A stretch of 64,000 bases of DNA, from positions 62,001-126,000 of the forward strand of contig CAJNDT010005768.1 in assembly GCA_905221615.1 (NCBI GenBank), given 5' to 3'. The position numbers and the translations under genes are program-made. This DNA is from Symbiodinium sp. CCMP2592 (taxonomy: Eukaryota > Sar > Dinophyceae > Suessiales > Symbiodiniaceae). Below, in pieces: positions 1 to 64,000 of the stretch (position 1 is its first letter; each line of letters opens with the position of its first letter). The notes beneath the pieces are model-generated. The model was not told the origin of the DNA. It saw only the letters and a program-made list of their open reading frames with translations, and ran no database searches.

Positions 1-1272
1 CTGCGGAGGCCAAGACTATCAGACTATCACAAGATGCCTTCCGATCTAAGGTCGCGCCTGCAGCACTACAAGTAAAGTGATAAAAGATGCGCACAGACTC
101 TTCAAATAAATGACATAAAGCGGCCTCAAGAGCCGGATGTTTGGCGGTTCTACGTTGAGCGCAGCGAGGCCTCGATGCTGCCTTCAGGTTGAGTTCAGCA
201 TTAGTTCAACAGCCGCACGGCGTTTTGACGATGTGCCTTGCGAGCATGGCCTGGCGTTTCAGGGCCAAGATTTGCAGAAAAGCTGCACGAGCCGGTCGGC
301 TGCACACATCAAGCAGAAGTTAACATCGACATGTTCGGTGAAGCAATCAAAGGCTCGCAGTGCGCACGAAAGCAAGCAGCCCCAACAACTTGGATGCGAA
401 CAGCGGGTGAGCGCTCTCAGCTCTGACCACAGTCACTTGCATGGCTTCACCACCTGACATGAAAAGCGCAGCTGTCTGAGAACCCGTTGACAGCCTCGCC
501 AGCCGCTATCGTACATGCAAGATTGGGCACGGTAGCGCGCACATGCTCGGGCCCGAACCGGAATCTAGGCGTCCATGCCTGTGACATGGGCCATTCGACG
601 GCACTTAGGATTAGCAAAACGACAGCGACGAAACTAAGCTCCCATCGTACAGAATGAGCCATCAGCACCCAATGCGATGCAGCCTTGCATCTTTCGTGCT
701 TCGCAGATCTTTATGTCGGGAAGAGTCCACGCCTATGCCTAGCGCTTGCAGCCCACGGCCTTGCCAGCAACTCGTCAGCATTTAGGCGACGGCTTTCAGG
801 CGACGAGCTGCTAAGACACCCACGGCATGACAGCAGCAGCTCTGACACCTCGGTGTGCAGTGGCAGCTTCCCTTACATGTAAGATTGTGAACCCATGCCT
901 CGGTGCCGGACATTGTCGGGACATGGTGCCGCAACGACGACAGAGGTGAACCTGCTCCTGCCGACTAAAAACAATCGATTGTATACCCTTTCAACGTCAC
1001 TCGCCTGGCAATCACCCCCGCAATGATCAAGCCCAGAACGGTTGACCTCGAACTCGTCGGCATTGCCATGGTTGCAGGAACGCACTGCAGCACTGGTCAC
1101 TGGCCCCTTTTTTTCCAGCCGACCAGCCTTCTGCCCCAAGACGCCCCAAGGCCCCCTTCAAACCGACGGTCTGAAGCCCCACGACAATGCAGAAGCGTGT
1201 TCTTCACAGATCTGGATCTTCGCATTGCCCTTCGCCAAGACGCCTCAGATCATGTAGCTGCTGAGCTCAGAC
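1..1272. other. no recognisable gene
   Basis: Only short open frames are present, in overlapping frames on both strands, and none has a recognisable domain. A run of Ts precedes 1120 but no structured element could be identified. This stretch lies downstream of the minus-strand DEK-C-like gene and may include its 3' untranslated region. Confidence 0.5.
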
Positions 1273-1987
1273 TCAGTCTGATTTACCCGGGACAATTGCG
1301 CAGCTGACTTGGCAGATGAGGCTGCGTGGCTTGCCATCGAGGGTCACTGTCAGCTTCTGCAGCGCATGGAATCCACGAGTGCCGCTGGGAAAAGTTCTTG
1401 GCGACAGCTGTATGGCATTGTCTTCAATTGTAACGTTCAACGGGGTTGTGATGTTGAACTGTTGCAATTCTTCCGGGTTCTCCGGCATCTGCTCGATATC
1501 AGGTCGAGAGTCCGGCTCAGACGCCTGGCCCATCTTTGCAGCAGCTTTGCCCATCTTCCTTTCACGTCGTTCGAGCATGTAGCGCCAATCCACGTTCTCG
1601 GCGTTCTTTCGCTTCTTGCTAATGCTCTTCGCATTCTTGGACGATGGCTTGTTCTCTTGGTCCATGATCCGTTGCACCTCTGCTTGCACCAAGTCGAGAA
1701 TCTCTGACTTCCTGTCTTGAAGCTCTGCGGATGAGATGCCGAGTTGCTCCTCGAGGGCCCCCCACATGTCCTTCATGCAGAAGCTGTGGAGGTCTCTGCC
1801 TTCCAAGATGGCCGAGATGCCCATCATCAGAGCGGCATAGTTGAAGTCACTGCCGGGAGATTGTTGGTCTCCCTCTGCTGCATTGGGTGCAGCGACTGAA
1901 GCGTCCGCCATGTGAGCTTGTTGCTCTTGATCTTGATATCCCTGAGCCTCTGCAAGCTTGCCGAGCCACAAAATGTAGCTGCGCTGA
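1273..1987 (-). CDS. last exon of a DEK-C-domain-like protein
   Basis: An open frame of about 232 residues on the minus strand ends in TGA at 1273-1275. The first ATG is at 1911 (MADASVAAP). The frame is open upstream to about 1987, where TCAG could be a splice acceptor, so this is probably a terminal exon. A helical segment from ISAILEGRDLHSF to LVQAEVQRIM resembles the DEK C-terminal domain, a small winged-helix-like DNA-binding module. It is followed by a basic, Lys-rich linker. The final ~60 residues, with FPSGTRGFHA and ending in IVPGKSD, recall a C-terminal signature seen in many dinoflagellate proteins (a serine/glycine-rich turn, then a beta strand ending in a Ser-Lys pair). A nuclear or chromatin role is inference. 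Its likely upstream exons are at 2210-2317 and 3055-3258. Confidence 0.55.
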
Positions 1988-2209
1988 GCCGTGCAAGAAT
2001 AAACCGATAATTTTACCCCTCAACTCGGACCGCCTGTGCAAACCGCGTGCTCGTGCTGGGAAGCAAGCTTTCCACGGCCGCGCCTACCAGATATAACCTT
2101 AGACGAGGCGATGGTGCACGTTCCACAACGCTCGACAAGTCTTAGCTCCGGACCACTTGCGGATGTTCCTGCTCATCACTCAATGCCTTGTCACGTCACA
2201 AGGCTACAC

Positions 2210-2317
2210 CTGGAAAATCTGCAGCGGAGGCAAATCCTTCACGCCGTCCTTGATGGATTTTCTCAAGGCATGGCACTGATCGGCAGTGCAAGCCAAAGCT
2301 TGTAAAGCCTCGACGTA
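2210..2317 (-). CDS. probable internal exon (36 codons, phase 0)
   Basis: A 108-nt minus-strand block runs from a CTTGCCAG acceptor to a CAG/GTG donor. It encodes exactly 36 codons without a stop, beginning YVEALQALACTADQ and ending PPLQIFQ. The phase and the clean AG and GT borders make it compatible with the exons at 3055-3258 and 1273-1987, so I place all three in one gene. No domain is recognised in it alone. A segment at 2340-2500 (TKQAAADIFKLLKEEW) could be another exon, but two frames compete there (the other reads KKFPEDLEKRSLLSDL), so I could not settle its structure. Confidence 0.4.
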
Positions 2318-3054
2318 CTGGCAAGTCAGCACGTCACGGCGCGCAAAGTAAGCACACATGAGCACACATGGCTTCTTTGAGGATTCTCCGAGAACATCGC
2401 CTGAAGCTCTGGCATGTCATCCACTCCTCTTTGAGAAGCTTGAAAATGTCGGCTGCAGCTTGCTTAGTGACGATCCTGGGACCAGGTCCGAGAGTAAGCT
2501 CCTCTTCTCCAGGTCCTCGGGAAACTTCTTGCACATGCCCCATACTACATGCTAAGCTGGACCCGGAAAACAACCTCCGCGACGGCGACGCTGCTGGTGG
2601 GTTCGCTTTTGGAGGTGGATCCGGACCTCACTCTGCCAGCTGCATACCAGGTTGATCCAGCTTCTTGCTCGGGGCCAGGCCGCAGAACATTCAGGTGGGA
2701 ATCGACATGCCAACAGCCTGCCTCTCTCCAGATTCCATTCACTCTGTCAGCTGTCAGAGGCTGTCAGTATAGTGCGGACGCCTCCCCGTGTAGCGCTGCC
2801 ATCAACCGCGGACAAAAGCCATGCCTTCGGCAGGCACCCACCAAAATACAGTTGAAAAATGTAAATAAACAGTAAAGTGGAAGATAAGCACACGGTCACG
2901 ATCCCAGGCCTAGATACAGAACTTGCTTCTGGCATGACCTCGATGCTTGAGTAGAAAGCACGCCCGCTCCGACGCCAAGATTGCGAGACTCCGCACGCAG
3001 TAATTCGCACTTCAGTCTTGGCCAGCCACAAAGCAAACAATGCCCCCTCCGCAC

Positions 3055-3258
3055 CTGGACCACTGATGTGTAATCATTCTCGCGAAAAGATGCATCAAAG
3101 TAAGGTGCCAGCACAGCTTCGATGGCTGCCCACAGCGTTTCTGGCATGATCTCCTTCCCAGCTGAAGGATTACGCGCAACTCCTACAGCACACTGCAATT
3201 CATACTTGACTTGCTGGTACAGCGTGTCTTGCCTCCAAATCAAAAAGTATGGCCGCAT
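3055..3258 (-). CDS. probable first exon, unidentified protein
   Basis: This starts at a real ATG at 3258 and stays open for exactly 68 codons to a CAG/GTGCGG donor (MRPYFLIWRQ to NDYTSVVQ). Ending in phase 0, it fits the downstream exon at 2210-2317. The sequence is mixed helical with no recognised motif. An acceptor-like GGAG at about 3233 leaves open that the ATG is internal and the exon shorter. Assignment to the DEK-C-like gene is inference from strand, spacing and phase. Confidence 0.4.
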
Positions 3259-3259
3259 G

Positions 3260-4595
3260 GAAGCTTCGTCCCAAGAAGCTGGACTTTTGTACCTACATGT
3301 CGTGCACTGTGAAATTTATTCGGAACACGAACCAAATTACGAGTAAAAAGATTGCGCGCCTGTCCGAAAGCCCATGTCGTCAAACTAACTTCTGGCAGTG
3401 CAAGATCACCTGCTGTGTCTCCAAAAGGTGTAGTCACCCAGCACACACCTCGCAATCCTGCAGGCTTGAGCCTGCAGCCGCATGTCGGCCTTGGCATCCA
3501 GTCTGTCCCCACAACTTCCGTGCAAACCCCTCCCGGTGCAGCATTTTTTGAAAGCTGAGGCCCCTGGCTGCACAAAAGGAGCCGACTAGCATCACAAAGG
3601 CCGGCAACTCGAGCGACTAGAGCCCTGCAGCGAGAAGGTTCACCAAGTGCGTCGTTGCCTTGCATGTGTGCTGCTGGCCTCCGAGCTGGCAGCTCTCTGT
3701 CGCAGTGGCTCACCTCCATCTGCAAAAGCATGCAAAAGCACGCCGTTGATAATCGTTGAAATTTCCTTGTGAAACCTCAGCTGAGCCCCTCACAGCGATG
3801 CACAAACGGTGCCGCTTGCGAGCTTCAGCCTGTCCAGGAATGGCCCGGCGGAGACCAGCAGGGAACACTCGCCAAAATCAACAGCACTGCCTCCTTACCC
3901 CGAAACTCCTGGACTGAACCCGGAAAATGCTTCTCGATTCAGCCTGCGCCTCTAAGCCTGTAAGGTCCTCTTCATCCTCGGGTTTGCCTTAGCATCTACG
4001 CCTCTGAACCTTTGCGGCTAACCCTCTCCTCCAACACAAATCATTCTCCATGGTGGTTTAAGCCCAATCTGCTAATAAGTGCTCTCATCTGCCAAGTAAG
4101 TCCCGAACGCTTGCAAATTTCAATGTGCTCAGGTGCATGTATAGCTTGCAAACCGCATAAACCTGTCAGCCTCCCGGCAAGCTTGGAACCTCTCAAACCT
4201 TCACTTCTGAGCGTTTAGGAATTTGCCGTGATCACCTGACTGCAAACGCAACAAGCACTGCTTTCCAGAACAATCCACGTGTGTCAATTGGCGGGCTGAG
4301 TTTCTGATCAGAAATCCCAGAACATTTGATACATTTTTTTTCTTTTTTCGAACCATTTTTCCACCGTCAAGCGCGGTCTTGCCAATGAGGCTCACGAGTT
4401 TGATGTTCTTGCACCAGACTCCGTGCTTCTTCAGGAAACAACCCAAACTTCCCACAAGCTTTCACGCCCCTCGAATCATGTTAAGGACGTTAGTGCTAAG
4501 CCCTCACGGACACAGGCACATCAGTAACACACAAAAAACGGAAAAACTATGCGTTTGTGTTCACGAGTTTTCCGCCTGCATGACGCATCGCTCGC
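3260..4595. other. no recognisable gene
   Basis: Several frames are open for 80-160 codons on the minus strand, for example 3240-3731, but none shows a domain and the opposite strand is open as well. A T-rich run with CTTTTTTC lies near 4335-4350. I see no repeat or RNA gene here. Confidence 0.4.
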
Positions 4596-4599
4596 CCCG

Positions 4600-5480
4600 C
4601 TGCCTCGGCGAAGTCGAGCACTTCATCTCGCGCCAGGCGCCCACCACCGTCTCGTCCAGGCGGGGGCGGCTGCTACGCGCTGCACCAGGCACGTTGGGCT
4701 CGGACGCGCGCCAAGTCTCTAGCGAGCCGCTGCGCTGCTTCGTTCGCCCCGCAAATCTCGGAGCCGAGTGCGAGGAGCGAACTGAGCTTTGCGGCAGGCC
4801 GTTTGCTTGCGCTGCTCGGCAACAACCCGCAGCATGGTGCCGTTATGTGCGGGCGTGCAGCGTAGCGGCGTGCCCGCTCGGGTCAGCGGCGATACACGGG
4901 TCGCATCGCAGTATCTCCACATAGGTGCTGCTGTAGATGGCCGAGTCAAGGCGGCGTCGGCGTTTGTCGTCCGGCGCAGAGTCCCGTCCAAGGGTGTCAA
5001 GCCGTTATCCCCAGCCTGACTGAGGCCGCAAACTGGAACGAGGCCGGCAAGCGGCATGGTGGTGACCCTACAGGAATCGACGGCGGCACCGCAGCCGTGT
5101 GCGCGCTACATCTCTGGGGAGCGATTTGCGAAAGCAGCCGCAGCCGCCGCGGTCAGAACTGCGCCGGCGTCGCCAGGTACACATTTGTTGCAAACACAAA
5201 CCAAACGGCCGCACCAGAGACACTGCAGCGCGCGGTGTTGACTGCGAACGCAGCACGGCCAAGGGGTTGACAGCGGTCTCGCGGAAATAGGTATAGTGAA
5301 GCAAACGCGGGAACCGTGGTGCTGCCAACCCAGGCCGCACGCGCCAGGTTCAGACAGGTCGCATTGCGCAGGGCGTGTGGCCTGCCCATCTGGTGCTGTC
5401 AGCGGCCGCCTCCTCAGCAAGTGCACACAACCGGCGACCGAAGCTGGACCCATCGAGGCGCCGGGTGCGCAGAACATGAA
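4600..5480 (-). pseudogene. RT-family retroelement remnant E (C-terminal part)
   Basis: Read on the minus strand, the block keeps the order of the C-terminal half of the same retroelement family found at 6.3-7.9 kb, but jumps frame repeatedly. In order: GWQHHGSR and TYFRETAVNPLAVLRSQ (about 5390-5220), KRRRRLDSAIY (about 4960), LALGSEICGANEAAQ followed by LARDLARVRAQRA (about 4770-4700), and RRWWA near 4650. In this family these segments follow the reverse transcriptase. Copy A has LGSEVGGRWN where this copy has LGSEICGAN. No frame stays intact, so this is a dead fragment. Confidence 0.6.
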
Positions 5481-5989
5481 GCGTGTGTCCAGTACACTCC
5501 GGGAACGGCACTGCTAACCTAGGCCTTCCGAGTGCGCAAGCAGAAAAGCAGTCGGCGTGCTGCAGCGACCTGAGGGTCTGCATGGGCAGGCTTAGCCACA
5601 CGGCTTTCGTTTCGAACCTTTTTACAGTCATTACCGTCTACACCGTCTCACGCAGCCAGCATTTGCTACCACGCAGCAAAACGCAACCATCAACGCTGCC
5701 CGCATACAACATGTCGTGGCCACGCGCATAGCTGGCGGAAAAGTGAAGTGGCAGGATACGCAATAGGTGATCGTCTCGCGGCGCGGCACACGCGGCAAAG
5801 ATGAGCCACGCGCGTTGAAGGTCAGGCAGCAGCGACGACGAGCGGATGGGGGTACCCGTGGCGACGAATCCGCAAACTCGGCTTCAGGGGGAGCGGGGAG
5901 CAGGCCCTCCAGCACGGTTGCCTGGCCGCTGTTAGTCCTTGCCGATGCGAGCTCCAACTAGATTGGTGGAGGTTGTAAAAACGCGGACA

Positions 5990-6350
5990 CTCTTGGCAGG
6001 TGCAAAAATTGTGCAGTGAAAAAAAAGAAAAACAAGAAACACACCTACTCCGAACTCTGCAATTCCGGATCCTGCCGCCTCGTCGTGCAACTGGCGGCAA
6101 AAGGTGCGCCGAAGTTGTTACTTTCCTCCGACTCCTTGCCCCTTGCCGAGCCCGTTCTGCCCCCACCACTGCATTTTTTGTTTCCGCATTTTTCCGCCGG
6201 CCGGAAGTATCTGGTCCCTTCGTCACCCAGGACCTACTGGGCCGAGGCGCAGGGCTTGCCGCGGACCTTCGCTAGGACCGCAAGGGCAAGCGGCTCTGGC
6301 CCTCAGAGGCGGCAAGCTGGAGGACTCCGTCGAGCGGCGGGCCTTCGCCG
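5990..6350 (+). pseudogene. RT-family retroelement remnant F, opposite orientation
   Basis: On the plus strand, HTYSELCNSGSCRLVV (about 6040-6095) is followed in another frame by EVVTFLRLLAPCRARSAP (about 6118-6165). Together they match the conserved 'TYPEL...RLVV...EV..F' C-terminal block of the retroelement family, which occurs on the minus strand elsewhere in this region. It is therefore a short, frameshifted copy lying tail to tail with remnant A. The upstream plus-strand sequence (5500-5980) shows only weak hints of the same element. Confidence 0.5.
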
Positions 6351-7890
6351 GCTGCAGCGGTTGCAGCTAGGCGCCGCCGAAGGCAGTACTGGCGACTGCC
6401 TGCTGCACCGCAACCGAGAGCAGGCTCCACCAACGCCTGGCCCATGGTGGCGGCCGCGCGTACGGCTGGGGGAGCGCGGTACGCCTTCAGACACACCAGA
6501 TCTCGCACAAAGCTGCGGGCCTGGGCATTCCAGCGGCCGCCCACCTCGGAGCCTAGCACGACGAGCGTCTGCGGCCCGCCGCGCGTACGTTCCGGGTACG
6601 CGGCGTGCTCGCGCCGCCGGCCACTCGCAGTACGGCCCCGTCCACGGCCGCTGCGCTTGGCTGTGGGTGCCGTACAGGACGAGGTCGAGCCTGCGGCGGT
6701 CCTGCGCTCCGACATGCGGGGCGGTGGTGTGAGCCAACCATTGTTGTGGGACGACTTGCCCTTCCGATCCCATCGCTTCACGTGCAACCCGCACCCACGC
6801 CCGTTCCGATCCTGGCCCGCCTGGCGAGGAGGCCTGTGCGTGGGCACGCGAGAGCGTGATCGCCGAAGCCGTCAACGCCTCAAAGCGATCTGCATGGCGG
6901 GCGGTGGGAGCGTGGTCGCCGGCTCAGTCGTGATCGCAGCGAGCCCGCTTGCGGTCCGGACTGGGAGCGCAGGAACGCATGGGAACTGAGAGGCATGTCG
7001 GGCAGGAGCGTGCGCTCGCGGAGGTGAGTGTTGAGTGTTCGCGTCGCGCCCTTCTGCCATCCATGCGGCCAGTCTCCGGGCCCTGCGTCGTCAGCCGGGG
7101 GTGCACGTGCCCCTTCCAAGAGGGCGAGCCATGTGGGCCTCAACTGCCTCGCGAAAGCAAGCGGGGTCTCGGCGCGCCCCGCCCTCCAAAGCCTGTTGAC
7201 ACTGTCTCGCGAAATCGAATGCGCGGGCATGCATGACAGGCAGCGCGTCTGCCCAGTAGGCCGTCCAGGGCCGCCCGTGCGCTCTGGGACTGTAATGACA
7301 TAGAGGTCATCGAGGAAGGCCAGCAAGGCGTCATCGCGGTGCAGCTTGGACGCGGCGTGACAAAGCGCATCGTGTTGGCCGAGCGCGAACAACGCTGGGG
7401 CAAGGGCATCGCCGTGTTCGCACCCCTCGCCTTGTGGCATGCCCCCGTGGCGTCCCACCAGCAGTAGCTGGAGGGCTGGCCGTAAAAAAACCTTACGAAG
7501 GTTCCTCTCCTCAGTGACGTTTTAAAGTTTTTGCCCACCCATCGGCCCATATCGGCCCCAGCTCCTCTCGCCAACCGCATGCCTCGTCATGCGTTTCTGC
7601 ACTTCCGTAGCCTGGCCGTGGATTTGGCCGACAAGCACAAGGATCGCGTGAACAGCAAAAACGTCTCGGGTCTACAAAAAAAACTGGCAAATGCTGAGCG
7701 GTACACAGCTCTTGCACCGTGCAGCCTGCCGCCTTGCACGTGCTGACCTCTCGCCTCCCGTGTTACCTGCTTTGCGCGTTGGCCGGATCGCACTGCAGAA
7801 ACCCAACGGACGAGGCGTCCGCGCCCTATAGTTGTTGGTGACGTCCTTCGGCGCCTTGTCGGCCGCACATTGGCCCAATTCATCGCCCCA
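6280..7890 (-). pseudogene. RT-family retroelement remnant A (RT plus C-terminal domains)
   Basis: This is the best preserved copy of the decayed family. On the minus strand, in order across several frames: QVTREARGQHVQ and GARAVYRSAF (about 7780-7700), FVRFFYGQPSSYCWWDA (about 7480-7430), the RT motif B-like CEHGDALAPALFALGQH (about 7420-7365), the catalytic FLDDLYVIT (about 7310-7285), and WPHGWQ near 7080. Then come LLPDMPLSSHAFLRSQSGP, AWVRVAREA (about 6790), RRRLDLVLYG (about 6695) and LGSEVGGRWN (about 6540). The RRRLDL/CDATLVS-type segment after a zinc-like region would fit a restriction-like endonuclease as in R2-type elements, but that is inference. Frameshifts around 7420, 7250 and 6870 make it non-functional. 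Confidence 0.7.
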
Positions 7891-7899
7891 CGCTTCAGG

Positions 7900-8720
7900 G
7901 ATGGCACCGCAGCCCTTGCCCGCGCCTCGCGTGCCGCTACGGAGCGCGACAACCTCGATGCGCCGTGCATTGCCTACCGGCACATCGACGCTCATGTCTG
8001 CGACCGGATGTTGCAGCCGACCCCGGCGCCAGCCTCCCAGCACAGCAGTGTGCTCGAGGGGCAAGGGCGGGTCACCAGGACCCGAGAGGTGGCACACGCG
8101 GAGCGGTGGTCACCGAGCGGGTCTAGCTGCCCCCAACACCTGCTTCTGCACGGCGCTAAAGGCTGTGGGAGCTTCAAGTGGCGCAGCAGAAGGACGTGAA
8201 ACAACGCATAGGAATGGTGACATCGTGCCGCATAAGCGAAGGGCCCAGCCTGGGTAAGGAGCAACGCACGAGAGGGCATTTGGGGGACGGGGACGGAGGC
8301 GCAGCAGGCAAACCAATCCGGAGCAGCGAAGCAGTCACACAGGTGCTCGCGTGCGTGGACCGCAGCGGTAGTACAAGGCAAGATTCCTTCACCGCGCAGC
8401 GCCCTCGTGAGAGGAGTGACGGTCAGAGCCGGCGCAGTGCAGACCTTGGGGAAGGTAGGCTGCCCGGACGTTGGGAGGGGTGAGGGGAGTTTCAAGCACA
8501 AATAAGCTGGCGAGGCATTGGGGGTTGGCCGCATATGGCCGAATCATGGTCTGCGACTGGAGCAGTGGCCACGCAGCTTGCAGATCATCGATGTGGGGGA
8601 TGCGCTGCAAAAGATGGTCTTGCTCGGCAAGTTTGATCTGGAGATGGAGCGCGAAGCCGGCATCGTGGCCGGGAGCGGAGCCTCGCACGGTGAGGCGCTG
8701 ACGGTCAGGCGGGAGGTTAT
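7900..8720 (-). pseudogene. RT-family retroelement remnant C (post-RT region)
   Basis: The minus-strand order is RQRLTVRGSAPGHDAG, LLQRIPHIDDLQAAW (about 8615-8560), ALLLTQAGPF, FHVLLLRHLKLPQPL (about 8205-8160), the Cys/His segment CRSRCWGQLDPLGDHRSAC (about 8155-8100), and DVPVGNARRIEVV (about 8000-7960). These correspond to the thumb and zinc-binding regions downstream of the RT palm. The C-x3-C ... H-x3-C spacing would fit a zinc knuckle. No palm motifs belong to this copy. Its 5' edge meets remnant B abruptly near 8720, and its 3' edge runs into remnant A near 7900. Confidence 0.6.
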
Positions 8721-9990
8721 TGATGATGACCTCGATGCGGCGGTCATTCTATGGGGAAGGGGCGACACAGAGGTCCCGCACTATGACAGTGGTTGCGACA
8801 CTAGCGCCGGTTTCACCGCACACACGTGCTGCAGCACGCTCCAGTAAGGCACCTAGCGCGCAAAACTCCAGAGCAAGGCATGGCATGGCATGGCGACGTT
8901 TGCGGCGACGGTACGCCGCAGTGAGGTGCTGGGGAATGTTCGGGAAAGTTCGGGAGAGACACGCCTGGCCGTGAAGATTCGTGCTGCGAAAAGGCCTGCC
9001 TGCGCGTCCAAGCCGATGCTGCCCTCATGATCGAGCTCCCGGAGGATGCAGCGGAAGCAAAACCCATCGACGGCCCTGAATCCGGGACGCTGCCAACCAC
9101 ATGTGTTGTCGAGTTGGGGCTCATCGTCCGTATCGCACGGAGCCGACGTATAAGTCAACAGCTTCAACCAGGACACAGGGGCAAAGGCACGAGCGAGGGG
9201 GAGCGACTGCAGAACGAAGTGTGTCGACAAGTGCGTGCGCATCCCATGAAGACCAACAGGCGGCTGGGGCATGGTGCGCCGTAGTGCGGAGTTTTAAGCA
9301 CAAGGCAAACTGGAACCGGAAAACGGCACTAGCCCAGTGTGCGCCAGGGCAGGTGAGCGCTGCATCAGTGCATGCCCTTGTGGTTGAAAGATGCTTCATG
9401 CGGGAAGGACCTGAGCGCAATTTGCGCTCGCACGACCGGAGCAGCCCGCCGATCTGAGTGTCGTGCATGGCCGCGAAAGCATGCAGGAGACAAGCTTGGC
9501 GAGCGAGCGACCGTTGCAAGTGCGACCCGATGAAGGCCGGACTGCCGATTGGGACGCCCGAGGAAACGAGGCCGCGGTTCGAGGCTTAAGGCCAGGTTCC
9601 CGACCCACACCTGCGACTCGGGCACGAGCTGCAAGACTGCAGCGGCAGGACTCCGGCCACATTCCAAACGCGTGTTTTGGCATTCAGACACAGTCGGGCC
9701 GTTTGCCACAGCTCCTCGAGACGGCGGTAGAGCAGCGCAACCCGGTCGGGTGAAGCAAGGATGTACACATCAACAAGGTATGCAAGCGCTTGCTCGGTGG
9801 GCCCGTGGAGCGTAAGCGACCAAGAAGAGTGCCGGCGTCAGAGGGTGCCCTTGTTCCCCACCCTCAGACTGGGTGATGCGGTGCCATTGATCTCCGCCGC
9901 ACCAAAAAGTACACAAACTCCCGCATGCACCAGCGCGCAGGGGGCCACAAGGGGGACAAGGCCGGAGAATCCCGCACTGCAAGGAGCATC
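8720..9990 (-). pseudogene. RT-family retroelement remnant B
   Basis: The minus strand shows, in different frames, GGEQGHPLTPALF (about 9880-9840, RT motif B), YILASPDRVALLYRRLEE and LNAKTRVWN (about 9765-9670, after motif C), FAAMHDTQIGGLL (about 9475-9430), and LRTTAHHAPAACWSSW (about 9300-9250). It continues with ILRELDHEGSIGLDAQAG (about 9040-8990) and LLERAAARVCGETGASVAT (about 8850-8790), ending at DRRIEVI near 8725. The FLDD core itself is not legible. Multiple frameshifts and stops show long decay. The block order is collinear with remnants A and D, so it is a separate insertion rather than a duplication of part of A. Confidence 0.6.
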
Positions 9991-10289
9991 GACTCGCAGC
10001 TTACAGAGTCATACACGGGCGTAACATCCACAGAAACATTCGTAAATTGTGAACTTGTTGTTAGTCAGCTTGCTTGCGGACTTGCAAAGTATGATTTTTG
10101 CGGTGTGGTCCATCTTTTCCTTTCCACTGTTTCTTCGTGAAGACACGTCTGTCGCGACCGTCCACGTCACGGTCCCCGTGTGTGTCCCCAAAACCACAGC
10201 AATAGACTACGCCATGCGGCTGGCCGGGGCTGCTTGTGTCAACCAGGACGTTGCAAACGAGTGGTTCTGTTCCATCAACGTTGGCCGTG

Positions 10290-12245
10290 CCCGGACAGGG
10301 GAAAGGAACAACGGCTAGTTGCAGGGGACCGTGTGGCTGCGACGACTAGTAGCGCCAGCGCGAAGCACACTCGTGCAAATGCAGGCCGGTTTCGACGCAG
10401 GACAGCGACACACAGAGCTGCCCCAGCTGTGCGGCCCCAGTCTTGGATGCCAGCTGTGTGGAAGGGCGAGCTTCGTGTCAACGGCAAGCTGCACGCCGCC
10501 CCATAGTGGCAGCATCTTTTCTCATCGCACCTATTCAGTGTCTGCAAAATGGGAAGTCCAGGTGCCCGTGGTGCAAACTGCGCACCGCGAGCCAAGGAGC
10601 CTCTGCGGACACGACTACGCTGAGACCACGCACCGGGACATGCGTCGCGACACTGCCGCGCCCCAACGCGAGCACAACGCGCCAGGTCATGGGCAAGATG
10701 TACCACGTGGTTGGTGACTGCATTAAGCTGCGGTGAGCGAGTTCTGGATGAGCTCACACGAGGGGGGTGGTGCCTTGAACCCCTGAGTCGAGGCGAGCGG
10801 CGGGAGGGGCATCGAGCTCTCGCAAAAGGCTCGCTGACAGAAACCGTCTGGGTCCTCGTGGATAAACGGCTTCCCCCCTCAAGCTGGACAAAGAGTCGCG
10901 GGCAAGTTGTAACCATAGCAGATGGTAGCAGTGCCTCCGTCAGCTCGCTTGCTGTTGCTCAGTCCTATAGAGATGTGGGTGGAGGCGATCTCGTTTGGCA
11001 GGGAGTGCCGGCTACGGGCGGCCGTGGTGTCGTGCCAAATGCACACGAGCGGCTACTTGCCCCGGGTAAGCCCCCTGCCACGGAACCAGTCAAGAGCGGT
11101 TGGAAAGGCGCTGAGCCTGTAGAGCGCGACACCCAGTCCCGAATGCAGCATGCATGGTTTGGGCAGGGGGTTATTGGGCAGGCAGGCAACTCGGTGTCGT
11201 GACAGTGGGTGGAGCAAGCCCGTGAACTTTGATGCTGCAGCTTCGGAACGCCACGTACCGACATGGGAAGGCAAAGTGTCTGGGATTGAGTCGACAGCTA
11301 GGAGCCCGGTGGCGATGCCTTCGAGCGGCGGGCATCGCTGCGCTTGCAGTGGATGTCACTGTCGCGCAACTGATCGTTGGCCACATCAAGCTGGCGAACA
11401 CGCGAAGCATACCACAGGCGCGTGCTCAGCCGCACTGCGAAAACCAAGCCCACGAGGTGCAAACACATGTGCACACACGCGGCTGCAGATTGAGGCAGGG
11501 GTCGGCGTCGCTGGGAACAAGGTGGACCGGCGCAGCACAAAACGTACACGGCAGTGAGTGCAACCGAAGGCAACAGTTCACGGGAGGACACGTGCTGTAA
11601 CAGCAATAACCGCGAGGATTGCCAGGTCATGGAAACCAGGGAGCAATTGGATGAGAGCACGGTGCTGCACAGAAAGGCATCGGCATCAGAGCTGCGTAGC
11701 TCCGTTTCCACGGGGTTTCCTCGAAAGCCTGGGACGGCAGCAACCCAATACATCTGTTGGGAGGAGGTAGAAGATCGGGCGCGGAAACACGACCGGAATG
11801 CCACACACGGGTTTTGCCGGCATGGGGCCGGATGCGCAATGAAAAGAACACATGGTGCTCGAAGCGGAACAACACGCTGTGTGGGCGGGTGAGCTGGTAA
11901 CATAGATAGATGTCGTCAAGCAAGGCCCGCACGCGCTTGCCGGGGAGAAGCTCTTCTTGAAAGGGACAGGGCAGGCATAAGTGGATCGCCTGCTCGCCAC
12001 TCCCGGCCTGTGATGCAGCCCACGTGATCCCGAGCTGTTGCATCAGAGGCCCTAGCGGTTTTGCATTTTCGCCGCGCACTCGTCGCCAGCTCCGCACTAT
12101 ATCCGAATGTGAAACATCTGTGGCGCAACAACAGAAGCCCACCCTGGCCGCTCGAAGTGCTGTGTTCTGATCTGTCTGCGGCGGCTTTTTTTTTAAACCT
12201 CCCTGAATGGGGGCTGAGCGACCGATCCTTCACGTGGCAACGCAA
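10290..12245 (-). pseudogene. RT-family retroelement remnant D
   Basis: On the minus strand: WRAGDPLMPALS (about 12000-11965, motif B), RVRALLDDIYLC (about 11930-11900, motif C with LDD), RPHAGKTRVWHSGRV (about 11835-11790), AVRLSTRLWYASRVRQLDV (about 11440-11385), and LPLWGGVQLAVDTKLA (about 10510-10465). The same blocks in the same order occur in remnants A to C, so this is another copy of the family, about 1.9 kb long with at least five frame changes. Plus-strand frames of similar length in this interval are shadows. Sequence from 12245 to about 12600 may hold its N-terminal part, but no motif is legible. Confidence 0.6.
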
Positions 12246-12249
12246 AAAC

Positions 12250-15200
12250 GTTCACGGGGCGACGTCTCCGCAGACGCGGGTTGTGGCCGCGGGGTGCAAC
12301 ACAGAGAGCGGACGAGGTGGGCGGCGACCGGGTCGACGCATCCGAGTTCAGAGGGTGCATGACGGTTTTGTATACACGACTCCTGAGCGTTCACGAGTCG
12401 ACGACCCAGCTTCACCGGCGACGCTTGTGTGAACGAGGGCCGACGCTTCCTTCCGCACACAAAGGCCGACCAAACGTCGCGAGGTTGCGGTCATTGACGG
12501 CTGTGCCGACCGAGCATTTACGGCTGCAGCTGCAACAAATACGCGCTTTTTCTTTCAAGCGCACCCGGTTCCCAGCTTGACGTTGCAGTTTCTCATGCAC
12601 TCGTAGTCTCAGTGCTGAGCGGCCGGAAGCCAGGGTGTCACACTATGTACAACAGGGCAGTCTCATTGGGCCAGCAGTAACCGCACGGGACGGGAGGGAG
12701 TCTGCGAGGACATCGCACATGAGACAAAAGTGTTTCGAGAGCGGAACGCTCTGCACAGGCGAGGAGCTACGCATTGCCTCCAGAGCCTCAAACCTGGCTA
12801 CACTGGTAAAACCGCGACGCCGAAGCGTCTTCCGATCCCAGAAAGGCTGATTGGAAAGCATATCTTCGTGTGCTGCACAGAACCGTCGATGACCTGTGCT
12901 CGCAAAACATGGAAATTTACATTTCAATCTACCCCTTTTGTGCCGCAGAACCGATGTCGCAGCAATGATCGGCGAACTGCTGGATTACATGGATGAAGGA
13001 CTGTAGTTTTTGTCTTGTCCGAGCATACATCCCTGTGCACGTGCCAATCCGTCCGTCGAAAAGGGCAAGCGAGCGACACCATGATGTTACAGAGAGTACT
13101 AACAAGAAGACAAGCGAACACGACGCGCATTGGAGATGACGCGCTGGGCAGGAAACCTATCACAAAATGAGAACTGTCGGTTCGGATGAAATGCTGTCAA
13201 TATTGTAATTCGGGTAACGGCTGCGAATAGTCCGTGCATACCCTACACATTGTCGGACGGCGACATGACCACTGGCAGAGTGGTCATGGGCAAAGCCTTC
13301 TGGTCCTGACTCTGCTTCTCTTGAAATGTGCAGTTTGCGACAGCCGCACGCGTGACCCGAGTCTCAAAAGCACCGTGTTGGGTTGCAGTGCCAGCATGGC
13401 ACCTGCCGAGCTGCTGCCAATTCGCTTGCCGGCCTGAGCCGCCAATCATCTGCGGATGCACATGAGAAGACAAGGCATGCCATCAAAACCTGAGTTCTCC
13501 GCATCCTGTCGACGGCATAGCTGCAACAAGAGCAATGCCTCCTGGCTACACCACACCTGTCTTTTCCAGCGCCGCCATGACATGAAGGCCCTCTGCCTGG
13601 GCATGTAAGGCCTTGATTGATACTCGAACTACGCGAAGCCGTACAGTGGCCGTTCTAGTCAAAGGCAAATTCTCTTGCTTGCTATAATGTGAATTCACAT
13701 GATGCGGGGATTGCAGTGCTCAGCTGCGTGGGAACATACTTGAGCAGAAATCTCGACTCTCGCACGGAAGAATCAGGTCTGCTGCAATTTGCTTTGTCTG
13801 CAGGTGAGGCACGTCAGAATCCTCGGTCAACTCCGTTTGGTTCGCATAACACTCATGCGTACCACACAACAATCACAGCACCCTCCTCTACAGTTTAACC
13901 GAAGTTCATCTCTCCATTGAAGTCCGAGCGGATCTTTTGCAGATTTGGTGCATGTCTAGCAGCACCATGAGCCAAATGGACGAGGTGGATCGGAATCGTG
14001 AATTATGTTCTGATGGGCGATTGCTCTGCATGGCCATGTCGTGGTTGACATGACTTGGTGCAAGGTGCGAAGGAACCTTTCTGTGGACGACTGTGTGAGG
14101 ACATCGTTGTAAGCGTCCAACCCCGAGCCGCTTCATGGTACAACTTCATCCGTAGCTTCGCCGTGCAGGTCCCTACTATCTAGATCAGAGATGCAGATTC
14201 TGCCTAATCGAAGACGTCAGTCTCCACAGCCCAAGGCAGGAAGAACACGGATTACTAAGGGAGAGCTCGGGCTGAGAGGATTGAGGAGTGGGAGCTAGCG
14301 ACGAAGGTGCATCCTGTGTCGTCCTTTCCCACGGCCAACCGTGAAGAGTGCGATGCAGTGTGGCACGGCGCGCAATCCTGAACAATCAGTCAGGACAACT
14401 AGCAACAGAGTGGGAATAGCAAACACTGCAAGTACATCGGACCTTCTACTCGTCCGGCTCCAAAGCTGTGGAATGCGGATTCGGCTACACAACGGCGATT
14501 CTGCGCGATGCTACACGCAGCCCCCTATGCTTGCGTTTCACCCCATCTCTCAGATCCGAGACCCGAAGACGAAGTGTCTCGAACTTGTTGCATTTTGGCG
14601 GAAAGGCTGGGAAGGCTCGAAAGCAATTCCTTGCTCAGCTTTGGAGCACTGCCCGCGTTTTTTGCTAAGGCTAGCCGGCGGCCACTGGCTTTGAGCAGCT
14701 CACTTCTGAGAATTCTCTTTCGCTAGCGAGAGGCACGCTTGGGACCTGGGAAGTTCCGCTGCTACCGCTGGTGCTCGCGACCTTGCAGATTACTGCAGAT
14801 TCTTGCAGTCCAGAAATTGCAGATCAAAGCCCACAAGCGTGTCTGACTGATGTCGCTCTTCAAGGGCCAAACTTTCGCACTGAAGCCGCTTGACCCGGGA
14901 AACCTGGCTTCTGCATCCGTGCAGGCTGAATTCAAAGACTACAAGTGGAGGAAGCACTGGCCGTGTGGAATAAGGGCTGAGCCATCGCTCCATTACAAGT
15001 AGCCGTGCCTGATTGTAACAAAATCTGAGACTCGCACGCCAAGTATCTGGTGATCCCCACATTCAGATCCAGGTCCAGGTCCACTCCTCCAGACACACAC
15101 ACGCACACGCACGCACAGACCGTCGCAGCCGCCGTCGCAGAAAAGCTCTGAGATCGTCGAGTTGCACAGCTCTTGACACAACGCATCACAAAGCGTGAAA

Positions 15201-16550
15201 TGCATGAGCCTGCACAGTCGTCACACACGGAGTGCCTTGGGAAGGCCCAAGGTCGATGGAAACAGCACTCCCGGGGATGAGTTAGAATCAGGCCTGCTGG
15301 ATCCCTCACCATCGCCTTCCGGCGGCTGCAGATCACCAACCTTCGCGCACATCGGTGCCGTGACATGGCTGCCATGATGGAGTTCGCAAAATTTGCAAAG
15401 GCTGGGAAAGTGGCCACATGTCTGCATCTGTCGTCGCGGAACTTGGGCCCTGAACAAAACGGACAGGTTGCATAAAGTCGCAGACACAGCCTTTCTTCCA
15501 CACAGCAAGCATTGCAAACACGGCCACAGAGAGAGACAGAGACACAGACGAGAGGCCTCGGCATGGACTGAGTCCCTCAGCTGGCCTGTCGGAGGCTGCG
15601 AGGCCCAACCACCCCAAGTCCCAATTCCTGTCAGCCAGCCTCGGCCCATCAGAGCCCCAGACTTCCTGAACATGGCCGTGTCATGCTTTGTGTAAACAAA
15701 ATCACATGTATTTTGGAAGGGGTGTTTCGCGCTCCTGAGCCTCATCGCCCATCGAAGCAAGGAGAGGCCGATCGTGCTTGGTCATCTGTGCATCCATTGC
15801 GCCGTACTCCATGATTTACGTTTGCTCCACCCGCAAAAGCTGCATCTGCACAAGCAGGCCTCCACTACTCCATGATAAAGAGGACAAAGGCGCTTGTCGA
15901 ATGCCTGATTGTAGTGCTGCCATCTGCTGCGCCATGACGAGATCCCCGACCCGTCTGGCAACGGCCAACTCGCATCGCTTTTTTTTGGTTCGAGCGCGAA
16001 GCAGCGAGCAGCGGCGCAAGAAGCAGCTGAACTCCTGGCGAAGGATGCACATCACAGTGCGCATCAACGCGCACAGAGCGGCCAAGAGGCTTGCCTTCTC
16101 GAAGGCCTCTTCCTCGAGGAGAGAGCCCGTTGTGATCTCCCGCAGTCTTGGAAAGCCTGCGTCCGAAGCTGTGCGGATCCCCGGCGGCCCTGCGTCGCGT
16201 GCTCCGCCGCGGCTCCGCCTGAATCCCCCAAGCCCTTCAGCAGGTAGACAATTGCAGCGGCGTCGAACAAGTCCTGCAACAACGCTCCTAGGAACCGGCC
16301 CGGCATTGAAAGGCTATCTGCAAAGGTGCCTGGTTTCCCGACAGCACCAACTTGGTGAGAAAGCAGCACTTCCTGAAAGCATTGCGGCTGTGGTCAGCCG
16401 CGGGCCCGAGAAAGTGATGTCCTGAGCAGCACTCCCAGAGCTTCCGCCGAGGAAGTCCCGAGGCGGCAGTTCGTCAGGTTCAGCTCTTCGAGGTGCAGAT
16501 AGCCGCAGCTTCCTATGTGAGGAGTTCAGGCCAACAGCCTTGAGATCCAA
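12250..16550. other. no recognisable gene
   Basis: Apart from a short CA-rich microsatellite near 15090-15120, nothing in this stretch carries a domain or consistent coding signal. Cys-rich frames on the minus strand at 14932-15760 exist in two overlapping frames at once and look like composition effects. Confidence 0.4.
15091..15120. repeat. CA/CG-rich microsatellite
   Basis: A short run of alternating CA and CG dinucleotides (ACACACACGCACACGCACGCACAG). In one minus-strand frame it reads as a Val/Cys run, which is a translation artefact. Confidence 0.6.
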
Positions 16551-19500
16551 TCAAGCCAGGACTCCTTCGACTTCCCAAATCTCGGCGACGACACGGAGAC
16601 CGGCAGCCGTGCAAAGCTGCCAGCTACCGGCAAGGCTCAGAGAAGCCAACTCCGGACATTGACGGAGAAACCGGCCTCGCGCAGCACTGACTTGAACTGC
16701 CCATAGCTGCACGAAGCCGGTCTGGAATTATCGCCAATGTGCCGAGATGGGGAGCCGCGTGTTCGGTAACTCCACAGCCTCCAAAGTGCAGCGACCTCGA
16801 GTCATACACGCCATCACCAGGAACTGTTAACTATTCCTCTGAAAATTCTCCCGGCCTGAGTGGAAGGCGAAGTTCTCCGAGCCCTTTCATCAAGCCTTCC
16901 AAGCCCGCAGCTGTGCAGATCTGAGCGTGTCCTCGTCAGCTGAACTTAACACGCAACTTCAGCAGAGCCCACAACGACACAGTTATTCCAGCAATTCAGC
17001 CCCGCTTTGGACGAGGCTGCCACGGGCCAGGAAATCTGTGCACATCCGTCCACAAAAATCACAACCGGGTCGCCCAGCAGGCAAAGCTCTTGGAGCTGCG
17101 GGCAGTGCCGAAGAAAGATTCCAAGTGCTCGCCCCTGCAGGGGTGCGAGCATCTGGCCACCTGAAGCAGGCAGCACTTCTTATGTTCAACGCCCTCAAAC
17201 TGCAGCACTCAGCACCCCAAGCCTGTGAGCAAGTGCTCGTGGCTCAGGTCCAACGCTTGGATCCTGAGCTATGATACACGCACTTGAAGTGGTAAAGTCG
17301 GATTTGCTTGTAGGCCCAGCCCGCTTGCAAAACACGCTTTCGGAACTGTTGTACTTGTCTTTGCTGTACCAGGCTCTCGGGAAGTCGAACACGCGGAGCT
17401 TGCCGTGGTCTTGCGCCCAGGATCTCCACTGCAAACCGAAGCTCCTCGTGCAGCCAATGAAGGGCATCATGTGGTCCGCCTTTTTTCTGTCATCTCTCGT
17501 CCTCTGCTGAAAGTTTCAGGGCTGCGGCTCCGAGAAGGTCGCCTATCCCCCGCAGCCGCCGGGCCATTTTAACAGCCGTTGACCGCAGGCGCGGCCGTCG
17601 GTGAACCTGCCAAGTCGAAAAAGCGCCGGGGGGAGGGGGTCCTGAGCTATCACGACTACTCGAGTGGGAACGTCGACTGTCTTGTTGGGAGAATCGCGAC
17701 TACCAAGTCAGACTAGAGTGACTTGGACTTGGGCATGCCCGTACCTCGGACAAGGGCCCGTTTGAGGTTCCGTCTCCCCATCTGCATGCAATCTGCATTG
17801 CTCGCCAATCCAGGGGTCCTGCATGTGTTGCACATGCGCACCACGGTGACACACGAGAGGGTGTGCATGCACAGAGCCACACTGATCGGTCCAGGAAGCA
17901 GACACCGTAGACACTCTCTCACCGCCGATTGCCTCGGGGGTTCCCAGTCTCCCACTGCATCACCTTTTTCGGTCCGGGCCCACCCACACTCTACCTGGCC
18001 TCATAGCCTGTAGAAAGGCAGGCTTCTTGCCACAGCTTTGATGGTCTTTCCGTCCACAGCGTCCGAGCTCCGCCCAAATGCGCTGGGAGGTAAGACACTC
18101 CGGAACTTCCAGCTGCCGTAGCGCCGGACACTGCCGAAGAAAGTCTCTCAGCGCTGCCTGCACAATGTGCAACTTGTTTTGACAGCAGTCTTCACCTAAG
18201 CACCATTGTCATGACCATCTTCATCACCATCATCATGATGGTGATGATCACCATCGTCATGATCATCATCAGCCCTGCTGACAGCTAAACCCTAAACCTT
18301 CGCAAGTCGTCGTTCTGCAGGGCTCCGACCCATGCATCAAAACGTGCAGAGCTAAGGTATCTCATTGTGGCACTCGGGAAGACTCCTAGACCTCCAATTC
18401 TCAACTGAGTAGTGCACCGCTGGCAGTTAAAAACATCGCACATGCAAAGCCCCGATAGCCAATGCTCAATCGAGTCGCATGATGGTCGGGCTGCAGAAGT
18501 CTAAGAATCGAAAAACAAACCGCTGTTACCTCAACGTAAGCTGTGGGCACGTGATTAGGTGTGACGCATCCGACCAAGGCAGCAAGAGCTTTCCCAGCAT
18601 CAGCACGACTTATCCATGCTCCGGTCCAAAAGGTGCGATTGATCGCTTGAACACCATTTCATACAACAGCAGCAAATCGATGGCAGGACATCCCAGCCTC
18701 GGCGCCTGAGCCCAGCTGACAGCCGCCCAGCTGCAACGTGCGCAGCGCAGAAAAAGCGCCCGAAGCTCTTCCTGCCTAGCCGAGCTGTCCCACAAGAAAT
18801 GATATATGGGCCATATATGGGACATTGAGCAAAAGCGGCGGACATTGCAGCAAAGCCTGTGCCAAGTGGCAGTGCCCATGCAACTCATTCCCTGGACCAG
18901 GCCACGCAGCCCAAGCGAAGTGTACATTGCCACATTCCAGTCCAGGATCAGCCTGGGCGAGGGCATCGGCCAGAATCGGGTCTTCAGATGTCAAAAGTTT
19001 TACCAAACATCAAAGGTCGGCGAAGAAGCCACTTGTCATGAGGTCCCGCTTGGCTTCTTAACGTGGTCTGGGGTCCTGGCTCTTTTAAGTCCGGCATGTG
19101 GCTCAGCCAGCAGGCCAGCTTTGCCGCAGCTTTGGCGGCAATGTCGCAATGCTTCAACACCTCATCTAAGGCATGATCTCCACAGTGAGGAACAAACGGC
19201 AGTCTCTTTGGGTTCCGACCAGTCTTTGCAGAGCAAAAAACTCCGTGTTCACCGCTGCTCTTACGAGGCCTGCCGGGATGGAAAATGTGGATGCAACATC
19301 TTGAAAGGCTGAACGACCGCGAAGGACAAGCCTTCCAGCCCTGCCGGCGTCATCAGCCGAACGTTGAAAGCCAGGTTCAAAGTCTAAGAAGGGCATTTGT
19401 CAAGGCATGGCTGCTTTGACGTGCTCTCGGCTGTGATGCTGCAGGTCCTGCAGCGGGCATCGTGTCATGATGTCGACGAGGGCTGAAGAGCTGGCTGGCG

Positions 19501-20010
19501 AGAGCTCTGCCGCGCAAAGGTTAAGCTGCCTGTCGGAGGAACGTCTCAAGCGATACCTTCTGCTCTCTCGTTCCACGCACGACTACCCCATACTTACCAT
19601 GCCCATTCCATGGAGCCTGAGCTGGAGCTTTGCACTTCCCAGGCTGCAGAGTACATTGGAGAGGCCATAGTCCTGCAGGAGGCCTGGCGGTGGGTTGGAC
19701 CAGCGTCAGCTTCAGAATGGAAGGGGGGTGGTGCCAAAATACCGCGTGACTAACAGAGGATGCCAGCATCGACAATGCTCTGTAAGAGTGACAAGCATAG
19801 CCCCGGCCCCACCATCGCAGTTGGCCAGGGACAGGTGCTTGAGCTTAGAACTCTGCAGCCAAAGACCCAGGCTTCTACCTGCAGTTTTCAGAATGCAGAG
19901 ACACGTACCAGATGCAACAAAGCAAGTTCACAACCTGGCCTTGTTTCGGAGTCAATTGCGAATGCCAGAAGCTCAAGTCGAGAGCCTGCATTGAGGGACC
20001 ACAAAAAAAG
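16551..20010 (-). CDS. leucine-rich-repeat protein gene, multi-exon or decayed
   Basis: At least seven separated minus-strand segments read as single leucine-rich repeats: FLRQCPELASLSLAGSW (16551-16670, ending in TGA), FLRHCPQLQELCLLGDPV (about 17030-17110), WAQDHGKLRVFDFPRAW (about 17350-17410), and ALRDFLRQCPALRQLEV (about 18110-18165). The others are LKHCDIAAKAAAKLACWLSH (about 19095-19160), QLNLCAAELSPASSSALVD (about 19470-19530) and WLQSSKLKHLSLANC (about 19800-19860). A partial repeat, SRLELLAFAID, lies near 19980. Each sits in its own short open block, in different frames, separated by 200-900 nt of non-coding sequence. One repeat per exon is a plausible arrangement, but the frame changes could also mean decay. 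LRR proteins are usually binding scaffolds; no partner can be inferred. The stop at 16551-16553 is a candidate terminus. Confidence 0.5.
18202..18299. repeat. CAT/ATG palindromic tract with telomere-like tail
   Basis: A run of CAT and ATG trinucleotides switches strand several times (CACCATCATCATGATGGTG is nearly self-complementary). It is followed at 18287-18299 by CTAAACCCTAAACC, a short match to the (CCCTAAA)n telomere-like repeat. Both lie between LRR segments. Hairpin formation is likely from the sequence alone. Confidence 0.6.
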
Positions 20011-20019
20011 ATGCCGCTC

Positions 20020-21070
20020 ACCAACACTGCCAGTTATGCAAAGGACTCTGCTCTCGGCACCTGACTTTTCCCTGTACGCCCTTGGGCCGTGCGCCCAGCA
20101 GTGTCACAAAGAAGCGCTCGCTTTCCACGCTGAGCTCCGCAGACTGGACACGGTCGCCCAGGAGGTCCTCTCGGGGAAGCCTGCCGACTGCTCTCTTGAA
20201 AAGTCTCCAAGCACGGATTCTGCTTTCGGCCGGCCTGCGCAGTGTGCAGATGCACCTGCCCACGGCTGACCGAAGTCGCGGGTCAAGGTGCACCTCAAAG
20301 CCACAAACACCCCAAGGCGAGCTTCGGCGAGCGGAGAATAGGTGCCTTCGCCAGCAAATCCTCCAGTCCGGTTCGCCAGCGGCAGGCGCATTGGAGTGCC
20401 CGCCTTCTCCGTCCCGGGATGGCACGACAGTGCAAGAGGGCACGGCCGCAGGGCTGAAGATTGCTGAAAGCTAATTCCCGACAAGGGCACCAATCCAATG
20501 GATCTGGGAGAAATGCGAACAGGGTATTGCGACAATCCACAAACCTGAGTGCGAGACGCGCGTGCTGAACACCCACGCTCGGAATTGAAAAATCAAGCCA
20601 ATCCAAGACAAGTTGCAGAAACGATGCCGCAGGCTCTGGCCAACATACGGTCATCGCTGAGTAGAATCATGAATGTCAGTAAAATCACGGACGAAGCCGC
20701 TTGCGGCTTTGCTTGGACATGCTTGGCACTCCGGTTTCTGAATTGCGCACATCATTCGGTGAGGTGTTGTGTACTTAGGAGCTATCGAAGCAGAATGCAT
20801 CGTGGCTGCCGGCCAGCACATGCACTGACTTTGTTTGAATCACACAGCTTGTTTTTCAAGACTCGAAGTTACAGTGCCTCTTTAGGCAGACGCAGTTGTC
20901 GAAAATCATAGTCCTCAGTAGCAAAAAATCTCTGCCTCCAAAGTGGCGTCACTCAAGGCTGCAAGAGGCTATGAGGTCGGAGCCGGTAGGGCAAAGAACT
21001 CCATCATAGGCCTGCGCATGCACGCACGTGCCGCACCAGCCACACCAGTCTCGTTCCTCACTATGACGGA
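20020..21070. other. no firm gene
   Basis: Minus-strand frames around 20040-20460 look partly coding (ESERFFVTLLG), and their closeness to the LRR segments suggests upstream exons of that gene, but no repeat can be recognised. From 20470 to 21070 I see nothing. Confidence 0.3.
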
Positions 21071-21071
21071 C

Positions 21072-24000
21072 CTCCACAGCAAGTCGACATTGGCCAGCAA
21101 GTCGTCGTTGTGACCTCGCAACAGCTCAGAGTCTCTTGCGGCTAAGGTCGCTGTGCGAACAATGAGTTTCACACCCATTCCTGGAGGGCTAACGAAGCGC
21201 TTCGTTTCGCCTTAATTGCACAGGCTTCAAACTCGCACTGCGATGCCCTTGCGATCTGAATTACTGCCAACACCCCTGACCTGGGTCGAATGCTGGGACA
21301 AAGCTCCAAAAGCTGCCTGCCTTAGCGACTCGGGCCGCGAGTTTTGCAAATTGCGTTCGTTCACCGGACGCCTCTTTGACAGCTGTGAGTCAACGCAGAT
21401 TGTCAAGAACCAGCGATCAGCATTAAGCGACTCTCACTACGCCATGGAAAAGCTCCGCTTTGGGGTGATCGTTCAATCGTTCAGTTCTTGGTATGCGCTA
21501 GCAAGCTGCAAAAATCCAACTTCTCCATGCCTTGAGAACAGTCCACGAGCATGTCCCGGTCACCGTGGATGACGAGAACTGGAACCTGCGCAAGACGGTT
21601 TACATCATGCATCGTTCTCCGTCAGGGGTGGTTGGACGAGCAAGTGCCACACTACGTGATCCTTGGACAAGACATTGTGTCTTCGCATCGCGGTCTTCCG
21701 TTTCTTCTGCTGGCTCCTGCGGTCCTTCGGGCCCTTCCAGTTCAGAACTGGCTGATGGGGTCGCCTTGCCAAACAATTTGTCGTGCCATTCCTCACTCTC
21801 CCAAACAGATCTCAGGCATTCGGAAATTCTCATGAGAACCTACAGACTGTGGCGGGCATATGGTGTAACATGCATATCATACCTATGTTCAACCTGTACT
21901 TAACATCCTATCTGCACAGCAAAGAAAAAATGGTCACCACGTATGAACCACGGATCCTCTGGCTCGTCGGACATGCAGAACCTGGCGAAAGGAAACATTG
22001 CGTTTTGCAGTGGCCGCATTGCAAAATGTCGCAGGAATTCTCGCTGCGCCTGTCGTAGGCCCAGACGATTCGGTCGCGATCCGCGGGAAACTCGGGTATA
22101 GAGGCCGAATCATTTCTGGAAATTGCTCGCAAAGCGAGAGCTGGTACAGTTATGCCTTTGCCGAGGCTCCAGAGGCGTGCAGCGAAGCAATCGCCAAAGA
22201 AAGAGGATAAGGCCCTTCAGCGCGCCGTACCTCTTCACGACCTCGATGCCATACCTGCTAGAAAGAAGCGAGGGCGAAATGCGCCACAGAACGGGACTGC
22301 AATGCAAACGGAGCCTGGAGCAGCTTGGAACATAGCGACAGTTTGGTGGAAGCGATGGTGAGATGTACTGCCGGTAGAAGCGCAGAATGCCCAGAAGCAG
22401 CTCGGCGGCACAAGACTCGACCGGATTTTCGCTTTCCGGGAGAGAGGGCTCTGCCGCAGGGACGGGCTTTGCTTGATCGTCGTTTTGACGACTGGCACAG
22501 CGGCTTGTGCAGCGTCGGCCAACCGCTGCGGCTAGAACGCAGACTCCGAAAGAAGGTCGTTGCGGTGATCTTGCCTGGAGCAGCTTTGGAAGACAAGAAT
22601 TCAGCATCGGGCTTCTATGTAACAGTATTCGGGCAGCCACACATGTATTCGTGTATTAGAACGGATTGACTTCGACACTGCGTTTGCTGCAAGTGCTCTG
22701 GCGGAGCTTCCACTACGAACCGTTGTGTAGCATGAGATGCTGGCAGGCGAATTCACACTGAGGCCTCTGATCGGAGTATGGAACAATCGACTGAGACATC
22801 TGCTCACTTCCTTCAGAGATCGGCATGATGCTGCATATCCAGTGCATCCAGTGCAAAATGACCGTGGAGCCGAATGTGAGAACCCAGCTCTGCAAGACTC
22901 AGGGAACCAAGCGGGCTCAGAGTCATACAGAACACATAAGTGCACCTACCTTCTGATTCGTGAACCAAATTGGGCATCTATGGCCTCATACGGGATAGTC
23001 AGTTGATCGCAGGAAGATAGGTCCAGTTGAAGTGGTGCTGTCGGATCCGAACCCCTCCAATCACCACAGATTTCTTACCGTTCCAAAGGGGTGCTGCGGC
23101 TTTTGTCGGATTCACGCCTGAACATGCGGACTCCGACCTTTCTGCTGGCGGAATGGCCGCTCCGGCACAGCACGGTCGGACAAGTGGAGAGACGTTGCGA
23201 GTGGACAGGGCATTCTTTGATGCCAGTCGCACAAGTAGAGCAAATGTTCCAGATGTTCTTTGAATGAGGCTACATGGTGCTTCCCCGTCCTTCCTAAGCT
23301 GGCAACTCAATACAACACACCAAGAGCCTGCCATGTCCCGTGCCGTGGCCCTACTAAGCTTGTGAGATTCAAAGGCCCGATACAAGTCAAGTGGACTAAG
23401 CTGTAAGCCAAGATCGCGCATCGCTGGCAGAGCAGGCAGAGCAGGCAGAGGCAATGAGTGGCCGGGCGGCAGTCACCTTGACTGTCTTGATGACCTCGCT
23501 GTTGCAAAACATGTTCTGGACCAGGAGCTTCGAGGCTTCCTTCCCAAGGAACCTTCCAACGTCCACTCGAAGATGCGCTACATCCGAGGCGTTTAAACCC
23601 TTTCAGCAACAGTGAGAGATCTGCATCTGGTGTGGCGATGCCTTGACATGATGCAAACATGAGATTGCATGGGACTCTCGATGATGAAGACATCGATTCT
23701 AGAAACGCGTGGTTTGCCACAAGCAGGCGCTACATGCATGGCATGACATGCGTGATTGAAACGTGCTTGAAGGGCATGCAGCTTGCTAGCCAGGTTACTC
23801 AAGACTTCTCTTCTGCAACGGTGGCCTGAAATCACCCTGCCAAGCGGCTGCCCAACAGCATCTTGGAGGCTGAGGAAGGGTGCAATTAGAACGAGGCCAC
23901 AAGCTGCAGACGTCGCAGCCTCAAGCGTAAAGCATGTCGTTCAAGAACAGACACACAGATACCAACCACACTGAAACAACTGTGGAGATCAACTTAGCTG

Positions 24001-24960
24001 CCGAGAATGCACGGCGAAGTTACCTAGTGGTACATACTGGTTTGGTGAAGCAAGCTCGATGCTATGCTGATCATGGGCCCGACTGAGATGCGAGCCACTT
24101 GCAGTGCAACAGCAGCACCCAGACTGCGGCCAAGTATGATGATGTCTGACGAAGGTATGCGAAGAACCTAGCAGGCATGGGCGGCATGGGACAACTGCAG
24201 CGGCTGTCGACGTGGCCTTGTTCACGAAGTTCAGGCAGATCTGGGACGCCTGACGGAAGCTGTCCTGTGCAAAGGATAGCAGATCGTGAAACTGCCGGGC
24301 TACGAGACATGCAGTCGCATGAAGCTGAATTGCACATCTCCTCCGACGGCTTGCCAGGACATATGCCATAGCCAGGATACTCCATGATCAGGACGTGTAC
24401 CTGCACAAGGACGAGCTTCAGCGAGGGAATTTGCGAACATGCAAACAAGCCTCAAGGAGATGCCGCAAGCGGCATGCAAAGTTGTAGCACATTCCCAGGT
24501 CCTGGCAGCAACGTCAGCCAAAGAGCTTCGAAACACGGGTTGCTGCATATTCGACTGCACGAGAGCAACACAAACTCGCTGTCAAGACCTGGACTCGTTG
24601 CCGATTCTACTCATGCACCCGTCGTGGCAACACGAATGAGCTTGAGAACGTCCTCGCCGTTACTGTGGTGGAAAAAGACAAGGTATCGAGCACCGACACC
24701 TTACATGCAACGTACGGAAGATACTGTGCCGGCATGCCTGTCCGGCAAAATGGATCCAAACTCACCCAGCAACGAGCACCCAGCACTGCAGAAATAAAGC
24801 TGGAAGGCAGTCGCCAGTATCACCTGACAGCATTGTTTCATAAATTATGCCCCGAACTAGCACTGATGCAACCACGATGAGTTGAGACGCACTCTAGCTG
24901 AGCCCTGGACGGACATTGTAGTCCAAAGATGCTGGTATCCAAAGCAGCTCGCCAGGAAAA
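21072..24960 (-). CDS. ABHD17-like alpha/beta hydrolase, multi-exon
   Basis: Exons can be read in order down the minus strand: FPGELLWIPASLDYN (about 24899-24960, CAG acceptor), GDTGDCLPALFLQ (about 24786-24824), and YLVFFHHSNGEDVLKL (about 24640-24692, the oxyanion-region HGN-like motif). Next come HVLIMEYPGYGICPGKPSEE (about 24336-24400), DSFRQASQICLNFVNKA (about 24205-24264), and the nucleophile elbow IILGRSLGAAVALQVA (about 24080-24167). Then CGLVLIAPFLSLQDAVG (about 23840-23903), GKEASKLLVQNMFCNSEVIK (within 23477-23577), VPVLVIHGDRDMLV (21521-21585, catalytic Asp), and LLRGHNDDLLANVDLL (about 21072-21178, catalytic His). The family includes depalmitoylases and related serine hydrolases; the substrate is not predictable here. 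The intron 21586-23476 contains a YidD-like gene on the same strand. The N-terminal exon(s) and the stop codon were not located. Confidence 0.75.
21600..21843 (-). CDS. possible exon, C-terminal part of nested gene
   Basis: After a CTGTAG acceptor the minus strand is open to a TGA at 21600-21602: MRISECLRSVWESEEW, then KLFGKATPSAS and an acidic stretch GPEGPQEPAEETEDRD. It lies inside the ABHD-like intron, downstream of the YidD-like frame, and its stop comes 15 nt before the next ABHD exon. It could be a 3' exon of the YidD-like gene. A short piece at about 21930-21985 (CMSDEPEDPWFIRG) may join the two. No domain is recognised. Confidence 0.3.
22110..22607 (-). CDS. YidD-like membrane protein insertion efficiency factor
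   Basis: The frame opens at ATG 22607. The first ~45 residues (MLNSCLPKLLQARSPQRP, then several Arg and Cys) look like an organellar targeting sequence. The YidD core follows: LLLGILRFYRQYISPSLPPN, CRYVPSCS, then RYGIEVVKRYGALKGLILF and WRLLRCTPLE. YidD (DUF37) proteins help the YidC/Oxa1/Alb3 insertase place proteins in membranes, so a plastid or mitochondrial role is likely. A 20-codon insert (22255-22314) splits the core between SCSR and YGIE. It has GC...AG ends and is probably an unspliced 60-nt intron. The usual glycine-rich GYDP tail is missing from this frame and may lie in a later exon. The gene sits within an intron of the ABHD17-like gene. Confidence 0.75.
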   Translation of the reverse strand: MLNSCLPKLLQARSPQRPSFGVCVLAAAVGRRCTSRCASRQNDDQAKPVPAAEPSLPESENPVESCAAELLLGILRFYRQYISPSLPPNCRYVPSCSRLRLHCSPVLWRISPSLLSSRYGIEVVKRYGALKGLILFLWRLLRCTPLEPRQRHNCTSSRFASNFQK

Positions 24961-24969
24961 CTGCATCGC

Positions 24970-27595
24970 CCAAGCAGCATGTAATACGAATCATAAGACC
25001 ACGACTGCGAGTACACAAACGAAAAACTAACTTTGATCAGTCTTGGTGCCTCCCGGCAGTGTACGACCTCAGTGTGACCGCACAACATGTCTGAGATCAG
25101 AAATAACTTCGCAAACCCACGTTTGCAGCTGCCGAACCCTGAATTGCTGTCCAAGCTGCGGAGAAGGTGCAGGAAAAAAAAGCTGTGAGACAAAGGATCG
25201 TATCATCTGGCGTCCATGTTGCAAACTGCACTTTGAACATGATTGAACTATGGTGCTGTAAACTTCGCGGCCCTTCGCATTATGCATGACGAAGACATGG
25301 TCTCTTTCAATGAATGTTGAAAGTATCCTCTGCTCGAGTACACAAACAATCTTTGCTGCGGAAGTCAGCGGCAACTCTGTCTGCCTGTCAGCCCTGCTGC
25401 ACTGCAAATCGAAAACGGCTCTCAAACATTTACAGCAAGAAGTCTGTCGAACAATGCAGAAACATTCGGGTGCAAATTCATCTCGAAGCGCCGACGTTGG
25501 ATATTGGTGCACTGATGCATTCGTCGATGTCGATGTCCCGGGCCCGGTTGCGACCATTTAGACACAAGACTTACATTGCTTACATTTTCTTCCCTTGTGC
25601 ATATGTTTCTTACGTAACATAAATCGAAAGCTGCGTCACGCCTGTCCTGGAATGCGGCAAGCTGAAAATAGCCACAACTACACCAACTACACACAATGAG
25701 CCACTGCAACTCGCTCGAGGGCAGCGAAGGGGAGCACTAGGGTCGACCAAACAAGGCATACCACATACTTGATTTGGCAATTAGTCATTGCCATCCCTTC
25801 CCAGCTGTCACAAACCCAGAATCTTGTCATGTCGTCGTCCACCCCCACGGCATGCTCGTGGAAAGATCGGTTGCGTATACTGCGTTGCTCATTTGATGTG
25901 TGCTACGATTCTTGTGTTTTTTCGGGCCATTTCGGGCCCTGAGGATGGGTGATGAAGCATATGCAGCATTCTGTTCCTATTCCCATCGAAAAGTTTTGCT
26001 GGATGTGCTTGAATTGAAAATCAACTATCAAGTTAGCCACCGTTGAGCTCCAAACCGCTTTTCTCAAACGTGCTGCAATCTCAGACTTCCTACCCTCAAC
26101 AACCCCCTTTCCCCCCAATCTCAATGTACACCTGCACACAAGCCGGAGGATTCGGCCACTCTATGCTAGCGGCACGGCCAACGGGCCAACGGGTCAACAC
26201 TCGCAAACTTTCTCCCACCGTAGACACAGCAAGCAGGAGTTGCATGTAAAACTTCGATGCCGCCGCATCAACGCTAAATCTAACAAACACATAGTTAGCA
26301 CGCAGTTGAATGCTGTTGATGGACTGCAAGTTTCTTCCAACATCACTTGGAACAATTCTACCTGGAAAAGCAAACCGTCACACATACTGCACACTCTGCA
26401 TTGTGGTGACATGCAACTTTCGGTGCCATGAAGCTACCTGCTAAGCACATTGCTGTGTCGGAAATCTCGATTGCTCCAATGCTGGCCAAAAGAACTATTG
26501 ACATATGGATCCATATCACAGGCTCCATGTGGTGAAAAGCAGAAAATAGTACAGTCCATGGCCAGCAACCTACCACATGCACTCCTCTGCACTGTAGCCG
26601 AAAGCGGATTCCGGCCTTCAAACCCCGACACATAAACGGCTTTCCCTCTGGTATCATAGCCCTGTTTTCGTGTCCGGATTCAACAAGTGGAACTTCTGAT
26701 GCTGTGCCTGCTTGTTTTTCTGTCGTTCTGGTTTTCTGCTCTTTCGTTCTTGGGGAGCTGGCTCAAGACAGTGCTGTTCGGAAAACCGACTCACACCCGA
26801 TCCAGTGCTATCCTGATCACCGGGCGTTGGCCAAAGAAATACTGCGTGGGCGTGGTGTCCGCAAAAAAACTTTATATAATTAACCCTAAAACCGTCCAGC
26901 CCTGCAACCGTAGGACCTTCAAGCCCCAAACCCTAACATGGCGATGCCTTTAAACCTCGAATGATGTCCCCACCCACGAAATTATTCCAAAGTCTTCCAG
27001 ATTAGCGTAAGGTTATGAAAAATTTCTGTTTGCGGAAGCAGCCGAAGCCAAATCGACTGAATTTCTGGATTCGCTTGGCATCCAAAAAGTGAATCTGCGG
27101 GTCTGTTGTATGCTTTTTCCGCTCATACAGAAACCACACGACCGTCCCGTCAACATGAGCCCCTGAATCGTTCAGTGTCGATCGGTCTGCTGTTCAGACG
27201 CTGCGAACTTTCCACTGGCGCAGATGCACAACCACTTATTGCGGATGCCAAGAAGCCACCAATAATTGCAGTCACGACCATGCTTCAAGCCAAATCAGAT
27301 AGCATCAAATCTTGTAGATGGACGCGTTTCTGTGGACCAAAAATGGACGCAGCAAAGCAACCGTTGAGACCGCTTGCCTTTTCCACACCGCACAAAAGCG
27401 GGGAGTCTGAAAAAGTTTGAAAAAAGCGGTGATCAGGAGGATCTGCAAATCTTGTCCACAACTTTTGTTTCTCGTCGTTTTACCCCCAAATGCGTCTTCA
27501 ATTGGAGAGACCCCCCATTTGCAAACCGTTCGACAATTTTTTGTTTCGCTTTATTCCCGAAAGCATCGCGAAGGGTTCTTCCGTGCGACGCCCTT
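24970..27595. other. no firm gene; possible 5' exons of the hydrolase
   Basis: A minus-strand frame at 25069-25557 includes ERDHVFVMHNAKGREVYST and could be an upstream exon of the ABHD17-like gene, but no motif proves it. Short telomere-like words (AACCCTAAA, CAAACCCTAAC) occur near 26880-26940. The rest is unremarkable. Confidence 0.35.
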
Positions 27596-27597
27596 GA

Positions 27598-27858
27598 AAG
27601 AAGTACATAGAGTGAAGTACATTGAGTGGAGTGCAAAGTGCTTAAAGTGCAGTGCATAGTACACAGAGTGAAGTACATCGAGTGAAGTGCACAGTGCATC
27701 GGTGAAGTGCATAGTGCATACAATGAAGTGTATGGTACATAGAGTGAACTACATCGAGTCAAGTGCATGGTACATAGATGACTCTATGATTCTATGACTC
27801 TATCTCACTCTGGCTCGATGACTCTATGACTCTATCTATGACTCTATGACTCTGTGCT
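27598..27858. repeat. two adjacent degenerate minisatellites
   Basis: From about 27598 to 27778 a 10-20 bp unit of the type AGTGAAGTACAT or AGTGCATAGTACAT is repeated imperfectly a dozen or more times. From 27779 to 27858 it gives way to a tract of TGACTCTATGACTCTATC units. The change is abrupt. The open frames that cross the tract (PYTSLYALCTSP and similar) are repeat translations. Confidence 0.75.
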
Positions 27859-27952
27859 TTTGACTCTTTCCGACTGATCTACATCTCGGTAAATGATCTC
27901 TTTTTTTAAAGCCAGGGTGGCACCATCGTCATCGATCGGGAATGCAACCATT

Positions 27953-28052
27953 CGCAGGGATTGGCGTGGTCGAGCGTCCAAACGTGTGGGAAAGGTGACA
28001 ACTCTTAGACACCACCCTTCACAGGGATTGGCGGGTCGAGTGCCCAAACATG
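27953..28052 (+). repeat. pair of ~33-bp direct repeats
   Basis: CGCAGGGATTGGCGTGG and the following bases at 27953-27986 recur, with a few changes, as CACAGGGATTGGCGGG at 28020-28052. Both copies continue with a TCGAG-TCCAAAC-type stretch. The spacing is about 67 bp. Confidence 0.6.
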
Positions 28053-28510
28053 CAGGAGCATTCTTCTCTCTGTTGGCCGCTCCTCAAAGCCGAATGGTAC
28101 TACCCAGGAAAACGGGACGCAGCCCAAAGAAGAGAACGCCTGCCTACCATGCTACATGGCGGTCGACCAGTGTGGGAATTGCAGCTTCTGATCCGGAGGC
28201 CATGGCCCATCGTAGGAATATGGCCTGAATACGGCGGCGGTGGCGCATGCCATGCCCAATAACCGAGCGGCCATGTCGCGCAGAACCTGCCGCCAGATGC
28301 AGCATCCTCCATATGCTCGTCATTGAATCCAACCTGCCACTGCGGTGGACAAAGATCATTGGCTGTGTATGTCACCGCAATCCGCACACCCACATGGTTG
28401 TGTTGCCCTTACCAAGCAGCGCAGCATAAAGAGAAGAACCTGTATCGGCAGAAGGGCACTGCATTGCTGCAGGGCGACATGTGTCGCCTTTGTCCGCTCA
28501 GAGCTTTTTT

Positions 28511-28677
28511 TTGGTGGGCGGGCCTCAAAGACAGCAGTTGCTTGCACTCGGTCCCAGTAAGAACTACAAGAGTGTCAATAACAGACAGGAAAGACTGTAG
28601 AAACAAAGAGGACTACGCAAAACAAGGTGAGACGGGCTACGACTTGCACACTGAACCGGCAGATGTCGTTCAGCCCC
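28511..28677. repeat. dispersed repeat, copy 1
   Basis: GGGCGGGCCTCAAAGACAGC, then GCACTCGGTCCCAGTAAGAA and, after a variable stretch, GGTGA(G/A)ACGGGCT and GACTTGCA match the block at 32470-32645. The open frame on the plus strand (28323-29048) that covers this copy competes with a frame on the minus strand of almost equal length, so I do not call either a gene. Confidence 0.65.
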
Positions 28678-29077
28678 TTTTTGTACGCCATTTGGCTGCC
28701 GCTCAGATGCCCCGCTTTCCAGTTGCAGTGGGTAGCGCAATGGCACACACACATATGGCCTTGCTCCCTTGTCCGCGCCATCACAATAAAGCTGCCATCC
28801 CTGGCCAAGGAAGAATCTGGGCTCGCGCGGCATGCTACCATTGGGCAATGATTTCGTCCAGGAGCCAGCACCATACTTGGTCTGGCCAGTTCTCGCCACG
28901 ACAGGCTATACGCCTTATGATCCGACAGGTGCTGAAGCTCGGCCAACGCTGCGCTGATGGTGAAGGGTGGATTGACACACAGGGACCACGCCTCCGCTTC
29001 CGTACAACACCTGTGTGTCCGTGTTGCAGATGTCGCGGTCAAGATTGACGAATAGCGCGCTTGCGGCGCCACTGGCG

Positions 29078-29195
29078 CTTGGCGTGTGCAGGCAAGCGTT
29101 CCTCGCACGGCTGATTGTGGCATTGCTTGGCGTGTGCAGGCAAGCGCTCTCTGCACGGCTGACTGTAGCACGGCTTGGCGTGCGCAGGCAAGCGT
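29078..29195 (+). repeat. 48-bp minisatellite, about 2.5 copies
   Basis: Units beginning CTTGGCGTGTGCAGGCAAGC start at 29078, 29126 and 29174, giving a 48-bp period. The units differ at several positions. It directly precedes the telomere-like tract. Confidence 0.8.
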
Positions 29196-29220
29196 TCCGC
29201 CTTCACTTAAACCCTTCCAC

Positions 29221-29308
29221 TTTGGGGTTTAGGGTTTAAGGTTTAAAGTTTAGGGTTCAAGCTTCATAGGTTTAAAGTTTAAGGTTTAGGGTTTAGGTTT
29301 AGGGTTCA
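29221..29308 (+). repeat. degenerate interstitial telomere-like tract (TTTAGGG type)
   Basis: The block is built from TTTAGGG, TTTAAGG and TTTAAAG heptamers, including GGTTTAGGGTTTAGGTTTAG near its end. The plant-type telomere repeat is TTTAGGG, also reported for dinoflagellates. Mutated interstitial copies suggest an old chromosomal fusion, a repaired break or an amplified repeat. Confidence 0.75.
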
Positions 29309-29309
29309 C

Positions 29310-30205
29310 CAGCGGAGAAGCAGCTTTCAGAAATGCATGTTTGTGCTTGCCTGCAAACTGTAACGTTCCATGCTAGGGATTTGCTTCCAAGCCAACCTAA
29401 ATGTCCACTGTAGATGGATTTGCGGTTGAAGCTTTAAACCCGGATTCATGCCTGCTGCTTTCATTGTGAGTCCAAAACTCCAAGATCGATGCCTGCTACT
29501 CTCACTGCGGGCCCAGGCCTCTAAAAACTGCGTCTGCTGCTGTCACTCTGCTTCAAGCGGCCTCAAGACAACACCAAGCTGCGCGCTGTCCGGTGAAACA
29601 AACAGGGTGAAACAACAATTTTACGACGAGTCAAAACTAAAACTCACGCCTGCGGCTTTCACCGGGAATCTTTAACATGAGCTGCAGGGGTGAAACGGCA
29701 AGCAAGCTAGACATAACTCGAAAGATTTGAAGACTGTGGGTGCAAGTTCCAAAATTCAAGCGCGCTTTGACTATTCTTTTCAAGCAAGCATGCCAAAATA
29801 TTACAAAATGCCACAGCTACATGCGAAAAAGAATTAAACATGCATGTTTACAAAAGACGCATTGACGATTGTCCAGAACTTCTAGCCGATTCTAGCCTGA
29901 AGAGTATTTCTGCGATTGAGCGACAGGCATCTCACAGAAGCAAATTGCTGTCAAGAACTGTTTTTCACCAACTTATGCAGAAACATACCACAACCATATG
30001 CAAAAGATCCAAATTGCATGTCTACTTCTTGCAATAGACACATGCCGCATTGACAACTCTCCAAAACTTCCAGGAAAAGTGTTTTTGCACGATTTCAATG
30101 ACAGGCATCCCCGAAAAGCAAAGCGGTTTTTTCGAGATTCTGCACCAACTGCCTTGGCGGCTTCCGAAGAGTTCCCAAACTGCTTGGAAGCGCCCTGCAC
30201 ATGCA
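29310..30205. other. no recognisable gene
   Basis: A loose internal repetition is visible: GCCTGCTGCTTTCA-like words followed by 'CAAAACT' recur about every 60-70 bp at 29449-29665. Two similar segments, ATGCATGTTTACAAAAGACG (29839) and TTGCATGTCTACTTCTTGCA (30013), are each followed by ACGCATTGAC or GCCGCATTGAC. No gene is evident. Confidence 0.4.
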
Positions 30206-30206
30206 G

Positions 30207-32360
30207 TTAGGATAGTGTGCGCACCTCAGGGGATGGAATCCGCACCTTCTCACGGAAGCCATCGGATTGCTTGGTCTTTTTGGCTCGACCCCGCTTGTGC
30301 GCCTTCGGCCCACGTGCGATCGGTGCCAAATCAAAATCGGACACAAGGCTTTTTACAAAAGCAGCGTGCTCAGACGCCGTGTCATGAGTAAAGTGGGGAT
30401 GCTCGTCCAAGATTTGGCCGTCGGCCAAGCAGCACACCAGCACATAGCGGTAGAACAAATATTTGTGACGCTTAAAGCTCCATGTGTGCACGTTCCCCAA
30501 GCTTTCTCGCATCATGAGCTCGGAGTCTTCGTGCAAACACGACATAAACAATTCCAAGCGACTCTGCAACTCTTCTGGCTTTTCCTGAGCGAGCTTCATC
30601 TGGTATTTGGGAAGCACATACACTGCTGCTACAGCTTTGGTGCGCCCAACAATTAGAACACGGGCACCGTCCAGGTCCTTCTTCAAGTATGTGTGCTCTG
30701 CACCATGCTCTTGCAACCAGTCCCGCATCTGGGTGGCACTCAGCCGTCTGTGCTGGATGCCGGACGGGTCTACGTCTGGCTCTGACATGAGCTGCGAGCC
30801 CTTGTTGTGCAAGTGAACAGGTAGAGGCATCTCAAGTCGGAAGAACACACTCGCGAAGTGACCGGTCCGCGTCCAAGTCAGAAGAAGTTGGGCTGTGTTA
30901 TGAACTAGATCGCCCAAATCCAGGTTCCTTCCTTCTTGTGGGCAAAATTCCCTTCAATGTCCGCCACATCCTCTCTTGACTGTTGGAGGTGTATGTGGTA
31001 TAACCAATGCAGATGGAGCCCAAGCCTGACTGCCACCGTGCTCCGTACCATCGTCTGGAAGACTTGTCCAGGATGTTCTCCTCGAGGTAAGCGGCCATGG
31101 ACTCCTGGGCGTTTGGGCCGCCTAACCGGCTTATGTCAAACAAACACGTGGCCTTAAGCCTTAAGGAGTTACCTTCTGGTTCTTAAATGTACCCATCTTG
31201 CGAACCACACTCCTCGCACCACTCGTTGCGAAGCCGACCCAAAGTGTCTTTCCAGACGGTATGAAACTCACTGGGTTGCGAAAGCTTCGCTGAAAACTCG
31301 ACCACGTCGGTGATGTCAAGTTGCGGTCTTGCAGTTTGCAGGCATTCTCCTTGATGTTCTTCTTCACGTGTTGCAGATCCCGATGGATGCATGCACCTGT
31401 GAAGCAGCGCTGCATAGCTGCAAACGCACCCGCATGGCCGTCGAGAAAGATGTTGCTCACCTTTGCCGGGTTCACACCCGTCTTGTCAATGAAAGCCTTG
31501 CACAAGAGATCATACGCCTCTCATCTTCAGCTTCAGAGACACTGAACACCACAGGCCAAAACCGACACCTCACCTTTCCATGGTCATCTTTGTGAAGTAC
31601 TGCAAGTCACAAACTTCCAAGAACCAATCTTTGATGGTTTGTCTGGTAGGTGCAGTCGGAGATCAAATTGATTCTTTCACTTCCTGCCATGTACTCCGTG
31701 GCGGCCTGCATGTTGGATGCCTCAAAAAAGGCAAAGCGAACTTCATCTTCGGAGACTGTAGCGTTCATGCTCTCGAATACAGATACCGGTGCTGGCGGAT
31801 TGTTCAAAAGTCTTTCAACATTCCCACCAGTTCCACACAAAACTTCGCTTGTTTTTTCAAGTATCTGTGGCGTGAACCATCCAAAGCACGAGTCGTTGGA
31901 ATATGTGCCTCGGGCACGTTGTCCGCGACCATCTGCTTCTTCGCAAGAGTTGAAGGAAGATGACTGTACTTCCTTTTCAATATGGACTGCTCCACCTGTC
32001 AACATACACTCAAGCCGAATGTTTTTTAAACCCATCAAGTTTCTTAATTTTTCCCTATTCTTATTCACAAACAAACGCACCTCCACACCTCCAACTTTGG
32101 CCGCCTGTCATGCTTCTGATCTTTCTTGTTGCACTCCACAATGAAAAACCTGTCACCTTCTTGCACAAGACCGAGCAAGTGTAGTTTCTCTTGCTGCAGG
32201 AACATGAACCTGTAGGCCAAACCACAATCGTCATGTCTGGGGCAATGTCCCAGCACCGTGGTGTGCTTTTGAAAGGAGGAGACTTTCAACTCAATGCGCT
32301 CTTCACCGGAGTTTTGCAACCATGTACGAGCAAATCTTGCTCTGCAGAGGCAGAACACGA
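30207..32360 (-). pseudogene. MULE-type transposase, frameshifted
   Basis: On the minus strand, from high to low coordinates: a Cys/His segment (HCPRHDDCGLAYRFMFLQ, about 32230-32280), the first catalytic region INLISDCTYQTNHQRL (about 31630-31680), FWPVVFSVSEAEDE (about 31530-31570), and the second catalytic region IFLDGHAGAFAAMQRCF (about 31400-31460), followed by DLQHVKKNIKENA. Then come TYTSNSQERMWRTLKG (about 30950-31000) and a 236-residue open tail at 30207-30917. These match the DDE order of Mutator-like transposases (SDxTY ... DxxAG ... HxxxN). Adjacent blocks lie in different frames, for example at about 32090, 31520 and 30920. Either introns or frameshifts separate them; the 1-nt mismatch at 31515 favours decay. 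Confidence 0.65.
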
Positions 32361-32469
32361 AAGCACATGCCAGGTGTACACAGACTTGGGGGCCATTTGG
32401 ACGTTAAAGCTCACAATTCAATCCACTTTTTGGCGTCTGATCAAACAACTGCAGCAGAATGTCCCATGT

Positions 32470-32543
32470 TTTGGCGTGGGCGGGCCTCAAAGACAGCAGT
32501 TGCTGCACTCGGTCCCAGTAAGAACTACAAGAACTACAAGAAA

Positions 32544-32584
<41 letters not shown>

Positions 32585-32645
32585 ACACTAAGGTGAAACG
32601 GGCTGCGACTTGCAGACTTCGCCGGCAGGCATCGTTCAACCCTGG
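32470..32645. repeat. dispersed repeat, copy 2, with a GA expansion
   Basis: This matches 28511-28677, with the same GGGCGGGCCTCAAAGACAGC start, but carries a long (GA)n tract at 32548-32582 where copy 1 has a non-repetitive stretch. It lies just upstream of the minus-strand MULE remnant. Confidence 0.65.
32548..32582. repeat. (GA)n microsatellite
   Basis: An uninterrupted GA dinucleotide run of about 35 bp. Confidence 0.9.
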
Positions 32646-33037
32646 TTATGTTTCAAATGCTAAAGCCACTCAGAAGCCACTCTTCCAAACAGATGGAGCA
32701 GCACAATTGCATGCTTACAAATGTGAAAGTCCACCTGCCAGGAACGTTGAGCACCCATTGCGTTCAAGGCAGGACAAGTCGAAGTGAATGCGTCCAGCGC
32801 CCAGCAAGCAGCTCGCAGGGGCATCGAAGCCATCATGAACAGAGGCAGCGTCACTACAACCCACGGAGCAAGATGCATGCCAAGCAAGATGGAAGGTGCA
32901 CCGACGAGAGCATCTGTAGCCAGTTCGAAAGACGTGCAAAGCAGCCAATCTCAAGAAGCTGCAAAGCGCACCGGCACTGGCAATAGAATGCCATGCAACG
33001 TCTGATTGATAAGGCAACAGCACCATCCAGTCAGTTA

Positions 33038-33392
33038 CCCACGCAATCACACACACAGACACAAGAAGAAGAAGCCACACGAAATCGTTTTATGGAGTTT
33101 TTGCGAAGAAAATAAAATGAGAAAAGCAGACTTAATGAAACAAAACACAATCACAACCACAACAGAAGAAGAAGCCATACGAAACAAAACTAAAATGAAA
33201 AAAGACACAAACTCAAACCACACACAATGACGAACACAAAGAACAAGAAAGCCACGCGAAATTGCTTTATGGGTTTTTGCGAAGAAAATAAAATGATAGA
33301 AGAAGAAAAAATGAATAACGCACAAACACAAAAGAAGAAGAAGCCACAGAAATCGCTTCTTGGTGCGTTTTGCGAAGAAAATACAATGTAGC
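33038..33392 (+). repeat. A-rich tandem repeat block, left cluster
   Basis: Several degenerate copies of a unit start with ACGCAATCACACACACAGAC and continue through AAGAAGAAGAAGCCACACGA, TTTTGCGAAGAAAATAAAAT and GAAACAAAACACAA. Copies begin near 33038, 33160, 33240 and 33320. Better preserved copies lie at 34900-35165. The unit is about 80-125 bp. Confidence 0.75.
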
Positions 33393-33394
33393 AA

Positions 33395-33545
33395 GGCTTC
33401 GAAACCCCCCTTCATCCCCCCCTTCAAGCCCCCTTCAAGCCTCCTTCAAAGCCCCCCCTTCAAGCCCCCTTTAAAGCCCCTTTAAAGCCCCCTTCAAAGC
33501 CCCTTAAAGCCCCCCTTCAAAGCCCCTTCAAAGCTCCTTGATACA
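33395..33545 (+). repeat. AAGCCCCC-type pyrimidine-rich repeat, left tract
   Basis: A degenerate repeat of CCCCTTCAAAGCCCCTTTAA words, with C runs of 4-7 separated by TTCAAAG or TTTAAAG. The complementary strand is G-rich. Confidence 0.75.
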
Positions 33546-34563
33546 GGTGAGTGCAGAAGGGCGTATCGTGCGTGCCCCAGCACTCAGCTTGATGATGCAG
33601 GCGTTTCAACTCTCGAGCCATCGAGACACTGCCATTGTCTGTGGCGCAGCAGCGCTCCCTTGGCGAGCATTTTGCATTTGCCAGGGCTGAGCGTTGTGTT
33701 CCAACTCGCTTGTGCAGCTGATCATGTCTGAACAGTGGTTGGACCAATCCAATGATGATTCACCTGCCTCTTTTCGAAAATCCGAAGTTGTATCAATGCA
33801 AACGTGCCGCATCACACCGACCCAGAGAACGCCATGCGCTTCTACATGGCAGCTGGAGCGAAAGAACGCCCACTGGCAGCAACAAGTTGACCACACCGGC
33901 GCACAAACGCCTATGGCAACTCACTGCATACAGCTCGCAACAGCAGTACGCAGCAACTACCGAAACTACTTATCAGCGACCATCCTGCATGCCATCCAGC
34001 CATTGCTGGAGGCGACGCTCCAAGTCACCGGGTGGAGCTTGCCCTGGCTTCTCCACGACGTTGGGTGTGTGCTCGAGATAATCCACCAGGTACAGGAAGA
34101 CTTGATGCGACGGCGTGCCTTCGGCCACGTTGAGCTTGCGTGAACCATGATCCGCTAGGGATCGCAACACTTAAGTAAGTCATCGCACAGTCTTGACCTT
34201 TGCAACAGCGTGTTTGACCGACTTGAGTTGCTGGCGGGCGCGACCTCTCCGGTGGCAAGAATTACGGACACTTGTCAGGTGACGTCTCTCTTAGACGCAA
34301 CCTCTCAGGTGGCAAGTCCGCAAATTCTCCCAACCTTCTTTCAGGTTCCGCCAGTCTGCAATGGAGTTGACAAATGTCTTGTATCGCAGTTTTCCTTTCA
34401 AGTTTTCCTTCTGTTCCGAACTCATGGCGAGGACGGCAGCTTCTTCAGCTCTCGCTGTGCGGCGGTCTGGGGCTCTGATCACTACGGGAACTGCTGGGCG
34501 TGATCGCTTAAGGTTTCGGAGTCTCGTGCAGGAGCTGAGGAGTCGTCGTCGTCGAGCAGCCAA
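33517..34563 (-). pseudogene. possible N-terminal exons of the MULE element
   Basis: Three minus-strand blocks look coding: AEEAAVLAMSSEQKENLKGK with FVNSIADWRNLKEGWENL (about 34310-34450), KLNVAEGTPSHQVFLYLVDY with PPGDLERRLQQWLDGMQDG (about 33976-34145), and QRSALANAKCSPRERCCATD (about 33630-33690). They lie on the same strand and upstream of the MULE transposase blocks, so they may be its N-terminal region cut by repeat insertions. The frames differ and no known domain was recognised. They could instead belong to an unrelated gene. Confidence 0.3.
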
Positions 34564-34577
34564 TCGTCCCCTACAAG

Positions 34578-34899
34578 ACGAGGATGGGCCCCACCCCCTT
34601 TGACAAAGGGGGGCTTAAGTCCCCCTTGAAGCCCCTTTAAAGCCCCCTTTAAAGGGGTCTCCCCTAAGGGGGGGGGCAAAGGGTCGAACCCTTTAAGCCC
34701 CCCTTAAAGCCCCTTTAAAGCCCCCCCTTAAGCCCCCTTCAAGCCCCCCTTTAAGTCCCCCTTTAAGCCCCCCTTAAGTCCTTTTTAAGCCCCCCTTTAA
34801 GCCCCCCTTAAGCCCCCCTTTAAGTCCCTCTTTAAGCCTCCCCCCTTAAAGCCCCGCTTTAAGCCTCCCGGAAGACCCCCTTAAGCTCCCCTTTTAAGC
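34578..34899 (+). repeat. AAGCCCCC-type pyrimidine-rich repeat, main tract
   Basis: Over 300 bp of TTAAAGCCCCC, TTTAAGCCCCC and TTTAAGTCCCC words with slight period drift, interrupted at 34650-34690 by its own inverse (CTAAGGGGGGGGGC). The complementary strand has regularly spaced G runs. Confidence 0.8.
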
Positions 34900-35165
34900 T
34901 CCCACGCAATCACACACACAGACACAAAACAAGAAGAAGAAGAAGCCACACGAAATCGTTTTATGGGGTGGTTTTTGCGAAGAAAATAAAATGAGAAAAG
35001 CAAACTTAATGAAACAAAACACAATTACAAGCCTCCCACGCAATCACACACGCACAAAACAAGAAGAAGAAGAAGAAGCCACACGAAATTGTTTGATGGT
35101 GGGTTTTGACCAAGAAAATAAAATGAGAAAAGCAGAGTTACACTAATGAAACAAAACAAATGAAC
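34900..35165 (+). repeat. A-rich tandem repeat block, right cluster
   Basis: Two good copies, about 34900-35028 and 35035-35165, of the same unit as 33038-33392. Both start CCCACGCAATCACACAC and contain AAGCCACACGAAAT, AAGAAAATAAAATGAGAAAA and ATGAAACAAAACA. Confidence 0.8.
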
Positions 35166-35180
35166 AAACACAAAAAGAAG

Positions 35181-35345
35181 CCCCGCTCTTCAAGCTCAAC
35201 TCCTTCAAAGCCCCTTGAAGCCTCTTCAAAACCTCCCTTAAAGCCCCTTTAAGTCTCTTCAAAGCCTCTTGTCAAAGTCTCCCTTTGCTTACCCCGTTAA
35301 AGCCCCTTTAAAGCCCGTTACAGTCCCTCTTAAGTCCCTCTTTGT
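35181..35345 (+). repeat. AAGCCCC-type repeat, right tract
   Basis: More diverged copies of the pyrimidine-rich repeat (CCTTCAAAGCCCCTTGAAGC and similar) up to 35345. They alternate with the A-rich repeat in the same order as at 33.0-33.5 kb. Confidence 0.65.
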
Positions 35346-35349
35346 CAAA

Positions 35350-38300
35350 ACAGAGTCCAAGGCAGACAAGCTCCGGAAGAAAGCGGCTTTTTAGCAGGAA
35401 CTCCACTCCACGAGAGTGCAAGTACAGGTCTATCTGAAAGCTCGAGAAGACTCAAGACAAGTGTCTTTGCGCTGTCAAGGCTGCCGGAACACATCGCTGT
35501 CTTCGCCAGAAACCAAGACCTTTTTAAGCGAAGCTCTCATTCGCTGATTTTCCTTGAATCTGCACCTTTCATCTAACAAGTCAAGTCTTCTGCTGACGTG
35601 GAACTGGATAAGATCAGTTTTCGCTTCGATAAATTGCAGTGGTTCGACGTTGGTTCGCTATGGTTTGGATTAAGACGAGTCCATTCGGCTGTGGCTGTTT
35701 TGTCACACTGAGGGAGAGAGGTCAAAGTGCCAAAGAGCTTTCGAGTCTGCTATGGAGCAGCTGGCCAGTTGCACTTCAAGGTGCTCGGAGGACGAGACTC
35801 CTTGAAGGCTTCAACGACTTCTACAGCAGCCCTGGGAAACAACTGGTGCCAGCTCTTCGACATCAACTCCTTTCCTGAAGAGTCTGTGGGTCTCTTGAAG
35901 TGCCTGTCCTACTCAGAAGGAGGTGCGCCAACTCGAGCAAGAGCCGGAAAGAACTGCCCAGCTTCCCATCGTATGGGCATCGCAAAGGGCCTTGAGCCCG
36001 AGATCCTGCAACCAGCCCGAAAACATGCGCCATGGTGGAGGCGCAAAGGTCTGTGTGTCCTGACCAAGAATTCCTAAAGAGAAGAACAGTTGAGACGTAG
36101 AGGGGTGGAAGCTCGTAACTGGAAGGCTTGTAACTAGTCAGGTGGCTTCTTCGCTTTCGAGGGCTAAAGGCTCTGGGAGGCTCACAGTGTAGGGCGTCAA
36201 AAAGCCGACTTCCACGAAGTGTGGGCAGTTTCTACTGTTGACAGCAAGCTTTGACAAGGTGTCTTCCAGAAGGAGAAGCCATGAGTTGTAAGTCGGAAGC
36301 TGGCCATTCCCTAGTTGAAGACATGATATATACAATAAGTTACAGGTCAACATTCGTATGCACATGTAAATATACACATCTCCATAAACACGCATCCATT
36401 AAAGTCAGGTGCATATGTGGATAGACACCCAGGGGTTGTCATGGATTCTGAATGATTTTGACATGATATGCCAGATCACGCACCTCAACTTCAATGGAGA
36501 TGCTGGATGGCAAACCTCCTCCCTCTTCCCCAACAAATGACAAACTCCTACTTCGTGACATGCTCAAGACGCAAAATCAAGGGTGCAATGCCTGGATGAG
36601 GCAACACAACGCTTAAAATTCTGGGTGCAAAAACTAGTGTGAAAACCTCTAAATCACCGAGAAATACACGCCACCAGGGCGTTGCACTCTCGAATGTTCA
36701 GGCACAAGCAGGGGCTGTTGCAGGAGCCAAAGTCTGGCCCCACGATGCCAGCTGGTAGATTTCACGCTGCGTCGCTGGCCCTGCCTCGCCAAAGAGAAGA
36801 GCAGCTGAGGCAGCCGCAACTAAGAGGCTAAATCCTTCATGGTTAGGAAACTCAGCAGCTAAGAGAAGCGTTGCCGCAACCTCTTGCTTGCTCGTGTAAG
36901 GCTTGCAGTGTCACAGGATGTGGGAAGTCTTCAGGCACACGCAGGGGCATGTTGATGCAGGACAAGATCGAATTGTCCAAAGTTGGCGCCGCCTGACCTT
37001 TGCTTTCGAGCATTTGCACCAAAATAGCTTTCGAGCGCTCATGCCCCAAGTGTCTTTGCTTGTGCCCGACCCGTGCGTTTTCACTTTCAGGATGTTCACA
37101 GGCATGCTGTGTGTAAGCAGGTGTAACACACTGCCAAAACTTCGAGCTACCAAAGCAGCAGTATCCAAGCACTGGCAAGGCGGTGCAACCTGAGTTGAGC
37201 CCTGATGCACGTCCGGGTCTTGTTGGTGGTCATGCACAACGGATACAGCAGCGAACACAGGGCTGGGTCGGGGAATCCAGGTAGAGCGCGCGGCCTTCCG
37301 CAAAGTTTCATTATAGGGCATTTTCAAAGGCTTGCGCATGGGTGCTCCAAACAAGTGCCGTGTTTCTAATCCATGGCGAGTTGAAAGTGCATCTGACAAA
37401 GTTGGATCAACTAATCGAGCCGCAGGTGGCGCGACAGCCCTCTTCAAGTTCATGATGTGTGCCAGCCTTACCGATAGATAGAGGTGACAAAGTGCCGGCC
37501 GGAACTTTCTTGGCCCCCCCCGGAGGTGACAAAGTGCGATTATCGGGTGGAGCAATCGATGCGCCAGATTTGCGAGCCTGGAGCTCCGAGTCTCGCATCC
37601 AATGTGGTGTGAACACTGGTTGCAGAAGTTGAACCCAAGCTTCGCCACAAGCAGGCACTAGCTTTGGTGAGCCTTGCCATGGCCACAGGTTTTGTATCAA
37701 GGCGTCCAAATTTGTTCGAGAACCGCATCTTGCTGCCTGACGTGAGGATGCAGCGTGCCTGCATCGGCGTCAACCGACACACTAGCTTGTGCGACGCTTC
37801 TAGGCAATGACGAACCATGTAAGATGCCGCCAGCATTCGTTAGCAGGGCTGATTTTTGTTCAAAGAAGTTTGGGCAAGCGCATCAGCCACGCGGCCATCT
37901 GCCGGTGCATTCTCACTACCAGGTACGTCTTGACTTGACAGCGACTTCAATTGACCTTGTCCAAAACATCACAGAAGGTCCGCAGCATCTGTTTACAGCA
38001 CTTCATGCCAGTACCTTGTTTGTGCGTTTCGTTCGAGCGAGTGCTGATACCTAATGGTCTACCAGTGCTTGAGCAAGCAACTTGGGAGTTAGCTGCCATG
38101 ACCGACCACAGGACAACGTTCCCTACTTCCACCCTTAACAGCGGAAGTGCCAGCCTGTCAACCTTCTAGGCAATGCCGGAGGCCCGGCACCTAAAGTTTG
38201 TAAGTAACTGTATTTCAGGAGAAGACATGATGCACGGTGCGTCTGCGAAAACAAGAGTTCGGGAACCTGATAATCCGCTGTCGGGAAGCCTGAACACCTT

Positions 38301-38720
38301 GTACGAATCCGTTCTCCTCCATACCGTAGAGGATGCGAATTTTGCAAGAGTCGCTTCTGTTTCACATGTGGCATCTTCATGCTGGCCTTCGGCAATGACC
38401 AAGAGGCAGAACCAGATTGCCGGTCACGTGGAGCAATGCAACCGTCCTGTTCGGCAGAAGCCCATGCTGGCTTTGGGCTGTGATGTGTTCCCAGCTCAGA
38501 CGCCGCTCCAAGTAGGTCTTGCCAGCTTAGAATTGACGCTCTCCGGTTCCTTGGGTTTGGGCCCAGATGTTTCGATTATGATCATCCACAGAAGCTTCGG
38601 GTTTTGGCTGCCGTGCTCATTGCCGAACTTTTGGCCCCTTGAACCTTCAAAAAGGTTCGGCAGCAAGTTCTTGGAACGTCAGCCTTCGACTTAGCTGCTG
38701 GGCAAATTCCAGAAGGTCTT
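35350..38720. other. no recognised gene; weak coding hints
   Basis: The longest frame is on the minus strand at 36911-37648 (MNLKRAVAPPAARLVDPTLS onwards) and lacks any recognised motif. A plus-strand frame at 38173-38694 and a minus-strand frame at 38166-38402 overlap on opposite strands. None is convincing alone. 36400-36850 holds nothing I can name. Confidence 0.35.
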
Positions 38721-38726
38721 TTTTAG

Positions 38727-38880
38727 GAAGAGTTGTGAGGTCGTCATATTGAACCGACGACCCGGGACGCGTATGTTGACGCTGGAAAGTGTGCTGCCAG
38801 CCACTTTGAAAAGAGCCAACATCAAGTCAATGCTCGAGCAAGAAGCAGTTAAAGCTCAAGCAAAACGTGGAGACTTGTAA
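38727..38880 (+). CDS. possible terminal exon, unidentified
   Basis: After a strong acceptor (GGTCTTTTTTAG) the plus strand is open to TAA at 38878-38880. It reads KSCEVVILNRRPGTRMLTLE and then a basic helix PATLKRANIKSMLEQEAVKA. Composition and the pyrimidine-rich acceptor suggest a real last exon; upstream exons were not identified. Confidence 0.35.
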
Positions 38881-38884
38881 ATGA

Positions 38885-41070
38885 GCGAAGTAATGAAAAG
38901 GACCGAAGTCGAACCCAGCCAAGACTAGTTCAGTCAAGGCGGAGAGGCGTACGGAGGGTCCCACGGGCCCCGGAAAGGGAAAGTTGGAGCGGATGTTCAG
39001 GCGATGTCAACTGGGTTGAACTGGCTAGCTGAGAGTCAGATTTGGACCTGGGAGCACACGCGGGCCATCGTGCGTGCTTGCGGCGACCTGGACAAGGAGC
39101 TGGACTGAGACGAAAGCTCAACTCTGGACTGCTCATATCTGTACAAACAGCGCTGTGCACCGCAGAATTGCAGAGGCCGGTTCTTACCTACGGTCTCATA
39201 GAAGGCTGCCCGCTACTCTCAGTGTGGGACGAAAGCTTTGATAGGAGCCGGCTTCAAGTCTTGGGTGAACTCTGGGCAAGCGGCTTGTGGACCGTGGCTT
39301 GGCCTGTCGTTGGAAGAAGGGACCGACCTGAAGGTCTTCAATCTTCAAGCGGGGGCTTGAAGCTCTGTGCAGGTTTGCGTGTAATTTGAGGCCGCCTCAC
39401 TGGACCCAGGCACAGGCGGAAGCCTAGGCTGACAGCTCTGCAGCTCCACCACCTGTCCGTAGGTACCACGCGTTGCTGGGTGCCGAGAAGACGTCTGAAA
39501 GTAGGTGCTGACACAACAGAGCTCTCTGCCTTGAACTGTCCTTTTCGCTCCGAGGGGCTGGCAGTATTCTTCCACTTTAGCCCCATGGCAGCAGGCCGTG
39601 CAGTTCAGCTGAGCCCGAGAGATTTGTATCTGCAGCTCCAAAAGTCGGGAGAAACCGAAGCGAACGCACAGGCGAGTTCTTTGAGCAACATTGTCTCTCC
39701 GCGGTCATCGTTGCCAGAGCTGCTCCGCAGAACAATGCAGACCGAGGCCAGGGCCATCCAGCCAGAACGGCAGCCCGTGCTGGCTCGTTATCAGGATGCG
39801 AACTGTTGACTTCCAAAGCAGCACTCGATAACCCCCCAGTTCTGCCTCCCCATCCGTTGAGGGACAGCCTGGCGTGCCCAGGCGCTTTGGATGATTGTTC
39901 CGTGCACAGCTGATGGGAGTTGAACCTCAACTTCAGGCTACTGCCGGACGGCCCCATGGTGCTGTGCTGGACGCGAGATCTGTAAGTCCTATGGGCTAGG
40001 TTGGTGTGTGCAGATGTGAGATTGGCACTCCCAGTTGGCACGGAGCATTGCAGCAATAAGCGCAGCTGGCTCATGAAGGCTTCCGGCAGATCTCAGCACG
40101 CCCCCGAGGCCCAATTGCAGACTGCACATTGCTAGATGCCGGATCAATTTGTCAAATAAGACATGGAAAGCAAAGTTCATCCACATGAATGTAGCAGTGC
40201 CCAAGCCTCTGAGTCCATCCGCCGGATCTGCTCGGCGGAGACCTTGACAAGGCTGCTGAATGCCGATACGCCTGTGCTTGCGCAGCGGATCTGGCCTGAG
40301 ACGACGACGAAGACTCTGCTATGCAATTGCAGCTACATTGTCGGAACGTTGCGTTATGTTGCTTTGTTCGACCAGGTGGATTCTTCAAGAATTTTGCAGC
40401 AGGGAAGTGGCCCTTAATGTGCTGCCCCTCCAACATCCTTGCTCTTCAGTCCTAATTCGTTGAGTGTCTGGCCGAGAGTCGCTGATGTTGGCGCTGCCAC
40501 GACCTATGCTGCATGCCAAGAACATCGCGGACGCTACCTTTGATGAACTTGCGAAAGTTTAGGGTTCAAGGTGTCTCCAGCAGGAACTCACCACGTTTCA
40601 GGCTTAAAATGATAGGGGTAATGCGTCGAAGCCCTGGGAATGCCCAAGCGAGGCTTGGAGTTCGGGAACCCTAGTAGCAACTTGCAGCGAGGCAAGCCTT
40701 TCTTGCCGTACGTGACCACGTTCTTCGCCGGATGAGAACAGGCACTTTCCTTGCAGAGCGCCTTCAATGGTCCGTGAGATTTAGTTTTTAGAGGCGCCTG
40801 GTTCTAGTTGGGGCTGCCCGTCCACACCAGCACAGCCAAGGTTGATGTACCTGAAGTCGCTGGACGCCCCATAGTCGTTTGGTTTCATGACAGTTTATCA
40901 GGCCGGGCGGTCTTTTCCAGGCTTGCTGCCACGGTTGGCCACAGTGCAGCTGCCAGATAAAGCCCTGCTGGACCACGGCGCGAGCCTCCTCGTTGAGTTT
41001 GAAAGGTGCGCAGGGTTTCTTTATGTCAGCAACTCGGCGGTCCGGGGATCTCCCCAGTGCGTGTTGATGT
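38885..41070. other. no recognisable gene
   Basis: Short overlapping frames on both strands without domains. A TTTAGGG word occurs at 40560. The 5' end of the retrotransposon downstream is not precisely defined and may lie within the last few hundred bases. Confidence 0.4.
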
Positions 41071-41071
41071 T

Positions 41072-41851
41072 ATGACAGTGGTGTCTGTCGGGGACCGAGC
41101 CACACTCTCAGCGGAGAGTGCGCAGTTGTATCATGTTTCTGACAGTCAGCTTTCTGCGCGGCAGCGCCAAACCTCAGCTAATGCTCTGGACAATTCCAGT
41201 TTGGCATCTTGTGACCAAAGTGGGGTGGACCGTCGGGGGTCCTCGTGTCCCCTCTCCCGAACCACTGGCGGTCCTGAGGTTGTCAGCCCTGGGTCTGACC
41301 AGCCTGAGGGCTGTTGTTCCATGTTGTCTTCTTCTTGTGGTCCACAGTTGTCTGGCTCTGTCAGCTCTGACGCCACTTATGCAACGCCAAGTTTGCCTGG
41401 CACTGGTTTGTTTGTCATGGGATCCCAGTTTCCTTTCCTTTCTCTCCCTTCTCCGGTTCCTCCCCCTCCTTCCCCCTCGTCTCCTGCGCTCGTCTCTCCC
41501 CCCTCTGGTCAGCGGCAGGGTGTTTCGAACCTTTTTCCCGGCGGTTGTTTGGCAGGGGCCCAGTTCCCTTTCTTTTCCTTTGTCAATTCCATGCCAGTGG
41601 GGAGTCCGAGTCCACATCGTTCGTTGGGGCAGTGGATTTCATCGCGGGGCGGTCGTGTCGGCTTTTGTCGCTGGTTACGCCAGCTCGCGGAAGAGTCTAT
41701 TGGTGCCGAGTGGGTGAGTCTACAGCCTGGTTTTGTTTGGGAGCAGCTTATTGAGTTTGGTCCGTCGTGGCTCAGCGATCAGATCGAAACTGTCCTTTGG
41801 GAGCATGCGGATGTCATTGAAACTCAGTTACATGGATTAATTATTAATTGA
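41072..41851 (+). CDS. retrotransposon ORF1-like, Ser/Pro-rich
   Basis: From ATG 41072 the frame is open for about 259 codons to TGA. The middle is rich in Ser and Pro (LPSPVPPPPSPSSP near 41450-41480) and the end is structured and Trp-rich (CRWLRQLAEESIGAEW and VWEQLIEFGPSWLSDQIE). It directly precedes the endonuclease-RT frame on the same strand, so ORF1 of the element is the best guess. No nucleic-acid-binding motif is visible. The C-rich DNA at 41420-41500 dominates composition, so part may be leader sequence. Confidence 0.4.
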   Translation: MTVVSVGDRATLSAESAQLYHVSDSQLSARQRQTSANALDNSSLASCDQSGVDRRGSSCPLSRTTGGPEVVSPGSDQPEGCCSMLSSSCGPQLSGSVSSDATYATPSLPGTGLFVMGSQFPFLSLPSPVPPPPSPSSPALVSPPSGQRQGVSNLFPGGCLAGAQFPFFSFVNSMPVGSPSPHRSLGQWISSRGGRVGFCRWLRQLAEESIGAEWVSLQPGFVWEQLIEFGPSWLSDQIETVLWEHADVIETQLHGLIIN

Positions 41852-43319
41852 CCAGGCGAAACAATGCACCGGCTCTTGGGCTCTCTCCCAGACTCCGAAG
41901 CGTAAGGCGGTAGCATTGGCCCCTCCTCAATCCTGTTTGACTCGGTGCCAGCGTAGGAACTTTCACAAACGGTTGAGGCGTTCAAAGAAAGCAATCGCGG
42001 CCAGGAAGCATAAAAGGAAACTCGCCTGCTTTAGGGCTTCGTCCGTCTGGGGTATTCGTAAACAGGGCCATCTGACCATCGGTACGTGGAACACGAGGGG
42101 TTTGGGCGCCCCTCAGGGAAAAGATCCTGCCGGCCGGCAAGGTGGAGGCAATCATGCGTCTGGTCGCAGAGCGACAGTGGAGCTGTGCGCTCCTCACTGA
42201 TTTACGTTTTCCGGAAGATGGTTTTCGTGAGGTTATGGTGGGCGGTGCCTCCTGGCTCCTTATCCACGAGGGCCGGGTATAGGTGTAGCGCTTAACCCTT
42301 TCTTGGCCGCCAAGTGGAGGCAAGGGGGTTCGGTTTTGGTTAAGGGGCGTGGGTGGTCGGGTAATCCCAGGGCGTTCGGAGTGTCTATCCCGGGCTCAGG
42401 TTGGAAGCCAGGCTTTCTCTTGGTCCCGGTGTACGCCCCGTTGGTGTCGAAAACAACGTTGGAGGAAAGGGAGGCTTTTAGGGAACAGTTGAGTTTGATC
42501 CTTGACCACTCGTCCAGTCGGCGTCGGCTCGTGGTTGGTGGGGATTTCAATGGTGAAGTGGGGCCTACCAAGGACTCGTCTTGGCGTCACGTTTTGGGAC
42601 CGTATGGGGACGATAGGCGCACGCGTGGCGGGGAGGAGTTGCTGCAGTTTTGTGAACAGGAACACCTTGTGGTAGCAGGCTCCTTCACACCCCAACGCCA
42701 AAAAGCTACCTGGTACCACTGTCGGTTTGGCACCGCCCACACACTTGATCACTTTCTGGTCCGTGGCGTTGACAAAAAATGGGTCAAGTCGGTCTTTACT
42801 GTGAATTTTGCCGCCAATCAGCGTTGCAGCAAGACATCGAGGCAAGGTCGTCCGCCCAAGTTCTCGTCTGCCCCCTGGCTTGAGCATACGGACCATGATC
42901 CGGTGGAGCTTGTTATTCGGGTTGGGAAAGATTGGGCTGGGGAAGCACAGCGTAGGAGAGAGCGGGCCCCTCGACCGGATGTTTTGCGTTTCCTGGGCTG
43001 TTCGGAGGAAGCTGCGGCTCTGCGGCGTGAGTATGCGAATGTTGTTTCCGAGGAGTTGGAAAGGGTTTCAGGTCAGTTTTTGGATTGGGACTTGGTGGCC
43101 GAGGTCATGAGGAAGTCTGCGTTCCAGGTCGTCGGTCCCACCCCCCCACGGCACAGAAAACCTTGGTTGCAGGGTAAAGAAGCGGAGCTGCTAGAGCTGG
43201 AAACTGCGGTGCATGTCGCTGAGGAAAACCTTCGGGAGGCTCGTCGACAGGGATCTTCACAGGTAGATTCTCTTCTGGAGATTCGTCGTCGTAGCGCCAA
43301 GCGCCGGTGGGAAGCCTAA
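41852..43319 (+). pseudogene. non-LTR retrotransposon ORF2: AP-like endonuclease part, frameshifted
   Basis: A basic N-terminus (RCQRRNFHKRLRRSKKAIAA) leads into an exonuclease-endonuclease-phosphatase domain. LTIGTWNTRGLG (about 42073-42108) is in one frame, and VEAIMRLVAERQWSCALLTD to WLLIHEGR (about 42145-42270) is in a second. LVPVYAPL, VVGGDFNGEVGP (about 42530-42565) and TDHDPVEL (about 42888-42911) are in a third. The Asn/Asp/His residues of the fold are thus present, but two frameshifts (near 42115-42145 and 42270-42280) break the N-terminus. The frame ends at TAA 43317-43319, although the same frame continues as the RT part. This would nick target DNA for target-primed reverse transcription. 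Confidence 0.8.
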
Positions 43320-46190
43320 TGGTGGAGCGATCTGGCGGTTAAGGCCAATCGAGCGGGGGAGGAGGGGGATGACTATGCCTTTTGGCAGGTGTGTCGTCAG
43401 TTGGGCTTCAGGGAGTCATGTCGCGCATATGGTGGTTCGTTGCGCACTTGCGGTGATGCTGTCAGGGAAAGGGAGGCCTGGAAGGATTTTCTGCACAATA
43501 TCCAGTCGGGTGAGGGCGAAGTTTCTGAAGCGGTCTGGGATTACATTCCACCCGCCACGGCAGAAATTTCCGTTTTAGGGGAGGAGCCTACTAGGCAAGA
43601 GTTTCGTGACGTGCTGCGTAAAATGAAGGTGGGCAAACGCGGTGGGGCAGATGACATCACGGTGGAGATGATTAAGTTTGCGAACTCTGATCTTCAAGAC
43701 ACGGTTTTTCTGGTGGTCCTTGATATGTGGAATGATGCTAGGCTCTCGGATGACGGACACGAGGCTGACAAGTGGTGTCAGTCCTCCAAGGACGGTGTGT
43801 GCATCCCAATGTACAAAAACAAAGGGTCCAAAGATGACAAAAACAATTATAGGAATCTGGTCATGCTCTCAGTTTCAGCCAAAATTGTGGCCCGCATTGC
43901 TGCCAGCCGTCTGAGCAAGTGGCTGGAAACATGGATGCCGGAAGAACAAAATGGTTTTCGCACCGGTAGGGGTATTGATGATGTGCAACAGTTTGTTCGT
44001 CGGCTGCTGGAGGAGGTCTCGGTCTCTGCCAAGTCTGCGTGTGTGGGAATGACATGTTTTGATATCGTCCGTGCTTATACGCGTGTCTGTCGAGACGCTC
44101 TCTGGCATCTGCTTTCCCGTCTCGGCATTCCGGACTCTTTTTTGAAAGTGCTTAAAGCATTGCACAACCACACTTCCTTCAGGGCGTTTGTGCATAATGG
44201 TTACTCTACCGCCTGGCTCACGGAGCGTGGCCTGCGTGAGGGATGTCCTTCATCTCCTGTGTTGTTTTCCATTTTTCATCACGCTATCATGCTAACCTTT
44301 AGAGTTGTGATGTTCTCAACCCACACATAAGGGTTTTTTGTCCGAAATTGTAAAACACAAATAAAACTCGGCTGAAACTCAGAACATAGACTCCCCCAAA
44401 ACTCAGTTCAATGTACACAGAAACTCGTTTAAAACTCAACCAAAATACAAATCAGACTCAGTTTCTGCCCCAGAACTCACAGAAAACTCGGGCAAAACTC
44501 AGAAATAATTCAAAACTCAGAACAAACTCGGACAAAATTCGGACAAAACTCGGAAAATACTGGGAAAATACTCAAAACTCCAGGGCCCCAAAACTCAGCC
44601 CAAACTCAGCCAAGGAGGGCTCCAAAACTCAGCCAAAACTCAAAACACAGCCTCCAGGAGGCTTTTGGGGCCTGGGAGGCCGGGCAGGAGGAGGGCCCCA
44701 AAACTCAGCCAAAACTCAACCAAAACTCAGCCAAAACTCAAAAGGGCTGAGGAGGGCTCCAAAACTCAGCCAAAACTCAAAACACAGCCTCCAGGAGGCT
44801 TTTGGGGCCTGGGAGGCCGGGCAGGAGGAGGGCCCCAAAACTCAGCCAAAACTCAACCAAAACTCAGCCAAAACTCAAAAGGGCCCGGCAGGAGGGTGCG
44901 CCTCCTCCCAGGCCCCAAAAGCCTACTGGAGGCTGTGTTTTGAGTTTTGGCTGAGTTTTGGCTGAGTTTCGGCTGAGTTTTGGTTGAGTCAATGGTTTCA
45001 GGCTACGATTCGTGCTGAGTTTTTGGCTGACCCTTGGTCTGAGTTTTGATTGAGTTTGCGCTGAGTTTTATTTGTGTTTGGAATAAAACCATCAAAACGC
45101 CTATGTGTGGGTATGAGAACATCACAACTTTAGAGGTCGTCGGGCCCGTGCCGCGGAGTCGTCTGGAGGGACACCTGGCATTACCTGTACCTGGTCTTAC
45201 AAGGTTGATGGGAAACTGGTCAGATCAGGCCGCGCACGTCATTCCTCTCGGGGTATCAGGTCCAATGTCGTTGGGGACGTGGAGTTTGCCGATGATACTG
45301 CCTTGTTGGGATGGGTGGAGGAGCTCCGAGTGGCGGAACGGCTGTTTGTGCAAACATTACGGGATTGGGAGCAGGAGGAACATCGGGGCAAACGGGAGAA
45401 GCTCATGCTGGTTCCTGGTGGGAGATTAATTTGGGAGGTTTTGAATGAGTTTGAAGCTAAGACCCTCAAACACTTGGGCGCCACTCACTGTGACAATGCT
45501 GACCAGTGGGCGGAAACCAAAAAACGTGTACAGGCTGGTTTCTATGCAGTCAAGCGGGTGGCTAAGTATTGGTCTCTGGGTACAAGTCACGGCAGGGGAG
45601 CTGGCATGGGTCTTCATACTACCAAAAGGCTACGGGTTATGCGTGCGGTCGTTGAGGGTACGTTGATGGCTTGTGGCAAATCTAGGGTGTGGAGTTTGGC
45701 ACAGGAGCGGAAAGCTAATCAAGTCATGGCTCGGGGCATTCGTCGTTGTTTGGGTGTGGACAGGTATAACATGCGTGAGTATGGTTACTCGGACGAGGCC
45801 TTGCGACAGATGGTGCAGTGGAATTCCTTCACTACTCTAATGCACAGAAGTATTCTCCTTTGGTTGGGGCATGTCACCAGGATGAATTGTGATCGTCTTC
45901 CCAAGATGGCAGTTTTTGGGTGGCTGGAGGGTTTGGAAGAGCATCGCTCGGCTCGATACACCTTCCCGAGTTGGGTACAATGGCTGTTGTCCAAATACAA
46001 CATCTCGGTTATGGACTGGTTCAGATTAGCACAGAAACCGACCAAGAATTGGATTAGGTTGATCAACCAGGCTCTGCCCCGCACTCGTCTGTCTAGCAAA
46101 CAGTGTGTAATCCTCGATAGATGGAAGGTCGGTGACCCCGTTCTACAATGGTCAAACCTGGCGCCCCCCCAGGAGTTTCCCCCCCCAAGC
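43320..46190 (+). pseudogene. non-LTR retrotransposon ORF2: reverse transcriptase, interrupted
   Basis: In the same frame as the endonuclease, past the in-frame TAA: the finger region KMKVGKRGGADDITVEMIKF, then YKNKGSKDDKNNYRNLVMLS, EQNGFRTGRGIDDVQQFVRR, motif A CFDIVRAYTRV (about 44056-44090), and motif B GLREGCPSSPVLFS (about 44228-44270). An 823-bp DNA element at 44305-45127 then interrupts. Motif C VEFADDTALLG resumes at about 45278-45310, followed by a thumb region (LKHLGATHCDNADQW), RGIRRCLGVDRYNMREYGYS and LLWLGHVTRMNCDRLPKMA. Removing the insert with one copy of its target duplication leaves an open frame. Motif A keeps the first Asp, and FADD keeps the catalytic pair, so the RT was intact before the stop and insertion. 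Confidence 0.85.
44305..45127. mobile_element. non-autonomous foldback DNA transposon (823 bp)
   Basis: The two ends are inverted repeats of about 28 bp: TTGTGATGTTCTCA then CCCACACATAAGG on the left, and on the right the complement of TTGTGATGTTCTCATACCCA. The insert is flanked by a perfect 8-bp direct repeat CTTTAGAG (44297-44304 and 45128-45135). The interior is made of AAAACTCAGCC words on the left and their complement CTGAGTTTTGG on the right. It also has a 137-bp tandem duplication (44614-44750, 44751-44884) and a 41-bp inverted arm pair (44776-44816 with 44904-44944, one mismatch). It encodes no transposase. An 8-bp target duplication is usual for hAT elements, but the TIR start does not match the common CAG ends, so the superfamily is unassigned. 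Confidence 0.85.
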
Positions 46191-47604
46191 CCCGGTGGAG
46201 CTACAGTGTCCAGCTTGCTCCTTCGTCGCCAAAAATGCTAGGGAATTGCAAGTGCACTATGATGGGACGCACGCTGTTCAAAATGCAGCTCTCACCACTG
46301 TTAGTGTGTCCAAATGTCCCCTGTGTGGACAAGTTTTCGTATATGGTCGTCATCAATCAAAGCACAGATGCCCTGCCAAACCACACACCTTGGATGACCT
46401 TGCCAAAATGCAATCCTACCCTGTCCTCCAGGCCCCTTCAGCAGACCCACCTTCTGAATTTACCAGTTGGCGTTTGTTTACGGATGGAGCAGGTCCCTGC
46501 CCGGGAGCTCCTTTTGCAGGTTGGGGGAGGCTTCTGCTTCGCTCGAACCCAGTTTTGAACTTTTCGGCCCGGTCTGTCTTTGCCCCCCACGACAAGCGTT
46601 TTATGGGTGCGATAGTGGCAACCAACAATGTTGGGGAACTTAGTGCCATGGTAGAGGCGCTCCTGTGGTTGGAATCCGAGGCTCCGGGCCCCAGTGACCT
46701 GCCCGCTACCATCTTCTACGATTCCTCCTATGCCTATGCCTTCAATGCCATCACTGGAACTGGTGAGCCAGTTGAAAACCCTGACTTGGTTAGGTACGCT
46801 CGAAACGTTTTTGCAAGAGTGGCGGCTGTGAGAATAGTGCAGTTTTCCTATGTTAAAGGTCATTCGGGAAATGTTGGCAACGACAAAGCGGATGAACTCG
46901 CCGGTCTGGGTGCGCGAGGACAGCAAACCAAACAATCCCTACGATGGCTGCTCCCCGCCTGTGCACCCCCACCGTTGGACCCCTTGCTCGTGGATCATTG
47001 TTGGCGTTGTAAACGAGTTTTTTCGGGGGAGTCGTATGCGCGTCAGTTAGCAGGTCACGAGGCACATTGTGCGGTGGAGGCAGCGGCTCCAGCCAACATT
47101 CCGTGTCGACATCTCTGTGGTAAAGTTTTTGAGTGGAAGCACGCTGTAATCCAGCCGGGTAAACACACCCATCATGCGCGAGAAGTAAGGAGTATGCACG
47201 AAAGGATTTGCCGTGGTTCAGACGCGTTGACAAGGACTTGCCCGTTTTGTGAAGAACAGTTTCCTCTGGGTGTCACGGACGAAACAATTTTCAAGCATCG
47301 TGGATCGTGTTCAAGTAGACCTGATGATGCACCTTCCCTTCTCCCCACCTGGCGTTGCCCCCGGTGCAAATCTGCATTCGCTGTGGCCAAACAGCAGAGC
47401 CATGAATCACAGTGTAGAGGGTCGGTTAAGGCTAATCGTGAATGCCATATGTGTAAGTGTTCGTTTCAAACGGTGGATGCCAGGGTCAAGCATGAAGAAG
47501 AGTGTCGTGGATCTGAGGTCGCAAACCGCACTTGTTCCGTATGTGGTAAAATTTGTGGGCAAATCGGGAGTCGCATTGCTCATGAACGTCGCTGTGGAAG
47601 GTAA
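46190..47604 (+). CDS. non-LTR retrotransposon ORF2 C-terminal part: zinc fingers and RNase H
   Basis: This frame is offset by one base from the RT frame. The switch happens in C-rich DNA (runs of C at 46162-46190). It begins with two C2H2-type fingers (CPACSFVAKNARELQVHYDG and CPLCGQVFVYGRHQSKHRC). A type I RNase H domain follows: WRLFTDGAGPCPG (about 46470-46505), NNVGELSAMVEALLWL, IFYDSSYAYAFNAI, and KGHSGNVGNDKADELAGLG (about 46855-46910). The four catalytic acids (Asp, Glu, Asp, Asp) are present. The C-terminal ~200 residues carry at least five further Cys/His clusters such as CPFCEEQF, CPRCKSAF, CHMCKCSF and CSVCGKIC. RNase H removes the RNA strand during reverse transcription; the fingers probably bind nucleic acid. 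The stop is at 47602-47604. Confidence 0.85.
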
Positions 47605-48136
47605 GTCGCAGTGGTGATTTCTTGTTGAGGGTGCGAGAGGACTTGCTTGCAAGGACCCCCACCCGCTTTACCCCTTGATGTGGTCCCATCGTGGCGGAGG
47701 TCCTGCTTGCAGGAGACCACCGGGTGCTTGCACCGACCCGTCTCGGAGGATGTTTCGTTTCGTCGGTTTTTTACGGTCTCGTTTGGCGGGGTCGTGGTTG
47801 GGGTGTCTCGTTGCTGGTACGGTGGGTGGGGTGGTGGGGTGCTGTCGGTCTGGATTTGGGGAGTCGTACGTTCTTTCGTTGTTTCTGTCTGTCCATGTTT
47901 TATTTTTCTTCTGTCCTCCGTTTTGGTCTCGGGCTCTGCATGGTCTGCTGAAACCTCGGTTAGATGTTCCGGTCTTCGCCTTGTCTGCTGGTGGCGCAGG
48001 CACTTGACAAAGCTTGGCATCTGGTGGCAGAGGACTTGATTGCATGCTCCGGACTGCTGTAACAGACAAGGTAAGTGGCAAGTCTTTTTCTTTTGTTTTG
48101 AGTAAGTACGGGCCCTGTGGAAGCTAGTCTCTCCCA
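47605..48136 (+). other. GT-rich spacer within or after the retrotransposon
   Basis: Strongly G+T-rich on the plus strand with no domain in any frame. It contains two similar segments, CTTGCTTGCAAGGACCCCC (47642) and GTCCTGCTTGCAGGAGACCA (47699). It links the RNase H frame and the Gly-Arg-rich frame. Confidence 0.4.
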
Positions 48137-48820
48137 ATGCAGAGTTTTGGCTCTGTGCCCACTGACTTCTTCGCCTGCGTACGCGCTCCCCCCGCACCAG
48201 CCATGCCGGCCGCTGATAACGTCGATGCTCGCCTGGAGTTCCTCGAAGATCGGGTTTCCGAGTGGGATACCCTCACCAGAGTGAGGGCCAAGGGGATCCC
48301 AGCTTTGGTCAATCGTGCCAGGGAGATAGACGCCGGCAACCGGGAATTCTGGACTTTGAAGGAATGTGTCGGCCAGTTGATGTGGGATGCCGTATCTCCT
48401 GTGCTCGCTCGAGTCCTTCCTGCTGATGCTCTCGAACATGTGAAGACTGAGTGGGACGTTGGTTTTTTCAAAGATGGAATTTCCGGTGTGTACCCGATCG
48501 GGGGCAAGTCGGGGGAAACCCACATTTTTGATGTGCGGTTGAAGTGTGGGCTGCAAGCTCTTAGGTTCAATCACCTCATCAGGTCTGCTGTTGCTCCCAA
48601 GATGAAGGAAGTTGGTGGTGATCCTAATGGACCCCAACTGTGGGTGCCTCGCAGCCAAGGGGAGATGCGGAGGAAGCGGGCCAGATCGGAGGCTGCTGGG
48701 TTGTCCTCCACCAAGGGCGGAGGCAAGGGCGGTGGCCGGGGTCGTGGCTCGGGGAACGGCAGGGGCCAGGGCGGTGGTAGGGAGCGGGGCCGTAGCAATG
48801 ACCGTAGGCGCGCTCGGTGA
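48137..48820 (+). CDS. Gly/Arg-rich (RGG-like) protein, retroelement-associated
   Basis: An intact 227-codon frame starts with a real ATG. The first ~170 residues are mixed helical (LEFLEDRVSEWDTLTRVRAK, LPADALEHVKTEWDVGFFKD). The C-terminus is basic and glycine-rich (KGGGKGGGRGRGSGNGRG onwards), typical of single-stranded nucleic-acid binding. Such chaperone-like proteins are usual for retrotransposon ORF1, yet here it lies downstream of the polymerase frame. It could be ORF1 of a second, truncated element placed head to tail, a genuine third frame, or a host gene. There is no frameshift, unlike its upstream neighbour. Confidence 0.6.
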   Translation: MQSFGSVPTDFFACVRAPPAPAMPAADNVDARLEFLEDRVSEWDTLTRVRAKGIPALVNRAREIDAGNREFWTLKECVGQLMWDAVSPVLARVLPADALEHVKTEWDVGFFKDGISGVYPIGGKSGETHIFDVRLKCGLQALRFNHLIRSAVAPKMKEVGGDPNGPQLWVPRSQGEMRRKRARSEAAGLSSTKGGGKGGGRGRGSGNGRGQGGGRERGRSNDRRRAR

Positions 48821-49086
48821 TGCATCTGCTCTCATCGTCCGATTGTTTTCCCAGAGTCCTTGCATCTTGATCCGGGGTTGTTCTCTGGCTGTTTTTTTGA
48901 AGGTACGCAATCCATGTTCATGGTACAGTTCGTTCCTGCTCGGGTCTAGTGCGAAGGTCTCTTTTTTGAACTCTTTCGCTCCGCGTCGGTGAATAGCCGT
49001 CTCGCGTCGCAGCCTTCACTGTCCAGTGCTTGTGCGTGTTGAAAGGGTGAGTGATCAGTGCATGCGCCAGGGTTCAGTTCATGTTT

Positions 49087-49200
49087 TCTGATGGCTTGAG
49101 GGTTTCTCCTCTCCCGCTTCCCTGTCCTCCCTTCTTCCCTCGTCCTCCTTTGTCTCTTACCTCTCTCCCTCGCTGTCCTTCCTCCTCCCTGTGCTGGTCC
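49087..49200 (+). repeat. pyrimidine-rich CTCCCT tract
   Basis: About 110 bp of C/T-rich sequence (CTCCCGCTTCCCTGTCCTCC and so on). It resembles in composition the leader-like DNA at 41420-41520 in the upstream retrotransposon. Confidence 0.5.
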
Positions 49201-49402
49201 CTATGTTTTCCTAAGGTGTGCCTTGCAGGTTTGCTGTTTGTGCGCGTCAGATTTTTTCATCCCTGTTTTGTTTGAGGAGCCAGGCCGGGGGTCTCTTGAG
49301 GCCGTTCCCAACGAAAGACGACGATAAAGCCCTGCGGCTTTCCCTGAGCGGCGACAAGGGGCTGTGATGACCCGTGACGAGACCTTGCACCACAGCTCTT
49401 CG

Positions 49403-49436
49403 TTGAGTCTGATGCGTCGTTGAGTCTGACGCATCG
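49403..49436 (+). repeat. short tandem repeat, possible retrotransposon 3' end
   Basis: TCGTTGAGTCTGATGCG is followed at once by TCGTTGAGTCTGACGCA, two 17-bp units with two differences, then TCG. Some non-LTR elements end in short tandem repeats rather than poly(A), so this could mark the 3' terminus of the element or of its downstream partner. Confidence 0.4.
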
Positions 49437-49596
49437 CCCTTAACATCTTTCATCCGAACATGGCTGCACATCTTCTCGGCTCGGGGGATCTGGGACTTGA
49501 CGTGGATGCTGCAGCGCGTTGCACGGCTAAGAAGAGACGCTCTGTAGTCTCGAACGTCCATCTAGACTCTATATCGAATGTAGAGCAGAAAGTAGT

Positions 49597-49671
49597 AGTG
49601 GCGGCAGCAGCAGCAGCAGCAGCAGCCGCAGCAGCAGAAGTCGGAGTAGCAGTAGCAGCAGCAGGAGCAAC
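49597..49671 (+). repeat. (CAG)n-rich trinucleotide repeat
   Basis: GCAGCAGCAGCAGCAGCAGC with interruptions. In one frame it gives a poly-Ala run, in the reverse a poly-Cys run; both are artefacts of the repeat. Confidence 0.85.
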
Positions 49672-49905
49672 TGGGCAGCTCATCCGTAGTCAAAATTGGT
49701 CTCAAAATCCTTGCTCGTATTGTGCCGTTACCAAACCGGTCGTTTGCGAGTTCTTTCACTGCAACCTTTGAGGCTGATGCTTCCGACAATCATGATATCG
49801 CAACATGATCTGTCTGCCTCGTGACAGTGAGAGTTCGGGTGCCACTGCAGTAAGATGGGGGAGACGTCCTTTTGGTTTTGAAGGGATATGAACTGATGAC
49901 GCTGG

Positions 49906-51339
49906 GGTGACGGATCAAAAAAATTAAATATGGATCAAAAATTAAAGCACAAAGATCAAAAAAACTTAAAGGCAGGATCAAAAAAATATATCAGTACTTC
50001 CGCCACAGAATCACACAAAAAACAAGGGGTGATCGAGGTTGACGTATCAAAAAAAATTTAAAATTTGGATCAAAAAAACGAATTCAAAAAAATAAAAACA
50101 GTATCAAAAAGGTTAAATCAGTACTTACCTTTTGCCCAGCTAAAGCGATGTCATGTGTCTCGACAAGTTAAGAAAGCGAGCAGTTCATGTGGCTTCTCCC
50201 TCTCTTCGTTTTCCAGAGAGACTCACGTTGTCGTTTTACCTTTGTTTTCTTGTTTCTTGCTCTTGGCTTCCAAAAGCGAATACATCTGGCTTTCGCCCTT
50301 TTGCCTGTCGGTGAAGACGTTTCATTCATGAGAAATCTTGTATTCTTCGACTTTTAAATTTTAAATCCCCTGAAGTGTTTTCGTGTGGCTTTGTCCTCGT
50401 TGTGCGTTTAGAAAAAACGCCTTTAAGTCATTTCAACGACAGCTTAAGAAAGCGGGCAGTTTGCAGTTAAAAAACGGGGGGGCGGGGGTTGGGGGGGTGA
50501 AGACGTTTCATTTACGAGAAACTTTATCTTCGTCGCTTTTTAACCGTTTTCGTGTGGCTTTGTCTTTCTTGTGGGTTGGAAAAAAAGAGTCTTTAATCCA
50601 TTTCATCGACAGCTTAAGAAAGCGGCAGTTTGCACTTAAAAAACGGGGGGGTTGGGGGGGGCGCAGCCCCCCCCCCACATTCTACCTCAGTCTCTAAGGG
50701 TAACGTATAAGGAATCACAGCAGTATGTGTCCTTCATTAGGTCTCCAACTCTTTCGGGTTTACTGTATGGAAAGATGCTATGGGGAAAATAGCTTTGTAT
50801 TCAGCTCAGCTTTCAGACTTGTAAGCGCAGTTAAATGGGATCTAGGGTGCGGGTTTGCGGTTTCGAGGACTCGGAAGAAGCGGACGACGAGACTTGTGTT
50901 TGCTCTTGCGGCGTTTGGGCTAGGCTTTCGGGTTTACGGCTTTGGGTTTGTAAGTCTACACTTTAAAGCCAGCAGGCAGTCATCGACGATTTGATCTTCA
51001 GATTCTGGCGCGTGGGTGATCACCTTCCTTTCCTTCCATTTCCTTTCATTCCCTCTTGCTTTTCTTTCTTTGTTTCTTTCTTCACTGCTTCCTTGCTTTT
51101 CTCCTTCCTTCCTTCCTTACTTCCTTCCTTCCAGCTTTTCTCTTTCCTGCCTTCTCTCCTTCCTTCCTTCTTTCCTCCTTCCCTCCTTTTCTCCTTCCCT
51201 CCTCCGTTTCGTGCTTCCCTCCTTCCTTCCTTCCTTCCTTTCTTCCTCCTTCCTTCCTTCCTTTCTTCCTTCCTTCCTGTCGTGGTTTCGGCTAGGTTAT
51301 TTTTTTTGATCCAAATTTAATTTTTTTGATGCCGATCCC
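49906..51339. mobile_element. TIR element with 10-bp target duplication (1434 bp)
   Basis: The perfect direct repeat ATGACGCTGG occurs at 49896-49905 and 51340-51349. Just inside, the ends are inverted: ATCAAAAAAATTAAATATGG on the left and, as complement, ATCAAAAAAATTAAATTTGG on the right. The left end continues with more ATCAAAAA words up to 50110. The interior has a ~175-bp imperfect direct repeat (GTGAAGACGTTTCATT through AGCTTAAGAAAGCG(G)GCAG to AAAAAACGGGGGG) at about 50311-50490 and 50498-50655, with a diverged start near 50155. It then runs through unique DNA into a TTCC polypyrimidine tract. A 9-11 bp duplication points to a Mutator-like, non-autonomous element. No transposase is encoded. 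Confidence 0.65.
51025..51285 (+). repeat. TTCC polypyrimidine tract
   Basis: About 260 bp of nearly pure C/T on the plus strand, mostly CCTT and TTCC units, inside the right part of the TIR element. Frames reading LPSFLPSFL are translations of the repeat. Confidence 0.85.
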
Positions 51340-51349
51340 ATGACGCTGG

Positions 51350-53475
51350 CAGTCGTACATTTCAACAGGATTGAGATCTTGAGACTTGCAGGCTTATTCA
51401 AAAGGTGGAGTCTTTAAGGCTGAAGGCTTTTGGGTTTTGCGGTTGGCTGACAAATCTGAAAGCTAGGCGCGATGGCTCACGATGTGCTTTGCCGTGTGGC
51501 AGCTGCAATGGCCACTTTGTGTACGCTGTCATGATACAACTTCGGCACTCATGCCAAGTCTGGGGTGCCAGACGGTTGCCAGGCCAGGTTCATGAATCTA
51601 TTACAGCACCTCATTTTGGATAGCCTGCTGCATGTGGGACGAACTTGCCGTTGTGTGCAGTCCCCCCGGCGTAGTTTCCCAGCACGCATGGGTTCGCAGC
51701 CGCCAGATGTGCCTCAGCAGCAGACTTTCACAAACTTGCCGGGCTGGTCTCCCCAATTCTCCAGATCGCATCTCAAGCAAAATCTGCCGGCTCTGATCAC
51801 TTTGGTATCCCATCGGGTCTTTTCAGGTTTTCTGGACATTGTCACCAATTGTACGGGCCTGAACTTGGACAAATGTCTAGAAGTCAGAGCGCATCGAGCA
51901 ACTCTTGCACTCAGGGACAGGTGTTGATGGTGCTTGCAGTTTTATGGCTGCTTTCGACCAGGCGCACAATGTTTGTAGACTCTGCTTGTGTGGATGGGTC
52001 TGGGTTCCGGGGGCGCGGGGTCGTTGGTTCCTCTTTCTCATGACAGATGATGAGTCGCAGTCTGACTTCGGTATCTTGAGGTTTATAATTGTGAGAGCTT
52101 GGCAACCTTAAGAGCACAGCAGAAACGCTCCTGAAGGAGATTTGGTTTCTAGATGCCATATCCATCCTGCCTTGTGATGTAGGTCTTGGCGGCTGATGCT
52201 CCTGCTGCTCGCGATGCAGTCTTCCAGCTCAGCTTTCCAACCATGCACTTTATTATGTGATGTTCGAAGCAAAGGTTCCGCGGTGTTTGCCTGCAGGTTC
52301 TCGGCTCACATGAATGCCGGCTACAATGGCTCCCTGCCTGAAAGCAGTCTGTACCGCTCCCTGCTCTTGATGCTGCTCTCCTTCTGAGGTCCTCCTGCCG
52401 AGCGTCCACCAATGCCAGCAAACTCTGACACTGCAGATAGCACAGCCGCGGATACTGCTCTGAGAACCGTTTGACCGTCTGAGCTACCATGTGTCTGTGG
52501 CGCAAAGATCGCACCGTGGTGGATCCGAGGCAGTGCGAGGGTCACCGCAGGTCTCAGCAGGCAGCTTTCCATGCTGACCTTTGCCCGTGGCAGCTGCTGT
52601 ACGCCCAAGATGCGAGAGGTCAGCATGACAAAGCCTGAATAGGGCTCGGTTTCAAGACTGGCATGAAGTCGTCTATACGCCATGCAAGTTTCGATTCGAG
52701 TAAATGACGGAGAACGGGCATCTCGTTGGCCAGCAATAGGACGCTTATGCCAAAAACCACTGCCCCAACTCACTGTGACATCGTTGGTCAGTGCTATGGA
52801 AGTCGGTGCTGCAGTTGCTGCTGGATGGACCGAAGAGGTGTGAACGGGGATGTTGCACCGAGCTGGTAGTGCTCCGTCAGTATGTGCCTGTGCTCGTGGC
52901 ATGACGTTAGGCAGTCCCGGTGCCAAGTCTTGCCCTTCAGGAGCAACCGGTGAGGTACCTACAGCTATCTCCGGTTCCTCGGCTTTTGCAAGTCTCTTCA
53001 AAGTGCGGAATGTTGTCAAGAGCTGACAGGATGGCTATCCAGAGAGCCTGGTTGCAGTACCGGCTGCCCCACAAGACCTGCCGCCTGCGCCCCCGCGGGC
53101 ACAGGCAGGGAGAGGCAGCGTGCTGCAACATCGGAACTAAAGGGAGACGTGGGCCGGAGGCCAACTTGGCGGGGTCGGAAACCGTCCTCCAGGAGGGCTG
53201 GACGCGGGACCCGGTGGACCTGACCTTGTCTCTTACGTGCGGGCTGGCAGGAGCGATCCCCGTGGGAGCAGATCCTGGAAGCACAGGTCTTCCAAGGGGA
53301 CCTTGCAGGCACGGGCAAAACACATGGACTTTGGATGACAGCCGTTCTTGTCTTTCGAGGCACTGGCACCATTCCACCGCTCCTCCACACTCAACAGATG
53401 GCTGTGGAAATGCCTCCGATGAGGATTGGGATGCCGCAGCAAAATCGTCTCTCTCTCTCTCTCTGCCTCTGTCTT
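51350..53475. other. no firm gene
   Basis: Frames on both strands are open for 100-230 codons, for example minus 52321-53019 and plus 52920-53576, but they overlap each other and lack domains. A plus-strand piece AGTGKTHGLW at about 53307-53336 superficially resembles a P-loop but has no supporting context. The 3' part (53430-53479) is a CTCTCT-rich tract ending in CTTGCAG, a strong plus-strand splice acceptor. Confidence 0.4.
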
Positions 53476-53479
53476 GCAG

Positions 53480-53778
53480 AGGACGCCGATCATGGCAGCC
53501 ATCGGGCCGGTTCCCTCGGGCCGCGTGGAGCTTCTGTCAGCCAACCTCGGTCCGGCTAACGCGGCCACGAGCATGAAAAATCCCAGCGCGGCTCAGCAGA
53601 AGCTTGAGTTTCGCGACTTTGTGTGACACGTTAGATCATGTTGGGCTGTTCCTTCCAGGTTTGCTTCTTCGAACATTTCTGGCACCTTGTTTTTGCGAGC
53701 CCCGATGCTTCTTGTGAGGACGCCTTCCAGTCGTGGCTGGTGGACTTGGAGAGGTTTCACGAAGAGAGGCTCCTTCAG
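53480..53778 (+). CDS. exons of an unidentified plus-strand gene (part 1)
   Basis: From the acceptor CTTGCAG at 53479 the frame reads MAAIGPVPSGRVELLSANLG, then QQKLEFRDF, to a stop at 53624. A second block runs from CTTCCAG to an AG/GC donor (53659-53778). It is exactly 40 codons: VCFFEHFWHLVFASPDAS, then FQSWLVDLERFHEERLLQ. The gap between the blocks would be only 38 nt if the donor is at 53621, so the first exon probably ends earlier. No domain is recognised; the aromatic-rich helix pattern recurs in the exon at 55090. Confidence 0.4.
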
Positions 53779-53849
53779 GCAAGTTCGACAATATCACTAG
53801 CTGCGCTTTAGTGTCAACTGTAATCGTGTGCAGCTGTGGCGGTTTATCC

Positions 53850-55085
53850 ATTTCATATTTCCTCTGTCTGTCTGCCCTTCTGCTCTATTTCTCCTTCCCC
53901 AGCTAGGGTGTCAAGTAGATAGGAAGACATGAAGAAAGACAGCCTCAGAAATCGGTAATCAGACGGACAGGTGAGTAGATGCATCGAGGACGAGATGGAC
54001 AGGGAACCGAAACAGAAGTGATTATGTACTTGTGCAAAAATCTTCACGGGGGGTAAAGCCTTGGGCCCTGAAGCCGGGAATGGTTCGACTTGGGCTGCCC
54101 GTGACTGGGGTGGACGGGGGGCCGTGCAGATGTCAAGTGATGCGCGTGGTGACTAGCACAAGGCGGATTCCAGTGCGACTCTACTTATGGGCAGTCTAGA
54201 CTCGTTGCTTCTTGAGCCAAGGTCCTCGAGCCTCTAGAGGTTTGCCATCTGATCCATCTGGTTCAGGGTTTGCCACGCCTGCCAACGTCTTTGACACCCC
54301 TGCTGCTTAGCGGCCCAACCTTTGCCATCCCCGACTTCGATTACAAGATCAGGATCAGGATTTTAAGGTCTCATGATTATCACGGTCGCTGCGTAATCAG
54401 CGTCTATGATCACGCCATTGCTGCAGTTACAATCAGTGCATACAGATATCCCTGTCGCAGTGTTGTCATTTGTCAATACCTCTCTTACAAAAATGGCTCG
54501 CTCACCATAGCTGTCATCACTCTGAGGAGTGCCTGTCTTTAATGATTGTGACTCTCGCTGTATCGCTGCATCACCACACGTGCTAGAATCATTGGTTCAT
54601 TGCCAGTATCAATATCATTCGCATTTTGCTTGCTCTCTCGCTTTCGGTTGTGGTTGTTAAATTACTGTACCACGTTATCTTCATCGCTCATTTCTGATCA
54701 CCAAATGTGTCCACCAAGCTTCCTTGCTAAGTCCTTGTTGATTGAGCCACAAGTCGGATCGGGCCACCTTGCAGCCACAAGTAGGCCAAAAAAAAGGCTC
54801 CGCGGGCGAGACACGAGACGAAGGTCGCATCAATCAGAGCGTGTTCATTCGGTTCAAACCGGTGCCAGCCTGCTTGTGCAGCATCGCTCCAAGCGACATG
54901 AGGCTTTGTCGATAGCATCCAACATTGGATAAGACGTTCGTTTGCGAGCATTGCGGAAATGCTTCAGGGTGCCCCACCGAATGCAGGCATGACTTCAATC
55001 ATCATGAGGGTGACATGAAGCAGAACCCCTTCTTCCAACAGCAAAGCAGGTTGATGGGCCTTTAGATATCTGGTTGCATTTTTTT
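53850..55085. other. no recognisable gene (probably intronic)
   Basis: AT-richer sequence between plus-strand exons at 53659-53778 and 55090-55230. Open frames are short and on both strands. No repeat stands out. Confidence 0.4.
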
Positions 55086-55089
55086 GCAG

Positions 55090-55230
55090 TGCTCACCACC
55101 GAGACGCGACTTGAAAGTTTCGGTGCAGGAAGCCCAGCGCCGGTTCTGCAGCTGCGGGCCCCACGCCTCCTTGAACGACTTTAAGAAGTGGCTTTGTGCA
55201 GCATCGCACTTCGCAGACGAGGATGCCTCG
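55090..55230 (+). CDS. exon of the unidentified plus-strand gene (part 2)
   Basis: A TTTTTTTGCAG acceptor is followed by exactly 47 open codons to a GT donor: RRDLKVSVQEAQRRFCSCG, then LNDFKKWLCAASHFADEDAS. The pattern F-x2-WL-x5-F-x-D/E-E resembles FQSWLVDLERFHEE in the exon at 53659-53778, suggesting a repeated helical unit. Phase 0 on both sides. Confidence 0.45.
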
Positions 55231-55609
55231 GTTACAAATCCATGATTCTCAGTCTAAGGTCGGGAGTGTTGAGCTGACTTACAGTCAATCTGTCGCACCC
55301 TGCCAGGCAATCGTGCGCGAGATGCGAAAGTCACAGCTTTGCACCTGGTTGCTCTGTGTGCGACGCCTCTCCCAGCATCGACCTGGGTTTTCGGAGATGA
55401 GCAGCGTGCTGACAACGAGCCTCCCCCCGGAAGTGAAGCTTCGCATTGAAGCCTTCATAGGGGGTAGGCACGTGTGGGGCCCCATCAGTGCAGTATCTTT
55501 GATGGCAAGTAGCTTTCTCTGGGAAAAGTTTTCCTGTTTCTATGCATCACCTAGCAAAGAGGAGAAGCCTTGCCAAGAGTCTCAAATCTCAAGCACTTTT
55601 ACATCTCAG

Positions 55610-55726
55610 GCGCGAGCAAAGCAGATCGCCGAGTGCGCACAGCGGCAGCTGAAGCGAAGCGAGGCTGGACTCCCGCCCGGCCCCCACCCAGCACACAGTG
55701 CGCCCTGTGCAGCGGCGCAGCTTCAA
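55610..55726 (+). CDS. exon of the unidentified plus-strand gene (part 3)
   Basis: A CATCTCAG acceptor, then exactly 39 codons to a CAA/GTAGC donor: ARAKQIAECAQRQLKRSEAG, then a Pro/Ala-rich end. Phase 0 again, so it can follow 55090-55230 without a frame change. A further candidate exon, VLTTSLPPEVKLRIEAFIG, lies between them at about 55407-55462. Confidence 0.4.
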
Positions 55727-56216
55727 GTAGCAGATAGATCGATGGGTTTTGGTTTTGGGCCCGATGCTTGCAAGGGCTTGCTGCGACAATCAGCACTGGC
55801 TGCGCTCGTGGCGAGGCATTTGGGCTTTGAAAGCACATCTTGTATCGTCCCGCCTGGGTTGTTTTACAGGGTTCCATGCCAACCTGCATCTTTCTGATCC
55901 GTGGCTTTCAGCGATCGCTTGACGGGTAGCGAAACGTTTCCCATGTGACCGTCCAATCGTTCTGCGGCTCTCGAACCATGAGCCTTTGCCGGATGCGAAA
56001 GCTTCAGGACCTGGGGCGTAACCCCCTGATTTTGATTTCTGATGCTCATGATGCTGGCTGGGGGGAGTTGGGCTGGGCCGTTACGTGTTTTTGAGGTTGC
56101 AAGGCGGCTGGCTATTTTTGACCACATCTCCGATCTTGCCAGCCCCTTGCCCATCGTGTCTGAGCTTTGATCATGCATTCCCATCACTGCAGCTTCTTTT
56201 CGAATGACGGGCAGAC

Positions 56217-56480
56217 ATGCGGCACGTTGCAAACGCTTGGTGGAGGTACGTCCATCCCGCCGTCGTTCAAGCAGCTGAAGCTGGCTGCATGGCTTGCTAC
56301 ACCGAGATACCAACTGACGACGTGGCATTGCAGGCCTTCTCCAAAGGCTCGAAATTCGTGCAAAATCAAAGTACTCTCGGCTGTCAGGCGCTCTACGAGG
56401 TGGTGGCATCTGAGCCACAACACACCAAGGACTGGGAAAGTCGCCGATACGGCAACCTCAGCGTGCTTGTGCCACAGTTG
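56217..56480 (+). CDS. possible exon, strand uncertain
   Basis: The plus strand is open for about 90 codons from ATG 56217 (HVANAWWRYVHPAVVQAAEA and KGSKFVQNQSTLGCQALYEV). The minus strand over the same DNA is open for 119 codons and looks equally plausible (HHLVERLTAESTLILHEFRA). I place it on the plus strand only because flanking exons are there. Confidence 0.25.
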
Positions 56481-57479
56481 AGAGCTCATGAGTGAATTGA
56501 GCTTGCAGGAGGTGGGTGCCATGTTGTGTGCGCACCTAGCCATTGACGGGTTTCAGGCTGGATGCGTTGGTGGCCCAAGCTCTGGTTCCGCAATGCCAGA
56601 TTCCCTGTAGGTTGAACCCAAATACCATGATCCAGAGTACGGGCTCTGGCGTGGCTTCTGGGCGAGCTTCCCAGCGGAGAGTTTTAGGCAAGCTCCAATG
56701 CGCGCTAAGTAATTTGTCAAAAAGATGTGCAATAAGGTCGACAAGTGCAACAGGCTTCGCTTGGTCCTGCGCTGGTGACCGCGTCGGTCAGCTTTGGCTA
56801 CGAGATGGGTTGATGTCACGCAGATAGTGTGACACTCCAACACAGAATGGAGAGACATCTTCATAAGAAGTTTTCTCCAGTTTCACGCATGAGTTTAGCG
56901 ACGCGATCGTGTTGATAGAGTCCGGCTTGAGCTGGCAACGCAGGCCACCGGATGGGCTTTTGCAGGAGCTCGAAGCTCCGGCTTTGCAACCGTTGAATTC
57001 AGACAAGCAGTCCGGTGTGGATCGCGTTTCTCACTAGTGTCTTGGCATTGTACATTCACTGTGCCTTGCGGTGGCACCTGCTTGGTTCCCCGTACCGCGG
57101 TGACCTTTCATAGGTGCTCTGCCCAGACTCAGATATCTGTTGCTCTTGCCTAGGCTTGTTTGCATGACATGAGCAGGTGATGCCTTTCGTACAGAATTCC
57201 CCAGCCCGAGCAAAGTGGTCTCATGGCATCTTGCTGCCTCCGGCTCTCAACAGCATGCCTCATGAAATCAGGAGTCCACATGACTTCAATCATTGTATCA
57301 GACGAAGCCCTGCCATGCAACAGCTGCCAATAGCTCCAGCTGCATCAGCGACAGCTTCAGTAATTAATCAACTGCCGATTTGTCTGTCTGCCCACTGGCA
57401 TCATGGGCCTGCTGAGTCATGGTCACTACTCAAGGCGAGCCTGCAAAGTAGACGGAGAAGAGCACAGGCTGCCCGTGGC

Positions 57480-57810
57480 ACGTCATTCCGAGATTTGAGG
57501 CGAAGGTGCCTTGGGTCGCTTCGAGTTTGTGGCGGCCTGCGAGGCCGGTCGCGAGGACTTCGCGGTTTCTCGCGGTTTCAAGCGTGGCTGCAGGCTCTTC
57601 TCGCAGATAGTCCTGGCTGTGCCAGCGCAGCCGACCTCCACGAGCTCTTCGATGTTCTGGATCCGTAGCTTGGCTCATCTGCAATGTCTAGATGTAAGCA
57701 TCTTGGTTGAGAAGTTCGTCGGTGTCGTGCCGTGCCTTCGGCAGCTCAACAGCCCTGGAACGGGGACAATGTTGGACCCGAAAGTGCTGCTTCCAAGGCA
57801 GTGCACTGGG
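57480..57810 (+). CDS. possible exons, weakly LRR-like
   Basis: A first block ends RFQAWLQALLADSPGCASAA and LHELFDVLD before a GTAGC donor (about 57660). A second in another frame reads LAHLQCLDVSILVEKFVGVV and PCLRQLN (about 57670-57765), which has the spacing of a single leucine-rich repeat, and ends at CAG/GTCAGC near 57809. They may belong with the plus-strand gene upstream. No stop or start is evident. Confidence 0.3.
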
Positions 57811-58171
57811 CAGGTCAGCGTCGGGGTGGGCCCGTCAGGTCTTCTTTCCACACGAAGTTTGGTTTCGTCGCATTCCTGTGCCAGGAGTTTTCTCGGCTTC
57901 TTCAGGCTTACCAGCAGGCCAGTTCAAGTTCAGGCCATGGCGGCAGGCACTGCCTGGCTTCACAGGCTCCGAAAGCCGCGGATGCCCACGCTGCCGCGGT
58001 CCGCCTGCTCGAAGGCCAGTCAGGCCCAAGTCCGCAGAGCCCTCAAAGGGGGGCCGCTTAGGCTGCGGCTAGAAGTACCTGATGAGCCGACTTAGGTGCC
58101 TCGCTCTCGATGAAGGCACTGCTTTAGCAGTCAGATACTTGAGAGACAGCGGGAGTGAGAGGCGCGCTCTG

Positions 58172-58192
58172 GAACACACACACACACACACG
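58172..58192 (+). repeat. (AC)n microsatellite
   Basis: A short ACACACACACACACACAC run, about 20 bp. Confidence 0.85.
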
Positions 58193-58599
58193 ATAGGTGG
58201 GCAACCCGGCACTGTGCTCAGCCCATTAGCCGGGCTGCGAGCATGGCTGCTACAGAAGAACTGGATCTTCCAAGATCTTGAGGTGCAAGTGCCAGTCTGC
58301 CTTCCACGAGATCTGTGACGCATGTGCGTAGTAAATAGCTGCAGAGTGTGTCTTCGACAGCTCCGCTATTTGGTTCGAGACTGTGGGGCCTTGACAGCTC
58401 TCCGCCTCACGATGTGGCCGATACAAGGCTACTGCTAGTCTTGTTGGGGACAACTCTTCTGTTTTGGGCTCAGCACTCTCCGATAAATTCGAGTGCTTGC
58501 ACAGGTCGCTGCACTGCCAAAGTGCCTGCAAGCTCCACTCGGGCCGTGAACAGGCGAGCGCAGTCTTGATGTCGTATTCGTGCGTAGCAACCTGGCAGA

Positions 58600-61500
58600 C
58601 AGGTGTAGCGGCTGGCAGGTCCAGGAAGCCAGGAGCCTACAAGCAGCGAAGAGATGGCTAGGAGAGCTCGTGGAGAGCAATTGCGAGGTGGCAAGGAGGA
58701 TTGGCTGCAGAAGGCATGCTGCCGCGACGCTCACAACCGACGAGGGACTACGAGATGAGATTCGCAGGACGCATTCAGAATCCAGACGCTTGTCTGGTGT
58801 GCACATGAATAGTGGGGGTACTGAAGAAACTGTGGAGATGGTTTTGGTCTGGGAAGGAGACGGAAGACTGTCGAGAAGTTTCGGGAATGGAGATATGCTA
58901 TTACGCTTGCTTTCGCCGCTGCAGGTGTGGGGTAGGTCTAGAGTCTAGAGAAGCAGCAAGTCTCAGCCTTTGTGAAGCCCCTCGCGGTGTTGCTGCAGGC
59001 GGTGTTGGGTTGGCGTTCCGTCGCTGGAGGGGACGTGCCGGCAAGACCGGCTTTATTGTGGCGACTGCTGCTGGTGTTAGCGCTTGGGTAGTGGCCACGA
59101 AGCGGTGGGAGTTGCCCCTTGGCTACACAGCACAGGCCACGAGATACCCTCACAGTTGGAACTGCGTTGCGATATTGTGTGCCTTAAGCTCAGGAAAAAC
59201 ATATCCGCCGAAGAGTTAATCAACGCGACTCGGCCGTTTCTTCATTGAGTTGACCTCTGTGATTCTGTAAGCGAGTTTCTGCACTCAGCAGATGCGTATG
59301 ATGCGTCAGGTTGCATTTTCGGGTCCAACAGCAGAGCTTTTCTCGCGGCTTCCTGCAGCAATAGAGACCCTTCAGGGACGACTGGGATCGGATGAGTCGC
59401 TCGGCCTTGAAGGACACAGGCACGGCATGGCACGGCTTTGCGTCCCTCATTGCCATCCGATCCCAGGCTCTACATTGCAGACAAGGTGGAGGGTAACTTC
59501 GCAATGCTCCGACGCCTCATCAAGCTCTCTTGCTCTGATCGACGTCCTTACAGCGAAGCCAGAGCGATCTTGGACGAAGAGAGCGCCTTTGCCAAGTACT
59601 GGAGACGGCAGTTTCAGGAATCGGCGCAAGAATTCCGACGGACCTTCCTGAGCAGCACTGGCTAGAATTACTGTGGCCTGACACAGACAGTACCACCCTC
59701 CGCGAGCAATGCAGGGATCATCCGGGATCTATCCAACATTCGGTCGAGCTGTGCCACATCTGCGTGGAGTCAACGCCTTGAAGCCAAGGCGTTGCATCAA
59801 GAGAAGTTCCTTCGTCGGCGCTCGAGGAAGGGCTCAAGCTGCTTCCATTTGCAGAGGTTACCTACGAGGCTGGTATGCTTCCTGTGAATGTGACTTGAGC
59901 TTCGGCGATTGTCTTCGTGGCGAAATCCGGGAGTCATGCCGAGCTGCTATTGGAGGAAGACGAAATCCTCAAGGAAGTCTGTGGCGAATCTGAATTGGCT
60001 GCGCATGCTTTTCCGTCAGACTTCAGTCCATGGTTCAGAGTTCATGACGCGGGATGCGGCGCAGTCAGGTCAAGAGCGCGGCCTTCAAGCGTGGCTCCCA
60101 GCGAGCTCCCAGCCGACCCACACCCCTTGGCCAATGCTCTTCAGCGTTTCGAGACTTCGACACAGGTCCTCGTGCTTGAAGCTACGAGCAAACCTGGGAA
60201 GCCAGCGCATTTCTTGTGCTTCGACTCGGAGAAGAAAGAAGCGATCCTGTCCGTTCGAGGCTCCAGACTCCAAAGCCCGCAAGCTATCACTGTTGCATCG
60301 GTCCTCCCGTTTTACTTGACAAGTGGCTTCATGTCTCGATTTGCTGGGTGGTTGCGTGGCACCAGACTCCATCCGAAGATCAGCAGACGCAACACTACAT
60401 GGCAGTCCATGACAATGTTACCTTCCATTGATGTAAGTCTAGATGCACTGCCAATGATAGTATGCCTGCACGAACCTTATCTTCCAGCCCCGCGATCTTC
60501 GTGACATGCTTGGGAAAGCTGTCTCCTGCCACATTGTTGCCGGAGGCACATCAACTCCCGCAGATGCATTGACGGTGACTCGGACATCGCAAGGGTTAAT
60601 GTGAGCGAAAGATTGCAGCTCCGGCGGAACGAAGGACTTGGCAGGAAATATAGAGGAACGGGCCGTTGACAACGGCAAGCTGCACTGCGGCTGCACCTGC
60701 GAAGTCTGGATTAGTAGGGCCATGGGCAGCAGCACAGACAGAGCATGCAGGTATGCTCATGCTGGCTTCTTGACCTCCGCCGAGTCCGTCTTGCAACGAA
60801 CCGTGCCTGCCCTCAGGTGCCAGAGATAGTCGAAGTCTCACGAATCTGATTCCGGTGCTGCAGCTACTCCTGCCAGGGATCTTCTGGCACCGCTTGGATA
60901 TGGTTTAATTGTCACAGGGCACAGTTTGGGTGCCAGCACTGCTTGCTTGGTCACCCGACTTCTGCGGGCGCAAATGGCCGAGTGGTGTCCCGGCAGGAAT
61001 TGCACGTTTTGCTTTTGACTTTTGCAAGCCACGGGACCTTCGTGGGAGGTGTGTAGCTGTGTAGCTGCATCAGTCAGTCACCAGTCTTTCCGTTTCCTTG
61101 CAGATGCTTGGCTCCTGCTTCTCTTTGAGAATAGACTTCCCTGAGCATGTTTCTGACAGACCTTAACAGGCCAGACTTGATAGAATCTAGGTTCATTCTC
61201 AGGAGTGATCCGCTTGCTTCGCTGCGATGCGTGGCCTTTGCTCCTTGCCCGTGCTCCTTGGCACAGCCTCACGTTGTCTCCAAAGCCTTTTCCATCTTCG
61301 AGGACATGTGAGTGGGTAGCTTCGCTCAGAAGAGCACCTCAGGCATGGATGCTGTGAATGCTGGGCTCTGTGCAGCGGATGGAGAGGATGGATATCCACG
61401 GGTCTTGAGCGACTTGCCGCAGCACTTATTGTGTTTTTGCGATCACCGAATAAACGCTGCTGGCAAAGGGAAGCTCAGGTTTCGTCTGCAATGACGATGC

Positions 61501-62221
61501 CGTGCCGCGGGAGCTCTGGCTGCTAAGTTGTGTTTCGAGATGTTCACAGTCATGTCGGTGTGCCTGGCAGATCAGCATGCAGAACCTGGGCCGGCTGTCC
61601 TTGCTCGGCAAGGGCGCCTCGGTCGGGCTCTCGTCTCGATTCGCTACAGAGTTCACAATCTTCCGGAGCCTACGTGGACAGGTCGAGGAGGTGATACGAC
61701 TGGCATCAAGCCGAAGTTCTCGAGAGACGGATCAGCAGTTGCCAGGGAAGCTGGTTGTGCTGCACCACCAGGCCAAGCGGTGTTCGGTGTGAGAGGAACG
61801 CGTAGTTGGATGTCGCTGGTAAGAGCTCTGCACCCTGACGTGACGTACACCTATCAGGACGCCGATGCCGTTGACCAGCCAGAAGTCGATGCAGACACCG
61901 ACACGGATGCGAGCGAGGCATCCAAGGCTTCTGGCACTCCCGGCAAATGGATGGCTTGGCTTGGTCTGGGCCTCAAGTACAATTAGAAGTCTTTTGCAGC
62001 ATCTGAGTGCCGGGTCGCTTTCGCTGTCTTCAGGAAGTGCCGCGGATTTTCCGGAGGTCGGCTACATTGAGTTGGCTCCTGATGGGATCACAAATCACCT
62101 TGCCGCGAAGTACCGGGAATCCTTGGCTGTCGTGGCCGCCTCGCGCGGTGTGGCTCTCGAGGCGGAGCCCCGAGCAGCAGAGACCTTTCTGGACTGGCGC
62201 CAGCGAGCCAAGTGTACATAG
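58600..62221 (+). CDS. class 3 (diacylglycerol-type) lipase, multi-exon
   Basis: Plus-strand exons in order: RWLGELVESNCEVARRIG to MLLRLLSPLQ (about 58640-58924, CAG/GTG donor), then a hydrophobic segment GFIVATAAGVSAWVVA (about 59054-59100), probably a membrane helix. Next are NFAMLRRLIKLSCSDRRPYS (about 59490-59550), REQCRDHPGSIQHSVELCHI (about 59702-59760), EEGLKLLPFAEVTYEAGMLP (about 59825-59885), and KPAHFLCFDSEKKEAILSVR (about 60197-60256). Then LRDMLGKAVSCH (about 60499-60535), the nucleophile elbow GLIVTGHSLGASTACLVTRL (Ser codon 60923-60925), LASLRCVAFAPCPCSLAQ (about 61213-61266), and LPGKLVVLHHQAKRC (about 61740-61785). The last coding pieces are MSLVRALHPDVTYTYQ (about 61810-61860) and VGYIELAPDGITNHLAAKYR (about 62058-62118), ending in TAG 62219-62221. 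The His of NHLAAKY is the likely catalytic His. Such lipases cleave acyl chains of glycerolipids at membranes. The N-terminal boundary is uncertain. Confidence 0.7.
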
Positions 62222-62639
62222 TAAAAATTAGCCGCATACCCTTTTAAAGCTGATGTTTGGAATCTTAAAAGGCTCTGCTCCTTGGATTTGAACTTGGAGG
62301 GGCGGTTGCCGATTGTCCGTCTACCGGGCCAAAGGATCGCTTGAGATCGCTTGAAGTCAGTTTTCAAAATGGCGCAAACCTGCTTCTCTCGCGCCGGAAA
62401 ATCATGCGTCGCAATGCTTGCAGTATGGGCAGGCACTCTTGGGCGGACCGCGAGCAGAACTCGGTTGGACTGAGTTTGCGGGGCGGCTGCTCACCCGCGT
62501 GGCCCGGAAGCATTGGATCACCAATTTGCCTTCTTGATTTTCTTTGTGGCTGAATAGCTGGAGGTCAAGACGCCCTGGCTCACCCGCGCGGATCCAAGGT
62601 CAAGCTTTTTGTCTCCTGAAGCAACGACTCCCTAGGTCG

Positions 62640-63560
62640 AGGTGCGGCGGACATCTTTGCACAGCTTCAGGCCAGCAGCAGCCCTGGGAGTTCGCTCTCT
62701 GCTTCTCCCCAGACTCAGGTGCGTTCCACAAATGCGCCGCTCGGTGAAGTGGAAGCCGTTGTTCGGGGCTGAAAAGCTCGATTTGCAGGGCCTTTGCGTG
62801 CTCGAAGTCCTTCCAAGGTGCGAGTGCCCGACTTGGTCCAAGCGCTGCTGGGGTCGGAAGACTTTGCCCTCGAGGTCGGGACCAGTCGACTCGTTGGCTA
62901 CGAGCGCTGCTCCCACCACTTTCTCGGACGCTTCAGGCTGCTCGCAGAGTCGTCAGAATTGTTTCGCGAGAAGCCCGACACCGCGACCAGGATGTTAGAT
63001 TCTGAGAGAGGGCAGCAAGTTGCGCCCGAGTGGAAGTTTCGCCTGTTGTGGATGCCAAGGTGGGAAAGCTTTGTCTGGCAGCTGACGTCCGACGTGGGGA
63101 GCCATACTCTTAGCTCTTAGCTCGTTCGTTGCGCAGCCTCCATCTCTCAGGTGTGGGAAGTCTCGACTTGAAGCAGCTGAGCTCAGTGCTGTCGGCTTTG
63201 TGCCCGCAGATGCTTGCAGAGGCAAGCGAAGGCTGCGCTGGTGTACTGACGTTCTGCACTTCTCCTGTGAAGGCGGATGTCGGGCTGCTCTTCTGGCGAT
63301 TCTCCGGCGGCGGCGGTTTCTCCTACGACCAGCTTCAGGTCGGGAAACTTGGACTGCTGTCGCTGCTGCCGCTGCTGCTGGAGTCTTTCCATCTAGGCCG
63401 AGCTGCGTGCAGAGCAGTCAGCTGCGGCGGAGCATGTCCTGCTGCGTGGCATGCCGGTGGAGCACTGAGACTTCGGCCAGAGAAGCGCGACACGGCACCC
63501 CAAGCAAGCACACCGAGGTGTTGATTCGACAAGCCGCTTCTTTCGAGGCAAATTTTTCTT
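62640..63560 (+). CDS. exons of an unidentified plus-strand gene
   Basis: Coding-looking blocks: ADIFAQLQASSSPGSSLSAS (about 62649-62710), VPDLVQALLGSEDFALEVGT followed by HHFLGRFRLLAESSELF (about 62823-62975) running to WMPRWESFVWQLTSDVGSHT, and then LRSLHLSGVGSLDLKQLSSV (about 63138-63200). The last is LRR-like. A further block reads KADVGLLFWRFSGGGGFSYD (about 63270-63330). The start, stop and exon joins were not resolved. It follows the lipase by about 400 nt on the same strand. Confidence 0.4.
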
Positions 63561-63639
63561 CGTAAGGTGAGCATGGACACAATGAATTTGCGCTAGCCCT
63601 TGAATGTTTACATCTGAAAATACATAGGTATGCATGTTT

Positions 63640-63645
63640 TCATGT

Positions 63646-63678
<33 letters not shown>

Positions 63679-63796
63679 CGCGTGGATGCATGGATGCATG
63701 GATGCATGGATGGATATAATAATTGTATGCATGCATGCATGCATGCATGCATGTATGTATGTATGTATGTATGTATGTATGTATGTATGTATGTGT
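63640..63796 (+). repeat. ATGG / ATGC / ATGT microsatellite cluster
   Basis: GGATGGATGGATGG changes to GGATGCATGGATGC, then after TATAATAATTG to GCATGCATGCATGC, and finally to GTATGTATGTATGT. Each tetramer run differs by one base from the next. The long Met/Tyr- and His/Tyr-rich open frames here are artefacts. Confidence 0.9.
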
Positions 63797-63799
63797 TTT

Positions 63800-64000
63800 T
63801 TTATTTACTAGGTGTGTGTATGTACGCATGTGGATGCACAGGCATATATGCACATGCACATATGCAGGTAGACAGCCTGCCAGCAGCTTAACCTAGAGGG
63901 CACACAGAGCAACATTCACCCTGAAACCACCGGAGTTTCTGCTCGGATCTGTCGGCACCGGTGCAAGGTTCTGCCTTGTGTATCTGGCTGAGCCATGGCG
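63800..64000. other. no recognisable gene
   Basis: Short AT-rich stretch with CATATG-type words at 63843-63870, then unique sequence to the window edge. No gene seen. Confidence 0.4.

Follow-up and report, generated by a model that had tools for sequence, protein, structure and literature searches.

A foldback-like insertion with opposed 11-bp repeat arms in the reverse transcriptase frame of a dinoflagellate LINE, probably a non-autonomous DNA transposon

What interrupts the reverse transcriptase (RT) of a LINE-like retrotransposon in this dinoflagellate DNA? Within the window, i.e. the whole 64-kb stretch analysed, two portions of one RT frame are separated by a segment with inverted ends and a highly repetitive interior (Table 1). 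The earlier note had taken it for a DNA-transposon-type insertion of foldback-like anatomy in an otherwise continuous RT frame. This interpretation stands, with the amendments that the arms are unequal and that the 8-bp duplication is the likeliest of three possible lengths; the accompanying suggestion of an undescribed family is conjectural for a single copy. Our best explanation is a foldback-like DNA transposon of the cut-and-paste kind (class II, TIR-type), non-autonomous and moved in trans, to which, judging from the sequence of a single copy, we assign a probability of about 85%. Paired inverted ends, a flanking duplication, opposed 11-mer arms and an RT frame that reads through once the insert is taken out all support it. 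Counting against it are the single copy, with mobility deduced from one insertion, the unequal arms, the lack of an RVT_1 match for the right RT flank by itself and the lack of a transposase in the open reading frames scanned.

In the LINE-like retrotransposon (42231-47601), the RT is preceded by a weak endonuclease match, to Exo_endo_phos_2 (E 0.0013, 19.0 bits against a cut-off of 27.4), and followed by an RNase H match (E 1.5e-11). The right RT piece, taken alone, gave no RVT_1 match even at E up to 10; it holds FADD in frame, at the place where an RT catalytic motif is expected. The insert and one duplication together measure 831 bp, or 277 codons, and the RT frame is stop-free over the joined flanks of 68 and 60 bases, which translate as EGCPSSPVLFSIFHHAIMLTFRGRRARAAESSGGTPGITCTW. 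The claim that the RT frame is continuous once the insert is removed is thus borne out, and the empty site is reconstructed solely from this continuity. The LINE is damaged beyond this insertion, since an in-frame TAA (43317) lies between its endonuclease and RT parts and its RNase H part is in a different frame from the RT.

Table 1. Features of the insertion and of the interrupted RT, in window coordinates
Feature	Position	Strand	Remarks
Host RT, portion 5' of the insertion	43320-44304	+	RVT_1, E 2e-15, profile 3-137 of 205, for 43320-44297
Target-site duplication CTTTAGAG, left copy	44297-44304	.	6- and 4-bp readings also possible
Element	44305-45127	.	823 bp, 47.4% G+C
Left terminal inverted repeat, begins TTGTGATGTTCTCA	44305-44337	+	31/34 columns match right end
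Left subterminal inverted block (AAACACAAATAAAACTC...)	44353-44381	+	90% complementary to 45051-45079
Outer left array, degenerate AAAACTCGGA-type 11-mers	44363-44577	+	mostly without right-arm counterpart
Inner left array, near-perfect AAAACTCAGCC 11-mers	44590-44880	+	
Tandem duplication, 137-bp unit	44613-44886 (44613-44749 + 44750-44886)	+	TRF period 137
Central G+C-rich hairpin	44881-44915	.	35 bases, 13 pairs
Right array, 11-mers oppositely oriented	44931-45069	-	
Right subterminal inverted block	45051-45079	-	90% complementary to 44353-44381
Right terminal inverted repeat	45094-45127	-	31/34 columns match left end
Target-site duplication CTTTAGAG, right copy	45128-45135	.	
Host RT, portion 3' of the insertion	45136-46238	+	same frame; FADD at 45285-45296

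The octamer CTTTAGAG lies directly on each side of the element. It occurs twice in the whole 64-kb window, exactly at these two borders, and its reverse complement does not occur there. Together with the inverted ends and the continuous RT frame, this confirms an insertion with a direct duplication in a retrotransposon RT, as first proposed. The length of the duplication, given then as 8 bp, has to be qualified. Because CTTTAGAG has complementary bases at its two outermost positions (C/G, then T/A), three lengths share one and the same empty site, with alternative boundaries at 44304/45128 (6-bp TTTAGA) or 44303/45129 (4-bp TTAG). The element ends would read TTGTG with the 8-bp duplication, GTTGTG with the 6-bp and AGTTGTG with the 4-bp one. 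By our own reckoning, with equal base frequencies assumed, the complementary bases would be coincidental with odds of 1/16, 1/64 and 1/256 for the 8-, 6- and 4-bp readings, respectively. For this single copy, 8 bp is therefore likeliest, favoured 4:1 over 6 bp and 16:1 over 4 bp, prior left aside.

The ends form a perfect 14-bp inverted repeat, followed by a 1-base indel within the longer alignment of Table 1. The window holds one exact 12- or 14-bp inverted repeat bordered by an 8-bp duplication, against an average of 0.0 over 100 first-order Markov resamplings. Gapped scanning with 8-bp flanks gave the element a score of 46, compared with at most 20 for 10 shuffles. When the requirements were relaxed to an 8-bp repeat with a 7-10-bp flank, the result was near chance (4 rows in the real sequence, 0 to 3 in 5 shuffles), so the strength of the insertion signal lies in the long ends. 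The element carries both terminal inverted repeats (TIRs) and edge duplications, as TIR-type (class II) DNA transposons do.

Could such a transposon be mimicked by a misassembly, or by satellite DNA that was caught in a double-strand break? The interior is indeed satellite-like, there is one copy only, and near-perfect tandem duplications like the 137-bp one can arise as assembly artefacts. Capture does not, however, predict matching inverted ends precisely at the edges of direct repeats, a combination (12-/14-bp ends with 8-bp flanks) absent from all 100 resamplings. Moreover, the AAAACTCAGCC unit is scarce elsewhere in the window: 20 of its 22 matches at up to one mismatch fall inside the element. 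We consider capture or misassembly highly improbable.

Another reading makes the element an introner, a DNA transposon removed from transcripts like an intron. Symbiodinium microadriaticum is on record as having introners with TIRs and 4-bp duplications, and Amoebophrya as having repeat-bounded ones (PMC9860276, PMC7789003), and a 4-bp duplication (TTAG) is a possible reading here. Near the edges of the element, 5 of 18 pairs of a GT, GC or GA donor and an AG acceptor keep the frame. One of these five is a GT-AG pair (44312 to 45133, 822 nt), which would add three codons. None of the 18 pairs, however, has the 831-nt length needed for exact restoration of the reading, and the host retrotransposon shows no sign of selection on that reading, given its TAA and the frame change before RNase H. 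We consider this reading, too, highly improbable.

The interior fits the foldback-like transposon preferred above. With up to 2 mismatches, the AAAACTCAGCC 11-mer occurs 18 times forward and 0 times reverse at 44305-44874 (both copies of the 137-bp duplication counted), and 0 times forward and 7 times reverse at 44897-45127. In 200 shuffles, the corresponding counts (left forward, left reverse, right forward, right reverse) had means of 0.64, 0.025, 0.01 and 0.185 and maxima of 4, 1, 1 and 3. A satellite-like interior in two opposed halves had been claimed. The opposition is clear from these orientations; the halves, on the other hand, are far from equivalent, the arms flanking the central loop being very unequal (~591 nt left, ~227 nt right). 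The right arm has no second 137-bp unit and little of the outer left array. The 137-bp duplication was found as described, in tandem in the left half, with 135 of 137 positions identical and the final two differing. A 41-bp hairpin was not recovered at that size: the hairpin found is the shorter one of Table 1, which alone only modestly beats shuffles (z -2.1; 8 of 200 fold equally well).

As a single strand, the whole element folds at -211.2 kcal/mol, whereas 20 shuffles averaged -104.8 and none was as low (z -15.6). By this fold, inverted repeats form most of the element, as in foldback elements, though the arms are partly unmatched. Tandem repeats within the inverted repeats, also a foldback feature, are present as the opposed 11-mer arrays.

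Mismatches to the 11-mer unit are distributed unevenly along both arms. On the left, the inner copies carry 0, 1, 0, 1, 0, 1, 0 and 3 mismatches and the 15 outer copies 1 to 4; on the right, the inner copies carry 0, 1, 0 and 1 and the 7 outer copies 1 to 4. This comparison omits the second 137-bp copy, as well as three left-half rows on the reverse strand that, with 3-4 mismatches, were taken to be chance matches. For inner versus outer copies, the Mann-Whitney P values (0.0011 left, 0.036 right, 6e-5 both) are descriptive only, because the inner/outer split was set by eye after the counts had been seen and the repeats are not independent. The pattern suggests that 11-mers at the centre are younger than the outer ones.

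The element was also described earlier as having no coding capacity, and in effect this holds. The 11-bp repeats are traversed by a 191-codon frame free of stops (44390-44965), whose two weak Pfam matches (E 0.044 and 0.29) are both under curated cut-offs. This frame is probably a by-product of the 11-bp repeat. The window has 64 ORFs of at least 150 aa; a Pfam scan of 26 of them, whole or in part, showed no transposase, and a search of Rfam returned nothing at gathering score.

Other copies were sought in the window and in several collections. The 14-base end, at up to 3 mismatches, had 8 matches in the window versus 7.1 expected, and was exact only at the two known ends. Comparison of the element with the rest of the window gave a best E of 0.42 with blastn and nothing with nhmmer. 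The element end had no match in IMG/VR or in prokaryote genomes, two repeat patterns none in the viral collection IMG/VR, and the whole element none in phage and plasmid records; the RT piece gave one pattern match in IMG/VR, unconfirmed. As none of these collections includes a dinoflagellate genome, the absence of further copies weighs little either way. In the literature, no title on such an element was present among the matches listed for six 11- to 13-base pieces, nor one on a dinoflagellate foldback element among the matches listed. A link of the 11-mer with the dinoflagellate spliced leader was considered and dropped: the leader was unmatched in the window at up to 3 mismatches, an uninformative result.

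Elsewhere in the window, at 33040-35343, arrays of 11-12-bp CCCTTTAAGCC-like units alternate with modules of 59-60 bp (AAGAAGCCACACGAAAT and GTTTTTGCGAAGAAAATAAAATGA) that recur with identities of up to 97%. A second candidate TIR element, of 1,435 bp (49905-51339), emerged when the window was scanned for direct duplications around inverted ends. It is bordered by a 9-bp duplication, ATGACGCTG (49896-49904 and 51340-51348), of which a tenth base matches too, and its ends read GGG...ATCAAAAAAATTAAAT(A/T)TGGATCAAAAA. The scan score was 39 versus a best of 22 in 20 shuffles, and 35 versus 19 in 10 shuffles. Several further GGATCAAAAA-like subterminal repeats lie just within its left end, and direct repeats at 169-186-bp spacing, 81-86% identical, occupy 50310-50625 in its interior. 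Its GG ends and 9-bp duplication fit the reported Merlin elements, and this single copy, in which no transposase was seen, may be called Merlin-like. The presence of two such insertions, unrelated to each other, within 7 kb suggests that the stretch is rich in transposons.

How might the foldback-like element have arrived and taken its form? A transposase encoded elsewhere would bind the ends and excise a copy. The LINE RT would be cut with a stagger, most likely of 8 bp, and the excised copy joined to the cut ends; filling of the gaps by host repair would leave CTTTAGAG doubled. Less securely, the 11-mers, which recur about once per helical turn, might serve as accessory transposase sites that aid end recognition and synapsis. 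The model is Galileo of Drosophila, whose transposase THAP domain is reported to bind sites in the tandem repeats of its long TIRs (PMC3688188); transferred to this element, the analogy is tentative. Likewise less certainly, the arms may grow and homogenise from the inside via slippage or unequal exchange, as proposed because the inner repeats are near-perfect and the 137-bp duplication almost identical. A bolder proposal, which we regard as unlikely, is an undescribed protist foldback family whose arms are little else than 11-bp repeats in helical phase, with renewal proceeding outward from the centre. If it were true, each element would breed its own satellite DNA and might seed 11-bp satellite arrays in the host.

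Assignment to a known superfamily would refine the transposon identity and does not compete with it. A Mutator-like element would be most plausible, with P, hAT or another 8-bp-duplication superfamily less so; we rate membership of this kind at somewhat under even odds. Mutator-like elements are described as having target-site duplications of 8-11 bp and TIRs often of hundreds of bp, which suits the anatomy seen here, where 8 bp is the likeliest duplication and 6 and 4 bp are possible. In addition, most foldback elements are believed to be Mutator-like (PMC4079207). Against this, Galileo shows that P-superfamily elements can acquire foldback anatomy too (PMC3573991), and neither a transposase nor a family consensus is at hand; duplication length alone is indecisive, and here it is ambiguous (8, 6 or 4 bp).

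Taken as a single copy, the element is a genetic parasite of a known kind whose insertion is well preserved and otherwise ordinary. Should other copies exist, they would define a foldback family beyond the hosts treated in the cited papers, and would provide a terminal sequence for tracing its transposase. Its 11-bp arms would then allow a test of such repeats as extra transposase sites versus by-products of hairpin instability, and also of whether such transposons give rise to satellite DNA.

Several known systems, as described in the papers cited, resemble the element. The introners of Symbiodinium and Amoebophrya are likewise non-autonomous and TIR-bounded, with short flanking direct repeats, but they are introns, whereas the element has no splice pair restoring the frame exactly (PMC9860276, PMC7789003). 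Dinoflagellate Merlin elements have 8-9-bp duplications, comparable with the 8 bp likeliest here (6 and 4 bp possible), and Merlin copies in Symbiodinium kawagutii combine imperfect TIRs and internal tandem repeats, as does the element (PMC8101967). Their TIRs, however, start with GG and they encode a DDE transposase, neither of which the element has (PMC8101967); Merlin identity was rejected, the ends beginning TT, GT or AG in the 8-, 6- and 4-bp readings. Tm1 of root-knot nematodes, compared by description, shares composite foldback-like TIRs with internal repeats and comprises MITE-like and transposase-encoding groups; it differs in being Mutator-type, with duplications most commonly of 9 bp (PMC3169594). 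Galileo of Drosophila has long, internally repetitive TIRs, and the repeat number can be unequal between the two TIRs of one copy, as between the arms here. It differs by a known P-superfamily transposase, 7-bp duplications, a repeat region of ~210 bp and TIRs of ~0.3-1.2 kb (PMC3573991, PMC3688188). Finally, Tetris of Drosophila virilis (PMC4079207) lives in another host, in several known copies, with TIRs of up to 1,735 bp built of ~220-bp repeats versus the 11-bp unit here. In common with the element, it is described as having foldback anatomy, tandem repeats in its TIRs and no conserved ORF, its three complete copies are flanked by 8-9-bp duplications, in line with the likeliest 8 bp of the element, and the length of its arrays varies by duplication of one unit (PMC4079207), a further likeness.
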